From Acinetobacter sp. XS-4 (GTDB taxonomy: Bacteria > Pseudomonadota > Gammaproteobacteria > Pseudomonadales > Moraxellaceae), in contig NZ_CP094657.1 of the NCBI RefSeq assembly GCF_023920705.1, positions 4,030,001-4,094,000 on the forward strand: a stretch of DNA of 64,000 nucleotides. Reading direction: 5' to 3'. How positions within the stretch are numbered: position 1 is the first letter of the stretch; the number at the start of each line of letters is the position of its first letter. Below the pieces are notes generated by a model. The model searched no databases. It was not told where the DNA came from and was given only the letters and a program-made list of their open reading frames with translations. This document shows, in pieces, positions 1-64,000 of this stretch. The position numbers were made by a program, and so were the translations under genes.

Positions 1-752
1 GCCAAAATAATGGTGATGAGTTGCTTCGGATGATTTTTAAAAACTTGTAAAGCAGGAACTTTAACTTCTTCAGACTGCTGTTTTACTTTTTCAAAATCTG
101 GTGACTCTGGTACTTTCACTCGAATGTACCAACCTACTACCAGTAAAATAATGCTGGCAAGAAACGGTAAACGCCAACCCCAGCTAAATAGAGCTTGTTC
201 AGGTAATAACGACACCAGCCCGAGTGCGATTGAGGCTAGCATTAAACCGCCACCCGTACTCGCTTGAGGTAAACTTCCCCAAAAGCCCTTACCACCTTCG
301 GGTGCATGCTCAACGGCCATAAGCACAGCACCGCCCCATTCACCGCCCATTGCCATTCCTTGAATGAAACGCAAAATAACCAGACCAATCGCAGCCCAAT
401 AACCAATTGATTCGTAAGTCGGTAATAAGCCAATGAGTACTGTTGGGATCCCCATGAGCATCAGAGTCAACAGCAACATCGATTTACGGCCAATTTTGTC
501 ACCAAAATGACCAAAGACTAAACCACCTAGTGGACGGCCAATAAACCCAACGGCATAGGTGGCAAATGCAGCAAGTACACCCGTCAGTGCATCCAGATTT
601 GGGAAAAATAATTTATTAAAAATCAGCGCCGCTGCCGCACCGTAAATAAAAAAGTCATACCATTCAATAGTGGTGCCGACCATGCTAGAGATACCTGCTA
701 ATCGATGTGATGACTTTTTAGTATGTGAACCGTTTCCATGTACTGTTTGCAT
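1..752 (-). CDS. MHS-family MFS metabolite:proton symporter (3' end cut by window)
   Basis: The minus-strand reading frame is open from the ATG at 752 to the window edge, so the C-terminus is missing. The start is preceded by an AAGGA ribosome site. The translation begins MQTVHGNGSHTKKSS and soon gives GTTIEWYDFFIYG, then AVGFIGRPLGGLVFGHFGDK and GRK, the signature of the metabolite:H+ symporter branch of the MFS (MhpT/ShiA/ProP-like). About six membrane segments are visible. It is the last visible gene of the valine-degradation operon, about 120 bp after the hydrolase stop, so it may import a branched-chain acid or related carboxylate. That substrate is inferred from context only. Confidence 0.8.
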   Translation of the reverse strand, partial: MQTVHGNGSHTKKSSHRLAGISSMVGTTIEWYDFFIYGAAAALIFNKLFFPNLDALTGVLAAFATYAVGFIGRPLGGLVFGHFGDKIGRKSMLLLTLMLMGIPTVLIGLLPTYESIGYWAAIGLVILRFIQGMAMGGEWGGAVLMAVEHAPEGGKGFWGSLPQASTGGGLMLASIALGLVSLLPEQALFSWGWRLPFLASIILLVVGWYIRVKVPESPDFEKVKQQSEEVKVPALQVFKNHPKQLITIIL

Positions 753-872
753 CGCAATTTCCTTTTTAGATTTTCTTATTTTGTCTTTTTTATGCTTATG
801 ACCAGCCCTGACCATAAGCATTTTCAGGTCTCGCTTTATCTCCTTAAGCTTTTTATGTTTTTGTAATTCGAT

Positions 873-1898
873 TTAGTTCAATTTTTCTAAAATTGGCTCA
901 AATTTCGAATTACGTTCTTGCCACTGTGGTTGTTTGTCTTTATCGACTATAAGGGCACGAACCCCTTCAATAAAGTCACCATGCTCAAACCAGATGTCCT
1001 GTAAATCACGCTCAAGCTGCATACATTGCGGTAAAGATAGTCCCCGCCCTAAATATTGCAGTTTTAAGCTGGTTTGTTTGGCAATAAATGAGCGCTGCTT
1101 CAAAATACTAAGCATCTTACTTGCCCAAGTTTTTAAGCCTTCATCTTGTTCATTTTCAAGACTTTGTTCGATTTCATCTAAATGCTGAAAGCCGAAGTGT
1201 TTACGGATGCCTTCGGCCAACTGTTTGAGTTCGCTTTCAGCAGGGCGAGTAATAAATCGGGTAATGATGTGTTCAATTCCCTCTTTGCGTAAACTTGGCG
1301 CTTCAACGAGAGCATCCTGCAAAGCTTGTAACTGCTCACTTGGCACATGGTAGTCAATTAAATCGAGGTAAAGCGCATCACTACTGCTAATCTGCTCACC
1401 CGTAATTGCCATATAAACGCCAATATCATCAAGGCGAGACAGGAAGTGTGTTGCGCCAACGTCTGGGAAAAAGCCAATCGCTGTTTCAGGCATAGCAAAT
1501 CTGGACTTTTCACTGCTCACAACAATGTGACAAGCCTGAGCTAAACCAAAACCGCCACCTAAAACATAGCCATCAAGCACAACAATCACTGGCTTTGCAT
1601 ATTCACGCAGTATATTTAGCATTTTATATTCGGCACTAAAGTAGCCTTTATAATCAGCCGAGCCATTTTTATAACTGTCGTAGAGATAGCGGATATCGCC
1701 ACCAGCACAGAAGGCTTTTGGACTATTTGATTTGATTAAAATTGCCTGAACAGCAGCATCATTTCGCCACAGTTCCAATTGGGCACCAATACTTTTAATC
1801 ATATCTAGCGACAATGCATTGAGATGAGTCACACGGTCTAAGGTAATCACGCCCAACTTACCTTGTTGCTCAATCATTAAGTGATTTTCTGTATTCAT
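873..1898 (-). CDS. 3-hydroxyisobutyryl-CoA hydrolase (crotonase fold)
   Basis: A 341-residue crotonase-superfamily protein. It shows the oxyanion-hole segments CAGGD (64-68) and LGGGFGL (113-119). The PE at 137-138 and PDVGAT (145-150) are typical of 3-hydroxyisobutyryl-CoA hydrolases rather than hydratases, and the length also fits that group (about 340-380 residues against about 260 for hydratases). It would hydrolyse 3-hydroxyisobutyryl-CoA to free 3-hydroxyisobutyrate, the substrate of MmsB in the same operon. It follows the enoyl-CoA hydratase gene by 12 bp, so co-translation is likely. A broader acyl-CoA hydrolase or isomerase role cannot be excluded from sequence alone. Confidence 0.85.
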   Translation of the reverse strand: MNTENHLMIEQQGKLGVITLDRVTHLNALSLDMIKSIGAQLELWRNDAAVQAILIKSNSPKAFCAGGDIRYLYDSYKNGSADYKGYFSAEYKMLNILREYAKPVIVVLDGYVLGGGFGLAQACHIVVSSEKSRFAMPETAIGFFPDVGATHFLSRLDDIGVYMAITGEQISSSDALYLDLIDYHVPSEQLQALQDALVEAPSLRKEGIEHIITRFITRPAESELKQLAEGIRKHFGFQHLDEIEQSLENEQDEGLKTWASKMLSILKQRSFIAKQTSLKLQYLGRGLSLPQCMQLERDLQDIWFEHGDFIEGVRALIVDKDKQPQWQERNSKFEPILEKLN

Positions 1899-1910
1899 TT
1901 TATTGATCTC

Positions 1911-2684
1911 TTATTGATTTTTAAAATTTGGCTTTCGTTTCTCAACAAAAGCCTGCATTCCTTCTTTTTGGTCAGATGTTGCAAAAATTGAATGGAACAT
2001 ACGTCTTTCAAAACGTAAGCCTTCGGTAAGGTTTACTTCAAAAGCGCGGTTAATAGTTTCTTTGAGCATCATGTTTGCAGTTAAAGATCGTGCCGCAATT
2101 TTTTCTGCGGCTTGCAAGGTTTGTTCAAGTAATTCTTCTTTACTAAACACTCGTGCGACTAAACCACTTTGCTCTGCTTCTACAGCACCCATTTGACGAG
2201 CGGTAAAACACATTTCCATTGCCTTGGCTTTACCAATGGCATGGGTTAAGCGTTGTGTACCACCAATACCCGGAATTACCCCTAAGGTGACTTCAGGTAA
2301 GCCAAACTTAGCGTTGTCAGCACAATAAATAAAGTCACACATGAGTGCTAGTTCACAGCCACCACCTAATGCATAGCCACTCACCGCTGCAATTAGAGGT
2401 TTACGGCGCTGTGCAATACAGTCTGCAAGATGAAAAAAGTCATCAAAATAAATATCAGGAAATGCTAAATCAGCCATTTCTTTAATGTCTGCACCTGCGG
2501 CAAAAGCTTTTTCAGAACCTGCCAATACCATGCAGCCAATTTCGCGGTCTTTTTCGAGCTGATCTAATGCCTGATTAATTTCACTAATTAATTCGCTGTT
2601 TAAAGCATTGAGCGCTTGAGGGCGATTTAATGTAATCAGTCCAACCCCATTACGCTTTTCTAATAAAATACTTTGCCACTGCAT
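1911..2684 (-). CDS. Enoyl-CoA hydratase
   Basis: A 257-residue crotonase-family enzyme with both catalytic glutamates: E111 in GGGCELAL and E131 in LPEVTLGVIPG. The oxyanion-hole motif FAAGADIKEM is at 61-70. In valine breakdown it would hydrate methacrylyl-CoA to 3-hydroxyisobutyryl-CoA. It sits between the acyl-CoA dehydrogenase that makes the enoyl-CoA and the hydrolase that consumes the product, with gaps of about 21 and 12 bp. The family assignment is secure. The methacrylyl-CoA substrate is inferred from the operon. Confidence 0.9.
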   Translation of the reverse strand: MQWQSILLEKRNGVGLITLNRPQALNALNSELISEINQALDQLEKDREIGCMVLAGSEKAFAAGADIKEMADLAFPDIYFDDFFHLADCIAQRRKPLIAAVSGYALGGGCELALMCDFIYCADNAKFGLPEVTLGVIPGIGGTQRLTHAIGKAKAMEMCFTARQMGAVEAEQSGLVARVFSKEELLEQTLQAAEKIAARSLTANMMLKETINRAFEVNLTEGLRFERRMFHSIFATSDQKEGMQAFVEKRKPNFKNQ

Positions 2685-2705
2685 TATTTATTCCTTGTTC
2701 TGGTT

Positions 2706-3833
2706 TTATAGACTACGCGCAATCACTAAACGTTGGATATCACTTGTGCCTTCGTAAATTTGACAAATACGGGCATCACGATAGATGCGCTCAATCGGGA
2801 AGTCTTTAAGATAGCCATAACCACCAAACACCTGTAAGGCACTCGAACACACACGTTCAGTCATTTCTGAAGCAAATAGTTTGGCCATTGAAGCTTCATT
2901 GAGACACGGTTGACCTGCTTCTTTTAAACGCGCAGCGTAGTGAACCAGTTGTCTCGCTGCTTCGATTTCAGTTGCCATGCTGGCAAGGCGAAACGCTATA
3001 GCTTGATGCTCAAAAATTGGCTTTCCAAAAGTGATACGCTCTTTTGCATAGTGAGTCGCTTCTTCGAGCGCCGCACGTGCTAAACCGACTGCCTGTGCAG
3101 CAATACCAATACGACCACCCTCTAAATTGGCGAGGGCGATTTTTAAACCCTCACCTTCTTTGCCTAGCATTAAGCTTTTGTGAATGCGTACATCTGTGAG
3201 GGCAATCTGACAGGTATCTGAAGCATGCAAACCTAGTTTTTCTTCAACACGAATCACTTCATAACCCGGTGTCTCGCGTGGGACTAAAAATGCACTAATG
3301 CCCTTTTTGCCTGCACTTGGATCGGTCACTGCAAATACAATAATGACGCCTGCATTATCACCAGAGGTAATAAATTGCTTAGCACCATTTAAAATGTAAT
3401 CATCGCCATCTTTCACCGCTCGAGTTTTAAGAGCTGCCGCATCTGATCCCGTATGTGGTTCCGTTAAGGCAAAAGCGCCGATCATTTCACCTTGTGCCAA
3501 AGGTTTTAAAAAACGCTCTTTTTGCTCGTCTGTACCAAATTTTAAAATAGGCACACAACCAACCGAGTTATGTACACTCATGATGGTCGAAGTCGCGCCA
3601 TCTGCTGCTGCCACTTCTTCGAGGGCCAGTACATAGGCTAAGTTACCTGTGTCTGAACCGCCCCATTGCTCTGAAACAAGCATACCCATAAAACCGAGTT
3701 GTCCCATTTGGGCTAAGGTGTCTTTCGGGAACGTTCCGTCTCGATCCCAATCGCTGGCATTAGGCTTAATTTGTTCTTGGGCGAAACTTTTCGCCATATC
3801 ACGAATGAGTAATTGTTCTTCGGTAAATTGCAT
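2706..3833 (-). CDS. Acyl-CoA dehydrogenase, probably isobutyryl-CoA dehydrogenase
   Basis: A 375-residue FAD-dependent acyl-CoA dehydrogenase of normal family length. Signature motifs are [17 protein letters not shown] in the middle domain and [21 protein letters not shown] near the C-terminus. The catalytic base is E361 in [10 protein letters not shown], the position used by short- and branched-chain enzymes. In the operon context it would oxidise isobutyryl-CoA to methacrylyl-CoA. It lies 11 bp downstream of the acyl-CoA ligase gene and is followed by the hydratase. Substrate choice between isobutyryl- and 2-methylbutyryl-CoA cannot be decided from the sequence. Confidence 0.87.
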
Positions 3834-3844
3834 TATTATTTCCT

Positions 3845-5494
3845 TTACCCTGCTTTAGCTTGTTGTTTAGCAATTTCTTGATTACGCAATAAAAAGCGCT
3901 GGATTTTACCACTTGGAGTTTTAGGCAATTCACTCACAAATTCAACTAAACGCGGGTACGCATGTGCAGAAAGTCGTCTTTTAACAAATTGGCTAAGTTG
4001 TTCAGCAAGTGCCTCTGAAGGTTGAGCGTCCGCAGCCAAAATTACAAATGCCTTAACCACTTCGGTACGGTCTGGGTCAGGCACACCAATCACTGCCGCC
4101 TCAATCACTGCGTCATGTTCGAGTAAGGCACTTTCTACATCGAAAGGCCCAATGCGGTAACCTGATGTGGTGATTACATCATCACTGCGGCCCACAAAGC
4201 TCATGCTGCCATCAGCATGTAACTCGGCAGTGTCGCCAGTTAAATAGTAATGACCCACGAAAGGCGATTTACGGCTTTCTTTATAGCCGCCGAACCACAT
4301 CATTGGAGACTGGCTAATATCGACCGCTAAAATTCCTGGTGTGTCTGCCGGAAGTTCTTCACCTTGTTCATTGACAATCGCAACACGGTAGCCCGGACTT
4401 GGGAAACCTGCTGAACCAGCATGAATTTCATGTTTTAAACCATGGTGATTACACACCACCATACCCACTTCAGTTTGCCCATAGTGGTCATAAATCGGAG
4501 CGTCTAAGACTTGTTTAAACCAGCGAATCACTTCTGGGTTGAGCGGTTCACCTGCACTGCTAACGACACGGAATAGGCCTTTTAACGGCGCCATTTGTGC
4601 TGGATCAGCCGCCATCATCATGCGGTAAGCAGTTGGTGCGCCTGCCAAGTTGTTAATTTTATAATCTTTCACAATTTGGCATAGGCTATCTGTGCTGAAA
4701 CCACCTTCATAGAACAAAGTAGAGTGGCCCAAGAATAACGGCCCAGTAATCGCATAGTACAGACCATATGCCCAACCCGGATCTGCAATATTCCAAAATG
4801 AGTCTTCTTCAGTTAAACCAATGGCATCTTGCATATATCGACCAAAGGCAATCAGTGCTTTTAATGGCACTTCCAATGGTTTCGCTGGCCCGGTAGTGCC
4901 TGAAGTAAACATGAGCAAGAAAGGATCTTGAATGCTGCGCATAACCAGATCGCATTGATCGGACTGCTGCTTCACTTCATTCCAAAAGTTAAAATCACCT
5001 ACTTTAAGCGGAGTACCTTGTGTGTCGGCCACCGTCACAATTGCAGGACAATTCTCAATTTCATCAAGCTTGCTACGATTACCTACATCGGTTACCACTA
5101 GCTTACTTTGTGCAAGCTGAATACGGTGCTCAATCGCTTTTGGACCAAATGCAGTAAATAGGGGTTGATAGACTGCACCTATGCGCCAAGCTGCAAAAAT
5201 AGTCACAATCAGTTCAGGTGTTCTCGGTAATAGCCCTGAAATACGGTCGCCTGCTTTCACACCTTGTGATTTTAAAAAGTTGGCAAACTGACTCGACCAT
5301 TCTTTTAGTTCACGGAAGGTATATTGCTCTTTTCGTCCGTCTTTTCCTTGCCAATACAGCGCAATTTTGTTGCCATCGGCATGTCTATCACAGCATTCAT
5401 AACAAGCATTTAAGGCATCAAGTGAACCTGATAACATCTGTTTTGCAGTACTTTCCAAATCGAAAGCCTGTGCAGCATTTTGATAATCCATCAT
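3845..5494 (-). CDS. AMP-forming acyl-CoA synthetase
   Basis: A 549-residue ANL-superfamily adenylate-forming ligase. It carries the P-loop [13 protein letters not shown], the [11 protein letters not shown] motif, the STSGYRIG-like hinge segment [13 protein letters not shown], and the catalytic lysine K530 in [11 protein letters not shown]. It would activate a short-chain carboxylate (isobutyrate, propionate, acetate or a hydroxy-acid) to its CoA ester. Its place inside the mms operon suggests that the cell can feed free isobutyrate into the pathway as well as valine-derived isobutyryl-CoA. The exact acid is not determinable here. There is a 77-bp gap from mmsB, the largest among the enzyme genes of the operon. 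Confidence 0.88.
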
Positions 5495-5571
5495 ATCTTT
5501 TCCCTCAGTCCGGATTTGTTGTTATTCACGACAGGGTTTAATGTGTTTAAAGCCATCCTTTGGCTTTGCTG

Positions 5572-6462
5572 TTATGCTTCTTGTGGCAAATATTGCTGAA
5601 TAATGCTTGAAAAATCGAGATTAGCATTACCACGCATGCACATTTGCTGATAAAGCTGCTGTACCATGCCACCTAATACAACTGGCTGTTTGACTTGGCC
5701 CGCGGCCTCTACAGCAAGTCCTAAATCTTTTAGCATTAACTGAGTCGCAAAACCGTCTTGGTAGCCTCGAGATGCTGGCGCATTTTCATTAATATGTGGC
5801 CATGGGTTACACACATCTGAACTCCAGCAACGGCCACTTGAGGTATTAATGACACCTGCCAATGCTTGTGGGTCGATGCCCAACTTCACACCGAGTGCCA
5901 TACCTTCGGCAACAGCAGCCATTGAAATACCTAAAATCAGGTTGTTGCAGATTTTGGCAATTTGACCTGCACCGACATCGCCACAATGAACAATATTTTT
6001 GCCCATGTGGCTGAGCACAGATTTCACTTCGTTAAAGGTGTGCTCATCGGCACCCACCATGAAGGTTAGAGTTCCTGCTTGAGCACCAATGGTTCCACCT
6101 GAGACTGGTGCATCACAGATTTTAATATTTTTGCTTTGCGCAACAGCGGCAATGTCTTTAATGGTTTGTGGGTCAATGGTACTGCTATCAATGCATAAGC
6201 TACCTGCTTTTAGCACTTCTAAAACACCATTTTCACCCAAGTAAACTTCTTTAACATGCTTGGCCGCAGGCAACATGCTAATGACCACATCAGCTTGTTT
6301 CGCTGCTGCCTGTGGGCTGTCGCAGACCACACCACCTGCCTCGGCAAAGTGCTGAATAGCAACTTCACTGAGGTCATATCCATAAACATTGAGTCCGGCT
6401 TTAAGGAGGTTATGGGCCATTCTGCCGCCCATATTGCCTAGACCGATAAAGGCGATATTCAT
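5572..6462 (-). CDS. mmsB: 3-hydroxyisobutyrate dehydrogenase
   Basis: A 296-residue beta-hydroxyacid dehydrogenase. It has the N-terminal NAD-binding motif GLGNMGGRMAHNL (8-19), the family signature DAPVSGGTIGAQAGTL (117-132) and catalytic lysine K170 in GQIAKICNN. It oxidises 3-hydroxyisobutyrate to methylmalonate semialdehyde. The gene lies 11 bp downstream of mmsA, the next enzyme in the pathway, which separates it from glyoxylate or tartronate semialdehyde reductase paralogues. Confidence 0.93.
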   Translation of the reverse strand: MNIAFIGLGNMGGRMAHNLLKAGLNVYGYDLSEVAIQHFAEAGGVVCDSPQAAAKQADVVISMLPAAKHVKEVYLGENGVLEVLKAGSLCIDSSTIDPQTIKDIAAVAQSKNIKICDAPVSGGTIGAQAGTLTFMVGADEHTFNEVKSVLSHMGKNIVHCGDVGAGQIAKICNNLILGISMAAVAEGMALGVKLGIDPQALAGVINTSSGRCWSSDVCNPWPHINENAPASRGYQDGFATQLMLKDLGLAVEAAGQVKQPVVLGGMVQQLYQQMCMRGNANLDFSSIIQQYLPQEA

Positions 6463-6473
6463 CCGTGATCCCC

Positions 6474-7991
6474 TTAACGTAAACTAATAGTTGTATTTAC
6501 TGCACCAACTTCATGGCTATCTTCAAACCAGCGACTGGTAATAGTTTTGGTTTGTGTATAGAACTGCACAGCCTGTTTGCCGTATGGTCCCAAATCACCA
6601 AGTTTTGAACCTCTTGAACCAGTAAAACTAAAGAAAGGCACTGGCACAGGAATTGGAATATTGATACCAACTTGACCAACATCAATTAAGTTTTGGAAAG
6701 TACGTGCAATCGCACCACTTTGTGTGAATAGACCTACACCGTTACCAAATGGGTTGGCATTGATTAGAGCAATCGCTCCCTCAAGGGTGTCTACACAAAT
6801 AATGGAAAGTACAGGACCGAAGACTTCTTCTTTATAAATACGCATGTCGGTATTTACGCCACTAAAAATCGTCGCGCCTACAAAGTTGCCCGATTCATAG
6901 CCTTGAACTTGAACATCACGACCATCGAGTAGCAACTCTGCACCTTGCTCAACACCGCTATTAATTAAATCAAGCACACGCGCTTTAGCACGTTTTGAAA
7001 TGACTGGGCCAATGTCAGTATTTGGCTCATGGCCTGCGTTTACTTTTAAGGTTTTCGCTTTTTCAACTAATTCTTGAATCCACTGTTTACTTTCACCCAC
7101 CATTACCGCAACTGACAATGCCATACAGCGTTGCCCCGCTGCACCAAATGCTGCACCGACCAAGGCATTTAAGGTTTGCTCTTTATTGGCATCTGGCATG
7201 ACAGCCACATGGTTTTTTGCACCCATCATCGACTGCACACGTTTGCCATGTTGCCCTGCAAGGTTATAAACATGTGTTCCAACCGTAGTTGAACCCACAA
7301 ATGAAATCGCTTTAATGTCTTTATGTGTACACAGACGGTCAACTACTTCTTTACCGCCATGCACAACGTTGAGCACACCTGCTGGAATGCCTGCTTGAAT
7401 CGCAAGCTCAACCAGCATCATAGTTGATAACGGATCTTGTTCTGATGGTTTTAAAACAAAAGTATTGCCGCACACAATTGCCATTGGGAACATCCAAAGC
7501 GGAATCATGGCAGGGAAATTAAACGGCGTAATACCCGCACAGACACCCAAAGGTTGTTGCAAGGTATAAGTATCTACACCTCGTGCGACACCTTCAACAT
7601 ATTCACCCATCTGTAGAGTACCGATCGAACATGCATGTTCAACTACTTCTAGACCACGCTGAATATCGCCTTCTGCATCTGCCAAGGTTTTGCCCTGTTC
7701 CGCCGTTAGTACTTGGGCAATTTCTTTCATGTTGGCACGGATTAAGTCTTGTAACTTAAGCATGATGCGCATACGTGCCTGAATTGGAGTTTGACGCCAA
7801 GAAGCAAACGCATCTTGTGCAGCCTGAATGGCAGCGTCAACTTCTTTAACCGTTGCAAATGGTACACGACCAATCACTTCCTGAGTCGCAGGGTTAACAA
7901 TGTCTTGCCATTCCTGTGTTTCAGATTCGATAAAATTTCCGTTAATAAGTAATTTAGCGGTTTCCAATTCGATTTTTTGGATTGTGTTCAT
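6474..7991 (-). CDS. mmsA: Methylmalonate-semialdehyde dehydrogenase (CoA-acylating)
   Basis: A 505-residue aldehyde dehydrogenase of the MmsA/IolA class. Catalytic Cys is C289 in GQRCMALSVAV. The position that holds the general-base Glu in hydrolytic aldehyde dehydrogenases reads MMGAKNHVAV, as expected for the CoA-acylating subgroup. The start at 7991 is chosen because a strong GGAGAGG ribosome site lies 2 bp upstream; the longer frame adds six residues without one. The product is propionyl-CoA, which links this operon to the methylcitrate genes at 35-41 kb. It is the first gene of the operon, divergent from the LysR gene. Confidence 0.94.
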   Translation of the reverse strand: MNTIQKIELETAKLLINGNFIESETQEWQDIVNPATQEVIGRVPFATVKEVDAAIQAAQDAFASWRQTPIQARMRIMLKLQDLIRANMKEIAQVLTAEQGKTLADAEGDIQRGLEVVEHACSIGTLQMGEYVEGVARGVDTYTLQQPLGVCAGITPFNFPAMIPLWMFPMAIVCGNTFVLKPSEQDPLSTMMLVELAIQAGIPAGVLNVVHGGKEVVDRLCTHKDIKAISFVGSTTVGTHVYNLAGQHGKRVQSMMGAKNHVAVMPDANKEQTLNALVGAAFGAAGQRCMALSVAVMVGESKQWIQELVEKAKTLKVNAGHEPNTDIGPVISKRAKARVLDLINSGVEQGAELLLDGRDVQVQGYESGNFVGATIFSGVNTDMRIYKEEVFGPVLSIICVDTLEGAIALINANPFGNGVGLFTQSGAIARTFQNLIDVGQVGINIPIPVPVPFFSFTGSRGSKLGDLGPYGKQAVQFYTQTKTITSRWFEDSHEVGAVNTTISLR

Positions 7992-8046
7992 AACCTCTCC
8001 GTAGGCCATATTTTTATTGTGTTCAATTATTAGAAAATACTTTTTG

Positions 8047-8143
8047 ATTATATTTTCTTTATTCCAGTTTCAATTGAGACTAGCAAAGAAAACTTTGACC
8101 ACCAACGGAAATTCATGCACGATTGTTGTGCAAATATGCACAA
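8047..8143. promoter_or_regulatory. Divergent mmsA/LysR control region with TGCAC half-sites
   Basis: The region between mmsA and the LysR gene holds three TGCAC half-sites in alternating orientation. TGCAC-N7-GTGCA spans 8116-8132, and TTGTGCA-N4-TGCACAA spans 8126-8143 and shares its left arm with the first. Such inverted repeats fit the T-N11-A operators of LysR proteins. On the minus strand a TATAAT (8047-8052) with TTGAAA (8068-8073) at 15-bp spacing is a possible mmsA promoter. The promoter call is weak because of the short spacer. The inverted repeats are directly visible. Confidence 0.5.
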
Positions 8144-8157
8144 GGATGACAACAAAA

Positions 8158-9039
8158 ATGAAAGTAGATTGGGATCATCTACATTTTTTTCTGGTTTTAG
8201 CGCGGACTAAAACCTTGACCAACGCTGCGCGGATTATTGGTGTCGAACACAGTACAGTGGCTAGACGGATTCAGGCCCTAGAACTTGCTTTGGGTACAAC
8301 GCTGTTTAAGCGTGAAGCGACTGGTTATGAGTTGACACTTGAAGGGATGGCACTTGTTCCTCGAGTTGAGCAAATGGAGCAAGCTTTCTTACAAATTGAA
8401 AAACCACATCAACCTTTGCAAGGTCGTGTGCGAATTGGCACACCTGAAGGTTTTGGCACTGCATTTTTGGCCCGTTTACTGGCTGAGTTCTCTATTCAAT
8501 ATCCACTGCTCACCATCGACCTGATTCCAGTACCCAAAATGATTAAGCTCTCCCACCGTGAGGCAGACATTGTGGTATCCATTGACCGTCCAACATCCGG
8601 ACCCTACATTATTACGCGGTTATCAGACTATTGCTTGAAAATTTATGGCAGCCAAAACTATCTGGCACAAAACCCACCCATTCGTGGTTTAGAAGATTTA
8701 ACCCAACACCGCTTTGTGAACTATATTGATGATCTGGTGTATAGCCCTGAGTTGTACTGTTTAGAACGTTTACCCTTAAAGCTTAATGCGAACTTCCGTA
8801 GCAGCAGTATTTTGGCTCAACAAATTGCGGTGAGTGCTGGTGCAGGACTTGCGATTTTACCCAAGTTTCTAGCAGATGATAAACCAGAACTAGACGTGGT
8901 TTTAGAGCAGCAAGTTCGCTTTACTCATACCTTTTGGATGCTGACTTTTGTTGATTTACAGCATGAACCGCGCATTAAACTTGTCTGGGATTATTTGCGT
9001 AAACAAGCCGATAAATATCAGCATTTATTGGTGGATTAG
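8158..9039 (+). CDS. LysR-family transcriptional regulator of the mms operon (predicted)
   Basis: The N-terminal helix-turn-helix starts at MKVDWDHLHFFLVLARTKTLTNAARIIGVEHSTVARRIQALE, the classic LysR DNA-binding domain, followed by a substrate-binding domain. Total length is 293 residues from the ATG at 8158. The frame stays open upstream to 8017, but the added 47 residues have no LysR similarity and would overlap the operator. An AAGGA at 8142-8146 lies 11 bp upstream, and an ATG at 8146 is an alternative. Divergent placement next to mmsA suggests that it controls the valine operon. That role is inference. Confidence 0.85.
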   Translation: MKVDWDHLHFFLVLARTKTLTNAARIIGVEHSTVARRIQALELALGTTLFKREATGYELTLEGMALVPRVEQMEQAFLQIEKPHQPLQGRVRIGTPEGFGTAFLARLLAEFSIQYPLLTIDLIPVPKMIKLSHREADIVVSIDRPTSGPYIITRLSDYCLKIYGSQNYLAQNPPIRGLEDLTQHRFVNYIDDLVYSPELYCLERLPLKLNANFRSSSILAQQIAVSAGAGLAILPKFLADDKPELDVVLEQQVRFTHTFWMLTFVDLQHEPRIKLVWDYLRKQADKYQHLLVD

Positions 9040-9050
9040 ATATCAAATAA

Positions 9051-9081
9051 AAAAAGCCAATCACGAATGATTGGCTTTTTT
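9051..9081. terminator. Bidirectional intrinsic terminator between LysR and permease genes
   Basis: Stem AGCCAATCA / TGATTGGCT with flanking A and T runs on both sides, so it can serve the LysR gene on the plus strand and the permease on the minus strand. The same stem arms recur at 10862-10893 after the second permease, showing that the terminator was part of the duplicated unit. Confidence 0.85.
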
Positions 9082-9095
9082 GAAATTATGAATAA

Positions 9096-10529
9096 TTAAT
9101 CAAAACTTTCTTGGCCTAGTTTTTTCATGCGCGGTTTATAAAACACATGATAGCTAACGCCTAAAACAACCAGCCATAATGGACTGACATATAATGCTTT
9201 TAAGGTATCTGGCTCTAGTGCCAAAATCACTAAAGTGAACAAGAAAAATGCAACGACAACATACGCCATCAACACTCCACCCGGCATTTTAAAGGTCGAT
9301 TTAGCATGTAACTCTGGACTCAACTTACGGTAACGTAAATAGCACGCCATGATCAGAAGCCATACACTAATAAAGAGAATCACACAGAGTGAACTTGCCA
9401 GAGTAAATGCTTCCATCGTGTTTGGAACAAAGTACTGAAGTACTGCACCACCCATAATAAAGATACATGAGAAAATCAAACCATTTGAAGGTACGGCACG
9501 TTTTGATAAACGCCCCAATGCACTTGGCGCTTGACCATCTTTTGATAAACCAAACAGCATACGGCTGGTTGAAAACACACCGCTGTTCATAGATGACATG
9601 ACTGAAGACAGCACCACCAAGTTCATGATGATGGCAGAAACCGGAATACCCGCATTTAAGAACAACTCAACAAACGGACTTTTGTCTGCACGAATGTGAT
9701 CCCAAGGAGTCACTGACATCACCACAAAAAGTGCTAACACATAAAATAGGATGATACGTACTGGAATCGCGTTAATTGCTTTCGGTAGGTTCTTTTCTGG
9801 ATCTTTCGTTTCAGCTGCTGTTGTACCAATCAGTTCAACACCAATAAAAGCAAACACGGCAATCTGGAAACCTGCCAAAAATCCGCTTACGCCTTTTGGA
9901 AATATTCCACCATGCGACCACACGTTACTTACACTCACAACTTCACCATGTGGAGCTTGAAAATGAGTAAAGATCATGTAGCCACCCACACCAATCAGGC
10001 CAATAATTGCCAAGATCTTAATGAGTGCGAACCAGAATTCAACCTCACCAAACAACTTCACCGTAAGAAGGTTAAGCCCTAAAATGAATAGTACACAGCC
10101 TGCACTAATCATGGCCTGTTGCATTGGTGAGAAACTGGCGCCTTCGGGCAGCCAAAAACTTAAATAATTAATGACCGCAGATAAATCCGCAATACCAACC
10201 AGTACCCAGCCTAACCAATAGGTCCAACCTATATAATAACCAGCCCATGGTCCAATCAAATCATATGCCATATCGACAAATGACTTGTAATGTAAGTTAG
10301 CAAGCAGTAGTTCACCTAATGCACGCATTAAGAAAAAGAACATGCCACCAATTAACATGTAGATAACGAGAATTGAAGGACCTGCGAGGGAGATGGTTTT
10401 GCCCGAGCCCATAAATAGACCGGTTCCAATTGCACCGCCAATTGCAATCATTTGTAGATGGCGATTATTTAATTTCCGTTGTAAATGATCAGGGGAGCCT
10501 GCCTCATCTGGATGATGAACCATTGTCAT
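9096..10529 (-). CDS. Amino acid permease, D-serine/D-alanine/glycine type (copy 1)
   Basis: A 477-residue APC-superfamily amino acid transporter with about 12 membrane helices. The first-helix motif is IAIGGAIGTGLFMGSGKTI and the central segment is AFIGVELIGTTAAETKDPEKNLPKAINAIP, both typical of CycA-like transporters. It is a close paralogue of the gene at 10902-12341. It lies downstream of a relic of ridA and carries its own conserved leader hairpin. With dadA and dadX nearby it likely imports D-alanine, D-serine or glycine, though substrate divergence after duplication is possible. Confidence 0.88.
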   Translation of the reverse strand: MTMVHHPDEAGSPDHLQRKLNNRHLQMIAIGGAIGTGLFMGSGKTISLAGPSILVIYMLIGGMFFFLMRALGELLLANLHYKSFVDMAYDLIGPWAGYYIGWTYWLGWVLVGIADLSAVINYLSFWLPEGASFSPMQQAMISAGCVLFILGLNLLTVKLFGEVEFWFALIKILAIIGLIGVGGYMIFTHFQAPHGEVVSVSNVWSHGGIFPKGVSGFLAGFQIAVFAFIGVELIGTTAAETKDPEKNLPKAINAIPVRIILFYVLALFVVMSVTPWDHIRADKSPFVELFLNAGIPVSAIIMNLVVLSSVMSSMNSGVFSTSRMLFGLSKDGQAPSALGRLSKRAVPSNGLIFSCIFIMGGAVLQYFVPNTMEAFTLASSLCVILFISVWLLIMACYLRYRKLSPELHAKSTFKMPGGVLMAYVVVAFFLFTLVILALEPDTLKALYVSPLWLVVLGVSYHVFYKPRMKKLGQESFD

Positions 10530-10565
10530 ATTAGAAGTCCTTTTTATATTTTGCTTAACTTAAAA

Positions 10566-10613
10566 TCAGCAACCTATAGGGAGAAAAACGAACCGTATAT
10601 CGAGGGTTGCTGA
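10566..10613 (-). promoter_or_regulatory. Conserved leader hairpin upstream of permease copy 1
   Basis: On the minus strand the arms TCAGCAACC (605-613, read in reverse) and GGTTGCTGA form a 9-bp stem 37 nt before the permease ATG. The loop contains TATACGGTTCG followed by a T-run, the same loop as in the leader at 12375-12420. A possible promoter (TTGAAC, 16 bp, TAGACT; 10613-10640 on the minus strand) would start transcription at the foot of the hairpin, placing it in the 5' leader. The function is unknown. It could be a cis-acting RNA element, an sRNA target or a protein site. Confidence 0.55.
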
Positions 10614-10693
10614 GTCTATACCTCAGGACAAGATGTTCAAGTATATTTTTCCTTAATTGATAAATCGTTTGTCCTGATTTTTTTTAAGTCACA

Positions 10694-10815
10694 TTATTTA
10701 TGTACTGCCTTCACGGCAATTTTAATTAATCGATCTGGGTACTCCAGATTAGCCGAAGTTTAGCATGTGATAATGCTATATGTACTTTGCCAACACCCTC
10801 AAAATTGCACTGATG
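10694..10815 (-). pseudogene. Remnant of a ridA gene (C-terminal tail)
   Basis: The minus-strand translation ending at the TAA at 10694-10696 reads RLIKIAVKAVHK after a segment resembling DLVNPNW. It aligns with the end of the intact RidA at 12504 (WLIEIAVTAAQK). The DNA alignment runs for about 120 bp with clear similarity and several indels. No intact frame remains upstream and there is no start codon. It sits exactly where a ridA would lie if the ridA-permease pair had been duplicated, so it is the fossil of the second ridA. Confidence 0.75.
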
Positions 10816-10861
10816 ATTTAAAAATAAACAATATTATTCCGATAAAAAATCCAATAAAAAT

Positions 10862-10893
10862 AAAAAAAGCCAATCATGATTGATTGGCTTTTT
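10862..10893. terminator. Bidirectional intrinsic terminator after permease copy 2
   Basis: Stem AGCCAATCA / TGATTGGCT with a TGAT loop and flanking A/T runs, 9 bp past the permease stop. It is homologous to the terminator at 9051-9081. Confidence 0.85.
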
Positions 10894-10901
10894 AATAAAA
10901 C

Positions 10902-12341
10902 TTAATGATCGTTGACGAGTTCACGCCCTAGTTTTTTCATGCGGGGTTTATATAGCACATGATAGGTGACACCTAAGATGACTAACCATACTGGACTGAC
11001 ATAGAGTGCTTTCAACGTATCTGGCTCAAGTGCCAAGATGACTAAAGTGAAAAGCATAAATGCCAGAACGATATAACTCATCCAAACGCCACCTGGCATT
11101 TTAAAAGTTGATTTTTCATGTAATTCAGGGCGTAATTTACGATAGCGCAAATAGCACACCATGATGAGACTCCAGACACTAATGAATAGAATCACACAGA
11201 GTGAACTTGCCAGAGTAAATGCTTCCATCGTGTTTGGAACAAAGTACTGAAGTACTGCACCACCCATAATAAAGATACATGAGAAAATCAAACCATTTGA
11301 AGGTACTGCACGTTTTGATAAACGACCAAATGCACCTGGTGCCTGACCATCTTTTGATAAACCAAACAACATACGGCTGGTTGAAAACACGCCGCTGTTC
11401 ATTGAAGACATCACCGAAGATAGCACCACTAAGTTCATAATGATGGCAGAAACCGGAATACCCGCATTTAAGAACAACTCAACAAACGGACTTTTGTCTG
11501 CACGAATATGATCCCAAGGTGTCACTGACATCACAATAAAGAGTGCTAACACATAGAATAAAATAATACGTACTGGAATTGCGTTAATTGCCTTAGGTAA
11601 ATTCTTCTCTGGATCTTTCGTTTCAGCAGCCGTTGTACCAATCAGTTCAACCCCGACAAAAGCAAATACAGCAATCTGGAATCCTGCCAAGAAGCCTTCG
11701 GTGCCTTTCGGGAATAAACCGCCATGTGACCACACATTACTCACGCTTGCCACAGCGCCTTGAGGAGCTTGGAAATGGCTAAAAATCATATAGCCACCCA
11801 CACCAATCAGGCCAATAATCGCCAAGATTTTAATGAGTGCGAACCAAAATTCAATTTCACCAAATAGGCGGACTGTCAGTAGGTTAAGACCCATCACAAA
11901 CAATACACAGCCTGCGCTAATCATAGCCTGCTGAGTAGGAGAAAAGCTTGTGCCATCGGGCAGCCAAAAACCTAAATAGTTAATGACCGCTGAAAGGTCC
12001 GCAATACCAACCAGCACCCAACCTAACCAATAGGTCCAGCCCAAATAGTAACCGGCCCAAGGACCAATCAAGTCATGAGCCATATCAACAAAAGATTTGT
12101 AATGCAGATTTGCAAGGAGCAACTCGCCCATTGCACGCATCATGAAAAAGAACATGCCTCCAATAATCATATAGATCAAAAGGATTGAAGGACCTGCGAG
12201 GGAGATGGTTTTGCCCGAACCCATAAATAGGCCGGTTCCAATTGCACCGCCAATTGCAATCAGTTGTAAATGACGGTTAGACAGTTTTCGTTGCAGATGA
12301 TCAGGAGAATTTTCTGTATCTGAATGACGAGCCGTTGTCAT
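10902..12341 (-). CDS. cycA: Amino acid permease, D-serine/D-alanine/glycine type (copy 2)
   Basis: A 479-residue APC-family permease, highly similar along its whole length to the 9096-10529 gene. The N-terminal motif IAIGGAIGTGLFMGSGKTI and the VELIGTTAAETKDPEKNLP segment are shared. Because it directly follows ridA, dadX and dadA on the same strand, it is the copy best matched to the D-alanine utilisation role, and I give it the cycA symbol on that basis. A 119-bp stretch (11188-11306) is identical in both genes, suggesting recent gene conversion. A conserved hairpin leader precedes it. Confidence 0.88.
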   Translation of the reverse strand: MTTARHSDTENSPDHLQRKLSNRHLQLIAIGGAIGTGLFMGSGKTISLAGPSILLIYMIIGGMFFFMMRAMGELLLANLHYKSFVDMAHDLIGPWAGYYLGWTYWLGWVLVGIADLSAVINYLGFWLPDGTSFSPTQQAMISAGCVLFVMGLNLLTVRLFGEIEFWFALIKILAIIGLIGVGGYMIFSHFQAPQGAVASVSNVWSHGGLFPKGTEGFLAGFQIAVFAFVGVELIGTTAAETKDPEKNLPKAINAIPVRIILFYVLALFIVMSVTPWDHIRADKSPFVELFLNAGIPVSAIIMNLVVLSSVMSSMNSGVFSTSRMLFGLSKDGQAPGAFGRLSKRAVPSNGLIFSCIFIMGGAVLQYFVPNTMEAFTLASSLCVILFISVWSLIMVCYLRYRKLRPELHEKSTFKMPGGVWMSYIVLAFMLFTLVILALEPDTLKALYVSPVWLVILGVTYHVLYKPRMKKLGRELVNDH

Positions 12342-12374
12342 ATTAAAATTCCTTTTTGAATTCCTTTGTTAAGA

Positions 12375-12420
12375 TCAGCAACCTATGGCGAAAATCGAAC
12401 CGTATACCATAGGTCACTGA
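12375..12420 (-). promoter_or_regulatory. Conserved leader hairpin upstream of permease copy 2
   Basis: A 14-bp stem pairs 375-388 with 407-420, 34 nt before the ATG at 12341. On the minus strand two of the pairs are G-U wobbles. In the plus-strand sense they would be C-A mismatches, so the structure is only complete in RNA of the permease sense. The loop TATACGGTTCG plus T-run is conserved with the leader at 10566-10613, although flanking DNA has diverged. This points to a conserved RNA element, function unknown. Confidence 0.6.
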
Positions 12421-12429
12421 ATCTGTTCA

Positions 12430-12491
12430 CCAAAAAATGACTGGATAAACCGTATCTATCTTCCTTCTGTTAGATACATCATCATTTTTGG
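12430..12491 (-). terminator. Nested inverted repeat between ridA and permease copy 2
   Basis: The outer arms CCAAAAAATGA (430-440) and TCATTTTTGG (482-491) enclose inner arms GTATCT (452-457) and AGATAC (472-477). The structure lies 12 bp after the ridA stop and just before the permease leader. It could end or attenuate the dad transcript, since read on the minus strand the outer arm ends in a T-run. It is not a textbook terminator because the outer stem is AT-rich. Confidence 0.4.
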
Positions 12492-12503
12492 AGTAAAAAC
12501 GAA

Positions 12504-12863
12504 TTACTTTTGTGCTGCCGTCACGGCAATTTCAATTAACCAATTTGGGTTGACCAAATCGGCCTGAATTGTGGCACGTGATGGAGCAACACACCCTTTT
12601 AACCAGTCAACCCAAATTGCATTTACAGTTGAAAAGTCAGAAAGATTTTTTAAATAGAGCTGTGCAGAGAGCAAGCGAGATTTATCGGTATCGGCTAATG
12701 CCAAAAGTTCATCAATCGTTGCAAGAATTTCACGAGTTTGGCCTGCCACGTCTTGCTCAGTATTTTTAGGTACTTGACCTGACAGATAAACTACTTTGTT
12801 AAAAACAGTCACAGCGCTCATGACTTCATTGCTATTGATCTTTTGTATATCTGAATGTGACAT
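12504..12863 (-). CDS. RidA-family reactive enamine/imine deaminase
   Basis: A 119-residue member of the RidA/YjgF/UK114 family, which hydrolyses reactive 2-aminoacrylate and related imines made by PLP enzymes and amino acid oxidases. The visible family pattern includes VYLSGQVP near residue 26 and the C-terminal half with SRATIQADLVNPNWLIEI. The start at 12863 has AAGGA 8 bp upstream; longer frames overlap dadX. Placement between dadX and the permease fits clearing of imines formed by DadA. A decayed second copy lies at 10694-10815. Confidence 0.88.
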   Translation of the reverse strand: MSHSDIQKINSNEVMSAVTVFNKVVYLSGQVPKNTEQDVAGQTREILATIDELLALADTDKSRLLSAQLYLKNLSDFSTVNAIWVDWLKGCVAPSRATIQADLVNPNWLIEIAVTAAQK

Positions 12864-12873
12864 TCGGATTTCC

Positions 12874-13977
12874 TTATACCTGATTAATAAATTGAACACG
12901 GGCGGTGACTGCACACATCAGTTCATAACCCACCGTACCAGATGAAACTGCGACATCATCAATAGGTAAAACAACACCTGTACTTGATTGGCCCCAGAGC
13001 ACCACTTCACTGCCGACTTTGGCACTCTCAATGCCGGTTAAATCGACTGCCAGCATATCCATGCTAACGCGACCAATTGTACGAGTGCGTACAGAGTTCA
13101 CCAAAACAGGAGTGCCAGTCTGTGAAATACGTTGATAACCATCGGCATAACCGCAAGCGACAATTCCAATCGTCATGGGCTGCTCTGCGACAAAGTTTGA
13201 TCCATAACCTACGCTTTCATTCGGCTCTAAATGCTGAACGGAGATAATTTCACTGCGTAAGCTCATGGTCGGTTGTAAGCCCCAGTCCGCAATACTATGC
13301 GTCGGGTAATCTGGCGAGCTGCCATAAAGCATGATGCCGCTACGTGCATAATCTGATTTGAGCTGGTCTTGATAGCGTAAAATTGCCGCGCTATTACTTA
13401 CCGACCTTTCACCCGGTAAATCTTTAATAATTTCTTCAAATGCAGTGATTTGATAATCGATACCTTGATGGCCAAAACGATCACCATCTGCATCTGAAAA
13501 ATGCATCATGTGCGTAATCTTGGACACATTTGCCAAGTTATTTAAACGTTCCCATGCCTGAACATAGTGCTGTGGTTTAAAACCAAGACGGTTCATACCA
13601 CTGTTCATTTTTAAGCAAACATCAAATTGGGCTGGATAAGGATGCTTTTCTACCCACTCGATTTGCGCTTCACTATGAATAGTGAAACTGAGTTGATACT
13701 GCACACAATCAAATAAATCTTGAGGAGAGAAAATCCCTTCGAGCAACAAAATTTGGCCTGTCCAGCCTAAAGCACGAATGCGTTTTGCTTCATCAAGATC
13801 AAGTAAGGCAAAGCCATCTGCTGCTTTAAACGCTTCATAGACACGTTCAATTCCGTGTCCATAAGCATTGGCTTTTACAACGGCAAAGACCTTACTGTTT
13901 GGCATAGCCTTGCGTACCACCGCCAAGTTATTTTGTAAGGCTTGACGGTGGATCACTGCGGTAATAGGACGAGGCAT
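12874..13977 (-). CDS. dadX: Alanine racemase, catabolic
   Basis: A 367-residue fold-III PLP enzyme. PLP lysine is K35 in AVVKANAYGHG and the second catalytic residue is Y258 in ESVGYGSNF. It interconverts L- and D-alanine so that DadA can oxidise the D-form to pyruvate. It follows dadA by 19 bp and precedes ridA by 10 bp on the same strand. The gene neighbourhood identifies it as the catabolic DadX rather than a biosynthetic Alr elsewhere. Confidence 0.93.
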   Translation of the reverse strand: MPRPITAVIHRQALQNNLAVVRKAMPNSKVFAVVKANAYGHGIERVYEAFKAADGFALLDLDEAKRIRALGWTGQILLLEGIFSPQDLFDCVQYQLSFTIHSEAQIEWVEKHPYPAQFDVCLKMNSGMNRLGFKPQHYVQAWERLNNLANVSKITHMMHFSDADGDRFGHQGIDYQITAFEEIIKDLPGERSVSNSAAILRYQDQLKSDYARSGIMLYGSSPDYPTHSIADWGLQPTMSLRSEIISVQHLEPNESVGYGSNFVAEQPMTIGIVACGYADGYQRISQTGTPVLVNSVRTRTIGRVSMDMLAVDLTGIESAKVGSEVVLWGQSSTGVVLPIDDVAVSSGTVGYELMCAVTARVQFINQV

Positions 13978-13996
13978 GATTAATTCCTAACGTCCG

Positions 13997-15262
13997 TTAT
14001 GCAGCATGCGCGTGTGAATAACGCTGAATTGAAAGACCATCTGTACTGATTTCAGTCTTATGATTCAATACGATGTCACTAATTAATTTTCCTGAACCAC
14101 ACGCCATGGTCCAACCTAAAGTACCGTGACCTGTATTCAAGAACAGATTTTTAAAGCGAGTCGCACCAATAATTGGGGTACTGTCTGGTGTCATTGGACG
14201 TAGACCAGTCCAGAAAGACGCCTGCGCCATATCACCACCCGGGAACAAGTCCTGAGTCACCATTTGCAAGGTTGCACGGCGGTCTTCGTTCAGACCTAAA
14301 TTGAAACCGCTTAACTCTGCCATTCCACCTACGCGAATACGTTGGTCGAAACGAGTAATCGCAATTTTGTAAGTTTCATCAAGCACCGTAGATTGCGGAG
14401 CAAAAGCAGGGTCAACAATAGGAATCGTTAACGAATAACCTTTCACAGGATATACAGGCAACTGTAGATCGAGTGGTTTCAAGAAATCACGTGAATAGCT
14501 ACCAAACGCTAAAACATAACGGTCAGCAGTTAAAACTTTACCATTGACCTGAACACCCTTAATTTCATCGCCTTCAACAATCAATTTTTCTACGTTCTGG
14601 TTGAACTGGAAGTTAACACCCAACTCTTTGGCAATTTGAGCTAAAGCATTGGTAAATAAATAACAGTCACCTGTTTCATCATTTGGTAAATGTAAACCAC
14701 CAACCAGTTTATCTTGCGTATTTGCCAACGCTGGTTCTACACGACCAAGTTCGTTGCCATTTAATAATTCGTAGCTCACGCCACATTCTTGTAGCACGCT
14801 AATGTCGCGTTGAACCGCTTCCATTTGTGCTTCTTTACGAAATAGCTGCAAAGTACCCTTCGCACGGTTTTCGTAATTAATGCCTGTATCTTTTCTAAGT
14901 TCACGTAAGCAATCACGGCTATATTCAGCCACACGCATCATACGTTCTTTGTTCACAGCATAACTTTGTGGATTACAGTTTTTTAGCATTTGCGCCATCC
15001 ACTGTAACTGCCACATGCTGCCATCTAAATTAATCGCAAGCGGTGCATGGTGTTGGAACATCCACTTCACAGCTTTAAAAGGAATTCCTGGTGCTGCCCA
15101 AGGGGTTGAATACCCTGGCGAAATTTGACCTGCATTGCCAAAGCTTGTTTCTTCAGCAGGGCCTGCCTGACGGTCAAGAACAGTGACCTCAGCTCCTTGT
15201 TGAGCTAGATAATAGGCACTTGCCACTCCGATAACGCCGCTACCTAATACAATTACGCGCAT
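13997..15262 (-). CDS. dadA: D-amino acid dehydrogenase small subunit
   Basis: A 421-residue FAD-dependent oxidoreductase of the DAO family. The N-terminal dinucleotide motif is [18 protein letters not shown], and the C-terminal FAD-contact region includes [32 protein letters not shown]. It oxidises D-alanine and other D-amino acids to 2-oxo acids and passes electrons to the respiratory chain. The start at 15262 has GAGGGA just upstream; the longer frame begins inside that ribosome site. It heads the dadA-dadX-ridA-permease cluster and is divergent from the Lrp gene. Confidence 0.94.
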
Positions 15263-15339
15263 TTCTATTCCCTCACGCACACCAGTTTATTTAACTAGTA
15301 TATTTCTGCTTCAATAGTTTATTTCACTGTTTTTCAGGG

Positions 15340-15375
15340 TATAATCTAGGTAAATTTATGTTTTTCTCGCGAGAA
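15340..15375 (+). promoter_or_regulatory. Lrp-gene -10 box and 12-bp palindrome in the dadA/lrp intergenic region
   Basis: A perfect TATAAT at 15340-15345 precedes the Lrp gene by 54 bp. No strong -35 is visible. The palindrome TTCTCGCGAGAA at 15364-15375 lies between it and the start codon and could be an operator, for example for autoregulation. Binding is inferred. Confidence 0.45.
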
Positions 15376-15398
15376 TTTTAAAAAAAGAGGAAATATCT

Positions 15399-15866
15399 AT
15401 GCGCCCCTTAGATCGTATAGATCGCATGATTCTGGATATTTTGCAGCGCGAAGGACGAATTGCGATTAGTGAATTGGCATCGAGAGTCAACCTATCGACA
15501 ACTCCCTGTTCAGAGCGTGTAAAGCGTCTTGAACGCGATGGCATTATCATGGGTTATTACGCAAGGTTAAATCCAGCCTACGTAGACCGTAACCTGCTCG
15601 TCTTTTTAGAAATTAAGTTATCTGCCAAATCAGGCGATGTATTTGATCAGGTTGCTAGAGACTTAGTTGAGATTCCTGAAGTCCTCGAATGTCACCTTAT
15701 TTCAGGTGAGTTTGACTATCTTGTAAAAGCTCGCTTAAAAGAAATGAGCGCATACCGCCGCTTATTAGGAGATCTTTTAAAGAAACTCCCTGCTTCAGCA
15801 TCATCACACAGTTATGTGGTCATGGAAGAAGTGAAAGAAACTCTATATCTAGATGTAAGCAAGTAA
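15399..15866 (+). CDS. Lrp/AsnC-family regulator of D-alanine catabolism
   Basis: A 155-residue Lrp/AsnC protein. It has an N-terminal helix-turn-helix (LDRIDRMILDILQREGRIAISELASRVNLSTTPCSERVKRLERDGII) and a C-terminal RAM ligand-binding domain ending in the SSSVAM-like VVMEEVKETLYL. An AGAGGA ribosome site lies 8 bp upstream of the start. It is divergent from dadA, the position of DadR-type activators in other gammaproteobacteria, and probably responds to alanine or leucine. Target and ligand are inferred. Confidence 0.9.
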   Translation: MRPLDRIDRMILDILQREGRIAISELASRVNLSTTPCSERVKRLERDGIIMGYYARLNPAYVDRNLLVFLEIKLSAKSGDVFDQVARDLVEIPEVLECHLISGEFDYLVKARLKEMSAYRRLLGDLLKKLPASASSHSYVVMEEVKETLYLDVSK

Positions 15867-15891
15867 AGCGAGGCTTGTCTAGACTCGCTTT
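15865..15891 (+). terminator. Possible terminator after the Lrp gene
   Basis: Stem AAAGCGAG / CTCGCTTT with an 11-nt loop begins within the Lrp stop codon. The T-run after the stem is short, so termination efficiency is uncertain. Confidence 0.5.
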
Positions 15892-15900
15892 ACTCACGTT

Positions 15901-17046
15901 TTAAAAATATTTTAAAATCGAAATATGTTTATTTTGATGTTTGAATTTCGAGAACCATTTAACCGCTGGATAGAGTGTAAAAGACAGCGCAATCGTAATT
16001 AACCACAACATCCACACATGGTTGACCGACAAATAATTTCCATAGTTAGCTCCCCACACACTTAGCGCAAATACATATATCAGTTTCAAAACATATAAGT
16101 GCAATAAATAAAAGAACATAGGCACTGAACCAAACACCACCAATGGTTTTAAAAACGAGTATTGCTGCATTCGTTCAAAAACAACCAACACAATCAAACC
16201 AATTCCAACATTCAGTAAAATAAATAATAAAGATGGTGGATACTTAGTGAGGTTAAAAAAGCTCATTAATGTCAGTTGTAATGACTCAAAATGTTGCCAA
16301 GGCTGGTCGCCATAAATATTGATAAACCGTAGTAAAACAAACAACCCAATACTTGCTAAACCAAGGCTGAGTAAAGCGCGGCTTCTTTGCTTTACTGAAT
16401 ATTTTGAACTAAAGAACTGACCTAAGGCATAGCCCAGTAAAATCACCCCGATCCAAGGCAAAACAGGATAGCTTGTGCGAAGCTTGATCCCTGCAAACTC
16501 GATCCAACCACGTTCATGTAAAACGAACCATATATTTTGTAGTGTGCCTTGTGAGAAGTGCACTGAATCTAACAAATTATGCCCAAAAACAATGATTAGG
16601 CCTGCACTAACGATCACAGGTAAGGGTAAACTCACGCAGCAAGCCAACACCACCATGCTAATACCAATCGCCCATATCACCTGTAAATAAATGACTTCAG
16701 GTGGAAAGGTTGCTGTCCACGCAAAGTTCACAAGCGTGAGCTCTAATGCAATCAAAAATAAGCCACGTTTTAATAAAAAAGCTCGAGTTTGCTGTAAATC
16801 CTGTTTTTTTGATTGAAATAAAAAAGCTGAAATTCCAGTTAAAAGTACAAAAATCGGCGCACAAATATGTGCCAATAACCGACTACCAAATAAGGCAGGT
16901 TCAGTTACTGTTACATCCATTGGGTCTATAACCTGCCTATGCAAATAGAAAGTTTCTCTCACATGGTCGAGTAACATAATGAGGATGACCAAACCACGTA
17001 AGGCATCAATCGACTGTAAACGCTCAATATTTTTTTCTAAAGACAT
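15901..17046 (-). CDS. DUF1624 / HGSNAT-like multi-pass membrane acetyltransferase
   Basis: A 381-residue polytopic membrane protein. The N-terminal motif RLQSIDALRGLVILIMLLDH and the segment with LLAHICAPIFVLLTGISAFLF are characteristic of DUF1624 (heparan-alpha-glucosaminide N-acetyltransferase-like) proteins, related to the acyltransferase-3 fold. About ten hydrophobic segments are visible. It probably moves acetyl groups across the inner membrane onto a periplasmic or envelope substrate, which is unknown. The ATG at 17046 is preferred; a TTG at 17058 is in frame but neither has a clear ribosome site. It is divergent from the TonB receptor gene across a short shared promoter region. Confidence 0.75.
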   Translation of the reverse strand: MSLEKNIERLQSIDALRGLVILIMLLDHVRETFYLHRQVIDPMDVTVTEPALFGSRLLAHICAPIFVLLTGISAFLFQSKKQDLQQTRAFLLKRGLFLIALELTLVNFAWTATFPPEVIYLQVIWAIGISMVVLACCVSLPLPVIVSAGLIIVFGHNLLDSVHFSQGTLQNIWFVLHERGWIEFAGIKLRTSYPVLPWIGVILLGYALGQFFSSKYSVKQRSRALLSLGLASIGLFVLLRFINIYGDQPWQHFESLQLTLMSFFNLTKYPPSLLFILLNVGIGLIVLVVFERMQQYSFLKPLVVFGSVPMFFYLLHLYVLKLIYVFALSVWGANYGNYLSVNHVWMLWLITIALSFTLYPAVKWFSKFKHQNKHISILKYF

Positions 17047-17064
17047 AGCGATAATCAATAAAAT

Positions 17065-17090
17065 AATGTAACGTTATATTATTACATTTA
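17065..17090. promoter_or_regulatory. Zur/Fur-type inverted repeat between divergent genes
   Basis: Inverted arms AATGTAA (17065-17071) and TTACATT (17082-17088). The right part CGTTATATTATTACATTT differs by only a couple of bases from the common gammaproteobacterial Zur-box half TGTTATATTATAACATTT. Its position immediately upstream of a TonB-dependent receptor fits metal control. Which metalloregulator binds is inference. Confidence 0.45.
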
Positions 17091-17120
17091 ATTCCTTTTG
17101 TCTTTTATGGCTGTTCATTT

Positions 17121-19211
17121 ATGCAACACAAATTAGGATTGTTGTCTTCGTTAGGATTATCGTTTATATCGACACTCACTTGGGGAGAAGAAACGTCAAC
17201 GGTACTTGAGACCATACGTATTCAAGCTGAAAGTTCTCAAGAAGATGTGAGCCAAAATAGCTCGGCGACTAAATTTTCTCACGATGTTTTGGATGTGCCG
17301 TTCAATCGTGCTTTTGTTTCTAAGCAAACAATAGAACAACAAGACGTGCAGCGGATTGATGATGCATTGACTTTAGTCAGTGGCGTTTTTCATCAAAATA
17401 ATTATGGCGGCGGCTTTTGGGATAATTACTCTTTCCGAGGTTTTAGTGGTGACCCAAATTTAGGAGCAGCCATGATTCGAAACGGTTTGAGTGTAAACCG
17501 AGGGATTAGTGCTCCTAAAGACATTGTAAATATTGACTCTTTAGAATTTTTAAAAGGGCCAATGGCTGCGCTATATGGCCGTGGGGAAACAGGAGGTTTG
17601 CTCAATCTCAACAGTAAAAAACCACAGTGGGAAAGCGAAAGTGAAGTTAACTTACGTGCCAATACCCAAGAACAATATCGAATAAGTCTGGAACACACCG
17701 CGCCGATTAACGATGAACTGGCCTATCGGTTAGCGGTTGCCCACGAAGATAATCAAAGCTTCCGTGATCATGTCAGCAGTGAACGCTGGTTCTTTTCACC
17801 ACAGCTCACATGGAAAATTTCAGACCAAACACAACTCGACTTTGACAGTGAATTTACTGAACACCAAGGAACCTTTGACCGTGGTGTGAGCACAGTCAAT
17901 CACCAGTTTGTGATGGATCCGAAAACATTTACGGGAGAACCTGATGACGGCGAGATGAAAGTAAAAGATTACTTTTACCAGTTACGTCTTAGTCACGAGT
18001 TTAGCCCTGACTGGAAGCTAAATAGTGCGGTTAGCTATAAAGACGCCCAAATGGTCGGCTTTTCAACAGAACCACGACGCATACAAGCCGAGGGTCGTAC
18101 TTTAGAACGCCAACGCCGCTATCGTGATTATCAAAGTGAAGATGTGCTGGCTCAGACGGAATTACTTGGTAAGTTTGATACGTCCTGGGCGCGCCATGAA
18201 ATTTTACTTTCAACCGAGCTTGGTCAACTCAACTATCAACAATATCAACTGCGACGCAACCACAGCTCAGACACTCCAAATACTATTGATATTTACCAAC
18301 CAGAATATGGTAAATATTTACCGAACTTAGCTCCTTTTACCAATACTAAAGAGCGCCAGCGTTATTTTGCACTCAATATTCAAGACCAGATCTTTTTAAA
18401 TGATCAGTGGAGTATGTTATTTGGTAACCGTTTTGATCAGGTCGAGCAAGACTTTAAAAATCACCTGACTCAGACTGAAAATAGCCAGACACTTCATCAA
18501 AATAGTCCACGTTTCGGAGTAAATTTTAAAGCTTCTGACCAATGGGCGTTTTATACAAACTATGGTCGCTCATTTGCAATGAATAGTGGTATGAACCGAA
18601 ATGGACAAACCTTCGCTCCTGAAAAAGGCGAAAGCTACGAGGTCGGCACCAAATATAAAATGAATGACCAAAGTGTGCTGAGTCTTGCTTTGTTTAAAAT
18701 GAAAAAACAGAATGTACTGACAACCGATCCAATTGACAGTAACTTTCAAACCGCGGCAGGCGAAGTCAGCAGCCAAGGGTTTGAATTTGATTTAAATAGT
18801 CAGATCAATGACCGCTGGTTGGTTAATGCCAATTATAGTTATACCGATGCTCAAATTGAAAAAGACCAAGACCTTGCCAAAGGTGCACGTCTGAGCAATG
18901 TACCCAAACATCAAGGTTCAGTAAGCACCAATTATGAATTTCTACAAGAAGGTGCAAGAAAAGCAGGTGTAGGAGCTAACCTTACCTATGTTGGCGAGCG
19001 CAGTGGTCATAACCTTGATAATGGCTTTAATTTACCAAGCTATACACTGGTCAATTTAAATGGTTACTATGCCCCATCTGATCGTTTACGCTATCAACTT
19101 AATGTGAATAATTTGTTTGATAAAACCTACTACGTCTCAAGCTATAGCGATTTGTGGATTCAACCAGGTGAGCCGCTCAATGCTTCAATTTCAGCACAGT
19201 GGAAATTTTGA
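17121..19211 (+). CDS. TonB-dependent outer-membrane receptor (siderophore/metal uptake)
   Basis: A 696-residue outer-membrane receptor. A short signal peptide ends near LTWGEE, followed by a TonB-box-like stretch TVLETIRIQA. The plug domain contains NYSFRGFSGDP and LKGPMAALYGRGETGGLLN, which places it in the TonB-dependent siderophore receptor family. The beta-barrel ends in the usual C-terminal aromatic residue (SAQWKF). It would take up a ferric siderophore or another metal complex using TonB energy. A Zur/Fur-like repeat sits about 30 bp upstream. No siderophore synthesis genes are nearby, so it is probably a xenosiderophore or metal receptor. Confidence 0.9.
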   Translation: MQHKLGLLSSLGLSFISTLTWGEETSTVLETIRIQAESSQEDVSQNSSATKFSHDVLDVPFNRAFVSKQTIEQQDVQRIDDALTLVSGVFHQNNYGGGFWDNYSFRGFSGDPNLGAAMIRNGLSVNRGISAPKDIVNIDSLEFLKGPMAALYGRGETGGLLNLNSKKPQWESESEVNLRANTQEQYRISLEHTAPINDELAYRLAVAHEDNQSFRDHVSSERWFFSPQLTWKISDQTQLDFDSEFTEHQGTFDRGVSTVNHQFVMDPKTFTGEPDDGEMKVKDYFYQLRLSHEFSPDWKLNSAVSYKDAQMVGFSTEPRRIQAEGRTLERQRRYRDYQSEDVLAQTELLGKFDTSWARHEILLSTELGQLNYQQYQLRRNHSSDTPNTIDIYQPEYGKYLPNLAPFTNTKERQRYFALNIQDQIFLNDQWSMLFGNRFDQVEQDFKNHLTQTENSQTLHQNSPRFGVNFKASDQWAFYTNYGRSFAMNSGMNRNGQTFAPEKGESYEVGTKYKMNDQSVLSLALFKMKKQNVLTTDPIDSNFQTAAGEVSSQGFEFDLNSQINDRWLVNANYSYTDAQIEKDQDLAKGARLSNVPKHQGSVSTNYEFLQEGARKAGVGANLTYVGERSGHNLDNGFNLPSYTLVNLNGYYAPSDRLRYQLNVNNLFDKTYYVSSYSDLWIQPGEPLNASISAQWKF

Positions 19212-19224
19212 TTCATCCATAAAT

Positions 19225-19253
19225 AAAAAAGCCCGAATCATTTCGGGCTTTTC
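19225..19253. terminator. Bidirectional intrinsic terminator
   Basis: Stem AAGCCCGAA / TTCGGGCTT with A-run and T-run on either side, between the convergent receptor gene and the SnoaL-like gene. Confidence 0.85.
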
Positions 19254-19254
19254 A

Positions 19255-19632
19255 CTAGAACATACCATTTTCATTGACGATTGGGTTGGGCTGTACTTGA
19301 CCGACATCCCAAAACTCAGCAATTTTTCCATTTTCAAAACGACAAATATGAACTACTGCCAAGGTGGTTAACCCATTCATTTGCATTTCAAGTTTAGAAT
19401 GCACAGCGACCAAATCACCATCTTCAATCACATGTTGAACGTCAAAGACTTTGTTTGGAGTTTCAGCCGCGCTTTCACGCATCCCTTCCTTCAAAGAGGT
19501 CGCATCACCCGCATAATAAGGATTGTGATGCTTAAAGTTTGGAGCAGTATAATTGCTATAAGCTTCATCGACCTCGCCAGCAGCGGCAAGCTCTAAAAAC
19601 CGTACAGCAATTTGTTTTTGAGATAAGTTCAT
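19255..19632 (-). CDS. SnoaL-like / NTF2-fold protein
   Basis: A 125-residue protein with the SnoaL-like polyketide-cyclase pattern: YTAPNFKHHNPYYAGDATSLKEGM, then DLVAVHSKLEMQ and a C-terminal FENGKIAEFWDVGQVQP. This family binds small hydrophobic ligands in an alpha+beta barrel, and many bacterial members have no known reaction. A GGAG ribosome site lies 6 bp before the ATG. Nothing nearby suggests a substrate. Confidence 0.75.
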   Translation of the reverse strand: MNLSQKQIAVRFLELAAAGEVDEAYSNYTAPNFKHHNPYYAGDATSLKEGMRESAAETPNKVFDVQHVIEDGDLVAVHSKLEMQMNGLTTLAVVHICRFENGKIAEFWDVGQVQPNPIVNENGMF

Positions 19633-19660
19633 GATTATCTCCTACCTTTTATTTTAGACC

Positions 19661-20041
19661 TTATTGTAGCAGGTCATCTTCTTCGTCATCTTCATCAAAG
19701 ACATAGGCCATACAGCCCCATCCATCATATTCGCCCTGAAATTTTTCAGCGATGCTGGTAAACCATTGCTCTAAGTCAACAATATCTGAATACTCTGGTT
19801 CCATGTTGACAAAGACAGTAATCACCCATTCATTTGGCTCAACAGAGTCATCTTGGAAAAGTGAAACTTTTTGTTCTTGGTAAAGCAAATAGAGCGCACA
19901 TTGCTCTGCATTTTTCTGATCTTGAAAAGCAATAGAAAATTCAATTTCATGTAAATCGGTTAAATCATCCCCATCTTCAGCCATTTGCCAAAGTACATTG
20001 CCGTTATCGTCATCTGGAAATTGTTCGTAGTCACGAGTCAT
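19661..20041 (-). CDS. rraB: RraB-family regulator of ribonuclease E
   Basis: A 126-residue acidic protein. The C-terminal half has LEQWFTSIAEKFQGEYDGWGCMAYVFDEDDEEDD, which matches the RraB signature of a YDGWG core followed by an acidic tail. The N-terminal part resembles the duplicated alpha+beta RraB fold. RraB binds RNase E and changes which mRNAs it degrades. It is a single gene with its own promoter space, and an AAGGA precedes the start. Confidence 0.75.
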   Translation of the reverse strand: MTRDYEQFPDDDNGNVLWQMAEDGDDLTDLHEIEFSIAFQDQKNAEQCALYLLYQEQKVSLFQDDSVEPNEWVITVFVNMEPEYSDIVDLEQWFTSIAEKFQGEYDGWGCMAYVFDEDDEEDDLLQ

Positions 20042-20169
20042 AGAATGATCCTTGTTGTTGTCGCCGTATTAATATTATTCGGCCTTAAGAATACCCGACT
20101 TTTATTGCAGTTTGGGTATATATTCCGTTCCCAATTGCATCAAATTAACTTTTTAATTGTATATAAATT

Positions 20170-20835
20170 TTAAAAAGGTATCTGCGATTCAATCACTACA
20201 TTCGTTCCATTTAATGGATGTTGGAAAGCCAAATATGCTGCGTGTAGTGCCATTCGGTTTAAATGAAAACGTTTAGGCTCAGGATGATAAAGCTTGTCAC
20301 CCATAATCGGATGTCCAATATGCATCATGTGCACACGTAGCTGATGCGAACGCCCTGTTACTGGCTCCAGTAAAACACGACTTTGATCTGTTTGAGCATC
20401 ATAAACCAAAGGCTGAAACAAGGTTTTAGCGTGTTTGCCTAGTTCAAAATGTACAATTTGTCTTGGGCGATTTTCCCAGTCGGTAATGAGTGGAACTTCA
20501 ACACTACCCTCTTCTGTGACTTGGCCTTGCACCAAAGCAATATAATGTTTTTTGACTGTTCTAGCCTGAAACATTTTACTTACCGCAACTTCTGCATCAC
20601 GATGTTTGGCAAACATGAGTAGACCTGAAGTTGCCATATCTAAACGATGGGTAACCTTAGCTAAAGGGAACTTTTCCAACACGCGTAAATAAGCGCTGTC
20701 ATGATGTTCAGGTAAACGACCCATTACTGATAACAAACCTGCAGGTTTATCAACCACAACCAAATCGTCATCTTCAAAGAGGATTGAAAGTGGATCTTGT
20801 GGTGGAGCGTAAACAAAATTGTCGTTTAAAGGCAT
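20170..20835 (-). CDS. rluA: RluA-family pseudouridine synthase
   Basis: A 221-residue pseudouridine synthase without an S4 domain. The catalytic aspartate is D66 in THRLDMATSGLLMFAK. The family motif RSHQLRVHMMHIGHPIMGDKLY is near the C-terminus. The length and lack of an S4 domain fit RluA, which modifies 23S rRNA and some tRNAs. Assignment to RluA rather than TruC rests on overall pattern. Confidence 0.85.
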   Translation of the reverse strand: MPLNDNFVYAPPQDPLSILFEDDDLVVVDKPAGLLSVMGRLPEHHDSAYLRVLEKFPLAKVTHRLDMATSGLLMFAKHRDAEVAVSKMFQARTVKKHYIALVQGQVTEEGSVEVPLITDWENRPRQIVHFELGKHAKTLFQPLVYDAQTDQSRVLLEPVTGRSHQLRVHMMHIGHPIMGDKLYHPEPKRFHLNRMALHAAYLAFQHPLNGTNVVIESQIPF

Positions 20836-20920
20836 GGTCGTAGAAGCAGCAATGGAGCATGGCGGCAGATCATAAAGAAATTTCAGACCTACCGCAAAAT
20901 AATCTATAACGCTCTATTCA

Positions 20921-20936
20921 TGTTCCACGTGAAACT
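20921..20936. other. Candidate parS site (ParB-binding centromere element)
   Basis: TGTTCCACGTGAAACT matches the bacterial parS consensus TGTTNCACGTGAAACA at all positions but the last. Its left arm is identical to the Pseudomonas form TGTTCCACGTGGAACA. It lies in a 110-bp gap between two genes. No second good match was found elsewhere in the window. Confidence 0.6.
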
Positions 20937-20946
20937 CAGAAAATCT

Positions 20947-21648
20947 TTATCGTTTTTTATTCATTTCAGCTAAAAGATCGAGCTGGATTTCTTGAATATG
21001 TGCAAGCCTTTCCCACTGATGCGACAAAAGATGGTCCATTTTTTCATGCAGGTGGCGAATCTCAAGTTCCGCTTTTAAATTAATCTGATAGTCATGTTGA
21101 GAACGTAAGCGGTCTTTGGCTTCTTGGCGATTTTGGCTCATCATAATAATCGGCGCCTGAATTGCAGCTAAGCATGACAAAACTAAATTAAGCAAAATAA
21201 AAGGATACGGATCGACTGGACGTACTACCATCACAACTGTATTTAAAATTATCCAGCCTATTAAAAATAAAGCAAAACAAATTAAAAATGCCCAACTCCC
21301 CCCAAAAGTGGCTATTTTATCTGCCAGTTTTTCTCCAAGCGTCCATTTTTGATCAAAATCTGTTTCTGTATTTCGGCTAATCAGCTCATGGCGTTGCATA
21401 CTGCCAATCACTTCATTTTCTAAATTAGAGAGTTCGCCTTTCTCCGAGCGTAATAGCGACTGCACATATTTAATTCGATAATCTGCCAGATCTGCGCGAC
21501 AAATAAAGCTTGAGTAAGTCCAGTCTGGATGATCTTTTATAATTTCATCACTAATGACATTCCGAATGACTTCACCAGACACAAGATCTTTTAAAGGAAA
21601 ACTCTTTCCACAAACAGCGCATTGGCGACAATGGTTTTTATTTTCCAT
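20947..21648 (-). CDS. DUF1003 membrane protein
   Basis: A 233-residue protein. An N-terminal cysteine cluster (CRQCAVCGKSF) looks like a metal-binding knuckle. In the middle are two membrane helices in the DUF1003 pattern (KIATFGGSWAFLICFALFLIGWI and PYPFILLNLVLSCLAAIQAPIIMMSQNRQ), followed by a charged, probably coiled-coil tail (RSQHDYQINLKAELEIRHLHEKMDHL). DUF1003 proteins are widespread but functionally uncharacterised. It stands alone on the minus strand. Confidence 0.8.
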   Translation of the reverse strand: MENKNHCRQCAVCGKSFPLKDLVSGEVIRNVISDEIIKDHPDWTYSSFICRADLADYRIKYVQSLLRSEKGELSNLENEVIGSMQRHELISRNTETDFDQKWTLGEKLADKIATFGGSWAFLICFALFLIGWIILNTVVMVVRPVDPYPFILLNLVLSCLAAIQAPIIMMSQNRQEAKDRLRSQHDYQINLKAELEIRHLHEKMDHLLSHQWERLAHIQEIQLDLLAEMNKKR

Positions 21649-21728
21649 ATTATTCAGCTCGTTATTATGATAATAAGATTAGTATATAAACGATTTTTGC
21701 TGATTGCATCGTAAATAAAAATAGTACT

Positions 21729-22232
21729 CTAACCTAATATCTGTAAAGTCGCTGGCACTATTTTTCGATGAGCAGGAATTACAGGTACCATATACAATCG
21801 CCCAAGCAAATTTTTAATATGTACCACTGTAGTCACTGTAAGCACTTGAGTATTTTCATTTTTATAAATAGATAAAGTCACATTTAAATGCTTATCATCA
21901 TCTCCAATGACTAACTCATTTTCGGTACGTTGTAGCAAGGTAAAAATTCCAATCCGATCACCAGCTACATATTCATTTTCTTTTTTATTCGAATCAATCT
22001 GCTTAAAACTTCCTAAATCTTTAAGCCCGATCTTTGAAGTAATTTTATTACGCAAGTTCATACTCCATTCTATCCATTGAGGAGTGTGATGGAACAGTTT
22101 GATGAGCTGCCCAAATACATTCAGGTCGGGTTGACCCAGCACAATACTCCACGAGTCGTGGAAGTAAGCATTTTTCAATTGAGATGAGATTTGGCTGTCA
22201 TACGGCAAGGTAGAAAGATAAGGCTTATTCAT
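21729..22232 (-). CDS. DUF2867 family protein
   Basis: A 167-residue soluble protein that matches the DUF2867 pattern: an N-terminal YLSTLPYDSQISSQLKNAYFHDSWSI and a C-terminal segment KNLLGRLYMVPVIPAHRKIVP. No catalytic motif is recognisable. Related proteins sometimes occur with NAD-dependent epimerases, but none is next to it here. The function is unknown. Confidence 0.65.
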   Translation of the reverse strand: MNKPYLSTLPYDSQISSQLKNAYFHDSWSIVLGQPDLNVFGQLIKLFHHTPQWIEWSMNLRNKITSKIGLKDLGSFKQIDSNKKENEYVAGDRIGIFTLLQRTENELVIGDDDKHLNVTLSIYKNENTQVLTVTTVVHIKNLLGRLYMVPVIPAHRKIVPATLQILG

Positions 22233-22716
22233 GAATTATATTCTTGTAAAGTATAATTTTTATTATAGAGAATTTTTTAGGGTGTCAAGGGAAACCATCT
22301 ATGGTTTACTTCAACAATTATAACTTTGTAAGTTAGAACCTTATGCCTATAAACTTTTGATCTATAGCGTCCTAAGCCGAATCGAGACCTTTTGGGTGAG
22401 TACACACTAACGTTATACGTTTTGGTGCATGCTACTCTTTTCGATCCCTATCACACCCTTGAGATATAGTTTAGCCAGTACCCTGTGGGATTGTTTTTCT
22501 AAGAACAGCTAATTTTAAATATTTTTGGGAATTTTTACGCAATAATTAAAATTAAAAAGAATATATTTCCATTTCATAATAATTAGTTAAATTTAAATTC
22601 CATTTTATTTGTTTTTTACGGTTTATTTTACCAAGCCATTAATTATTTTAAGTGACAGTACATCAGACTATAAAAGTAAATCACCCTTCACTTTTAACCA
22701 TGAAGGGCAAAATCTT
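22233..22716. other. Intergenic gap without a recognisable gene
   Basis: This gap has no frame with a credible start. The segment at about 22370-22500 is less AT-rich than its surroundings and contains small inverted repeats such as AACGT/ACGTT, but no terminator or promoter I can defend. An inverted repeat CCCTTCA/TGAAGGG at 22684-22707 lies just past the MFS stop and may end that transcript. Confidence 0.4.
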
Positions 22717-23916
22717 TTATGAAGAAATAAAACCATGTTTCTGGGCATGGTAAACAGTACATAACGCGATCAGGGCAAAAACCAGCATAAACCATGGAAA
22801 ATAGGCAGCCCCAAAACTTTCAAGCAATCCACCACCCACCATTCCACCGAATGCGATAGCAAGGTTAAATACCGTGACTAACATGGACTGCGCTACATCT
22901 GCTTCATGACCCGCAGTATTTGCTAATGCTGTTTGTAATAGTGTTGGAGCACCACCAAAAGTTACTCCCCATAACACTACACCCACCAGTACGACAAAAC
23001 TTGAAGAACTATAAAAACCTAAGAGCGCTGTTACGATTACAAAGATAAATAAGCTTAAAAGCGTTATTTTTCTTAATGAACGATCAATAAACATCCCCGT
23101 AATCAAGATGCCGACTATAGAAGAAATGCCGAATATAAAAAGGATAGTCTCAACTTTGTATAGCTGCCCTGTCGAGGCCAAGAAAGGTGAAATATAAGTA
23201 TAGAGAATGCTATGAGCCAATATCCAAAGGAAGACAACTGCTAAAACAGCTCTAATACCCGGCATTAAAAGAACTTTTAAAATGGGCAACTTTTTGTGTG
23301 CTGGCTGGCCCACAAAATCTGGAATACTAAAACGAATCCAGACAAATAAAATCAATGCCAATAAAGACATGATCCAAAATACGCCACGCCATTCAAACAA
23401 CGTTCCCAACCACGCACCTAAAGGGACACCAATAGATAAAGCAATTGGCTGCCCAACTCCAGCAATTGCTAAAGCTCGTCCTTGATACGATGCTGCCACC
23501 ATGCGTCTTACATAACCCGCTAAAAGCCCCCATATAACACCCGCGGCCATACCTGCAATAAAACGAGTAATTAACGTCAAAATATAATCATTTGATAAAG
23601 CAGTAATCGCATTAAATAAAAACAAACCTGCAATAGCACTGAGTAATAAGGGTCTCCGATTCCAACTACGGGTGAGACTAATAAGCGGTATTGCCGCTAA
23701 AACAGAACCTAAGGCATATACGGCTATAAGCTGCCCTGCATAAGCCTCTGAAATATTTAGCCCTTGACTGATTTGGGGCAAAAGCCCAGCTGGCATGGTT
23801 TCTGTCATGATGGTCAGAAAGCCTGCAACTGTAAAAGCCAACAGTTTCCAAATCGGTAATTGAGCAGAAAACTTTTCGGTTAACTGAGTAGATGTTCCAT
23901 TACTCTTAATATTCAT
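22717..23916 (-). CDS. MFS drug/sugar efflux transporter (DHA1 family)
   Basis: A 399-residue MFS transporter with 12 predicted helices. It has the AraJ/YdhP-like features PAGLLPQISQGLNISEAYAGQLIAVYALGSVLAAIP near the N-terminus and AGVIWGLLAGYVRRM in the first half. These exporters move sugars, arabinose derivatives or drugs. A TetR gene lies upstream on the same strand, and each gene has an identical-type 14-bp operator, so the pair forms a repressor-controlled efflux unit. The inducer is unknown. Confidence 0.85.
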   Translation of the reverse strand: MNIKSNGTSTQLTEKFSAQLPIWKLLAFTVAGFLTIMTETMPAGLLPQISQGLNISEAYAGQLIAVYALGSVLAAIPLISLTRSWNRRPLLLSAIAGLFLFNAITALSNDYILTLITRFIAGMAAGVIWGLLAGYVRRMVAASYQGRALAIAGVGQPIALSIGVPLGAWLGTLFEWRGVFWIMSLLALILFVWIRFSIPDFVGQPAHKKLPILKVLLMPGIRAVLAVVFLWILAHSILYTYISPFLASTGQLYKVETILFIFGISSIVGILITGMFIDRSLRKITLLSLFIFVIVTALLGFYSSSSFVVLVGVVLWGVTFGGAPTLLQTALANTAGHEADVAQSMLVTVFNLAIAFGGMVGGGLLESFGAAYFPWFMLVFALIALCTVYHAQKHGFISS

Positions 23917-24036
23917 AAAGTTTTACTCTCACATTCTTTTTCAAGTTTCTTCGCTTTCTCTGCATAGCTATAACTCGTTTTATAGCGTTAGGATGGAAAG
24001 ACTTTTGTTCTCCATGTGAACTAAAAATATTACTTA

Positions 24037-24050
24037 GGAATGATCATTCC
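24037..24050. promoter_or_regulatory. TetR-type operator upstream of the MFS gene
   Basis: The perfect 14-bp palindrome GGAATGATCATTCC lies about 120 bp before the transporter start. It matches the site at 24712-24725 except for one central base. It is probably the operator of the adjacent TetR protein. Confidence 0.7.
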
Positions 24051-24063
24051 AATTTAAATTAAA

Positions 24064-24100
24064 TAAAAACCTTAACTATTCAGCTCAACAATAGTTAAGG
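24064..24100 (-). terminator. Intrinsic terminator of the TetR gene
   Basis: An 11-bp stem CCTTAACTATT / AATAGTTAAGG with a 9-nt loop is followed on the minus strand by TTTTTATTT. It lies 13 bp past the TetR stop, separating it from the transporter gene. Confidence 0.8.
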
Positions 24101-24112
24101 TTTAAATGAATT

Positions 24113-24697
24113 TTATAAAACGTTTAAAGCAACCTCGACTACATCCATTAAACATTGCTTTCTTTGCTCAAGCGGGCTGCCTTTCCCCAAAACACGTAAA
24201 CCTTGAATAGTATTTACAAAAAAACTCGCTAACGCACGCGGGTTTTGGGTAGAAGAAATTTCACCCGACTGTTGAGCTTTAATTAACAAACTCTCTAAAG
24301 CATGTTGTAGTTTCTGTAGGTTACTTACAACGAATTGAGCGACATCTTCGTCATGGCCAGCCAGCTCCAAACACGCATTTGCAACAAGACACCCTTTGTG
24401 TTCTGGATCACTTAGCTCATCTTCAACAATATTAAGAAGTAATTGTCGAATAAGCGCTTTCGGAGAACCTGAACCAGACAACAACTTCACATTATTTAGT
24501 GTAGTTAAAAGTTCATAGCGTTGTAATGCTTGTTGATATAGACCCTGTTTGTTTTGAAAGGTGTTGTAAAGGCTACTTCTAGATAATCCTGTACCGTCAA
24601 CCAAGTCTTGAACTGAAGTAGCAGCATAACCGCGGCGCCAAAAAACCTGCATTGCAGCATCAGCAATTTCATCAGTTTCAAATTCTTTAGTTCGCAT
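24113..24697 (-). CDS. TetR/AcrR-family transcriptional repressor
   Basis: A 194-residue TetR-family protein from the ATG at 24697. The N-terminal helix-turn-helix is AMQVFWRRGYAATSVQDLVDGTGLSRSSLYNTFQNKQGLY, and the C-terminal ligand domain contains EHKGCLVANACLELAG, typical of the TetR_C group. A longer frame to 24727 would read through the operator at 24712-24725 and is rejected. It probably represses itself and the neighbouring transporter, since both carry the same palindrome upstream. Confidence 0.88.
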   Translation of the reverse strand: MRTKEFETDEIADAAMQVFWRRGYAATSVQDLVDGTGLSRSSLYNTFQNKQGLYQQALQRYELLTTLNNVKLLSGSGSPKALIRQLLLNIVEDELSDPEHKGCLVANACLELAGHDEDVAQFVVSNLQKLQHALESLLIKAQQSGEISSTQNPRALASFFVNTIQGLRVLGKGSPLEQRKQCLMDVVEVALNVL

Positions 24698-24711
24698 ACA
24701 CACATCTAACA

Positions 24712-24725
24712 GGAATGATCGTTCC
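24712..24725. promoter_or_regulatory. TetR-type operator upstream of the repressor gene
   Basis: The palindrome GGAATGATCGTTCC lies 15 bp before the TetR start and differs from the 24037 site in one base. The position suggests autoregulation. The rest of the 340-bp gap up to the SDR gene (24728-25067) is AT-rich and shows no other feature. Confidence 0.7.
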
Positions 24726-25067
24726 AATTAATTTATGATAGGAAGATAGAGAAGTCAAATTAAAAATTAATCTAGGCGATTTATTTAGAATGTTTTGATT
24801 AAGATCAATATTACTTATAAGAACTGTTTCACTAGCAATCGTTTAGCTGATTCAATAATAATTGCTCAACGCTTTTCATGATATTGCAAATTTATCAATC
24901 GTTGTCCATCCAGATCATTCAAAGCAAACTTACTGATTACGATTGTTAAGATTTTTTGTTTTGTTTTTTCTACATTATTCTCAGATATAATTTTTTCGCT
25001 TGAATACATTATAAAAACATATTATAAACTATTTCTAACCAAATAATTGGTTTTTTGGAACTTTATA

Positions 25068-25769
25068 ATGAACAACAATATTATAATTTTTGGTTATGGA
25101 ACAGGTATTTCTAAAGCCGTAGCACATAAATTTGGTAAAGAAGGCTATAAAATCGGGTTAGTGGCAAGAAATGCCGAAAAACTCGAAAAGGCCATTTTAG
25201 AACTTAAAACACAAGGTATAGAAGCTTATGCTTTTACATGTGATTTAGCGGTTCTTGAAAACATACCAAATCTTATTAAACGTATTAAAGATCAATTAGG
25301 AGAGATTAAAAATATTCATTGGAATGCTTTTCATGATATTGAAGGCAACATATTAAAAACCCCTCCACTAGAGCTAACCAAAAGCTTTCATATTCGCGTT
25401 TCAAGCTATATTGCTACGGTACAAGCTTGCTTACGTGATTTAGAAAAGAATAACGGTAGTATTTTATCAACCAATGGAATTTTTGCGTTCGATGCAGTAG
25501 GAATTGATTTGGTTGCTAAAGAATATTCATCTTTAGCAATTGCTGCCGCTGCTCAATATAAAACCACTAACTTACTTGCTCATAGTCTTGCTGACTCAAA
25601 TGTTTACGTAAGCCAAGTGATTGTGAATGGCTTCGTAGATGGAACAGCAGGCGCACAAGATAAGACCTACACAGTACATCCAGAAACCATTGCGGAGCAG
25701 TTTTGGTACTTACACCAGCATAAGCAAGAAACCGTCTCTCTTTGTGGAGAAGCAATTCAAGCTGCTTAA
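25068..25769 (+). CDS. Short-chain dehydrogenase/reductase
   Basis: A 233-residue SDR-type protein. The N-terminal nucleotide-binding segment is IIIFGYGTGISKAVAHKFG (the glycine motif reads GYGTGIS), followed by a GLVARN-like strand that suggests NADP use. The expected catalytic YxxxK is not clear: the usual region reads AAAAQYKTTNLLAHSLA, with YK adjacent rather than spaced by three. It may be an atypical or non-catalytic SDR. The ATG at 25068 is preferred to the upstream in-frame start at 25047. Function unknown. Confidence 0.7.
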   Translation: MNNNIIIFGYGTGISKAVAHKFGKEGYKIGLVARNAEKLEKAILELKTQGIEAYAFTCDLAVLENIPNLIKRIKDQLGEIKNIHWNAFHDIEGNILKTPPLELTKSFHIRVSSYIATVQACLRDLEKNNGSILSTNGIFAFDAVGIDLVAKEYSSLAIAAAAQYKTTNLLAHSLADSNVYVSQVIVNGFVDGTAGAQDKTYTVHPETIAEQFWYLHQHKQETVSLCGEAIQAA

Positions 25770-25854
25770 ATAATTTCTTATGAGAGAAGAAGCGTAATTT
25801 ATTAGGCTTCTTCTACTTTTTAAATTTATGCTTATAGAGTGCAAAATTATTTAA

Positions 25855-26265
25855 TTATTTTTCTTCCCATATAATTGGAAATTTTTCTGATTTAGAGACA
25901 TTACCAATCATTGCAGAGAAAACTGCTTGGCATTCTAAATTAATTTTTTTAACTGAACTTATATCTATAGGCTCGCAGCTTCTATTATCATTATTTGAGC
26001 AAAATTCTACAGATACATCAATTTTGTTATTCTCAATCTTATTTATATAAGCATCTAACATTTGGTTGTGATTAGCAGTATTATTACAAACAATTTTTTT
26101 TGATGATGACTCTCTTATTTTATCTAAAATCTTATTATCTTTAAAATTAATAGAAAAACTTAACTTTTCATTACTTTTAACTACATTATCTATTGTGAAG
26201 TTTGAAAAACTCTCACTACAACCTATTAAAAACAAGGAACTCAATAAAAATAATTTTTTTCTCAT
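25855..26265 (-). CDS. Small lipoprotein, candidate immunity protein of the T6SS effector
   Basis: A 136-residue protein with a signal peptide and lipobox (FLIGCSES, Cys 16), so it is predicted to be anchored on the periplasmic side of the envelope. It overlaps the lipase-like gene by 4 bp and is very AT-rich, unlike vgrG. In VgrG-effector-immunity modules the last small gene usually encodes the protein that protects the producer, and a lipoprotein fits an effector acting on membranes from the periplasm. No homology is recognised. The role is inferred from position. Confidence 0.6.
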   Translation of the reverse strand: MRKKLFLLSSLFLIGCSESFSNFTIDNVVKSNEKLSFSINFKDNKILDKIRESSSKKIVCNNTANHNQMLDAYINKIENNKIDVSVEFCSNNDNRSCEPIDISSVKKINLECQAVFSAMIGNVSKSEKFPIIWEEK

Positions 26266-27074
26266 TTTATGACCTTTTTTAACTCAGAAACTAAAAGATC
26301 TGAAGCTGACATTTTATTTTCCAAAAACTTTTTTTCAAAAAACATTTCAGATGCTTCTCCATGATGATAAGTAGAAACACTATTAAAATTAGCTTTTGCC
26401 GTATCATCATCGTTCCATCTTCCACCTAAGATTGCTATATAATCATCCCTATAGTTCTTTAAAGGTTGAGAAAAGATATTAATCCATTTTTTCGCAACTG
26501 GGTCTGGCTCTAAATAATAAATACGGGCCCTATCTGTTCCCATACCACTTTTACTAAGTCTAATGCCCACTGGGTCTATTGTTATAAGAGTATGAACTGT
26601 ACAGATTTTTGCTTTAGATAATTCTTCTGATAATCCTGCAACATTCCATCCTCCTAAACTATGTCCAACTAAATTTATTTGTGTATTTGGTTCCTCTTTC
26701 AAAATATTTTTTATATCTGTGAGTAAATTTAATAATAATTTTCCTCTATATCGTCTTACAACACTATCATTAGTATAAGCTTCTTCATAACCATAGTACT
26801 CAAATTTAGCTTTATTTATCTGTGAGCCAGATGCCTCTTTAAATTTTCTCATACATGATTTCATGATGCCTGTAGGTCCAGCTCCAATATCATCTGGGAA
26901 ATCTATATCTAAAGGGCGCCCCAGAAATTGATATTTATCAGCAGCACCACCAACAAATGCAGTAAAACTTTGTTTATAGACATCTAGTACTACAGGTTGT
27001 ATAGGAGGCATGACACATGCATGACCGCAGGTTTGTTTTGCAAAGCTTTGTAGAGCAATAGCAGCATCATTCAT
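26262..27074 (-). CDS. Lipase-like type VI secretion effector (alpha/beta hydrolase)
   Basis: A 270-residue alpha/beta hydrolase with a GxSxG nucleophile elbow: S139 in LVGHSLGGW. Candidate partners for a Ser-Asp-His triad are D167 in TIDPVG and H237 or H238 in STYHHGEASEMF. There is no signal peptide, as expected for cargo delivered by VgrG. The gene begins 2 bp after vgrG stops and overlaps the downstream lipoprotein gene. Predicted role: phospholipase toxin delivered into rival cells. The family is clear; the toxin role is inference from context. Confidence 0.72.
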   Translation of the reverse strand: MNDAAIALQSFAKQTCGHACVMPPIQPVVLDVYKQSFTAFVGGAADKYQFLGRPLDIDFPDDIGAGPTGIMKSCMRKFKEASGSQINKAKFEYYGYEEAYTNDSVVRRYRGKLLLNLLTDIKNILKEEPNTQINLVGHSLGGWNVAGLSEELSKAKICTVHTLITIDPVGIRLSKSGMGTDRARIYYLEPDPVAKKWINIFSQPLKNYRDDYIAILGGRWNDDDTAKANFNSVSTYHHGEASEMFFEKKFLENKMSASDLLVSELKKVIK

Positions 27075-27076
27075 GT

Positions 27077-29839
27077 TTAAATTTCCACATGTATTTTATA
27101 TTGCTTGTTCGGCTCTTCCGTTTCTAACTTAACCAAGCCTGTTCGATCTAACTGACCACGTTCGATTTCTTTATTATTTTCGTCAAAAATAATATATCCC
27201 GTGCCAGGTTTTAGTTTATTTCCTTGTTTATCCATTACATCAAACCATAAACCATATTTTTGCTTTCCTTGTTCGGGTAGATACGGTAATGAACTATTCG
27301 CACTCCCGCCCCCCATAAACAAATGCTGTCCAGCCTTCACTTCAAATTTACCGCCGGTGGTCATAAAAATGCCAGAACCAGTAATTTTGACTTGAGAACC
27401 GCCTGCGGTGAGCACAATTTCTTTGGCTGCTGTCGCTTCAATTTTGTCTTCTGCTGAAATAATCTGAACAGCTTTACGGGCAATTAAATCTGCCCCGTCG
27501 CCTTGTGCTTGTATCTCGACTTTGCCTTTACCTGCATACAGTCTTGCCCCTTCTTGAGCCGCAAAAAGGCTAATTTTATTTTGGGCATGTGCAATCAAGT
27601 TCTTTTGGGTAGACAGATTAATGCTGTCTCCAGCAGTTTGGTTTAGCTGGCCATCAGCGCTTAAGTGAATGTCTTCGTTACTGCTCAGCGCGATGCTATT
27701 TGGGCTCGCTAGCAACATAATCGCCTCTTTAAAGGTTTTGGCTTTTGCGTTGTCTTGCTGCTCAAGTTTTTCAATAAAGGATTTTAGGTTTTCTAAATTT
27801 TCTAACGGGTCAGTTTGCTGATTTTTAGCGACTTCACTGAGTGCCTTGGCATTGCTAAGACCGCCTTCTATTTGTTGCTTGGCCTCATTTGCATCAAGGT
27901 GTACGCCTTGGGCTTGATCCTGTTTGTGGGTACTAACAAGTAAACCACTACCAGCTCTTACCGCTCCCCATTGGTCTGTTCTGAGTTCGAAACCTTCACC
28001 ACGACCATCACTTTCCGCCTTGTCTTTTGGATGGCTTAAGTTACCCAAGTTGAGCTGACTAGCTGCATGGCTACTTTGTAGCTGGGCACTAATTTGTCCT
28101 GTGGTGTCATCAAAACGTAGCTGGTTAAAACCTTTACCATCGACTTCTTCGGAGCGGATACCACTGAGTTTTTTAGTGTCAGGTAATTGGCCTTTCTGGT
28201 CGAACTGGGTTGGATGCCGTTCAGCTTCATGAATACGGCCCACCACAAATGGCCGATCAATATTGCCGTCAAAGAAGTCGATGACCACGATCTCACCGAC
28301 ACGTGGCAAGAAGCGTGCGCCATAACCCGCACCTGCCCACGGGGTGAGTACATCGACCCAAGCTGAGTCGGTGTCATTATCGTTACTTCCTGCTCCACCG
28401 TCATGACTATGGTCGTCAGTTCGGGTAAACAAGAAACGAACTTTAATACGCCCCCACTGGTCGACATGGATGCTTTCTCCTTCCAGCCCCACAACCCTAG
28501 CGCGCTGCGGGTAAGCTGCTGGTCGGTGTTCTAGTGGGCTATATTCAGGCACAGCTTTAGTGTTGCGTCGAACGACATTCAGCTCAGCAAAGTGGCGCTG
28601 CTCAGGATTTTGGCTGTCGAGTTGGGCTGCTTTGAGCTTGTCTTTTGGTAATAAGCGCTCGAGTTGCTGTTGTAATTCTTTCGGTAAATTATTCTGGTTA
28701 TAGTAGTGTTTGCTTAAGATTAAGAACTCTTTATCAGCACTGTCGTGTCGTTCAAGTTCAGGGTGATCATTGAGCTCAAACCAGTAACCCACCTGTGCAT
28801 CACGGACGTTACCTGAAACCGTAAACTGTTTAGAGCTCAGGTGATGATAAGCATTGATGTGCTGGTTAAGCTGTTCAATCTGGCTATTGCCTGAAGCTGT
28901 GGCTTGGTCTTCACCGTTTAAGTCCTGCATCCACGCGGGGCTAACATGCCATGCATCTTCAAGGTTTAGGCTCGCATTGTCATAGTGTTCACTGTGCTTT
29001 TGGGTGCCTTGTACGCTACCACTGCCTTCTTCTTGTTGCAGCGCATCGGCTTGCCAGCGTTGCACATGAACCGAAGTTGGTTGTAAACGGCGCTCAGCTT
29101 TGACTTGAGTAATCGTATCGAACTGTTCTGTAGCACTGCTGCGCTGGTAGCGTAGGCTACGGCGTTCAAGAGCTTTATAATTTTGATTCTCGTCAATTAA
29201 ACGGAGTACTTGTGGCTGAATAGAAGCATTCGGGTCAGCAACCAAAAGCTGTGATTCATCGACTAACCAGTTAATACCTTCACTACGCCACAAACGGGTT
29301 AAAAAGTCATAATCGCTTTCATTTGACTGCATCACAAACGGACGCACATCGTAGTCTTTGCTTAAACCTGCCGTATCGAGCGTTAAGCTTGAGGCAAATA
29401 ACGGGCTTTTCCCCTGCCATTCTTTAAACAGAATTTCGCTAATATCCCGCACGCTTTTATTCATAAACACGCGACTATTGCGGCGTTTATGCCAGAGTGC
29501 GGTTGGGTCTTTTAAGGTGAGGTTATAAATGGTGAGTGAGCCGTCACTTTGCCCTTGGCTCGCTTCGGTAATAATACCTGTAGTTCTAAAAAACTGGCCC
29601 ATGTCAGTGACCTGATCGACAGCAACCTGACAGCCAATAAATTGTTTTAATGCAATATGCGCGTTTGTCGACAGACACAGTAACTCAGCAACGCTGCCCT
29701 GATTGAGCGTATGTTCGCCTTCAATACGTTGTAAGAAGACTTGCTGATTTAAAGACTGATTTGAGAATTGGATATGAACAGCACGATTTTGTGAAACAAG
29801 GCCTAAACGTTCCAATATACTCGACACACTCATCTGCAT
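27077..29839 (-). CDS. vgrG: VgrG spike protein of a type VI secretion system
   Basis: A protein of about 920 residues. The N-terminal gp27-like region contains DFLTRLWRSEGINWLVDES. The gp5 OB-fold region has HVDQWGRIKVRF and GAGYGARFLPRVGEIVVIDFFDGN. A DUF2345 beta-helix follows (IALSSNEDIHLSADGQL, KISLFAAQEGARLYAGKGKVEIQAQ). The last ~65 residues (GLWFDVMDKQGNKL onward) form an extra small beta domain, likely an effector-docking module. The start at 29839 or 29833 is uncertain because no good ribosome site is visible. The core T6SS cluster is not in this window, so this is an orphan VgrG island. Confidence 0.92.
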   Translation of the reverse strand: MQMSVSSILERLGLVSQNRAVHIQFSNQSLNQQVFLQRIEGEHTLNQGSVAELLCLSTNAHIALKQFIGCQVAVDQVTDMGQFFRTTGIITEASQGQSDGSLTIYNLTLKDPTALWHKRRNSRVFMNKSVRDISEILFKEWQGKSPLFASSLTLDTAGLSKDYDVRPFVMQSNESDYDFLTRLWRSEGINWLVDESQLLVADPNASIQPQVLRLIDENQNYKALERRSLRYQRSSATEQFDTITQVKAERRLQPTSVHVQRWQADALQQEEGSGSVQGTQKHSEHYDNASLNLEDAWHVSPAWMQDLNGEDQATASGNSQIEQLNQHINAYHHLSSKQFTVSGNVRDAQVGYWFELNDHPELERHDSADKEFLILSKHYYNQNNLPKELQQQLERLLPKDKLKAAQLDSQNPEQRHFAELNVVRRNTKAVPEYSPLEHRPAAYPQRARVVGLEGESIHVDQWGRIKVRFLFTRTDDHSHDGGAGSNDNDTDSAWVDVLTPWAGAGYGARFLPRVGEIVVIDFFDGNIDRPFVVGRIHEAERHPTQFDQKGQLPDTKKLSGIRSEEVDGKGFNQLRFDDTTGQISAQLQSSHAASQLNLGNLSHPKDKAESDGRGEGFELRTDQWGAVRAGSGLLVSTHKQDQAQGVHLDANEAKQQIEGGLSNAKALSEVAKNQQTDPLENLENLKSFIEKLEQQDNAKAKTFKEAIMLLASPNSIALSSNEDIHLSADGQLNQTAGDSINLSTQKNLIAHAQNKISLFAAQEGARLYAGKGKVEIQAQGDGADLIARKAVQIISAEDKIEATAAKEIVLTAGGSQVKITGSGIFMTTGGKFEVKAGQHLFMGGGSANSSLPYLPEQGKQKYGLWFDVMDKQGNKLKPGTGYIIFDENNKEIERGQLDRTGLVKLETEEPNKQYKIHVEI

Positions 29840-30100
29840 TTTTATTATCAATCAAACTTATATTTAGGCCGCATTTTAATTAAAAAAATACTGACCTGTC
29901 TATCTATACTCATTTTCAAAATGTAACTGGTCTAAATATGCTGTTTTAGGTTAACTTCTTACTAAATAGATATTTAAAAAGTAAAATCAGATCATTTTAA
30001 AGTGATATCAGCCACAGAGACATATTTGACATTTTTCTTTTATATTCAAATAGATATAAAATTAAATAAATCTTCAAATTAATAAAATTCAGGATGAGAT

Positions 30101-30793
30101 ATGAAAATAAAAAAGTCTGCTTTTTATATATTTACCGTGATTTTCTCACTTCATTCTTCAGCATTTGCTGAACCGAGTGTCGCCGATATTCAATATCGTG
30201 CGGAACAAGGGCAACCCGTTGCTCAATATCATTTAGGCATGATGCTTTTAAGTGGCGAACAAGGCGTTGTTAAAAATTTTGAGCAAGCTTTTAAATGGTT
30301 AACGGCTGCTGACCAAAATGGAAGTGTAGGTGCAAAATATAGTTTAGGAATGCTGTATTACACAGGTGCTGGCGTCGAAAAAGATGCCAAGCGTGCTTTT
30401 GATTATTTTACTAAGGCTGCGGCCAAAGGTCATGCTAAAGCGCAATATAACTTAGGGGTGTTATATGACAGAGGTGAAGGAACTGCGCAAAATTATGTGC
30501 AGGCGTTTGAGTGGTTTAGTCGTGCTGCCGAACAAGGCTACCCACCCGCAGAATATAATTTAGCTCAGCTATATAATAAAGGTCACGGCGTCTCACAAAG
30601 TAATGAGCAAGCGCTTAAGTGGTACACCAAAGCGGCTGAGCATGGCGAAAGTGATGCCCAGTACAACTTGGCCCAAATGTATTTAAATGGTGAAGGCACG
30701 CCGAAAAACCCACAACTGGCAAAGAAATGGTTTCAGCAAGCTGCCAATGCAGGCGATGTAGATGCTAAAGAAGTTCTTAAAAGTTTAGAATAA
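30101..30793 (+). CDS. Secreted Sel1-repeat protein
   Basis: A 230-residue protein with an N-terminal signal peptide (cleavage likely after SSAFA) and about five Sel1-type repeats of ~36 residues. A typical one is AQYNLGVLYDRGEGTAQNYVQAFEWFSRAAEQG. Sel1/TPR-like solenoids mediate protein-protein contacts in the periplasm or outside the cell. An AGGATGAG ribosome site precedes the ATG. It is divergent from vgrG with about 260 bp between; a functional link to the T6SS is possible but unproven. Confidence 0.85.
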   Translation: MKIKKSAFYIFTVIFSLHSSAFAEPSVADIQYRAEQGQPVAQYHLGMMLLSGEQGVVKNFEQAFKWLTAADQNGSVGAKYSLGMLYYTGAGVEKDAKRAFDYFTKAAAKGHAKAQYNLGVLYDRGEGTAQNYVQAFEWFSRAAEQGYPPAEYNLAQLYNKGHGVSQSNEQALKWYTKAAEHGESDAQYNLAQMYLNGEGTPKNPQLAKKWFQQAANAGDVDAKEVLKSLE

Positions 30794-31009
30794 AGTCGGT
30801 CACGCCTATAATATTTTTATTTATAAAATGATAAATTTCGATTACTAATAAAATTATATATCCAAATCATTTTATTCTTTATTTTTTCTAATTAAATATA
30901 AACATTAATTCTATTATTTTAAGAATAAATTTAGTTTTATTATTAAATCAAAAATATTTTAAATATTAAATTGACGTAATTAAAATCACCGATTATTATC
31001 TCGTTGCTG

Positions 31010-31280
31010 GCCTACATTGCCAGACGGTTTTGACAGACCGCGAATAACAAAGACGATATGCAAAATTCTTATTTTGTGTGTCGGGAACTCGTTCGCCCCC
31101 TTTTTCTCTATGGTAGGGCGGAAGGGGGACACCTTTGTGTGTGCTGGTTCCTTTGTTTCCAGTCTGTCAACCCTCTTTCGTTCTACCACCATAATCAATT
31201 GACGGTGATCTGGTGGTAGGACTCCATTTTTTAAGGAGTTGACCATGATACTTTTCAAACTTATTCCCTCTCCAATTTAA
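31010..31280 (+). other. Ash-like phage-derived island in AT-rich gap
   Basis: The gap 30794-31477 is extremely AT-rich except for this block. On the plus strand a frame starting TTG at 31017 contains SFAPFFSMVGRKGDTFVCAG and ends at 31202. The same frame continues past two stops with SGGRTPFFKELTM. The order SMVGR-G, then AG, then TT, then SGG, then KEL-M resembles the Ash family of P4-like phages as I recall it. It looks like a decayed or regulatory relic rather than a normal gene. The minus-strand frame at 30986-31258 has no recognisable features. Confidence 0.4.
31245..31280 (+). CDS. Candidate 11-codon mini-ORF with strong ribosome site
   Basis: The frame MILFKLIPSPI starts 6 bp after AAGGAG (31233-31238) and ends TAA. 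In Ash-like phage genes this stretch forms the protein's C-terminus. Here, two upstream stops isolate it with its own ribosome site. Expression is unproven. Confidence 0.3.
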   Translation: MILFKLIPSPI

Positions 31281-31477
31281 TCATTTTATTTATTTAAAAT
31301 TTGGGTTTTCTATTGCCTTATTTTTTAAATTTATAAATTATTTTTATTTTAAAAATTTAATTATTTTATTTTCCTATATTTATGGGAGGATTAATTATTA
31401 CCTAAAATTTATTTAAAACCCTAAAACCAATTATATTTTTTATTCTACTCATAGATATAAATTATTATGAGAATAAT

Positions 31478-31762
31478 ATGACAATTTATAAACCTATTTT
31501 GGCTTTAAGTTTCGTTCTAGGCAGCTTGGGTATTTCGGGCTGTAAATTACACACCCAACAGGATTTTGAAAAAATTTGCCTGTCGGGTGGACACAGCAAA
31601 ACCAGTTGTGACTGTATTTATCAGCGACTTGAACAAGCTTACTCTCCTAAGCTCATGCAACGCCTAGAACATGTCAGTTTGCAAAGTCCTGTTCTCCCAC
31701 AGGACTTTGCCCCTACTTTCTTTAACGTCATGCAACGGTGTGACAAAAATGAGATGGGTTAA
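31478..31762 (+). CDS. Small lipoprotein with cysteine-rich mature part
   Basis: A 94-residue protein with a signal peptide and lipobox LGISGC (Cys 22). The mature part has several cysteines (KICLSGG, TSCDCIYQ, VMQRCDK), suggesting disulfide bonds in the periplasm. No family is recognised. It is read toward the minus-strand Nudix gene. A GC-rich hairpin overlapping its stop codon (31756-31778) may terminate it. Confidence 0.65.
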   Translation: MTIYKPILALSFVLGSLGISGCKLHTQQDFEKICLSGGHSKTSCDCIYQRLEQAYSPKLMQRLEHVSLQSPVLPQDFAPTFFNVMQRCDKNEMG

Positions 31763-31784
31763 GCGCTTGGCTTAGCCCCTTTAT
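31756..31784 (+). terminator. Possible terminator of the small lipoprotein gene
   Basis: Stem GGGTTAAGC / GCTTAGCCC (one wobble) followed by CTTTAT. It overlaps the stop codon. The T-run is poor, so the call is tentative. Confidence 0.4.
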
Positions 31785-31866
31785 CTCTGTGCCGCAATAG
31801 TTTATTACTTTAAATCAGCGCAAAAGATTAAAGCCTGTTGTGGCGCAGGGGCCTAAAGTTGTTTAG

Positions 31867-32286
31867 TTAGTTGAACTTGTATTTAGATTTAATAAATTCA
31901 AATAATTCTTTAAAAAGAGGATGCCATTCTTTTGTTGTAGCACTTAAGAAAGGATGCCAGAAAAAATCGAAAGTTAATCCATTATCATCTTCACAAAAAT
32001 GTGACCATTTATCTTTTAAAGTCTCATGTGTACTACACACAAAAACATGCCAATCAGGCCCTGCCTCTGAAGGAATATGTTTACCTAGGTATGAATGAAT
32101 TTGAGCACTCTTTATTCCAGATTCTTCATAAAGCTCACGCAAAGCGGCGTGTTCTAACTTTTCTTGATGCTCCACGGTGCCTTTAACGATTTGAATTCCT
32201 GCTAACGGATGTCTAAATACTAAAATCTCCAAGTTATTATTTATTTCCCTAAATACCACAGGAACCACTTTTTCTATTAAAGCCAT
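31867..32286 (-). CDS. Nudix hydrolase
   Basis: A 139-residue protein with a perfect Nudix box, GTVEHQEKLEHAALREL followed by YEESGI (GX5EX7REUXEEXGU). Nudix enzymes hydrolyse nucleoside diphosphates linked to another group. The substrate is unknown. The ATG at 32286 is preferred to the one at 32292 because the AAGAAG ribosome site is then 9 bp away. An sRNA-like repeat starts about 110 bp upstream of the start. Confidence 0.82.
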   Translation of the reverse strand: MALIEKVVPVVFREINNNLEILVFRHPLAGIQIVKGTVEHQEKLEHAALRELYEESGIKSAQIHSYLGKHIPSEAGPDWHVFVCSTHETLKDKWSHFCEDDNGLTFDFFWHPFLSATTKEWHPLFKELFEFIKSKYKFN

Positions 32287-32394
32287 GATCATTTTCTTCT
32301 TTAAATTTAAGTGGATATTATAAAGCTTAGTTAGAGTTCTAATACGTTAATAATGACGTAATTCTTAGAACTCCATAAAGTATTTAACATCCTT

Positions 32395-32597
32395 GTACGC
32401 TTTAACCTACAAACTTTTAGGGATTTTGCGGATTGGCGACACCCTGCTTTTCTCCTAATATCAACTCATACAGGAACAGGATGTTCCGGAACACAAAACA
32501 ACAATAATAGGTTCATACACCAGGAGCGTGAGATACGACAGGAGTCATATCTAGCAACCAAATACGAAAAAGCCCAACAGGATGTTGGGCTTTTTTT
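32395..32597 (+). ncRNA. Multicopy structured sRNA-like repeat, copy 1, with AGGA-loop hairpins
   Basis: One of three ~200-nt copies in this window. Visible structure: hairpin GGAACA-GGA-TGTTCC (32473-32487), hairpin GAC-AGGA-GTC with an outer GATA/TATC stem (32532-32551), and an intrinsic terminator AGCCCAACA-GGA-TGTTGGGCT plus T-run (32571-32597). All three present AGGA at the apex. CAGGA occurs at 32471, 32477, 32521, 32539 and 32578. It resembles, as I recall, the C4-like multicopy sRNA group of A. baumannii. It has no ORF and is convergent with the Nudix gene at 32617. Confidence 0.7.
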
Positions 32598-32616
32598 ATA
32601 TCTGAATATTGGGATT

Positions 32617-33078
32617 TTAGGGTTTAAAAATCTCTGGCAGACTATCTGCAAGAATATTAGGAATGTTGTTTGGATAAACAGTCTCGTTGGTTTGGCTTAG
32701 TTCATCAAATGTCCACCAACGACTTTTACTAATCACAAGTTTTTCATGTTCTGACCAGTTTGACGTATTCACTTCTTCTTTTTTAATAAAAACAATAAAG
32801 AGCCTTTCATTAGAAATTACAACTTCCGCACTCGGCAACATCATTTCAAAATTGCGTGTTGCAACATGCGTGTCTACATTCTGTCGTACTACGCCTAACT
32901 CTTCATAAAGCTCTCGGCAAGCTGCTTGCTCGAAGGTTTCCCCTTCCTCAAGCCCGCCACCTACGGTTGCCCAATATAATTGTCCAGCCAAAGCATCATT
33001 TGTATGGGTAAACTGAAATAACAAAATTTGATAATTTTCATTAAGAACTAATAGTCTTGAAGATTTTCTAATACGCAT
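32617..33078 (-). CDS. Nudix hydrolase
   Basis: A 153-residue Nudix protein: box GGLEEGETFEQAACREL then YEELGV. The N-terminus RIRKSSRLLVLNENYQILLFQF is typical of the ADP-ribose/NTP pyrophosphohydrolase-like group. The sequence differs from the other Nudix gene at 31867, so it is not a recent duplicate. Its module lies between two copies of the sRNA-like repeat, with the terminator of copy 1 20 bp past its stop. Confidence 0.83.
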   Translation of the reverse strand: MRIRKSSRLLVLNENYQILLFQFTHTNDALAGQLYWATVGGGLEEGETFEQAACRELYEELGVVRQNVDTHVATRNFEMMLPSAEVVISNERLFIVFIKKEEVNTSNWSEHEKLVISKSRWWTFDELSQTNETVYPNNIPNILADSLPEIFKP

Positions 33079-33150
33079 TTGATTTTTTTCTTAAAGTAAC
33101 AAGGTGGCTATTATTCATATTCATTTTGAAAAGTTAAATCATTTCTGAAT

Positions 33151-33352
33151 GTACGCTTTAACCTACAAACTTTTAGGGATTTAGCGGATTGGCGACACCC
33201 TGCTTTTTTCCTATGATGAGTTCATACAGGAACAGGATGTTCCGGAACACAAAACAACAATAATAGGTTCATGCATCAGGACGTGAGATACGACAGGAGT
33301 CATATCTAGCAACCAAATACGAAAAAGCCCAACAGGATGTTGGGCTTTTTTT
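33151..33352 (+). ncRNA. Multicopy structured sRNA-like repeat, copy 2
   Basis: Same element as copy 1, with one base deleted in the linker (CAGGACGTG instead of CAGGAGCGTG). That change turns one motif into CAGGACG, an exact CsrB-type repeat. CAGGA occurs at 33227, 33233, 33277, 33294 and 33333. The three AGGA-loop hairpins and terminator are intact. The terminator lies 32 bp past the stop of the convergent DUF4126 gene. Confidence 0.7.
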
Positions 33353-33383
33353 ATGGTCATTTAAAAATGATATTGAAGTTAAC

Positions 33384-33959
33384 CTATAGCGGACTATGCG
33401 CCTGTTCTTGCTTTTTATGGCGTATCCAACGTATTGCCAAAATAACAGCAATAACCACCACAATCGCAACAAGCGCAGGAACTAACAAAGCTGAAACCGA
33501 AAGCAAGATTGCTCCAATCCACTCCCCTGTAGCGACAACAAAATTCCCTAAGCCGCCTGTGGTTGCAGTTGAAACACCACGTGCAGCAACTGTACTCATT
33601 TGCACCACACCTGCCGTACCACCGCCCACAATAATCGCTGCCGCCCAACCTGCGAACTGTGACATTTCACCACTACTCACAGCCATGGTCGTTAACGTAC
33701 CAGCAATCATGGCCGCAGGAGTCGCGACCGTGTCTAAAGCGTTATCGACCCATGGAATATAATAAGCTGCAACTTCACATACTGTTGCCACAGCTAAAGC
33801 CAAGCAAACCGATGGCATGGCCAACCACTCAAAACCTTTTGATGGCTCAAACCATCCCATCATTGTTGCAATGCTCATCACTAACAACGGTACAAACACG
33901 CGAAAACCGCAGGCAGCGCTCAGCCCCACGCCAATACATAAACCTAATATAGTTTCCAT
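33384..33959 (-). CDS. DUF4126 small membrane protein
   Basis: A 191-residue membrane protein. The N-terminus METILGLCIGVGLSAACGFRVFVPLLVMSIATMMGW and the central EVAAYYIPWVDNALDTVATPAAMIAGTL match the DUF4126 pattern, with five or six hydrophobic helices and a basic C-terminal tail. The start at 33959 has AAGGAA 6 bp upstream; an ATG at 33983 lacks one. Function unknown. Confidence 0.78.
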   Translation of the reverse strand: METILGLCIGVGLSAACGFRVFVPLLVMSIATMMGWFEPSKGFEWLAMPSVCLALAVATVCEVAAYYIPWVDNALDTVATPAAMIAGTLTTMAVSSGEMSQFAGWAAAIIVGGGTAGVVQMSTVAARGVSTATTGGLGNFVVATGEWIGAILLSVSALLVPALVAIVVVIAVILAIRWIRHKKQEQAHSPL

Positions 33960-34020
33960 AACGGTTTCCTTTTTCATGCCCATCGCGGGTCTTGTTATGT
34001 AAGTCTTATTTTAAACTAAC

Positions 34021-34050
34021 AAAAAGCCCCATCGGGTGACAGGGCTTTTT
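34021..34050. terminator. Intrinsic terminator after the zinc-ribbon gene
   Basis: Stem AAAAAGCCC / GGGCTTTTT with a 12-nt loop, between the zinc-ribbon stop and the DUF4126 start. On the minus strand the stem ends in a T-run. Confidence 0.75.
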
Positions 34051-34081
34051 GTTAAATGCGAACGCAAATATTATTTTATTC

Positions 34082-34216
34082 TTAACGTTTAAACTCAGTG
34101 CAATAGCATTTAGTGCATGGTGGTAAACGATCTGTATTAATTTCTAAAAACACTCTCTGGCCACATTGAGCGCAGAAATAGAAGCCTGTTCCGGGTTTTT
34201 CGCCAGCTGTTACCAT
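34082..34216 (-). CDS. 44-residue zinc-ribbon protein
   Basis: A short gene encoding 44 residues, starting MVTAGEKPGTGFYFCAQCGQ and ending CTKCYCTEFKR. Two CxxC knuckles (CAQC and CTKC) spaced about 17 residues apart form a classic zinc ribbon. An AGGAA ribosome site lies 8 bp before the ATG. A terminator follows. Such mini zinc ribbons often bind RNA, DNA or a protein partner; none is identifiable here. Confidence 0.75.
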   Translation of the reverse strand: MVTAGEKPGTGFYFCAQCGQRVFLEINTDRLPPCTKCYCTEFKR

Positions 34217-34329
34217 GATTGCATTCCTGTAATCGTATAGATATTAAACAGGAATATAACCCAGTTAGAGTGATTGTCAATTGTCCATTTCGCCCGATGA
34301 TGATGGCATAAATGCAAAAAATGTTATTT

Positions 34330-34532
34330 GTACGATTTATCTTACAAACTTTTAGGGATTTAGCGGATTGGCGACTTACCACTTTTTTCCTATCATGAGT
34401 TCATACAGGAACAGGATGTTCCGGAACATAAAACAACAATAATAGGTTCATGCACTAGGAGCGTGAGATACGACAGGAGTCATATCTAGCAACCAAATAC
34501 GAAAAAGCCCGACAGGATGTCGGGCTTTTTTT
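34330..34532 (+). ncRNA. Multicopy structured sRNA-like repeat, copy 3
   Basis: The third copy. The terminator stem reads AGCCCGAC/GTCGGGCT instead of AGCCCAAC/GTTGGGCT, a compensatory change (A-T to G-C) that keeps pairing and the AGGAT loop. CAGGA occurs at 34406, 34412, 34474 and 34513; the fifth motif is TAGGA at 34456. The 5' part is more diverged (CTTACCACTTTTTT instead of CACCCTGCTTTTTT). The terminator ends 7 bp before the stop of the convergent lipoprotein gene. Confidence 0.7.
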
Positions 34533-34538
34533 ATATTC

Positions 34539-35054
34539 TTATTTTTCTGCTAAATAGCTTCTTACACGTGCATCATTGAGTAAAGTCATTACCCCTTCTG
34601 CAATACATCCATTTAAATCTTGTACTAACACACCACTCGTATGAGGAACGGTAAATGGAATAGTTTGTCCATTTCCTAAAGTCGCTTCGAATTTAATTTT
34701 ACTGCGCCAGAAAAGCAGATTGGTGTAGGTACTACGTAATGAATTTACTTTAATCGCAATCGATTTCGATCCATTACCATCAACAGGTTGACCATTTTTC
34801 AATAGTTCTTTTTGAGTCTGTTGTACCATCGTTTCTGTAATAGACTTAATGCTAGAGTCCAGTTTTGTGCCCATATAAGAATATACAATCACTCGTTCAT
34901 CTGAAGTTTGAGCATTGGTTACATCTGCCTTACCAATAACCTTCACAGGTTGAATTAAACCTGCACGTAAAGGGTACTCTGTACTTACATAAGGCATCGT
35001 CCCACAAGCAGTTAATATAAGAGAGCAAATTGAAATAATGAATAAGTTACGCAT
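34539..35054 (-). CDS. Lipoprotein of unknown function
   Basis: A 171-residue protein with a signal peptide and lipobox LTACG (Cys 17). The mature part resembles outer-membrane-type YajG/DUF-like lipoproteins: a repeated beta pattern, VIVYSYMG, and KSITETMVQQTQKELLKNGQPV. No catalytic motif is visible. It is separated from acnD by a terminator. Function unknown. Confidence 0.65.
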   Translation of the reverse strand: MRNLFIISICSLILTACGTMPYVSTEYPLRAGLIQPVKVIGKADVTNAQTSDERVIVYSYMGTKLDSSIKSITETMVQQTQKELLKNGQPVDGNGSKSIAIKVNSLRSTYTNLLFWRSKIKFEATLGNGQTIPFTVPHTSGVLVQDLNGCIAEGVMTLLNDARVRSYLAEK

Positions 35055-35215
35055 TGATATTTTTCCAAGAAATCTATTGTGATTTATATTTAAGTGTAAG
35101 AGCCGCGTATCTTAATGTAAGTTAAAGAGAATTTGATGACAAAAATAAAATAATTTTAAAAAATATAATATATGCAGTCATTCTTTATAATTAATTAACT
35201 ATGTGTAAATAAATA

Positions 35216-35244
35216 AAAAACCCCACTCTAAAGCGGGGCTTTTA
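35216..35244 (-). terminator. Intrinsic terminator of the prp operon
   Basis: On the minus strand GCCCCGCTTTAGAGTGGGG is followed by TTTTTTATTT. It lies 30 bp past the acnD stop, so the operon ends at acnD. Confidence 0.85.
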
Positions 35245-35273
35245 AAACCGTATCAATTATTTTTAACTCAATA

Positions 35274-37880
35274 TTAAGCCACTTGGCCTTCTAAAAAGTC
35301 TTGTGCAAAACGCTGTAATACACCGCCCGCTTCATATACAGAAACTTCTTCTTCTGTATCTAAACGGCAAGTCACTGGCACTTCAAGAATCTCTTCTTTA
35401 CCATCCGCTGTAGCACGTTCAATCACTAAAGTTAAAGTCGAACGCGGCGCGATATTACCAATCACGCTATAAAGCTCAGTACCATCTAGTTTTAAAGTCT
35501 TGCGGTTTACACCCGGTTTAAACTCAAGTGGTAACACGCCCATACCCACCAAGTTAGTACGGTGAATACGTTCAAAACCTTCTGCCACAATCACTTCAAC
35601 ACCTGCAAGGCGTACACCTTTCGCAGCCCAGTCACGGCTTGAACCCTGACCGTAGTCAGCACCCGCAACAATAATTAATGGCTGTTTACGGTTCATGTAG
35701 GTTTCAATCGCTTCCCACATACGCATCACTTCGCCTTCTGGCTCTACACGCGCTTTTGAACCTTGCTTAATGGTACCGTCTGAACGAACTACCATTTCGT
35801 TATAGAGTTTCGGGTTCGCAAATGTTGCACGTTGTGCAGTCAAATGGTCACCACGGTGAGTTGCGTATGAGTTGAAGTCTTCTTCTGGTAAGCCCATTTT
35901 ATGAAGATATTCACCCGCAGCTGAGTCCATCAAAATCGCATTTGAAGGCGACAAGTGGTCAGTGGTGATGTTGTCACCCAAAATTGCAAGTGGGCGCATG
36001 TTCGCTAAAGTACGTGGTGCAGCCAACGCCCCTTCCCAATATGGTGGACGGCGGATGTAAGTACTTTGTGGACGCCAGTCGTAAAGTGGGCTTTCAGCTT
36101 CTTCTGTTACGCCTAAGTCAAACATTGGAATGTAGACTTTACGGAACTGTTCAGGCTTCACAGCTTCTTTAACTAACGCATCAATTTCAGCATCAGATGG
36201 CCAGATGTCTTTCAAGTAAATCGGGTTACCTTCTTTGTCATGACCTAAAGCATCTTTTTCGATGTCAAAACGAATTGTGCCCGCAATTGCATAAGCCACA
36301 ACAAGCGGTGGAGATGCTAAGAACGCTTGTTTTGCATATGGATGGATACGGCCATCGAAGTTACGGTTACCAGACAGTACTGCTGTTGCGTACAAGTCAC
36401 GGTCAATAATTTCTTGTTGAATGACTGGATCTAACGCGCCCGACATACCATTACACGTCGTACAAGCGTAAGCCACAATACCAAAACCAAGTTGTTCTAA
36501 GTCTTTTAGAACACCCGCTTCTTCAAGGTAAAGTGCAGCTGCTTTTGAACCCGGTGCAAATGATGATTTCACCCAAGGTTTACGAACCAAACCTAGCTCA
36601 TTTGCCTTACGTGCCAACAAACCTGCCGCCACGGTGTTACGTGGGTTAGAAGTGTTGGTACATGAAGTGATTGCAGCAATAATGATTGCGCCATCAGGCA
36701 TTAAGCCATCAGAACGGTTTTCAACAACACCAGCAATACCTTTTTCTTTTAGGTCCGCAGTTGAAACACGTGCATGTGGGTTTGATGGACCAGCGATGTT
36801 ACGCGTTACTTTTGATAGGTCAAAACGTAGTACACGTGGGTACTCTGCTTTGGTCATGTCAGATGCCCAAAGACCGATTTCTTTTGCGTACTGTTCAACC
36901 AATGCCACTTGAGCATCTTCACGGCCTGTTAGGCGTAAGTAGTCGATTGTGTTTTGGTCGATGTAGAACATTGCAGCCGTAGCGCCATATTCTGGAGTCA
37001 TGTTCGAAATGGTTGCACGGTCACCCACAGACATGCTGTCAGCACCTTCACCAAAGAACTCAAGGTAAGCACCCACTACGCGCTCTTTACGCAAGAACTC
37101 GGTTAAAGCAAGTACGATATCTGTTGCAGTAATGCCTGCTTGACGCTGACCTACAAACTCAACACCAATAATGTCTGGCAGACGCATCCAAGATGCACGG
37201 CCCAACATTACGTTTTCAGCTTCTAAGCCACCAACACCCACAGAAATTACGCCCAAAGCGTCTGTATGTGGCGTGTGTGAGTCTGTACCAACGCATGTGT
37301 CAGGGAATGCTACGCCATCACGCGCCTGAATCACCGGAGACATTTTCTCTAGGTTAATCTGGTGCATAATGCCGTTCCCCGCAGGGATTACATCGACATT
37401 TTTAAATGCAGTTTTAGTCCACTCAATAAAGTGGAAACGGTCTTCGTTACGACGGTCTTCAACAGCACGATTTTTTGCAAAAGCGTCTGGGTCAGCACCA
37501 CCGTACTCCACTGCTAAAGAGTGGTCGACAATAAGCTGAGTCGGCACAACTGGGTTAACTTTAGATGGGTCGCCACCTTTGTCGGCAATCGCATCACGTA
37601 AACCTGCAAGGTCAACCAGTGCAGTTTGACCCAAGATGTCATGACACACCACGCGCGCTGGGTACCAAGGAAAGTCCAAGTCCTGACGGCTTTCAATTAA
37701 CTGTTTTAAATAAGCAGTTAAATTCTCGGCATCGGCACGGCGTACCAATTGCTCTGCAAGTATTTTAGATGTGTAAGGCAGTTTTTCGTATGCGCCTGGC
37801 TGAATATCTTCAACGGCTTGACGCACGTCATAATATTCAAGCTGGGTACCTGCCAGCGGTTTACGGTATTTTGTATTCAT
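35274..37880 (-). CDS. acnD: 2-methylcitrate dehydratase, Fe-S dependent
   Basis: An 868-residue aconitase-fold enzyme. Cluster cysteines lie in ITSCTNTSNPRN and in YACTTCNGMSGAL. The C-terminal swivel domain has GADYGQGSSRDWAAKG. It belongs to the AcnD branch by context and length, dehydrating 2-methylcitrate in the methylcitrate cycle. Its ATG overlaps the prpC stop in a TAATG junction. AcnD normally works with the isomerase PrpF, but no prpF follows here; a terminator does. Confidence 0.92.
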   Translation of the reverse strand: MNTKYRKPLAGTQLEYYDVRQAVEDIQPGAYEKLPYTSKILAEQLVRRADAENLTAYLKQLIESRQDLDFPWYPARVVCHDILGQTALVDLAGLRDAIADKGGDPSKVNPVVPTQLIVDHSLAVEYGGADPDAFAKNRAVEDRRNEDRFHFIEWTKTAFKNVDVIPAGNGIMHQINLEKMSPVIQARDGVAFPDTCVGTDSHTPHTDALGVISVGVGGLEAENVMLGRASWMRLPDIIGVEFVGQRQAGITATDIVLALTEFLRKERVVGAYLEFFGEGADSMSVGDRATISNMTPEYGATAAMFYIDQNTIDYLRLTGREDAQVALVEQYAKEIGLWASDMTKAEYPRVLRFDLSKVTRNIAGPSNPHARVSTADLKEKGIAGVVENRSDGLMPDGAIIIAAITSCTNTSNPRNTVAAGLLARKANELGLVRKPWVKSSFAPGSKAAALYLEEAGVLKDLEQLGFGIVAYACTTCNGMSGALDPVIQQEIIDRDLYATAVLSGNRNFDGRIHPYAKQAFLASPPLVVAYAIAGTIRFDIEKDALGHDKEGNPIYLKDIWPSDAEIDALVKEAVKPEQFRKVYIPMFDLGVTEEAESPLYDWRPQSTYIRRPPYWEGALAAPRTLANMRPLAILGDNITTDHLSPSNAILMDSAAGEYLHKMGLPEEDFNSYATHRGDHLTAQRATFANPKLYNEMVVRSDGTIKQGSKARVEPEGEVMRMWEAIETYMNRKQPLIIVAGADYGQGSSRDWAAKGVRLAGVEVIVAEGFERIHRTNLVGMGVLPLEFKPGVNRKTLKLDGTELYSVIGNIAPRSTLTLVIERATADGKEEILEVPVTCRLDTEEEVSVYEAGGVLQRFAQDFLEGQVA

Positions 37881-39037
37881 TAACCACGCTCCGCCAATGG
37901 TTTGAATTTGAGGTTTTCAGGGCCTGTGTAGTTCGCGCTTGGACGAATGATTTTGCCGTCTTGGCGTTGTTCAATCACGTGAGCTGACCAACCTGCTGTA
38001 CGTGCAATTACGAATAATGGTGTGAACATTGCAGTTGGAACACCCATTAAGTGATAGCTCACTGCACTAAACCAGTCGAGGTTCGGGAACATGTTTTTCG
38101 CATCTTTCATCACTGCTTCTAAGCGCTCAGCAATGAGGTACATTTTGGTGTTCTCTTGCGCTTGTGCTAAGTCGTGCGCAACTTTTTTGATGACTTCGTT
38201 ACGTGGGTCAGAAATTGTATAGACTGGGTGACCAAAACCGATCACAACTTCTTTCTTCTCAACACGGCTACGGATATCTGCTTCTGCTTCGTCTGCATTG
38301 TCATAACGTTGTTGAATTACGAATGCAACTTCGTTCGCACCACCATGTTTAGGTCCACGAAGTGCACCAATACCGCCAGTAATTGCCGAGTACATGTCTG
38401 AACCTGTACCTGCAACCACGCGTGAAGTAAATGTAGACGCATTGAACTCATGCTCAGCATACAAAATGAGAGATGTATGCATTGCTTCAATCCACTCTTC
38501 AGATGGTTTTTCACCATGAAGTAAGTGTAAGAAATGCGCTGCAATTGAGTCGTCATCAGTTTCAACTTCAATACGACGACCGTTGTTGCTGAAGTGGTAC
38601 CAATAAAGCAGCATTGAGCCTAGGCTCGCCATTAATTTATCAGCAATGTCTTTTGCGCCCGCTTCGTTGTGGTCTTCGTGTTCTGGAGTTAAGCAACCAA
38701 GAACTGAAACACCTGTACGCATTACATCCATTGGGTGTGCAGACGGAGGAAGTTGTTCAAGTGCAGTTTTAAGTGCTGCTGGTAAGCCACGAAGTGCTTT
38801 TAATTTTGCTTTATATGCTTTGAGTTCAGCTTTGTTCGGTAGTTTGCCATGTACAAGCAAGTGAGCAACTTCTTCAAACTGGCTACCGACGGCAAGGTCA
38901 AGAATGTCATAGCCACGATAGTGCAAGTCGTTACCGCTACGTCCTACGGTACAAAGTGCTGTGTTTCCTGCAACTTGTCCGCTAAGTGCAACTGATTTTT
39001 TTGGTTTGAAGCCTGTTGTTGTTTCATTTGAGCTCAT
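37880..39037 (-). CDS. prpC: 2-methylcitrate synthase
   Basis: A 385-residue citrate-synthase-family enzyme. The family segments [12 protein letters not shown] and [14 protein letters not shown] (with an active-site His) are present. It condenses propionyl-CoA with oxaloacetate to 2-methylcitrate. It lies 66 bp after prpB and is translationally coupled to acnD. Length and neighbours separate it from the main citrate synthase GltA (about 425 residues). Confidence 0.94.
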
Positions 39038-39103
39038 AAGATTGTCCTTTCCTATCTATTTAAATTATTTGGGAAACACGGCATATGTACCGTGTTTTAC
39101 TTC

Positions 39104-39988
39104 TTATTTCTTTTTAGCAAATGCGTTGTCTAAGTAGTCTTCAAACGCATAGTAGTTAATGCGTTCATATAACTCTTTACGCGTTTGCATAATATCAACC
39201 ACGTTCTTTTGTGTACCTTCTTTACGTAAAGTTTCATATACAGTTTCGGCTGCTTTGTTCATGGCACGGAAAGCAGAAAGCGGATAAAGCGCAAGGCTTA
39301 CATCGGCAGATGCTAACTCTTCAGTAGTAAACAGTGGTGTAGAACCAAACTCGGTAATGTTTGCCAAAATTGGTGCACCAGTTGTCTGAGCAAATTGCTT
39401 GTACATATCAAGCTCGGTAATTGCTTCAGGGAACAACATGTCTGCACCCGCTTCAATGTAAGCACCTGCACGGTCAATTGCAGCTTGTAAACCATCTACT
39501 GCCAATGCATCGGTACGTGCCATAATCACGAAGCTGTCATCACCACGCGCATCAACCGCAGCTTTAATACGGTCAACCATTTCTTCTTGAGTCACAATGG
39601 CTTTGTTCGGACGGTGACCACAACGTTTTGCGCCCACTTGGTCTTCAATGTGCATTGCCGCAGCACCAAACTTGATCAGTGCTTTTGTAGTACGGGCAAT
39701 GTTAAATGCAGAAGCACCAAAACCTGTGTCGGCATCGACCAATAATGGAAGATCACATACATCGGTAATACGGCGTACGTCTGTCAATACATCATCAAGG
39801 TTACTAATTCCCAAATCAGGTAAGCCTAAAGAACCAGCGGCTACACCACCACCTGATAAGTAAATCGCTTTATAACCTGCACGTTTTGCCAAAAGTGCAT
39901 GATTGGCGTTAATGGTTCCAACCACTTGTAATGGCTTTTCTTGGGCTACTGCATCGCGAAATAGCTGACCTGCGGATTGTTTAGCCAT
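39104..39988 (-). CDS. prpB: 2-methylisocitrate lyase
   Basis: A 294-residue isocitrate-lyase-superfamily enzyme. The active-site loop reads [14 protein letters not shown], the KRCGH motif of PrpB, and DADTGFG supplies metal ligands. It splits 2-methylisocitrate to pyruvate and succinate. The start at 39988 is preferred: it overlaps the end of the GntR gene by 8 bp and has GGAG 9 bp upstream, while the longer frame runs through that gene. Confidence 0.94.
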
Positions 39989-40691
39989 TGTTATGTTCTC
40001 CTTGTGCTTGTAGCAGTGTTTGCTCAATAATTTTGTAAGAAGCATTGATATGTCGATGCATGAGCAGCTCGGCAAGTTCACCATCGCCTTCTGCAATTGC
40101 ATCTAAAATACGGATGTGTTCGTCCCAAGCTTTGCTCGGTCGATCGGGTGTGTTTGAAAACTGAATTCGGTACATGCGGATGAGATGATAGAGCTCATCG
40201 CATAGCATTTTTTCTAGGGTTTTATTTCCACTACTTTTGATAATGCAGTAGTGAAAATCATCCTGCCCTTCTTGCAAGTAATATCCTTTACCTGCTTTAA
40301 AGTTTTCATCTTCAGCATGCATACGCAAAACATCACGTAGCGCCAAAATTTGCTTTTTATCAATATGCTGTGCAGCAAGATTGCAGGCTAAACCTTCTAA
40401 AGACGCACGAATTTGGTAAAGCTCTTTAAACTGTTGCAGTGAAAGCGAAACCACGCGTGCACCAACATGAGCTGTGCGCTCAACCAAACGTTGCCCTTCA
40501 AGGCGATGAATCGCTTCACGCAAAGGCCCACGGCTAATGCCATAAGTTCTTGCCAGTTCGGGTTCAGAAATTTTGCTACCTGCCGGAATTTGACCCAAAA
40601 CAATCGCCGTCTGTATTTGTTTAAATACATTCTCGGTCAGTGTTCTTCCCTGACTTTGTAATGGCTCTGGTGCGAAGGTCAAATCTTGCAT
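39981..40691 (-). CDS. GntR-family (FCD) regulator of the prp genes
   Basis: A 236-residue GntR regulator. The winged helix is [32 protein letters not shown], followed by an FCD effector domain with HARAI-like metal-binding histidines ([10 protein letters not shown]). It is the first gene of the prp operon, overlapping prpB. ATTGTCGACAAT sits directly upstream of its ATG, so autoregulation is likely. The effector is probably a methylcitrate-cycle acid. Confidence 0.88.
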
Positions 40692-40750
40692 ATTGTCGAC
40701 AATTTCTAATCAATTATCAGTTTTATAGCGGTATGAATGAAAAAAATCAA
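40692..40750 (-). promoter_or_regulatory. prp operon promoter with GntR operator
   Basis: On the minus strand TTGATT (40745-40750) and TATAAA (40722-40727) are separated by 17 bp. The palindrome ATTGTCGACAAT (40692-40703), a typical FCD-GntR operator, abuts the start codon and would block transcription or early elongation. A weaker match ATTGTTGACACT lies at 40755-40766. Confidence 0.6.
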
Positions 40751-40970
40751 GGTGATTGTTGACACTTTAGAGAACGCATCAGGTCAACTTTTATCGTTTG
40801 ACCGCTTATTTCACCCTATATTTAGACACTTACACTGCCTACCTATTAGTTATTACAAAACAAATGTTTAATATAATTTTATCTATCGTTTTATGGCTTT
40901 TCTGGTATCAGTTTTAGATAGCTAATTTTTTGTTTCAAACTTTAGTCTACAAGGCATGTATTACAGCAAG

Positions 40971-40982
40971 ATTGTAGACAAT
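40971..40982. promoter_or_regulatory. Second GntR-type operator in the prp/tyrB intergenic region
   Basis: ATTGTAGACAAT is a near-perfect palindrome differing from the 40692 site in one central base. It lies 225 bp upstream of tyrB and about 280 bp from the first site. The rest of the roughly 500-bp gap (40692-41206) is AT-rich without other features. Confidence 0.55.
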
Positions 40983-41206
40983 CTATTTAAATGAAATCAT
41001 GAGTTATAAATTAGTATCTATTTACCATAATTTCTTTTACATCTTTTTTATCGTTTCTTCTGGGAAATATCGATATTAGTGAAATTATCAGGTGCTTCAT
41101 GGTAGCTTTATTGGTACATTATTGAGCATCGACATAGATGTAACGTATTTTTCGAAACAGAAAAAACTTAACTCTATGCATATTGTTGAATGAAAGGACT
41201 TTTTTG

Positions 41207-42421
41207 ATGTTTCAACATATCCCCCCATACGCAGGCGACCCAATTTTATCTTTAATGGAACAGTTCAACGCTGATACTCGTTCTGAGAAAGTAAACTTGA
41301 GTATTGGTCTTTATTATAACGAAGACAGTATTGTTCCTCAGTTAGAAACCATTCTTGAGGCGCAAAAGCGTATTGAGCCTAAGAACGGTAAAACCAAACT
41401 TTACTTGCCAATGGAAGGCTTCAAACCTTACCGTGAAGCAATTCAAGCACTTTTATTTGGTGCAAACAGCCCAGCAGTTAAAGCTGGCCGTGCTGTGACG
41501 ATCCAAACGCTTGGTGGTTCAGGTGCGTTGAAAGTTGGTGCTGACTTCTTAAAAAATTATTTCCCAAATTCAGACGTTTGGGTAAGCCAACCAACTTGGG
41601 ATAACCACGTTGCGATTTTCAATGGCGCTGGTATCAAGACTCATTTCTACCCATATTTCGATAACGAAACACGTGGTGTAGATTTTGACGGTATGCTTTC
41701 TACACTTAAAACTTTGCCTGAGCAAAGCATTGTGTTATTGCACCCATGCTGCCACAACCCAACGGGTGCTGACTTAAATCCAGCACAATGGGACCAAGTG
41801 ATTGCAGTATTAAAAGATCGTAACCTTATTCCATTCCTAGATATCGCTTACCAAGGTTTCGGTGACGGTATGGAAGAAGATGCGTATGCAATCCGTGCTT
41901 TAGACCAAGCGGGTCTAAACTTCATTGTGAGCAACTCGTTCTCTAAAATCTTCTCTTTATATGGCGAGCGCGTTGGCGGCTTAACTTTCGTTTGTGATGA
42001 TGCAGAAGCTGCTCAATGCACATTCGGTCAGTTAAAAGCGACTGTACGTCGTATTTACTCTAGCCCTCCTACAACAGGTGCATGGTTGGTTGACGAAGTG
42101 TTAAATGACGCTGAACTTAACCAACAATGGCAAGGTGAAGTAAAAGAGATGCGTGAGCGTATTATTAAAATGCGTAGCATCTTGAAAGACGAACTCACTA
42201 AAGCACTACCAGATCGTGACTTTAGCTACCTTGTAAACCAAAAAGGTATGTTCAGCTACACAGGTTTAACTGCGGAACAAGTTGATATCTTGCGTGAAGA
42301 ATATGCAATTTATTTAGTACGCAGTGGTCGTATTTGTGTTGCTGGTTTAAACATGAACAATGTTTACACTGTTGCTAAAGCAGTTGCAGAAGTGCTTACT
42401 AAATCAACAGAAGCGGCATAA
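41207..42421 (+). CDS. tyrB: Aromatic amino acid aminotransferase
   Basis: A 404-residue class-I aminotransferase. The PLP lysine lies in [15 protein letters not shown], and the motifs [12 protein letters not shown] and [10 protein letters not shown] are those of the aspartate/aromatic aminotransferases. The ATG at 41207 is chosen because AAAGGA lies upstream; the frame extends to a TTG at 41183 without support. It would transaminate tyrosine, phenylalanine and possibly aspartate. Discrimination from AspC rests on overall pattern and is not absolute. Confidence 0.85.
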
Positions 42422-42431
42422 TACAGCTATT

Positions 42432-42458
42432 AAAAAAGGCGCTTCGGCGCCTTTTTTT
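42432..42458. terminator. Bidirectional intrinsic terminator between tyrB and dld
   Basis: GGCGC-TTCG-GCGCC stem with a stable TTCG tetraloop, flanked by A-run and T-run. Confidence 0.92.
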
Positions 42459-42469
42459 ATATCTCAATA

Positions 42470-44176
42470 CTAAGGTTTGCTTTTGCCCCAATACTTCAGT
42501 TTTGAGGTATGCCCAATCCCCACATTAAAACTGTTAGTTGGGTCGAGTTTTTTATAGAAATTGGCTAAGGCAGGTTTAGCAATGTAGAGATGCCCGACAT
42601 TATGCTCTGCTGGATATTCAGCACGGCGCACATCGAGTAATTTCCACATTTGATGTTCCATTTCTAAAGGGTCATTACCCTTTTTAAGAATATAGTCCTG
42701 ATGAAAAACATGACAAAAGAAATGCCCATAATAAAGCTTATGAAGGATGTTCTTTTCCATCTCGGCTGGCAGTTGCTCTACCCACTCACGGTCATTGCGA
42801 CGTAACGCAATATCAAGCGCCACAATATCTTCAACTTCACTACGATGCGTATCTCGATAACGAATTGCTGCCCCTGCAATCGCAAAACGGTGTAAGAAAG
42901 CCTTTCGCCCTTCCTCTTCACTACATACGAAATAGCTACCTGACTGATGCACTGCAAAATATTCTTTTAAAAACTGCTCGGTCTGTGCTTTTGAATTATT
43001 TTCGACACGCAGCACTAAATGATGCTCATAACGATCTCGATACTCGGTCATACGCTTAGGCAAATGACTCGGTAAAAAGAAGGTAATTGCCTGTAAAATC
43101 TGATCCGTTAAACCTTTAATTTTAAATCTTTCTAAGAAACCATCGACTTTATCTTTCATCGCAAAAGCTTTGGGAACATTGGCTGTGCCAAATTTTTCAA
43201 TAAATAAGAACGTGTCTTTTCCGTACTTTTCACCAATCAAGTAAGCATCTCGGTGAATATATTCACCTGCTATCGGCAAGCTTGGTAGTGAGGTTAGTAA
43301 GTAACGACGAATAGCGGTTAAATCATCGGCATCATTACTGCCAATATAAAAGACATTACTCTCTACTTTTTCATAGGTATCAAGGCGTACCGCAAACACA
43401 CAGACTTTACCAGCCGAACCCGAGGCTTCAAACAATCGTGACGGGTCTGCATTAAAGCGCGCGGGTGTATCTTCATCGACCTGAGTCACATCGTATGCAT
43501 AACGATGGTCCGATGCCTGCTTTTCGCCATCATCTAAAATATCTACGGCTTTATATTTCTGCTTCTCTAAACGTGTCAAAATTTCTTCGGGAGTCGAGCC
43601 TAAATTCACCCCTAAATGGTTCACCAGCTCTAATTGACCAGCAGTATTCACCTGAGCATATAACGCCAGCTCAGTATACGCAGGACCACGGCGTACCAAC
43701 GCACCACCCGAGTTATTACACACACCGCCAAGTACCGATGCCCCAATACAAGATGAACCAATTACTGAATGCGGTTCACGATCATAGCCTTTTAAAATTT
43801 GCTCTAAATTATCTAAGGTCGCACCCGGTAAACAAATCACTTGCTTACCATCATGAATGACTTGTATGCCTTTTAAACGACGCGTACTCATCACTAAAAC
43901 AGGACGATCATAATCATCACCATACGGGGTTGAACCACCAGTGAGTCCTGTATTCGCCGCCTGCATAATCACCACATAATCAGCATCAATTGCAGCTTGG
44001 AGCACCTGCCATTGCTCTAGCAAGCTCCCCGGCACCACCACAGCAAGTACTTTCCCCTCACCAAAACGACGACCTTGACGATACTGACGCATACTTTGAT
44101 CATCAGTCAAAACATGCGAACGCCCTACAATATTCTGTAAACGTTCGATCACTACTTGAGGAGAAAATGTTTGCAT
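42470..44176 (-). CDS. dld: Respiratory D-lactate dehydrogenase (quinone)
   Basis: A 568-residue FAD flavoenzyme of the Dld family. The FAD-binding_4 domain contains MQAANTGLTGGSTPYG and GSSCIGASVLGGVCNNSGG. The C-terminal half is the membrane-binding domain typical of Dld, ending with VGIGHTSKLKYWG. It oxidises D-lactate to pyruvate at the inner face of the membrane. The start at 44176 has AAGGAA 6 bp upstream. It follows lldD on the same strand after a 292-bp structured gap. Confidence 0.92.
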   Translation of the reverse strand: MQTFSPQVVIERLQNIVGRSHVLTDDQSMRQYRQGRRFGEGKVLAVVVPGSLLEQWQVLQAAIDADYVVIMQAANTGLTGGSTPYGDDYDRPVLVMSTRRLKGIQVIHDGKQVICLPGATLDNLEQILKGYDREPHSVIGSSCIGASVLGGVCNNSGGALVRRGPAYTELALYAQVNTAGQLELVNHLGVNLGSTPEEILTRLEKQKYKAVDILDDGEKQASDHRYAYDVTQVDEDTPARFNADPSRLFEASGSAGKVCVFAVRLDTYEKVESNVFYIGSNDADDLTAIRRYLLTSLPSLPIAGEYIHRDAYLIGEKYGKDTFLFIEKFGTANVPKAFAMKDKVDGFLERFKIKGLTDQILQAITFFLPSHLPKRMTEYRDRYEHHLVLRVENNSKAQTEQFLKEYFAVHQSGSYFVCSEEEGRKAFLHRFAIAGAAIRYRDTHRSEVEDIVALDIALRRNDREWVEQLPAEMEKNILHKLYYGHFFCHVFHQDYILKKGNDPLEMEHQMWKLLDVRRAEYPAEHNVGHLYIAKPALANFYKKLDPTNSFNVGIGHTSKLKYWGKSKP

Positions 44177-44302
44177 GATGGTTTCCTTTTGGTCATCCAT
44201 TTATCAAATTAGACCAACACGACGGGATCTTACCGTTTGTAATTTATAATTTAATTAGCTCATTCTCTAATGTGAATCAGCCCTATATTTACTATCGCGG
44301 TT

Positions 44303-44391
44303 GGCGGCAGGGATGCCGCCGTTTCGATGCGGTAGCAAGGACGTACCGTCATCGAAACAAAAGTTTTTGGTTACTTTTTTAAAAAAGTAAC
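44303..44391. repeat. Three consecutive hairpins between lldD and dld
   Basis: Hairpin 1: GGCGGCA-GGGA-TGCCGCC (44303-44320). Hairpin 2: arms TTTCGATG CGGTA (44322-44334) and TACCG-T-CATCGAAA (44344-44357), 13 pairs with one bulged T. Hairpin 3: a perfect 22-bp palindrome at 44370-44391 with arms GTTACTTTTTT / AAAAAAGTAAC. The block is GC-richer than its surroundings. It looks like a dispersed intergenic repeat and could process or attenuate the lld-dld transcript. Confidence 0.6.
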
Positions 44392-44468
44392 GTCAATTAG
44401 CTACTTATATTGAACTTTTCCCGATAAGACTCCGTCGTGCCAATATCATCAAAGTTAATACGAAAATA

Positions 44469-45614
44469 TTAGAGCTTCATCGCCTGTACTAAACAATCCG
44501 CATTAATATCCGAAATCGACTTAGCACCCGTAAGCGTCATCGCAACACGCATTTCTTTATCAATCAAATCAAGCAAGTTCGACACCCCTTGCCCACCTGC
44601 TGCTGCCAAGGCATAAACAAATGCACGGCCAAGCAAAACCGTATCAGCACCGAGCGCCAACATACGCACCACATCTAGGCCATTACGGATGCCTGAGTCG
44701 GCCAAAATCGCCAAATCACCTTTCACTGCGTCAGCAATTGCAGGCAATGCACGAGCAGATGACATCACGCCATCTAACTGACGACCGCCGTGGTTTGACA
44801 CCACAATACCATCTGCACCAAAACGCACGGCATCTTTGGCATCTTCAGGGTCTAAAATCCCCTTAATCACCATTGGGCCATCCCAAAATTCACGAATCCA
44901 CTCAAGGTCTTTCCATGAAATCGATGGGTCGAAGTTCGAGCCCAACCAGCCAATATAATCTTCAAGACCAGTCGGTTTACCTAAATATTTAGATATATTG
45001 CCCAAGTCGTGCGGACGGCCCATTAAGCCGACATTCCACGACCAATGTGGATGAAACATAGACTGCATATAACGACGCATTGCAGCATTTGGTCCACTCA
45101 TTCCCGAATGGGCATCACGGTAACGCGCACCTGGCACAGGCATATCTACAGTAAACACAAGTGTTGAGCAGCCCGCCGCTTTTGCACGTTCCAAAGCATT
45201 ACGCATAAACCCACGGTCACGTAATACATAAAGCTGGAACCACATTGGGCGATTAATTGCAGGCGCAACTTCTTCAATCGGACACACCGAAACCGTTGAA
45301 AGCGTAAATGGAATGCCCTTTTTATCGGCTGCCATCGCTGCCTGCACTTCGCCACGGCGTGCATACATGCCTGTTAAACCAACCGGTGCCAACGCAACTG
45401 GCATCGACAATGTTTCATTAAACAGTTTTGTCTCTAAACTTAACGCTGACATGTCATTAAGCACACGCTGACGCAATGCAATTTCTGACAAATCTTGTAC
45501 GTTACGCTTTAAGGTATGTTCCGAATACGCTCCACCATCAATGTAATGAAATAAAAATGGAGGTAAGCGACGCTGTGCCGCAGCACGATAATCATTGCCA
45601 GAAGAAATAATCAT
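44469..45614 (-). CDS. lldD: L-lactate dehydrogenase (FMN, respiratory)
   Basis: A 381-residue FMN-dependent alpha-hydroxyacid dehydrogenase. The active-site histidine lies in [11 protein letters not shown] and the FMN-phosphate region is [25 protein letters not shown]. It oxidises L-lactate to pyruvate and passes electrons to the quinone pool. Its ATG overlaps the lldR stop by 4 bp (ATGA). Confidence 0.95.
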
Positions 45615-46363
45615 TTTGAATCAACTCTATTTAAACGATTTGCACGTTTCTGGCGAGCTTCGTCTTCATCCAGAGAACGCACATGATTAATCACAAATTC
45701 AATATGACCGCAGACAGCTTGGCGTGCGGCCTCGGGATCTTTACGATCGATCGCATCCATGACCTGAAAATGCTGCTCACTCAGCAAGTCACTATTTATT
45801 GGATCGTTATAAACTTTTTTACGTCCCAACAAGACGTTGTATTGCAACAAATCAAACAGGCTACGCATCATCTGAATCAGCACCACATTATGAGATGCTT
45901 CTGCAATCGCCAAGTGGAATTCAGCATCTGCCACCGCAGCTTGTGCTGAGTCACCCGCATTTTGATGACGACTAATTTCATTAAAATAATGACGGATTTT
46001 GGCGCGATCTTCAGGTGTTGAGCGCAATGCGGCATACCATGCTGTGCCACCTTCAAGTAATAACCGCGCCTCTTGCACATCAAAACGGTACAGCGGATCT
46101 TCTTCAATCAGGTTACTAATTGGATTTACAATCAGTTGCTGTGGCCACTGTTCAGGTAACTGCTGAATATAAGTCCCATCTCCACGGCGGCTACTGAGTA
46201 CACCTTGACTATTGAGCTGTTGAATCGCTTCACGCAAAGAAGGACGAGAAACTCCTAAGCTTGTTGCAAGCTGGCGTTCGGCAGGCAAACGATCACCTTT
46301 TTTCATGTGACGCTCTTCAATTAATGCCTGCAATTTCATGACCACTTGATCGGAGATTCTCAT
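45611..46363 (-). CDS. lldR: L-lactate utilisation regulator, GntR family
   Basis: A 250-residue FCD-type GntR regulator. The winged helix is [32 protein letters not shown], followed by an all-helical ligand domain. It lies between lldP and lldD, the same order as the E. coli lldPRD operon. Two TTGGTATGACCAA operators upstream of lldP are its likely sites, released or activated by L-lactate. Confidence 0.93.
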
Positions 46364-46382
46364 CGCGTTTCCTTCACTGGAG

Positions 46383-48044
46383 TTATGGAATCATCCACGG
46401 CACCAGATAAGCCTGAACCGTAATAATGATGCCAACAAAGACAGTGAATATGATGCTATGTTTTACCGTGAAACGGAACAAGTCAGATTCTTTTCCAACT
46501 AATCCTACTGCTGCACAAGCAATCGCAATCGACTGTGGAGAAATCATCTTACCTGTCACACCACCACTGGTATTCGCTGCTACAAGTAATACTTCTGGAA
46601 TACCAATTTGCTGAGCTGTGGTCGCCTGTAGTGCAGAAAACAAAGCATTTGAAGAGGTGTCTGAACCTGTAAGGAATACACCAAGCCAACCTAAGAATGG
46701 CGAGAAGAAAGTAAACGCATGACCCGTATGTGATAGAGCCAAAGCCAAAGTTGCAGATAAACCTGAATAGTTTGCAATAAAGGCAAAAGCCAACACCATA
46801 CCAATGGAATAAATCGGTGTTTTTAACTCATTGAGTGTTTCACCAAAAGTCGTTACTGCTTCACTCGCTTTCATTTTCAAGAAAATAGCAGTGATGATTG
46901 CAGCAATAAAAATTGCAGTCCCTGTTGCAGAGAACCAGTCAAACTTATAAATCGCTTCGTATGGCTTCATCTCTGCCACAATTGGTGGCATTTTTTCGAC
47001 CAATTTATGCAAGTACGGCACTTCAAGTTTAAAAATCCAGTGCTCAAGAGCACCATCTTTTGCAAATAATGCTTTAAATGGCTTAACACTCCAGATTGTG
47101 ACCATGACAGTTAAGATCGCAAATGGAGACCACGCCTTAGCAATTTTTCCAATACTATAACGTTGAACGGTTGTAGGCTGCTGAACCAAAGTTTGACCAG
47201 CTTCAGGTTCAAAACGGAAAATATGTTTTGGTTTCCAGAAACGGAACAACACAGTTAAGCTGACCAATGAAGCAATTGCCGCGGTAATATCCGGTAATTC
47301 AGGACCAATAAAGTTAGATGTAAGATATTGGGCAATCGCAAAAGCACCACCACCAACCAATACAGCAGGCCAAGTTTCCTTCACACCACGCCAGCCATCC
47401 ATAATCGCCATGATCCAGAACAGCACAATCAACGTTAAAAATGGCAACTGACGCCCAACCATCTGGCTAATTTCCATGGTATCTACACCGGAAACCTGCC
47501 CCGCCACAATAATTGGAATACCCATTGCACCAAACGCAACTGGCGCCGTGTTTACAATCAAACATAAACCAGCAGCGTAAAGTGGCTTAAAGCCTAAACC
47601 TACAAGTAGTGCGGCGGTAATTGCCACAGGAGCACCAAAACCCGCTGCCCCTTCTAAGAAAGTACCAAAAGCAAAACCAACCAATAGCATTTGTAGGCGC
47701 TGGTCTTCGGTAATTGACAAAATGCTTGAGCGAATAACCTCAAACTGGCCTGTTTTTACCGAAATTTTATATAGAAAGACTGCCCCAATAATGATCCATG
47801 AAATTGGCCATAGACCATAGAAAAAACCATAAATGATAGAAGCAAAGGCCATTTGACCCGGCATTTCATAGAAAAAGAGAGCAATCAATAATGCAATAAT
47901 GACTGTGCCTGTACCCGCGATACTGCCTTTTAAACGAAAAACTGCTAATGCTAAAAAGAAGAAAATAATCGGGATTAATGCAACTGCACTGGACAGCCAA
48001 ATATTATTTAAAGGGTCATAAAGTTGTTGCCACATATTGAGCAT
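46383..48044 (-). CDS. lldP: L-lactate permease
   Basis: A 553-residue LctP-family transporter with about 13 membrane helices. Motifs include [28 protein letters not shown] and [17 protein letters not shown]. It imports L-lactate with protons. The start at 48044 is chosen because AAGGAG lies 6 bp before it; the ATG at 48050 touches the ribosome site. It is the first gene of the lldP-lldR-lldD transcript. Confidence 0.95.
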
Positions 48045-48106
48045 TGTCATCTCCTTGAAATGCCGAGGCGAATTTTTTGTACCTTAAAATTTTAAACATT
48101 TAGCAC

Positions 48107-48123
48107 AATTGGTATGACCAATT
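48107..48123. promoter_or_regulatory. LldR operator, downstream site
   Basis: AATTGGTATGACCAATT, a perfect-arm palindrome in the leader of lldP, about 40 bp downstream of the predicted transcription start. It has the same core as the site at 48213. Confidence 0.75.
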
Positions 48124-48164
48124 AAAATTTAAGTGCAAATGTTATTCCTTAAACCACAGGTCGC

Positions 48165-48193
48165 ATCATAAACACAGCTATTATCAAGGTCAA
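48165..48193 (-). promoter_or_regulatory. lldP promoter
   Basis: On the minus strand TTGACC (48188-48193) and TATGAT (48165-48170) are separated by exactly 17 bp, a strong sigma-70 promoter. It lies between the two operators. Confidence 0.75.
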
Positions 48194-48212
48194 TCACTAA
48201 ATAACCATTAAA

Positions 48213-48227
48213 ATTGGTATGACCAAT
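48213..48227. promoter_or_regulatory. LldR operator, upstream site
   Basis: ATTGGTATGACCAAT lies about 20 bp upstream of the -35 box. Its centre is 105 bp from the centre of the other site, about ten helical turns, which favours DNA looping. Confidence 0.75.
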
Positions 48228-48425
48228 AGTGGTAAGTAAAATCAAGCTCTTTCTAATTTAGAACTTTTATTATTAGACTAAAGTCGTAAAAAACGTTCTT
48301 ATAAATTTAAATATCATCTACAGAAATAAAGCGTAAAACTTGAATATAAAAACTATAAACATAACCATTTATTGAGAAATGTATAATAATGCTCAAAACT
48401 CAAATCATTTGTATTGAACTGAATA

Positions 48426-49796
48426 ATGACTACTTTAACCTGTTTTAAAGCCTATGATATCCGAGGCAAACTCGGCACCGAATTGAATGAAGAAATCGCC
48501 TATAAAATTGGCCGTGCTTATGGACAGATCTACAAACCAAAGACTGTAGTAGTTGGTTGTGATATTCGTCTAAGCAGTGAGGATTTAAAACAAGCGACCA
48601 TCCGCGGTTTAAATTATGCGGGTGTGAATGTGCTTGATTTGGGCATGACAGGTACCGAAGAAGTTTACTTCGCCGCTTTTCATTTAGATGTACAAGGTGG
48701 AATTGAAGTTACTGCTAGTCATAACCCAATGGATTATAACGGCATGAAACTTGTACGAGAAAATGCTCGTCCAATTAGTGCAGATACGGGTTTAAAAGAA
48801 ATTCAGGCTTTAGCAGAAACCAATAACTTTGAAGAGGTTAGCCAAAAAGGTACTACTCAAAGTTATAATATTTTGCCTGAGTTCGTTGATCACTTAATTA
48901 CCTATATTGAACCTGCAAAAATTCGCCCGTTAAAGTTAGTGGTAAACGCGGGTAATGGGGCTGCGGGTCATGTGATTGATGCAATCGAAGAAAAATTTAA
49001 AGCGCTTAACGTACCCGTTGAATTTATTAAAATTCACCATGCAGCAGATGGTACTTTCCCAAATGGCATCCCTAATCCAATTTTAATTGAAAACCGTGAC
49101 AGTACCCGAAATGCTGTAATTGAGCATAAAGCAGATATGGGAATCGCTTGGGACGGCGACTTTGACCGCTGTTTCTTATTTGATGAAAAAGGACAGTTCA
49201 TTGAGGGCTACTATATTGTTGGCCTCTTAGCTCAAGCTTTCTTAATTAAACAACCTGGCGAAAAAATTGTTCACGACCCACGTTTGGTTTGGAACACATT
49301 TGATATCGTTAATCAATACAACGGTGTTGCCGTCCAGTCAAAATCTGGTCATGCATTTATTAAAGATGTCATGCGCGAACACAATGCTGTATATGGCGGA
49401 GAAATGAGTGCTCACCACTATTTCCGTGACTTTGCTTACTGCGACAGCGGCATGATTCCTTGGTTACTCACCATTGCCCTACTCTCTGAAACAGGACAAT
49501 CACTCTCAATGCTTGTTGAAAATATGATTACCAAGTTTCCTTGTAGCGGTGAAATCAATTTTAAAGTGGCTGACACACAGATCACTATTCAAAAGATTTT
49601 TGATTTCTATGCCGATCAAAATCCACAAATTGACCGCACTGATGGTGTAAGTCTAGACTTTGGTTCATGGCGCTTTAATGTCCGTGCGTCAAACACTGAG
49701 CCTTTACTACGCCTCAACATTGAAAGCCGTGCAGACCGCCAAGCTCAGCCAATGCAACATTATGTAGATGAGTTGACTGGGTTGATTCAGAACTAA
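48426..49796 (+). CDS. pgm: Phosphomannomutase/phosphoglucomutase of the capsule locus
   Basis: A 456-residue alpha-D-phosphohexomutase. The active-site serine is in [13 protein letters not shown], the metal loop is DGDFDR, and the phosphate-binding loop is [15 protein letters not shown]. It interconverts hexose 6- and 1-phosphates for nucleotide-sugar synthesis. It is convergent with gne1, as in other A. baumannii K loci, and marks the right-hand border of the capsule locus next to lldP. Confidence 0.93.
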
Positions 49797-49803
49797 TTCA
49801 TAA

Positions 49804-49832
49804 TAAAAAAAGGAGCTATAAGCTCCTTTTTT
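49804..49832. terminator. Bidirectional terminator between pgm and gne1
   Basis: AGGAGCT-ATA-AGCTCCT stem with long A and T runs on both sides, between the convergent stops. Confidence 0.92.
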
Positions 49833-49841
49833 TATTGGTAT

Positions 49842-50858
49842 TTAATTATATCCATTAGGATTTTGCTTCTGCCAATTCCAACTATCCTTGAGCATATCTT
49901 CTAAGCCATATTGAGGCTGCCAACCTAACTCAGCAACTGCACGGCTATTGTCTGCAAAAGATGTTGCAACATCGCCAGCTCGACGAGCTACAAACTCAAA
50001 GGCTACAGGTATGCCGTTAACTTGTTCAAAGGTATTTTTAACCTGTAAAACAGATGAACCATTGCCTGTACCGATATTCCATGCTCGGCAACCTTTCGAC
50101 TGTAAACGATTATTTAGAGCACACAAATGTGCATTCGCTAAGTCAACCACATGAATATAGTCACGTACGCCCGTGCCATCTACCGTGTCATAGTCATTTC
50201 CATAAATGGATAATTTCTCACGGCGGCCAACAGCAACTTGAGTCACATAAGGCATTAAATTATTTGGAATACCTTGTGGATCTTCACCAATACGGCCACT
50301 CTTATGTGCACCTACTGGGTTAAAATAACGAAGCAATGCAATTGACCACTGTGGATTAGATGCCGATAACTTTTGCAATAATTGCTCAACAATCAATTTA
50401 GTATAACCATAGTTATTACTTGGCATACCTGTTGGCATGTCTTCGTTTAATGGCGATATATTGCTTTCATCGTATACAGCAGCGGAAGAGCTAAACACTA
50501 GTGTATAAACCTTAGCTTGTACCATCGATTTAACCAGTTGAATGCTACCCGCGATATTATTATCAAAATAAATGAGCGGTTTTTCTTGGCTTTCACCGAC
50601 CGCTTTTAAACCTGCGAAGTGAATAACAGCATCAATTGAATGATTTTCGAAAACACGATCAAGTTCATCTGCATTACGGATATCACCCTGCACAAAAGTT
50701 AAACTTTTTTGAGTGATATCTTGAACTCTATTTAAAGATTCTTCTGAGCTATTCGAAAGATTATCAAAAACAATGACTTCATATCCTGCATCTAATAACT
50801 CGATACAAGTATGGGAACCTATATAACCGGCCCCTCCAGTGACTAGAATTTTAGCCAT
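49842..50858 (-). CDS. gne1: UDP-glucose/UDP-GlcNAc 4-epimerase
   Basis: A 338-residue extended SDR. The nucleotide motif is [10 protein letters not shown] and the catalytic YxxxK is in [12 protein letters not shown]. It interconverts UDP-Glc/UDP-Gal and, as named in A. baumannii K loci, UDP-GlcNAc/UDP-GalNAc. GalE is the alternative name; preference cannot be read from sequence. It overlaps pgi by 8 bp. Confidence 0.9.
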
Positions 50859-52521
50859 CTACCTTTCCTAACAATATTTTAATTAACCCCCGAGTCGAGG
50901 CATCAAGTGTTGAAAAATCACTTTGAATACCATTTAAAATCGGAAGTAACTGATCAGCAATCTGTTTACCTTTTTCAACACCCCATTGATCAAACGGGTT
51001 AATGTTCCAAATCACAGACTGAACAAATACTTTATGTTCATATAAAGCGATCAGCATTCCTAGATTATACGGGTTTAGCTCATCTAATAATAATGTAGAA
51101 CTTGGTTGATTACCTTCATATTGCTTATAAATTGGTAAATTCTCTAATTCAGTCGAGTCTAAAGCTTCATTACCAAAAGCTAATAATCTTGATTGTGCTA
51201 AACAATTTGAAAGTGCCAGATGATGTTGTTCAACGAGAGCTTCCGCATTTTCCACATAAGTAAAATGATCTGCGTTATAACGTTGAATTGGCGCAATAAA
51301 ATCACAGCTTACTGCTTGTGAACCTTGATGTAACAACTGATAGAAAGCATGCTGGGCATTGGGTCCAACCTCGCCCCATATAATAGGACAAGTATCAAGC
51401 TCAACTTTTAGGCCATTGCGCTGTACTGACTTCCCATTAGATTCCATTTCTAACTGTTGCAGATAAGCCGCAAAATATTTTAATCGCCCATCATAGGGTA
51501 ATACTGCATGGGTCTGAATATTTAAAAAGTTATTATTCCAGATTCCTAACAATGCCATTAACACCGGAATGTTTTGATCAAAACTCGTATTTTGAAAATG
51601 CTCATCGACGGCATGAGCTCCTGCTAAGAGCTGCTGGAAGCCTTCCACACCAATCGTCAAAGCAATAGGTAAACCGATACAAGACCATAGAGAATAACGC
51701 CCACCTACCCAGTCCCACAGTAATAACTGGTTTTCAGGCGCGATTCCCCATTCTGACATTTTGTCAGCTTTTGTAGATATACCAATAAAGTGACTTTTTA
51801 ATACACGAGCATGTGTTCCTAACACTTTTTCAAGCCACTGACGAACTGTTTGTGCATTTGATAAGGTATCAATCGTACCAAAAGATTTAGATGAAATAAT
51901 AAATAAAGTTGTTTCAGGACGAAGTTGATGGAGCAACTCAGATAACTGACTACCATCCATCGTAGATACAAAGTGAATATTTAAAGGTTTAGCTGTTTTT
52001 ACCTTAAAATCAGATAAAGCATGAGTGACCATTTGTGGTCCTAAATCAGAACCGCCCACCCCAATATTAACAACGTCTTGAATTACCTCACCAGTTGAGC
52101 CACGACATTGTCCCGCATGGATTTTTTCCACTAAGGCATACATACGTTGTAACTGGCTATGAACTTGTTCTGTTAAATCTGAAAACTTTGAATAGTCAGC
52201 TGGTAAACGCAATGCCCAGTGCATTGCTTCACGTTGCTCAGTACAGTTAATTTTATTTTGTGAAAAAAGGCGATTAATCCATTCAGTTAAATTTTTAATA
52301 TTTGCAAGAGCTATTAACTGTCCCAAAATATCTTTGGTTAAGCGGTGCTTACTATAATCAAAAAATAATTGATCAAATTTTACAGAATAATTTTGAAAAC
52401 GATCTGGCTCTAAAGCAAATAACTCTTTTATATGTAATTTTGAGTTTTTTTCGCCTAAAGTTTGAAGATGGGCTAAAGGTGAAACTAATTCCTTTGGAAA
52501 TTGCTCAATTGATTTACTCAT
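50851..52521 (-). CDS. gpi: Glucose-6-phosphate isomerase
   Basis: A 556-residue phosphoglucose isomerase. The signature [12 protein letters not shown] and the active-site region with [21 protein letters not shown] sequence ([13 protein letters not shown]) are present, and [18 protein letters not shown] matches the C-terminal signature. It links fructose-6-phosphate to the glucose-phosphate pool used by GalU. It overlaps ugd by 4 bp and gne1 by 8 bp. Confidence 0.94.
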
Positions 52522-53780
52522 AAGCGACCAACTCCTTCATAAGCAAAACCTTTCGCCTTTACATAGGCAGGATCATAAATATTACGTCCATCTAAAATTA
52601 AAGGATGCTTCATTAACTGTTGTAGTTGCTTAAAGTCAGGACTCCAATATTGCTTCCACGCCGTGACTAGACATAATGCATGAGCATCTCGTACCGCCTC
52701 ATATTGATCAGTACATAAAATTAAATCTTCACGATGCCCATAAGTTGCAGCTATTTCATCTAAAGCTTGAGGGTCATGCAGATGTACTATTACACCCTGT
52801 GCCCATAATGCGGCTAATAAAATATGAATCGGTGAATTATGTATATTCGAGGTATTTTCTTTAAAAGAAGCACCCCAAATCGCAACTGTTTTGCCATTTA
52901 GACTACAGTGATAATAATTCCATAACTTCCGAAATAAAATTTCTTTCTGCTGCTCATTAATCGCCCAGACCTGTTCCAAAAGTCGACTTTTTGTTCCAGT
53001 TTCAGAGACAGTACTCGAAAGGGTTAAAATATCATGCGAAAAGTTCTCACCGCCAAATCCTACACCTGGCGATAAATATGCAGCGCCAATACGTGTGTCA
53101 GCAGCGATACCATGCTTTACATTCGCAATATCAATACCTAACTTTTCAGCGACCATAGCCAAGTCATTCATATAACTAATGCGGGTAGCCAACATGCCTG
53201 AAATACTCAGTTTGGTGAACTCAGCATCTAAAATCGGCATAAATAAATATTGATAACTAAATTGGAAAAAAGGACGCAATAACTCTTGCATAGTTTCACT
53301 CGCATCCCTAGATTCAACACCAACAATGACATGTTTTACATTCAATACACTATTGATGGCATTACCTTCCTGAATCACATCAGGAAAGTAAACCCACTCA
53401 TCTTTTGGCAAATACTGTTTTAATTTCTCTGTACCATGCAAACCAAAAGTAGAGCCATTAATCATTAATCGCGGATGAACAATTGGCCGTTCACTTAGTT
53501 TTTCTACTGTTTTTAACGCAAGTTCAATTTGTGTTGGGCTAAAACAAAATAGATAAACTTCAATATCTAAAGGAATCTCAGAAAAAGGGCTCTCTTTTAA
53601 GAAACCCGCTTTTCGCTGCTTATTTAAATAATTATTTACGTCTTGATCTTGATAGGAAAGTACAGAAATATTTTCTTCACAGGTGACACTTGTACACCAG
53701 TAAATTTGATTACCATATTCAGCTAATAACGCTGCCATCACACCGGCATGTAACGTTGTTCCAAATACTGCGATTTTCAT
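52518..53780 (-). CDS. ugd: UDP-glucose 6-dehydrogenase-family protein with altered active site
   Basis: A 420-residue protein in the position always annotated ugd in A. baumannii K loci. The three-domain UDP-sugar dehydrogenase fold is recognisable ([41 protein letters not shown]). However, the catalytic GGxCxxKD motif reads GGENFSHD (243-250), so Cys is replaced by Asn (246) and Lys by His (249). The nucleotide loop is GTTLHAG (7-13) rather than GxGYVG. K190 is retained. Either it is a divergent, possibly non-oxidising relative or it uses a different mechanism. Confidence 0.8.
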
Positions 53781-53897
53781 TGCACACCTGATTTTTTCGT
53801 ATTTTATAGATTTCTCTTCCTTTTACAGGAAGAGAATATACTGCTCAGCTACTATATTCAGTAGTTTTTACAAATACTTGAGCAGAACTACAAAATT

Positions 53898-54773
53898 TTA
53901 TAATTTAAGTTCTTGAATCAGCTGTTTAAATTCCAATCCTAACTTAGGGTGTGCAACCCCATAGTGTAGTACAGCTTTCAAATAACCAAGCTTGCTACCA
54001 CAATCAAAAGTTTGGCCTTGCATCCGATAGGCTTCAACGGTATCCGTTTCTTGAAGCATTGCAATCGCATCAGTTAACTGGATTTCATTGCCCGCGCCTT
54101 TCGGAGTATTTTCCAAAAGCTGCATAATCTTAGCGGGTAAAATATAACGCCCTACCACAGATAAATTAGACGGTGCAGAACCTATAGCAGGCTTTTCGAT
54201 AATTCCCCGCATAGCAATACTTTCACCCTCATTCGGGCTCTGCTCTACATCAACAATTCCATACTGATCTACAAGATGATCTGCTACTGCTTCAACCATG
54301 ATTTGAGCAGCTTGACTTGACTCATAGCGTGAAATCATACGCGATAAATCATTTTTTCCTGAGTTATCTTGCACCAATACATCTGGCAATAACACAGCAA
54401 AATCATCTTGCCCAACAATACTTTTTGCACATAAAACAGCATGCCCCAAACCCAAAGGTTGTGGTTGTCTTACACTTACCACACTTACATGAGAAGGAAT
54501 AATCTGTGTAATTTCTTCAAGTAAATCGAATTTTTTCTTTTGCTCTAGAGTCGTTTCTAGTTCAAAGTTTCGATCAAAATAATTTTCAATTGATGCCTTA
54601 GATGAATGAGTTACCAAAATAATTTGCTCAATTCCAGCCTCTACAGCTTCACGCACGACATATTCAATTGCAGGGCGATCAACCACTGTGACCATTTCTT
54701 TGGGAATTGACTTACTTGCTGGTAAAAAACGTGTACCTAATCCAGCTACCGGTAAAACTGCCTTTTTAATCAC
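53898..54773 (-). CDS. galU: UTP-glucose-1-phosphate uridylyltransferase
   Basis: A 291-residue nucleotidyltransferase. The N-terminal motif PVAGLGTRFLPASKSIPKEM and the GxGHAVLCAK stretch are typical of GalU. It makes UDP-glucose for capsule, LOS and trehalose. It follows gdr by 11 bp, with 117 bp between it and ugd. Confidence 0.95.
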   Translation of the reverse strand: MIKKAVLPVAGLGTRFLPASKSIPKEMVTVVDRPAIEYVVREAVEAGIEQIILVTHSSKASIENYFDRNFELETTLEQKKKFDLLEEITQIIPSHVSVVSVRQPQPLGLGHAVLCAKSIVGQDDFAVLLPDVLVQDNSGKNDLSRMISRYESSQAAQIMVEAVADHLVDQYGIVDVEQSPNEGESIAMRGIIEKPAIGSAPSNLSVVGRYILPAKIMQLLENTPKGAGNEIQLTDAIAMLQETDTVEAYRMQGQTFDCGSKLGYLKAVLHYGVAHPKLGLEFKQLIQELKL

Positions 54774-54784
54774 ACATTCACTCT

Positions 54785-56659
54785 CTAATTAACCATAATA
54801 TCTTTACTACGTTTATAACCATCAACATAGTGTTCGAGTTGACAAAGAGCCCAATCAATATCTTTTTGAACAGCAGTCATATTATTAACTCGATCAAAAA
54901 CTTCTTGAATTTCAGTGAGAGGGTAGAACTTTTCAAATGATCGAAGAATTCTACTATGCTCGGTATATTCAGTATTTTCTTGATCAATTAATAATTCTTC
55001 GTAAAGTTTTTCCCCAGGGCGTAATCCGCTATAGCGAATTTCGATATCCCCTTGGACTGAGTCTTGTTCACGCACAGTTAAACCACTTAAAGAAATCATT
55101 TGTCGAGCTAAATCCTGAATACGAACAGGTTCACCCATATCAAGTAAAAAGACATCTCCACCTTTACCTAAAGCACCAGCTTGAATAACTAACTGAGATG
55201 CTTCAGGAATAGTCATGAAGTAACGTGTTACATCAGGGTGAGTCACAGTAATAGGACCACCTTTTGCAATCTGACTTTTAAATAACGGCACTACAGAGCC
55301 CGAAGAACCCAATACATTACCAAAACGTACAATACTAATTTGAGTTTGCTTCTGAGCTTCAGCCATTGCTTGACAATAAAGTTCGGCCATGCGTTTTGAG
55401 GCGCCCATAACATTGGTTGGACGTACGGCTTTATCAGTCGAGATGAGAACGAATGTCTCAACCCCTTTTTTCACAGCTGCATTTAAACTATTCGCTGTTC
55501 CAATCGCATTGTTCTTTAATCCTGCAATTGGATTACATTCTACTAAAGGTACATGTTTATAGGCAGCGGCATGATAAACAGTCTGTACACTATATTGCTC
55601 AATAATACGCTCTAATTTTTGTTGATCCTGAACCGTACCTAAAATTGGAACAATTTCACATTGAGCGCTTAGACGCAATTCTCTATCTATACTGTAAAGA
55701 GCAAATTCCGTAATTTCATAAATAATCAACATTTTAGGTTGATTTTTAATAATTTGTCGACATAACTCCGAGCCAATAGATCCGCCCGCACCTGTTACCA
55801 TCACGATTTTATTATGAATATTTTTTGCAAGTAAATGATCTACAGGGGGTACTGGGTCACGTCCCAATAAGTCAATAATGTCTACTTCACGAATATCAGC
55901 AACTTTTAGTTCACCATCAACCAGCTGAGTAAGGCCAGGAAGTTCAGTGATTTTAAGATGTACTGGTTCTAACTGTTGGATAATTTCACTTTTACGTACG
56001 CGACCTACTGAGGGTAATGCTAATAAAATTTCATCAGTTCTATATTTTTTAAACCGTTGTAACGCTTTTTCTAAAGATAGTACTTTTAAACCACCAACCA
56101 TATGGTCTTGCAAAGATGGATTATCATCAATGAAGAAGACAGGTAAATGGTTACCAGAACGATAAAGCACAGCTGCAATTTGCTGACCGGCATCACCTGC
56201 GCCATAGATTGCGATACGCTTTCTTTCTTCCCCTGTGAGTAAAGCAGTCTTTATAATAAAACGGATAAATGCACGGCTACACCAAACCCAACTAAACATT
56301 AAGAAACCAAACATCAATGGAATTGAAGTTGGAACAAAAGCTGCCGAGAATGCATTTAAGCTATATAAAACGATGACCATTAGCGAAACAGCAAGCGCTA
56401 ATTTTGCAATAAAAGCTTCGTTAAAAGTACGAACAATAAAGCGATATACCCCTGTTACCATCAAACTTAAAATAGCAACGATAGTAACGATGGCTACTCC
56501 ATAGTTAATACCTGGGATAACATCAGCACCTAAATCAAATAGTCGAATGGCGTAACATAACCACAAAATAACAGGAAACGCAAAAAGGTCTACAAGAACC
56601 AAAAAACATTGTTTGGCAAGTCTTGGGGCAGACGCAAACTGATAAATAATCTTTTTCAC
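54785..56659 (-). CDS. gdr: UDP-GlcNAc 4,6-dehydratase, membrane-anchored
   Basis: A 624-residue PglF/WbpM-type enzyme with about four N-terminal membrane helices, a CoA-binding-like domain (YGAGDAGQQIAAVL) and the SDR dehydratase domain with VTGAGGSIGSELCRQI (near 288-303). The usual catalytic Tyr is Met (M418-G-A-S-K422), normal for this large-subunit family. It makes UDP-4-keto-6-deoxy-GlcNAc, the first step toward UDP-QuiNAc4N. The aminotransferase and acetyltransferase follow upstream in the operon. Confidence 0.92.
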   Translation of the reverse strand: MKKIIYQFASAPRLAKQCFLVLVDLFAFPVILWLCYAIRLFDLGADVIPGINYGVAIVTIVAILSLMVTGVYRFIVRTFNEAFIAKLALAVSLMVIVLYSLNAFSAAFVPTSIPLMFGFLMFSWVWCSRAFIRFIIKTALLTGEERKRIAIYGAGDAGQQIAAVLYRSGNHLPVFFIDDNPSLQDHMVGGLKVLSLEKALQRFKKYRTDEILLALPSVGRVRKSEIIQQLEPVHLKITELPGLTQLVDGELKVADIREVDIIDLLGRDPVPPVDHLLAKNIHNKIVMVTGAGGSIGSELCRQIIKNQPKMLIIYEITEFALYSIDRELRLSAQCEIVPILGTVQDQQKLERIIEQYSVQTVYHAAAYKHVPLVECNPIAGLKNNAIGTANSLNAAVKKGVETFVLISTDKAVRPTNVMGASKRMAELYCQAMAEAQKQTQISIVRFGNVLGSSGSVVPLFKSQIAKGGPITVTHPDVTRYFMTIPEASQLVIQAGALGKGGDVFLLDMGEPVRIQDLARQMISLSGLTVREQDSVQGDIEIRYSGLRPGEKLYEELLIDQENTEYTEHSRILRSFEKFYPLTEIQEVFDRVNNMTAVQKDIDWALCQLEHYVDGYKRSKDIMVN

Positions 56660-56774
56660 AATACTCTTCTAATCGTTCTAGTAACCGTGCGATATTTATA
56701 CTCATTTCTCATATAACTAGAAATAAAATTTACGCAGCGGTTACATAACTTTAAATCAGATCATAATTCAAAAG

Positions 56775-56793
56775 GAAGCTAGTGAATAGCTTC
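56775..56793. terminator. Weak hairpin in the 141-bp gap after qhbA
   Basis: GAAGCTA / TAGCTTC with a 5-nt loop, followed on the plus strand by GCATTTTTT. It lies 8 bp past the qhbA stop. On the minus strand, the direction of capsule transcription, the T-run is poor, so it may only modulate expression. Confidence 0.35.
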
Positions 56794-56800
56794 GCATTTT

Positions 56801-57976
56801 TTATGATTGTATAGCTCTACTAACAGCATTAATTGCACTAATTGTTTTTTCTATACTATCTTGGCTTAAAGTTGGATGTACCAAGAACATCAAGCTTGTT
56901 TCACCTAATTGCTGTGCATTTTCCAAACGTTTCTCTGGACGCCATGGGGTTCCATCAAAAGCATGCTCTAAATAAACTTCAGAACAAGAGCCACTAAAAC
57001 AAGGCACATCTTGGGCATTAATTTCTTGCATGATACGATCACGTGTCCAACCTTCTGGTAACGTCTCTAAATTCACTTGCACATAACATTTATAATATGC
57101 ATGTACATAGTCATCAGAAGGGATATGAACGTTAAAGTAAGGAGAGCTTTCAAACGCTTTTAAAATCTTTCCGGCATTTTCAGTACGTTTTTGTGTCCAT
57201 TCAGCCATACGTGTTAACTGAATTCGACCAATAACTGCTTGCATTTCCATCATTCGCCAGTTGGTACCAAATGAGTCGTGCAACCAACGAAAACCTGGAG
57301 GATGTTGTTTATTATAAATACTATCGTAGCTTTTACCATGGTCTTTATATGACCACATTTTTTTCCACAGTGCTTCATCATTTGTGGTGACCATACCGCC
57401 CTCACCACCAGTTGTCATAATTTTATCTTGGCAAAAAGACCAAGCAGAAATATGACCGATTGATCCTGCAGCTTTACCTTTATATTTTGCACCATGAGCC
57501 TGTGCGCAATCTTCAATAACATAGATGCCACGCTCAGCAGCAAGTTGCATAATTGAATCCATATCGCACATCCAACCAGCTAAATGTACACAAATAATTG
57601 CTTTCGTATTTGGTGTAATGACAGCTTCAATCGTACGTCGTGAAATGTTTTGAGAATCTAATTCTACATCGGCAAAAACAGGATTAGCACCCGCCGTTAC
57701 AATAGAACTTGCTGAAGCAAGAAAAGTACGAGACGTCACAATAACATCATCACCAGCACCAATGTCTAAAGCTTTTAATGCAACATCTAATGCCACGGTA
57801 CCATTTGCCAAAGCTACCGCATATTTTGTACCAGAAAATTCGGCAAATTCTTTTTCAAAAATTCTACATTCTTGACCAGTCCAATAATTTACTTTATTTG
57901 ATAGTAATACATTTTTGACTGCGTCAGCTTCTTCTGTAGTAAAACTTGGCCATGGTTCAAATGCAGTGTTTAACAT
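56801..57976 (-). CDS. qhbA: UDP-4-keto-6-deoxy-GlcNAc aminotransferase
   Basis: A 391-residue DegT/DnrJ/EryC1/StrS aminotransferase. The PLP lysine is K185 in SFCQDKIMTTGGEGGM, with D156 in EDCAQAHGA. It adds the 4-amino group to the Gdr product to give UDP-QuiNAc4N. In older A. baumannii nomenclature the gene is weeJ. The next gene encodes the matching N-acyltransferase. Confidence 0.9.
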   Translation of the reverse strand: MLNTAFEPWPSFTTEEADAVKNVLLSNKVNYWTGQECRIFEKEFAEFSGTKYAVALANGTVALDVALKALDIGAGDDVIVTSRTFLASASSIVTAGANPVFADVELDSQNISRRTIEAVITPNTKAIICVHLAGWMCDMDSIMQLAAERGIYVIEDCAQAHGAKYKGKAAGSIGHISAWSFCQDKIMTTGGEGGMVTTNDEALWKKMWSYKDHGKSYDSIYNKQHPPGFRWLHDSFGTNWRMMEMQAVIGRIQLTRMAEWTQKRTENAGKILKAFESSPYFNVHIPSDDYVHAYYKCYVQVNLETLPEGWTRDRIMQEINAQDVPCFSGSCSEVYLEHAFDGTPWRPEKRLENAQQLGETSLMFLVHPTLSQDSIEKTISAINAVSRAIQS

Positions 57977-58003
57977 TCTGATTTCCTAATAAAAAAATAC
58001 TTC

Positions 58004-58663
58004 TTACTTTCTTTCTAAAATTCTGGCGGGGTTGCCCACAACTGTTACGCCAGCTGCTACACTTTTAGTTACTACAGCCCCCATACCAACAACAGCACCT
58101 TTACCAATGACTAACGGCTTGTCAGGTGTACCTTGTTTAATGACGGCTCCAGCACCAATGTACGCATGATCTTCAATACGAATATTGCCATTACATTTAA
58201 CGCCTGGAGCAAATGTAACGTAGTCACCAATCACACAGTCATGCTCAACATAACTGTATAAATTAGCATGAAAACATTTACCGATTTTTATATTTGATGT
58301 AATTGAAACAAAAGGGCTCAGTGCTGCACCTTCACCCATTTCAATATTATCCATAATGACTGTATTATCAGCTTGTACAGACCAAAGTTTAATATTATCT
58401 GTAGCCAACTGATTTGCAATTTTTTCACGAATTTGACTATTCGCAATAGCGATTAATACATACTTATTAGAGCATTCTATTGATTTAAAAGTTTGATAGT
58501 TTAAGGCCGTATGTCCGTTTACTATCTTTTCTTCTTGTAAACTATCATCAATAAAATAAATTTCAGCCGCAATACCCTGACGTTGAAGCTGTTGTCTTGC
58601 AACAGGCATCAAACTGCGGCCACAGCCTGAAGCACCATAAATCGCATAGATCTGGTTACTCAT
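58004..58663 (-). CDS. qhbB: UDP-QuiNAc4N N-acyltransferase (PglD-like)
   Basis: A 219-residue acyltransferase. An N-terminal Rossmann-like PglD domain begins IYAIYGASGCGRSL, and a left-handed beta-helix of hexapeptide repeats follows (KIGKCFHANLYSYVEHDCVIGDYVTFAPGVKCNG). It acylates the 4-amino group of UDP-QuiNAc4N. Acetyl is the default, but 3-hydroxybutyryl is used by some A. baumannii homologues, so the acyl group is open. It overlaps itrB by 4 bp. Confidence 0.88.
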   Translation of the reverse strand: MSNQIYAIYGASGCGRSLMPVARQQLQRQGIAAEIYFIDDSLQEEKIVNGHTALNYQTFKSIECSNKYVLIAIANSQIREKIANQLATDNIKLWSVQADNTVIMDNIEMGEGAALSPFVSITSNIKIGKCFHANLYSYVEHDCVIGDYVTFAPGVKCNGNIRIEDHAYIGAGAVIKQGTPDKPLVIGKGAVVGMGAVVTKSVAAGVTVVGNPARILERK

Positions 58664-59268
58664 TTATCTGCTTCCGACTTTGAACCTGTAAACTTGGTCA
58701 TCGTAGCTTCACCCGCTTCATTAATATCGTCTTTAGCGATTACTTTTTTAACGGTTTGCAGCATAATTTTAAAATCTAACCAAAGCGATCTGTTTTCAAC
58801 GTACCACGTATCAAGTTTAAATTTTTCTTCCCAACCAATTGCATTACGTCCATTAACTTGAGCATGGCCAGTCATTCCTGGACGTACATCATGGCGTTTC
58901 GCCTGTTCTTTATTATAAAGTGGCAAGTACTCCATCAATAGGGGCCTTGGACCTACAATACTCATATCACCTTTAATCACGTTCCAAAGCTCAGGCATTT
59001 CATCCAAACTGGTAGAACGAAGCATTTTACCAAATGGGGTTAAACGCTCATTGTCAGGCAGAGGATTACCTTGCGCATCTGTTGCGTCTTTCATGGTTCG
59101 AAATTTAATCATTTCAAACGGTTTCCCATGTAAACCTGGGCGAACTTGGCGGAACAATACTGGCGAGCCTAAGTTTTTTTTCACCTTATATGCAACATAG
59201 AAATATAATGGCGAGAGCAAAATTAAGGCTATAGAAGCAATAATGATATCAAGTAAACGTTTTAACAC
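58660..59268 (-). CDS. itrB: Initiating sugar-phosphate transferase (PglC-like)
   Basis: A 202-residue monotopic phosphoglycosyltransferase with one N-terminal membrane-inserting hairpin (LLDIIIASIALILLSPLYF). The conserved catalytic dyad is D89-E90 in STSLDEMPELWNV, and SIVGPRPLLMEYL follows. It transfers QuiNAc4NR-1-phosphate from UDP onto undecaprenyl phosphate, starting the capsule unit. It sits directly beside the genes that make this sugar, supporting itrB rather than an itrA-type enzyme. Confidence 0.9.
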   Translation of the reverse strand: MLKRLLDIIIASIALILLSPLYFYVAYKVKKNLGSPVLFRQVRPGLHGKPFEMIKFRTMKDATDAQGNPLPDNERLTPFGKMLRSTSLDEMPELWNVIKGDMSIVGPRPLLMEYLPLYNKEQAKRHDVRPGMTGHAQVNGRNAIGWEEKFKLDTWYVENRSLWLDFKIMLQTVKKVIAKDDINEAGEATMTKFTGSKSEADK

Positions 59269-60432
59269 TTATTTAATTCCCATTTCTGTCATCATATGAT
59301 GATTCACTTGATGTACATCATATTTATATAATGCAATTTCTCTAGAGCGTGTTCCCATAATTTCAGCCAATTCAGGATTCTGAATAAATTTTTTCATTGC
59401 CATCTCTAAACTAGTGACAGACTTTACTTCAACCAAATAACCATTTCCGTCGTGCTCTACAGTTTCTCTACATCCAGGAGCATCTGTTGTAATAATAGCT
59501 CGCCCCATAGACATTGCTTCTAAGACAGTACGAGGTGTGCCTTCTCTATAGGAAGGTAATACATAAATTGAAGTTTCAGCAATAGCGGGACGAACATCAG
59601 AAAGCTTCCCCCAGTATTTAATAATTTTTTCATCTATCCAGGAATCTAATTCTTGCTGTTTTATCGCGGTTGGATTTTCATCTATCCAACCCACTAAATT
59701 AAATTCAATTTGAGGATATTCTTTTTTTATTAATTTGGCTGCTTCTACATACTCTCTTATACCTTTATCTTCTAATAATCGAGCAATTAATAAAAAAGAA
59801 ACCTTAACGTCACCATTCAAAGTACGCGGTAAACCTACAACTTCAAAATCAGTCACATTAACACCAGACCCGTTGACAACTACGGCTGGAACCTTATTAC
59901 TTAATAAATTTAATTGTTGGAATAAAGCAAGGTCATCAGGGTTCTGAAAAAAAACTTTGGACGATCTTATTAATGCTTGTTTATAAAGCCAATGTACGAT
60001 TTTTTGAAACGTGCTTCTTTTACTTGTACCGTCTACATTCTGAAAAGCATATCCCAATCCTGTGATGAGTGAAAAACGATTTGGCACTTTTGCCAAATAA
60101 GTAGCAAGCGTGCCGTAGATCACAGGTTTAATCGTATATGACAAGACATAGTCTGGCTGAATCTTCTTTATAATTTTATAGATTTCAAATAGTGTTTTTA
60201 TATCTGCAATTGGATTAGTCCCTGTTCTTTGCATTTCAACCGAGTAAACTGAGTAACCAAGAGATTTTAGTTTGTCCAGTTCAGGCTGAAACAGCTCAAG
60301 ATCGGGGGCAATAATATGAATCTCATAGCCTTGATGATGAATAGCCTCTAGTAATTTTCCACGAAAATTTAAAACTGAAGGTAAAAAACTACTAATCATT
60401 AAAAATTTCATTTTGTTTTCAACTTCACTCAC
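59269..60432 (-). CDS. GT4-family glycosyltransferase
   Basis: A 387-residue GT-B glycosyltransferase of the GT4 type. The EX7E motif is in SYREGTPRTVLEAMSMGRAIITTDAPG. The gene overlaps the preceding acyltransferase stop by 4 bp in a GTGA junction, which makes GTG at 60432 the coupled start; ATG at 60411 is an alternative giving a typical MKFLMISSF start. It adds one sugar to the lipid-linked capsule intermediate. Donor and linkage are unknown. Confidence 0.85.
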   Translation of the reverse strand: MSEVENKMKFLMISSFLPSVLNFRGKLLEAIHHQGYEIHIIAPDLELFQPELDKLKSLGYSVYSVEMQRTGTNPIADIKTLFEIYKIIKKIQPDYVLSYTIKPVIYGTLATYLAKVPNRFSLITGLGYAFQNVDGTSKRSTFQKIVHWLYKQALIRSSKVFFQNPDDLALFQQLNLLSNKVPAVVVNGSGVNVTDFEVVGLPRTLNGDVKVSFLLIARLLEDKGIREYVEAAKLIKKEYPQIEFNLVGWIDENPTAIKQQELDSWIDEKIIKYWGKLSDVRPAIAETSIYVLPSYREGTPRTVLEAMSMGRAIITTDAPGCRETVEHDGNGYLVEVKSVTSLEMAMKKFIQNPELAEIMGTRSREIALYKYDVHQVNHHMMTEMGIK

Positions 60433-61364
60433 AAAATAACCTTAATTTTTTTGTTTAACATGATCAATACGATAGAAGCTAAACAACTGAGAACAACGGT
60501 CACGAGAAACAATTCAATTGAATTGATATTAAAAGATTTAAGTAAATTTTGAAATAAAGGATGTATCAAATATAAAGCTGTTGAAAAAAGTGCCAACTTT
60601 TTCCCTTGCCCTTTAATATTTAAGTTAAAAACAAATATGAAAAGAGAGGGACATAATAACATTAAGAAAAACATTAGATCTAATGGATCTGTTTTGCTTA
60701 TAAAGAAATAATTAACATAAACTTCAACATATAGAAGAATTAAAGAAATTATTACAGCAAATGGGGCAATTTTTTTATATTTAGCAGTTAAATTAAATTT
60801 ATGAATAAGATAACCAAAAGTTAAAAAGGGATAACAAACGGTTAAAAAATTTCTATAAATAGGATTAGCATTTAACACCATATCCCACTTAGAGTTAAAT
60901 AAATGGAAGTTTCCTAAATATTGAACTATACATCCTAAAGTAAAAAATAGAATTGCTAAAAAAAATTGAAATTTAACATTAAAATCTTTCACATAAAATA
61001 ACAAAATACCACCAAAAACGGTTCCTATTAAATACCATAAATGATGATAACCAAATAAAATAAAGTAAATATTTTTCAATAAAGCATAAACAGATAAAGA
61101 AAAATCAATATAAAAAAGACCGTAAAAAAACATCCATATTATATATAAAAAAGCAACTCTCTTTAACCACGCAGCAAAATTAGTAACTAAATAAAAATAG
61201 TAACCTGTAATGACTAAAAAAACTGGAACTGCTATCCTAAAAATACCATTAACTGAAAAAAAATATAATATATCATTAAAATCTATAAATATTTTAGAGT
61301 GTAGAGCTATAACAAAAAGTGCCAAAATAACTTTTAGCACATCAATAGAGATACTTCTAGTCAT
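60429..61364 (-). CDS. Membrane acyltransferase (acyltransferase-3 family)
   Basis: A 311-residue polytopic protein. The N-terminal SIDVLKVILALFVIALHSKIF with an invariant His in the first helix is the acyltransferase-3 signature, and about ten membrane helices follow. It probably O-acetylates a capsule sugar. The start at 61364 has GAGG 7 bp upstream; the TTG at 61370 does not. Very AT-rich, like its neighbours. Confidence 0.82.
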   Translation of the reverse strand: MTRSISIDVLKVILALFVIALHSKIFIDFNDILYFFSVNGIFRIAVPVFLVITGYYFYLVTNFAAWLKRVAFLYIIWMFFYGLFYIDFSLSVYALLKNIYFILFGYHHLWYLIGTVFGGILLFYVKDFNVKFQFFLAILFFTLGCIVQYLGNFHLFNSKWDMVLNANPIYRNFLTVCYPFLTFGYLIHKFNLTAKYKKIAPFAVIISLILLYVEVYVNYFFISKTDPLDLMFFLMLLCPSLFIFVFNLNIKGQGKKLALFSTALYLIHPLFQNLLKSFNINSIELFLVTVVLSCLASIVLIMLNKKIKVIL

Positions 61365-61377
61365 AAACAATCCTCAT

Positions 61378-62535
61378 TTATAAAACACTATTCTTTTTAA
61401 AAGAATTTAAATTTACAATCATTAAAAAACAAAAGAAAATAGTTTTATTAATCATACTTTCAGAAATTGATAAGAAAAGAAAAGAAAAGCATATAAAACT
61501 TGGAGTAATTCCGTAGCTTCTTATATTTTTGGGATTAAAAACATTAAAAGCAACAAAAACAACAGTTATGGCGAAGAAAAAACAACTTAACCATCCAAAC
61601 TGATCATATATACTTAAAAAAGTATTATGGGCTGCTAAATCAAAATATTCTAAGTGTGGAGAAAATCTACCATGACCAAATATTAAACTGTTATCAATAA
61701 TTGCATCCCAAACTTCATTTCTTCCACCCGTAACACCTCCCCCGTCATCCATTTTATACATTACTTTTTTTACAAAGATGTCCTCAATCTCCTCCCAAAG
61801 AATAAGGATAGCACTAATACCAACAACTAAAGTTGCTACCATCTTCTTAAAAAAACTAATTTTAATACTAATTCCATTCTTTAAATTAAAACTATTTATC
61901 ATAAAATATAGAAACAATACTATTAAACACAAACAAGAACTAATAAAGGATATCCTACTGTTTGATACTAACGTAAGGAAAGTACTTAACAAAATTATAA
62001 GTAATAAATAATAATCAATTTTTTTACCTTTAGAATTATAAGCTTTATCTAATAATATACCTGTTGATAAAAATGATAACATTGCATAAATTCCACCTAA
62101 GGAGTTAGGATTAGAAAATGCACCATTAAATGGAATGGAAAAACCAAATGAAAAATTTATTAAAGTAATAATTAAAAAAGTCAATTTAACAGGTTTATCA
62201 AAAAAATCAAAACAAGCTTTATTCAAATTAAAAATAGAAAAATTAATTACTAATAAAAGAAATAAAAGAACACCTATAAATAAATCAATAGCATTATTTA
62301 ATGCTGCCGATATCAACATCAACACAAAAGAAAATATAAATAAAATATAAATAATACCACTTTTATCTAAGATTAAATTATTTTTATTTCCAGTTAATGC
62401 GAACACAAAAAAAATGAATATACATATACCAAATACCCCTAGAGAAATTACTTTTAAAAAGTCTATAGAGTAAAAAGCACCAGAAAGTACTAAAAGACCA
62501 GCTAAAATATAGAGTGTACTAGATATCTTAATCAT
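61378..62535 (-). CDS. wzy: Capsule repeat-unit polymerase
   Basis: A 385-residue protein with about 10-12 hydrophobic helices and a large periplasmic loop containing GGVTGGRNEVWDAI and GHGRFSPHL, then AAHNTFLSIYDQFGW. This GxGR plus HNTFL pattern is typical of Wzy/O-antigen ligase proteins. It joins K units in the periplasm. Wzy sequences vary greatly between K types, so its identity is judged from topology, motif and position. Confidence 0.83.
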   Translation of the reverse strand: MIKISSTLYILAGLLVLSGAFYSIDFLKVISLGVFGICIFIFFVFALTGNKNNLILDKSGIIYILFIFSFVLMLISAALNNAIDLFIGVLLFLLLVINFSIFNLNKACFDFFDKPVKLTFLIITLINFSFGFSIPFNGAFSNPNSLGGIYAMLSFLSTGILLDKAYNSKGKKIDYYLLLIILLSTFLTLVSNSRISFISSCLCLIVLFLYFMINSFNLKNGISIKISFFKKMVATLVVGISAILILWEEIEDIFVKKVMYKMDDGGGVTGGRNEVWDAIIDNSLIFGHGRFSPHLEYFDLAAHNTFLSIYDQFGWLSCFFFAITVVFVAFNVFNPKNIRSYGITPSFICFSFLFLSISESMINKTIFFCFLMIVNLNSFKKNSVL

Positions 62536-63600
62536 TTAAAAATCTTTTCCTTCATATAAAGATAGCCAAGTTTTAGAGATTTCATTCCAATCAAATCTCT
62601 CAATTCCACTATATTCAATTGTTCTCAAATTACTCTGAAGTTTTTGTAGTGCTTTTTTAGCCAAAAGTTCTGGATTACCAATCTCAACCAAATTTTCACT
62701 ATTTAATAATTCTTTCGCACCATCTGTTTCAGTTGCTACAATAGGTTTTTTACAAATCATTGCCTCTAATATAGCTAGACCAAATCCTTCCCATGCAGAA
62801 GATGAAATAAATAAATCACATGCATTTAACAGCTTAGAAATATCATTCCGTATGCCTAAAAATTTAACATTACTATTGATACCTAAATTATTAGCTAATA
62901 GCATGATTTCTTCTTTTTTTGGCCCATTTCCTACTACAAATAAGTGAGTATTATCATCTATTTCATAAATTATTTTAAATGCTTTTAGTAAATTCGGATA
63001 ATCTTTAGGAGTATCTATCCTCCCTATTGTAATTATAATTTTAGCTTCACCTTTCAAGTTAAACTCTTTATGTAAGTATTTGGTTTCCACTTCATCTAAA
63101 TAATAATCTTTTACATTAATACCATTATAAACGGCTTTAATTTTTCTTTTTCTTACTGCACCAGCAAGCATTAATGCAGTTGCAGCATTAGAACTTACAT
63201 TTGTGTGCACATCACATAATTTTTCAGTCATAGCATACATCATCATACGTAATGCTCCACCTTCATAATTAGAATGAGAACTACAAATAATACGAATATT
63301 TTTTTTATTTATTTTTACCAATCTTGCAATTATATTTGCATGAAACATATGCGAATGGATGACATGAGGCTTCCATTGATCAATAAGTTTCATAACTGAA
63401 TATAAACTTAAAAAAAATGAACTAATTTTAAGTGGTATATAAAATATCTGAATATTATTCTTCGGCCTTCTTATAATTTCACCCGTAAAATATACAATAC
63501 AAACTTCATGTCCCAACTCATATAATTTATCAGCTAACTCGCAAACAACTTTCTCGGCCCCTCCCATGCCTAAGCCAGTAATAAATAACATAATTTTCAT
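62536..63600 (-). CDS. GT4-family glycosyltransferase
   Basis: A 354-residue GT-B enzyme. The N-terminal FITGLGMGGAEKVVCELADKL and the C-terminal SAWEGFGLAILEAMICKKPIVATETDGAKEL (EX7E motif) mark the GT4 family. It adds a capsule sugar; donor unknown. It is 0 bp from wzy and overlaps wzx by 4 bp, so this segment is translated as one operon. Confidence 0.87.
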   Translation of the reverse strand: MKIMLFITGLGMGGAEKVVCELADKLYELGHEVCIVYFTGEIIRRPKNNIQIFYIPLKISSFFLSLYSVMKLIDQWKPHVIHSHMFHANIIARLVKINKKNIRIICSSHSNYEGGALRMMMYAMTEKLCDVHTNVSSNAATALMLAGAVRKRKIKAVYNGINVKDYYLDEVETKYLHKEFNLKGEAKIIITIGRIDTPKDYPNLLKAFKIIYEIDDNTHLFVVGNGPKKEEIMLLANNLGINSNVKFLGIRNDISKLLNACDLFISSSAWEGFGLAILEAMICKKPIVATETDGAKELLNSENLVEIGNPELLAKKALQKLQSNLRTIEYSGIERFDWNEISKTWLSLYEGKDF

Positions 63601-64000
63601 TTTAATTTCTCTTTAGATAAAAATAATATAACAAATATAGATAGAATACATTGTATGCTATAACTACCTATTAAAGTGTATATTCCTCCTAGCACTCCAT
63701 ACTCAGGTATACATAAATATGAGATCAATAAACTAAAAATTAAAACTATTGAAAACAAAAAAACTTGTTTTTTAATAAACCCAATAGCTGTTAATGTATA
63801 ACCTAAAACTGTACAAATATAAAGAATAAAACCTGCAACCATTATTAGATTAAACTCATATGTATATTCTTTATAAATTTCCCCATAAATTAGATTTAGG
63901 AAAAACTCACCAAAGAAGTAACTTACAATAATAGCCATTATCCCTAAAAAACCAGCAATAGTTATAGCTAAAAACAATATTTTTCTAAATTCATTTTGAT
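63597..64000 (-). CDS. wzx: Capsule repeat-unit flippase, C-terminal part (cut by window)
   Basis: The frame is open through the window edge (the last visible residues before the cut read QNEFRKILFLAITIAG), so about 134 C-terminal residues are visible. They contain four hydrophobic helices with charged linkers, as in PST-family Wzx flippases. The location before a glycosyltransferase and wzy supports this. The rest of the gene and the remaining capsule genes (wza-wzb-wzc side) lie outside the window. Confidence 0.8.
   Translation of the reverse strand, partial: QNEFRKILFLAITIAGFLGIMAIIVSYFFGEFFLNLIYGEIYKEYTYEFNLIMVAGFILYICTVLGYTLTAIGFIKKQVFLFSIVLIFSLLISYLCIPEYGVLGGIYTLIGSYSIQCILSIFVILFLSKEKLK

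What the first reader, a model, noticed from the sequence alone, without database searches (positions are those of the whole stretch)
32395..34532. Three-copy sRNA-like repeat that looks like a CsrA/RsmA decoy
Each copy carries four or five (C/U)AGGA motifs within about 120 nt, including CAGGATG and, in copy 2, CAGGACG, which match the CsrB repeat CAGGA(U/C/A)G. Three of them sit at the apex of hairpins: AC-AGGAT-GT in the first hairpin and the terminator, and GAC-AGGA-GTC in the second. This is close to the in-vitro CsrA consensus RUACARGGAUGU. CsrA-type proteins are titrated by exactly such loops. I know of no CsrB/RsmZ-type RNA assigned in Acinetobacter, so a multicopy C4-like sRNA family acting as a distributed CsrA sponge would be new.
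Basis: partly seen in the sequence, partly recalled or inferred. Interest (0 to 1): 0.88.

Follow-up and report, generated by a model that had tools for sequence, protein, structure and literature searches.

The report
GacA-driven CsrA-trapping small RNA family
Three near-identical genes in this Acinetobacter stretch very probably make small RNAs that soak up the global regulator protein CsrA when the GacS/GacA sensor system switches them on; relatives occur across the genus and on hundreds of plasmid records.

Summary
The repeat is real. Each copy has a GacA-type box, a promoter-like sequence, a predicted ~130-nt transcript with five AGGA motifs, and a terminator hairpin. The evidence fits a GacA-activated sRNA that titrates CsrA (CsrB/RsmY kind). 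It is not C4-like.

A covariance model finds the family in 146 of 149 sampled Acinetobacter genomes: five members here, 10-14 in six genomes picked for high counts. In 88 members three AGGA hairpins are kept on changing stems. A box with at most 2 mismatches to the recalled Pseudomonas GacA consensus precedes 80 of 89 members, against 31 of 4450 shuffles. Similarity to Rfam RsmY is weak: 15 of 20 other members hit below its gathering score, but the window copies do not hit it even at E 10.

Partly in print: such RNAs were predicted in A. baylyi ADP1, and positions suggest these are AB5075 'Group 3' sRNAs, function unassigned. Apparently new: the multicopy GacA-box family, a second GGA-rich RNA with the box, and plasmid carriage (222 plasmid records match over 80% of a plasmid copy). 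CsrA binding and GacA dependence are inferred.

The parts
32394..32411 (+). copy 1: GacA-type box TGTACGCTTTAACCTACA (2 mismatches to the recalled consensus TGTAAG-N6-CTTACA)
32433..32461 (+). copy 1: promoter-like -35 TTGGCG, 17-nt spacer, -10 TAATAT
   Evidence: read by eye, not among the hits of the pattern scan
32468..32597 (+). copy 1: predicted sRNA, ~130 nt (start inferred from the promoter, end from the T-run)
   Evidence: ends not mapped in this strain
32473..32487 (+). copy 1 hairpin 1, AGGA in the apical loop
32522..32525 (+). copy 1 middle AGGA (structure uncertain)
32531..32552 (+). copy 1 hairpin 2, GAC-AGGA-GTC apex
32567..32597 (+). copy 1 terminator hairpin with AGGA in its loop, then T-run
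   Evidence: the pattern scan lists it on the minus strand only
33150..33167 (+). copy 2: GacA-type box TGTACGCTTTAACCTACA
33189..33217 (+). copy 2: promoter-like TTGGCG-17-TATGAT
33223..33352 (+). copy 2: predicted sRNA with hairpin 1 (33229-33243), hairpin 2 (33286-33307) and terminator hairpin (33322-33350)
34329..34346 (+). copy 3: GacA-type box TGTACGATTTATCTTACA (1 mismatch)
34368..34396 (+). copy 3: promoter-like TTGGCG-17-TATCAT
34403..34532 (+). copy 3: predicted sRNA with hairpin 1 (34408-34422), hairpin 2 (34466-34487) and terminator (34502-34530)

Best explanation
Each copy is an independent gene for a ~130-nt untranslated sRNA of the CsrB/RsmY functional kind. GacA binds the 18-bp box about 71 bp upstream of the RNA and activates the promoter. 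The RNA presents AGGA in the loops of hairpin 1, hairpin 2 and the terminator, plus two further AGGA. CsrA dimers bind these loops, which takes CsrA away from its target mRNAs. Several similar copies give a larger or graded titration capacity. Shown here by computation: anatomy, conservation, covariation, the positioned box, presence of csrA, gacA and gacS. Reported by others: transcripts of this size at fitting positions in A. baumannii AB5075. Inferred: GacA dependence, CsrA binding, titration.
For: Family in 146 of 149 sampled Acinetobacter genomes at E<=0.1. In 88 distinct members AGGA is kept in the hairpin-1 loop in 88, middle motif 87, hairpin-2 loop 86, terminator loop 80. Stems: 98.5% of cells paired, 15 of 25 pairs with two-sided changes, 0 of 500 shuffles as high on any measure, slid controls 31-54% paired (MAFFT alignment not fitted to the structure); most of the covariation is in hairpin 2 and the terminator. 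Mean P(unpaired) of the GGA 0.94, 0.98 and 1.00 in the three loops against 0.46 overall. Best box within 160 nt upstream starts at -71 in 81 of 89; <=2 mismatches in 80 of 89 against 31 of 4450 shuffles. CsrA 84 aa, NCBIfam equivalog; GacA orthologue 267 bits against 80 for the next, a match in 148 of 149 genomes; GacS/BarA-like match in a 946-aa open frame. RsmY (RF00195) hits 15 of 20 other members full length, best E 1.8e-4, gathering score not reached. In A. baylyi a growth phenotype from gacA/gacS loss appears to require csrA (PMC12455638, passages).
Against: No binding or expression data for this strain. The three window copies give no RsmY hit up to E 10, nor does L006; L004 does, at E 0.1; so common descent with RsmY is weakly supported. 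Hairpin 1 shows little covariation (three two-sided cells; its outer pair is open in 9 of 88). The middle AGGA is often not in a loop (P unpaired 0.55; hairpin loop in 22 of 88 MFE folds). GGA counts do not clearly exceed shuffles, and L006's five AGGA are reached by 50 of 2000. Genome-wide, matches to the box pattern with <=1 mismatch are no commoner than those of the reversed pattern (103 against 135 rows), so it is the position that counts. G032, G050, G077, G026 and G148 have a GacA match but no family match at E<=0.001; G116 has the RNA but no GacA match. The 88 members are mainly best-scoring matches and lean towards conservation.
Confidence: 0.86

Rival explanations
1. A base-pairing, Hfq-dependent sRNA family in which the conserved AGGA loops and the A-rich linker act as seed and Hfq site; CsrA binding is absent or secondary.
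For: An A-rich linker is nearly as conserved as the loops. Another GacA-box sRNA of this genome corresponds to ABUWs076/sRNA99, the most prevalent sRNA in Hfq RIL-seq chimeras in A. baumannii (PMC12802169, passages; probe match with 3 mismatches).
Against: AGGA recurs in 3-5 separate places of one molecule while the stems around it change, as a repeated protein site predicts. The motif resembles a Shine-Dalgarno sequence, not its complement. None of the four Group 3 names turned up in the main texts of the interactome papers; supplements could not be read. Pseudomonas RsmY is recalled to bind Hfq as well, so both roles are compatible.
Confidence: 0.09
2. C4-type antisense RNAs of phage origin.
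For: A C4 RNA is near (31106-31193), and A. baumannii has many C4-type sRNAs (PMC5320573 Group 1).
Against: No C4 hit on the three copies up to E 10 or on L004 and L006. Weiss et al. keep Group 1 and Group 3 apart.
Confidence: 0.01
3. A dispersed mobile or REP-like repeat without RNA function, spread by plasmids.
For: Multiple copies per genome, tandem clusters, and many plasmid copies.
Against: Box, stems and loops are conserved together with compensatory changes, and fitting transcripts are reported in AB5075.
Confidence: 0.02

Closest known systems
RsmY (Rfam RF00195) of Pseudomonas, with RsmZ/RsmX
   Same: Length ~120-130 nt, 5' hairpin with AGGA loop, A-rich linker, later AGGA motifs, terminator (alignment); GacA-type box upstream; full-length sub-threshold similarity in 15 of 20 members tested.
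   Different: Gathering score not reached; no hit for the window copies or L006 up to E 10. Here the terminator loop carries AGGA, there are usually several copies per genome (1-14 matches), and plasmid copies exist.
CsrB/CsrC of Enterobacteriaceae and Vibrio
   Same: Repeated GGA in loops, CsrA titration (proposed here), response-regulator control.
   Different: Much shorter, far fewer motifs (E. coli CsrB and CsrC have 22 and 14 GGA according to PMC11882849, passages); no Rfam match to them.
A. baumannii AB5075 Group 3 sRNAs ABUWs005/061/081/083 (PMC5320573)
   Same: Four members of 130/128/137/147 nt; map position and strand of ABUWs005, 081 and 083 fit L004, L006 and the window cluster, and the size class is the same.
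   Different: That paper assigns them no function. The match is by position and size class, not sequence; no counterpart of ABUWs061 was found in this genome.
Predicted RsmA-regulating sRNAs of A. baylyi ADP1 (PMC5568370 Table 2)
   Same: Same genus, coordinates giving 119 and 139 nt, same proposed function.
   Different: Whether those loci belong to this family was not tested; the parts read mention no multicopy Acinetobacter family and no plasmids.

Membership tests
CsrA/RsmA-titrating sRNAs (CsrB/RsmY kind) | Several (A)GGA motifs in accessible hairpin loops, conserved in relatives | tested here: met
   (88 members); the middle motif is not reliably in a loop
CsrA/RsmA-titrating sRNAs (CsrB/RsmY kind) | Own promoter and intrinsic terminator | tested here: met
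   as sequence patterns only; the promoter scan's total is at chance (7 against 5.9)
CsrA/RsmA-titrating sRNAs (CsrB/RsmY kind) | Non-coding | tested here: inconclusive
   ORFs of 60 aa or more over the copies are on the opposite strand, except one starting in the copy-2 terminator at 33337; ORF conservation not tested
CsrA/RsmA-titrating sRNAs (CsrB/RsmY kind) | GacA/UvrY-type control site upstream | tested here: met
   starts at -71 in 81 of 89; <=2 mismatches in 80 of 89 against 31 of 4450 shuffles; consensus recalled
CsrA/RsmA-titrating sRNAs (CsrB/RsmY kind) | csrA and gacA/gacS in the genome | tested here: met
   GacA and GacS matches are below NCBIfam's curated cut-offs for UvrY and BarA
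CsrA/RsmA-titrating sRNAs (CsrB/RsmY kind) | Binds CsrA with high affinity and relieves its action | not testable with these tools
   needs gel shift, CLIP and deletion strains
Rfam RF00195 RsmY | Score at or above the gathering threshold (57 bits) | tested here: not met
   best 30.9 bits among 20 other members; no hit for the window copies up to E 10
Rfam RF01695 C4 antisense RNA | C4 covariance-model match | tested here: not met
   only hit is 31106-31193; none in 32300-34600 up to E 10
AB5075 Group 3 sRNAs | Sequence identity to ABUWs005/061/081/083 | tested here: inconclusive
   positions and strands fit for three of the four; AB5075 sequence not available here

The most novel reading that the evidence does not exclude
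Acinetobacter plasmids, including small resistance plasmids, carry their own GacA-responsive CsrA-trapping RNAs: a mobile regulatory module by which a plasmid adds CsrA-binding sites in step with the host's own GacS/GacA signal and so shifts the host's CsrA regulon. With a second chromosomal GGA-rich RNA and two further GacA-box sRNAs, the genus would have an unusually large set of such RNAs.
Probability: 0.45. Interest if true: 0.82.

Novelty: new member of a known kind. Interest (0 to 1): 0.63.

Why it matters
GacS/GacA and CsrA control important traits in Acinetobacter, but in the papers seen the RNAs that should link them were only postulated or predicted: a 2025 A. [quoted passage not shown] This gives loci, boundaries, a control site and a covariance model, so the link becomes directly testable. 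If the plasmid copies work, plasmid carriage changes a global regulator of the host.

Tried and rejected
Rejected: C4 membership; plain RsmY membership; GGA counts as evidence; near matches to the box as genome-wide evidence (not above the reversed control). The search in the family found matches in 63 of 199 genomes, all in 1 of 16 genera. The six phage-collection hits are not taken as phage: the one fetched carries chromosomal genes such as aconitate hydratase. Three chromosome-size records among the plasmid hits (H1-H3) are not counted as plasmids. One row is mislabelled by my script: 'H1 loop' there is the 5' AGGA (72 of 88); the hairpin-1 figure is. The ADP1 predictions could not be tied to this family. 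G230 was guessed from its size to be A. baylyi; a named A. baylyi record came (L238, L259). Dropped rows: of 97 matches, 8 duplicates, then one weak outlier (L039:414-532) before the 88-sequence counts.

Full report
What is there. The window is G000:C1:4030001-4094000 of a 4.17-Mb Acinetobacter chromosome. Three copies of a ~209-bp unit lie in the gaps between four minus-strand genes: two NUDIX-type genes, a DUF4126 gene and an unassigned gene. Each unit reads: 18-bp box, promoter-like TTGGCG-17-(TAATAT, TATGAT or TATCAT), about 130 nt of predicted RNA, terminator hairpin and T-run. The pattern scan lists the promoters of copies 2 and 3 and the plus-strand terminator of copy 3 only, and its promoter total is at chance (7 against 5.9); copy 1's promoter was read by eye.

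Is it more than chance. Each copy has 5 AGGA; shuffles reach that in 0, 3 and 14 of 2000. All three fold much better than shuffles (z -5.2, -6.3, -6.3, none of 200 as good). GGA as such is not clearly enriched.

Relatives in this genome. Blastn found a fourth copy (80% identical, L004) and a 40-nt match that proved to be part of a divergent fifth member (L006), in which hairpin 1 reads GAGACAGGATGTCTC and the terminator stem differs, with AGGA kept in both loops. A covariance model from these five finds five clear members in the genome (E<=1.3e-17); the next match, E 0.0049, is on the reverse strand of L004's terminator region.

Across the genus. 146 of 149 sampled Acinetobacter genomes match at E<=0.1, with 1 to 14 matches each (some weak matches will be reverse-strand echoes of terminators). 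Six genomes chosen for high counts keep 10-14 matches at E<=0.001. In the 30 loci fetched by that call, the best box near the match has <=2 mismatches in 23. Outside Acinetobacter none of the other 15 genera sampled in the family matched. From 74 loci, 97 matches gave 89 distinct members. These are mainly best-scoring matches, so conservation figures are upper estimates.

Structure. On a MAFFT alignment of 88 members (one outlier dropped) AGGA is invariant in hairpin 1, 87 of 88 in the middle motif, 86 in hairpin 2 and 80 in the terminator loop. The stems carry two-sided changes in 15 of 25 pairs, above all 500 shuffles and all slid controls. Hairpin 2 and the terminator give nearly all of that; hairpin 1 varies too little to say much. 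The three loops are predicted open in nearly all members; the middle motif is not reliably so.

Control site. For all 89 members at least 140 nt upstream was available. The best match to the Pseudomonas GacA consensus TGTAAG-N6-CTTACA (recalled, not from a call) starts at -71 in 81, and has <=2 mismatches in 80; shuffles of the same upstreams give 31 of 4450. In the whole genome 9 places match TGTAMG-N6-CNTACA exactly (the pattern was widened using members, so this is not an independent test). Four are boxes of family members; the fifth member's box has one mismatch to the pattern. Three others stand before further putative sRNAs that correspond to AB5075 sRNAs. The published Northern probes match as follows: ABUWs077 with 1 mismatch and ABUWs076 with 3 in this genome; ABUWs074 with 0 in three relatives and 5 of 25 in this genome's own copy. 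The remaining two places (433910, 1304277) were not explained.

A second RNA. The ABUWs074-like RNA (L078, minus strand) is ~170 nt with AGGA in the terminator loop. A 266-bp query including its box matches 121 of 149 genomes at E<=0.001, some only over the 3' part. The 30 best matches (this genome's own included), all examined, have 7-10 GGA and a box with <=2 mismatches. Its fold is less marked (z -2.6). It may be a partner of the first family, as RsmZ is of RsmY; this is inference.

System. CsrA is present once, as are a GacA orthologue (267 bits, next 80; NCBI's cut-off for UvrY is 280) and a GacS/BarA-like kinase (563 bits, next 187, cut-off 890). 148 of 149 genomes have a GacA match at E<=1e-40; G116 does not but has the RNA. 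G032, G050, G077, G026 and G148 have GacA but no family match at E<=0.001: unexplained; divergent members are possible.

Relation to RsmY. Of 20 other members scanned against all Rfam families, 15 hit RsmY over its full length at E<=1, the best at 1.8e-4; other families, such as Thr_leader, hit fewer members. But L004 reaches only E 0.1, and L006 and the three window copies have no RsmY hit up to E 10. So 'works like RsmY' is the claim, not 'is RsmY'. The result led me to lower the main confidence from 0.88 to 0.86.

Plasmids. Blastn with copy 3 matches 444 of 72,556 PLSDB records, 423 of them Acinetobacter, 88 over at least 80% of the query; at least three are chromosome-size. A plasmid copy as query matches 270 records, 222 over at least 80% (of 40 rows listed none is chromosome-size). 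Records are not distinct plasmid types. I fetched 15 plasmid loci from these lists and had one; all 16 match the model at E<=1.4e-6. They hold 18 copies (15 distinct transcripts). The box starts at -69 to -71 in all 18, with <=2 mismatches in 13 and <=3 in 17. AGGA is kept in hairpin 1 in 16 of 18 and the terminator loop in 15 of 18, but in hairpin 2 in only 7 of 18, so plasmid copies offer fewer sites (2-5 AGGA); for this I lowered the novel case from 0.5 to 0.45. Of the 15 annotated regions 9 hold toxin-antitoxin genes and 3 a resistance gene, OXA-58-like or tet(39). No RNA gene is listed, but the PLSDB table carries none by design; in 3 of the 40 rows a protein is annotated under the match. 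One of 5,426 E. coli genomes has a copy, on a plasmid.

Mechanism. Best reading: GacA-activated RNAs that trap CsrA. Shown: anatomy, conservation, covariation, positioned box, presence of the protein partners. Inferred: activation by GacA, binding by CsrA, relief of CsrA targets. Indirect support: in A. baylyi, a phenotype of gacA/gacS loss appears to require csrA (PMC12455638, passages).

What is known. Weiss et al. 2016 (PMC5320573; passages and section 18) describe four Group 3 sRNAs without function. Map positions and strands of three fit this family and the size class is the same, but sequences could not be compared, and I used the published 130 nt of ABUWs005 when setting the ends of L004, so that agreement is not independent. 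PMC5568370 (passages and section 16) reports predicted RsmA-regulating sRNAs in A. baylyi ADP1. PMC12442408 (passages) draws a CsrB-like RNA in A. baylyi citing Kulkarni 2006. Singh et al. 2025 and Kulkarni et al. 2006 are not held and unread. In the listings of my paper searches (most show only the top 20) and the passages read, I saw no work that names this family as CsrA-binding or reports such RNAs on Acinetobacter plasmids. Given the unread papers, novelty is set at 'new member of a known kind', with the plasmid reading kept as the novel case.

Noticed in passing
window 31106-31193: A C4 antisense RNA (Rfam RF01695, 72.3 bits), separate from the repeat.
   Followed up: partly
L078 about 1280-1447, minus strand (G000:C1:3701238-3701503 with its box): Second GacA-box RNA, GGA-rich, corresponding to AB5075 ABUWs074; matches in 121 of 149 genomes.
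   Followed up: partly
L079/L080 minus strand (boxes at G000:C1:3776741 and 3777189): Two tandem GacA-box sRNAs with boxes 448 bp apart, corresponding to ABUWs076 (sRNA99, prominent in Hfq chimeras) and ABUWs077; few AGGA.
   Followed up: partly
L077 (G000:C1:1304277, minus) and L076 (433910, minus): Two more exact box-pattern places with no recognised sRNA behind them.
   Followed up: no
L316 and L319: Plasmid loci with two family copies each; in one copy the terminator loop reads CATCCTG, i.e. AGGA lost.
   Followed up: partly
NZ_CP171639.1:42778-42909: A match at 78.5% identity on a plasmid of an E. coli strain from cattle, the only one of 5,426 E. coli genomes.
   Followed up: no
plasmid search: 17 Klebsiella, 3 Raoultella and 1 Enterobacter plasmid records also match; which part matches was not looked at.
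   Followed up: no
CAKLQF020000013.1 (L331): A record filed as Acinetobacter phage MD-2021a carries bacterial chromosomal genes (aconitate hydratase, 3-oxoacyl-ACP synthase), so it looks like host DNA.
   Followed up: partly
genomes G032, G050, G077, G026, G148: Acinetobacter genomes of 1.9-2.8 Mb with a GacA match but no detectable member of the family at E<=0.001.
   Followed up: partly
L320 1134-1184: An nhaA-I-type RNA (RF03057) near a SulP transporter gene on an A. baumannii plasmid.
   Followed up: no
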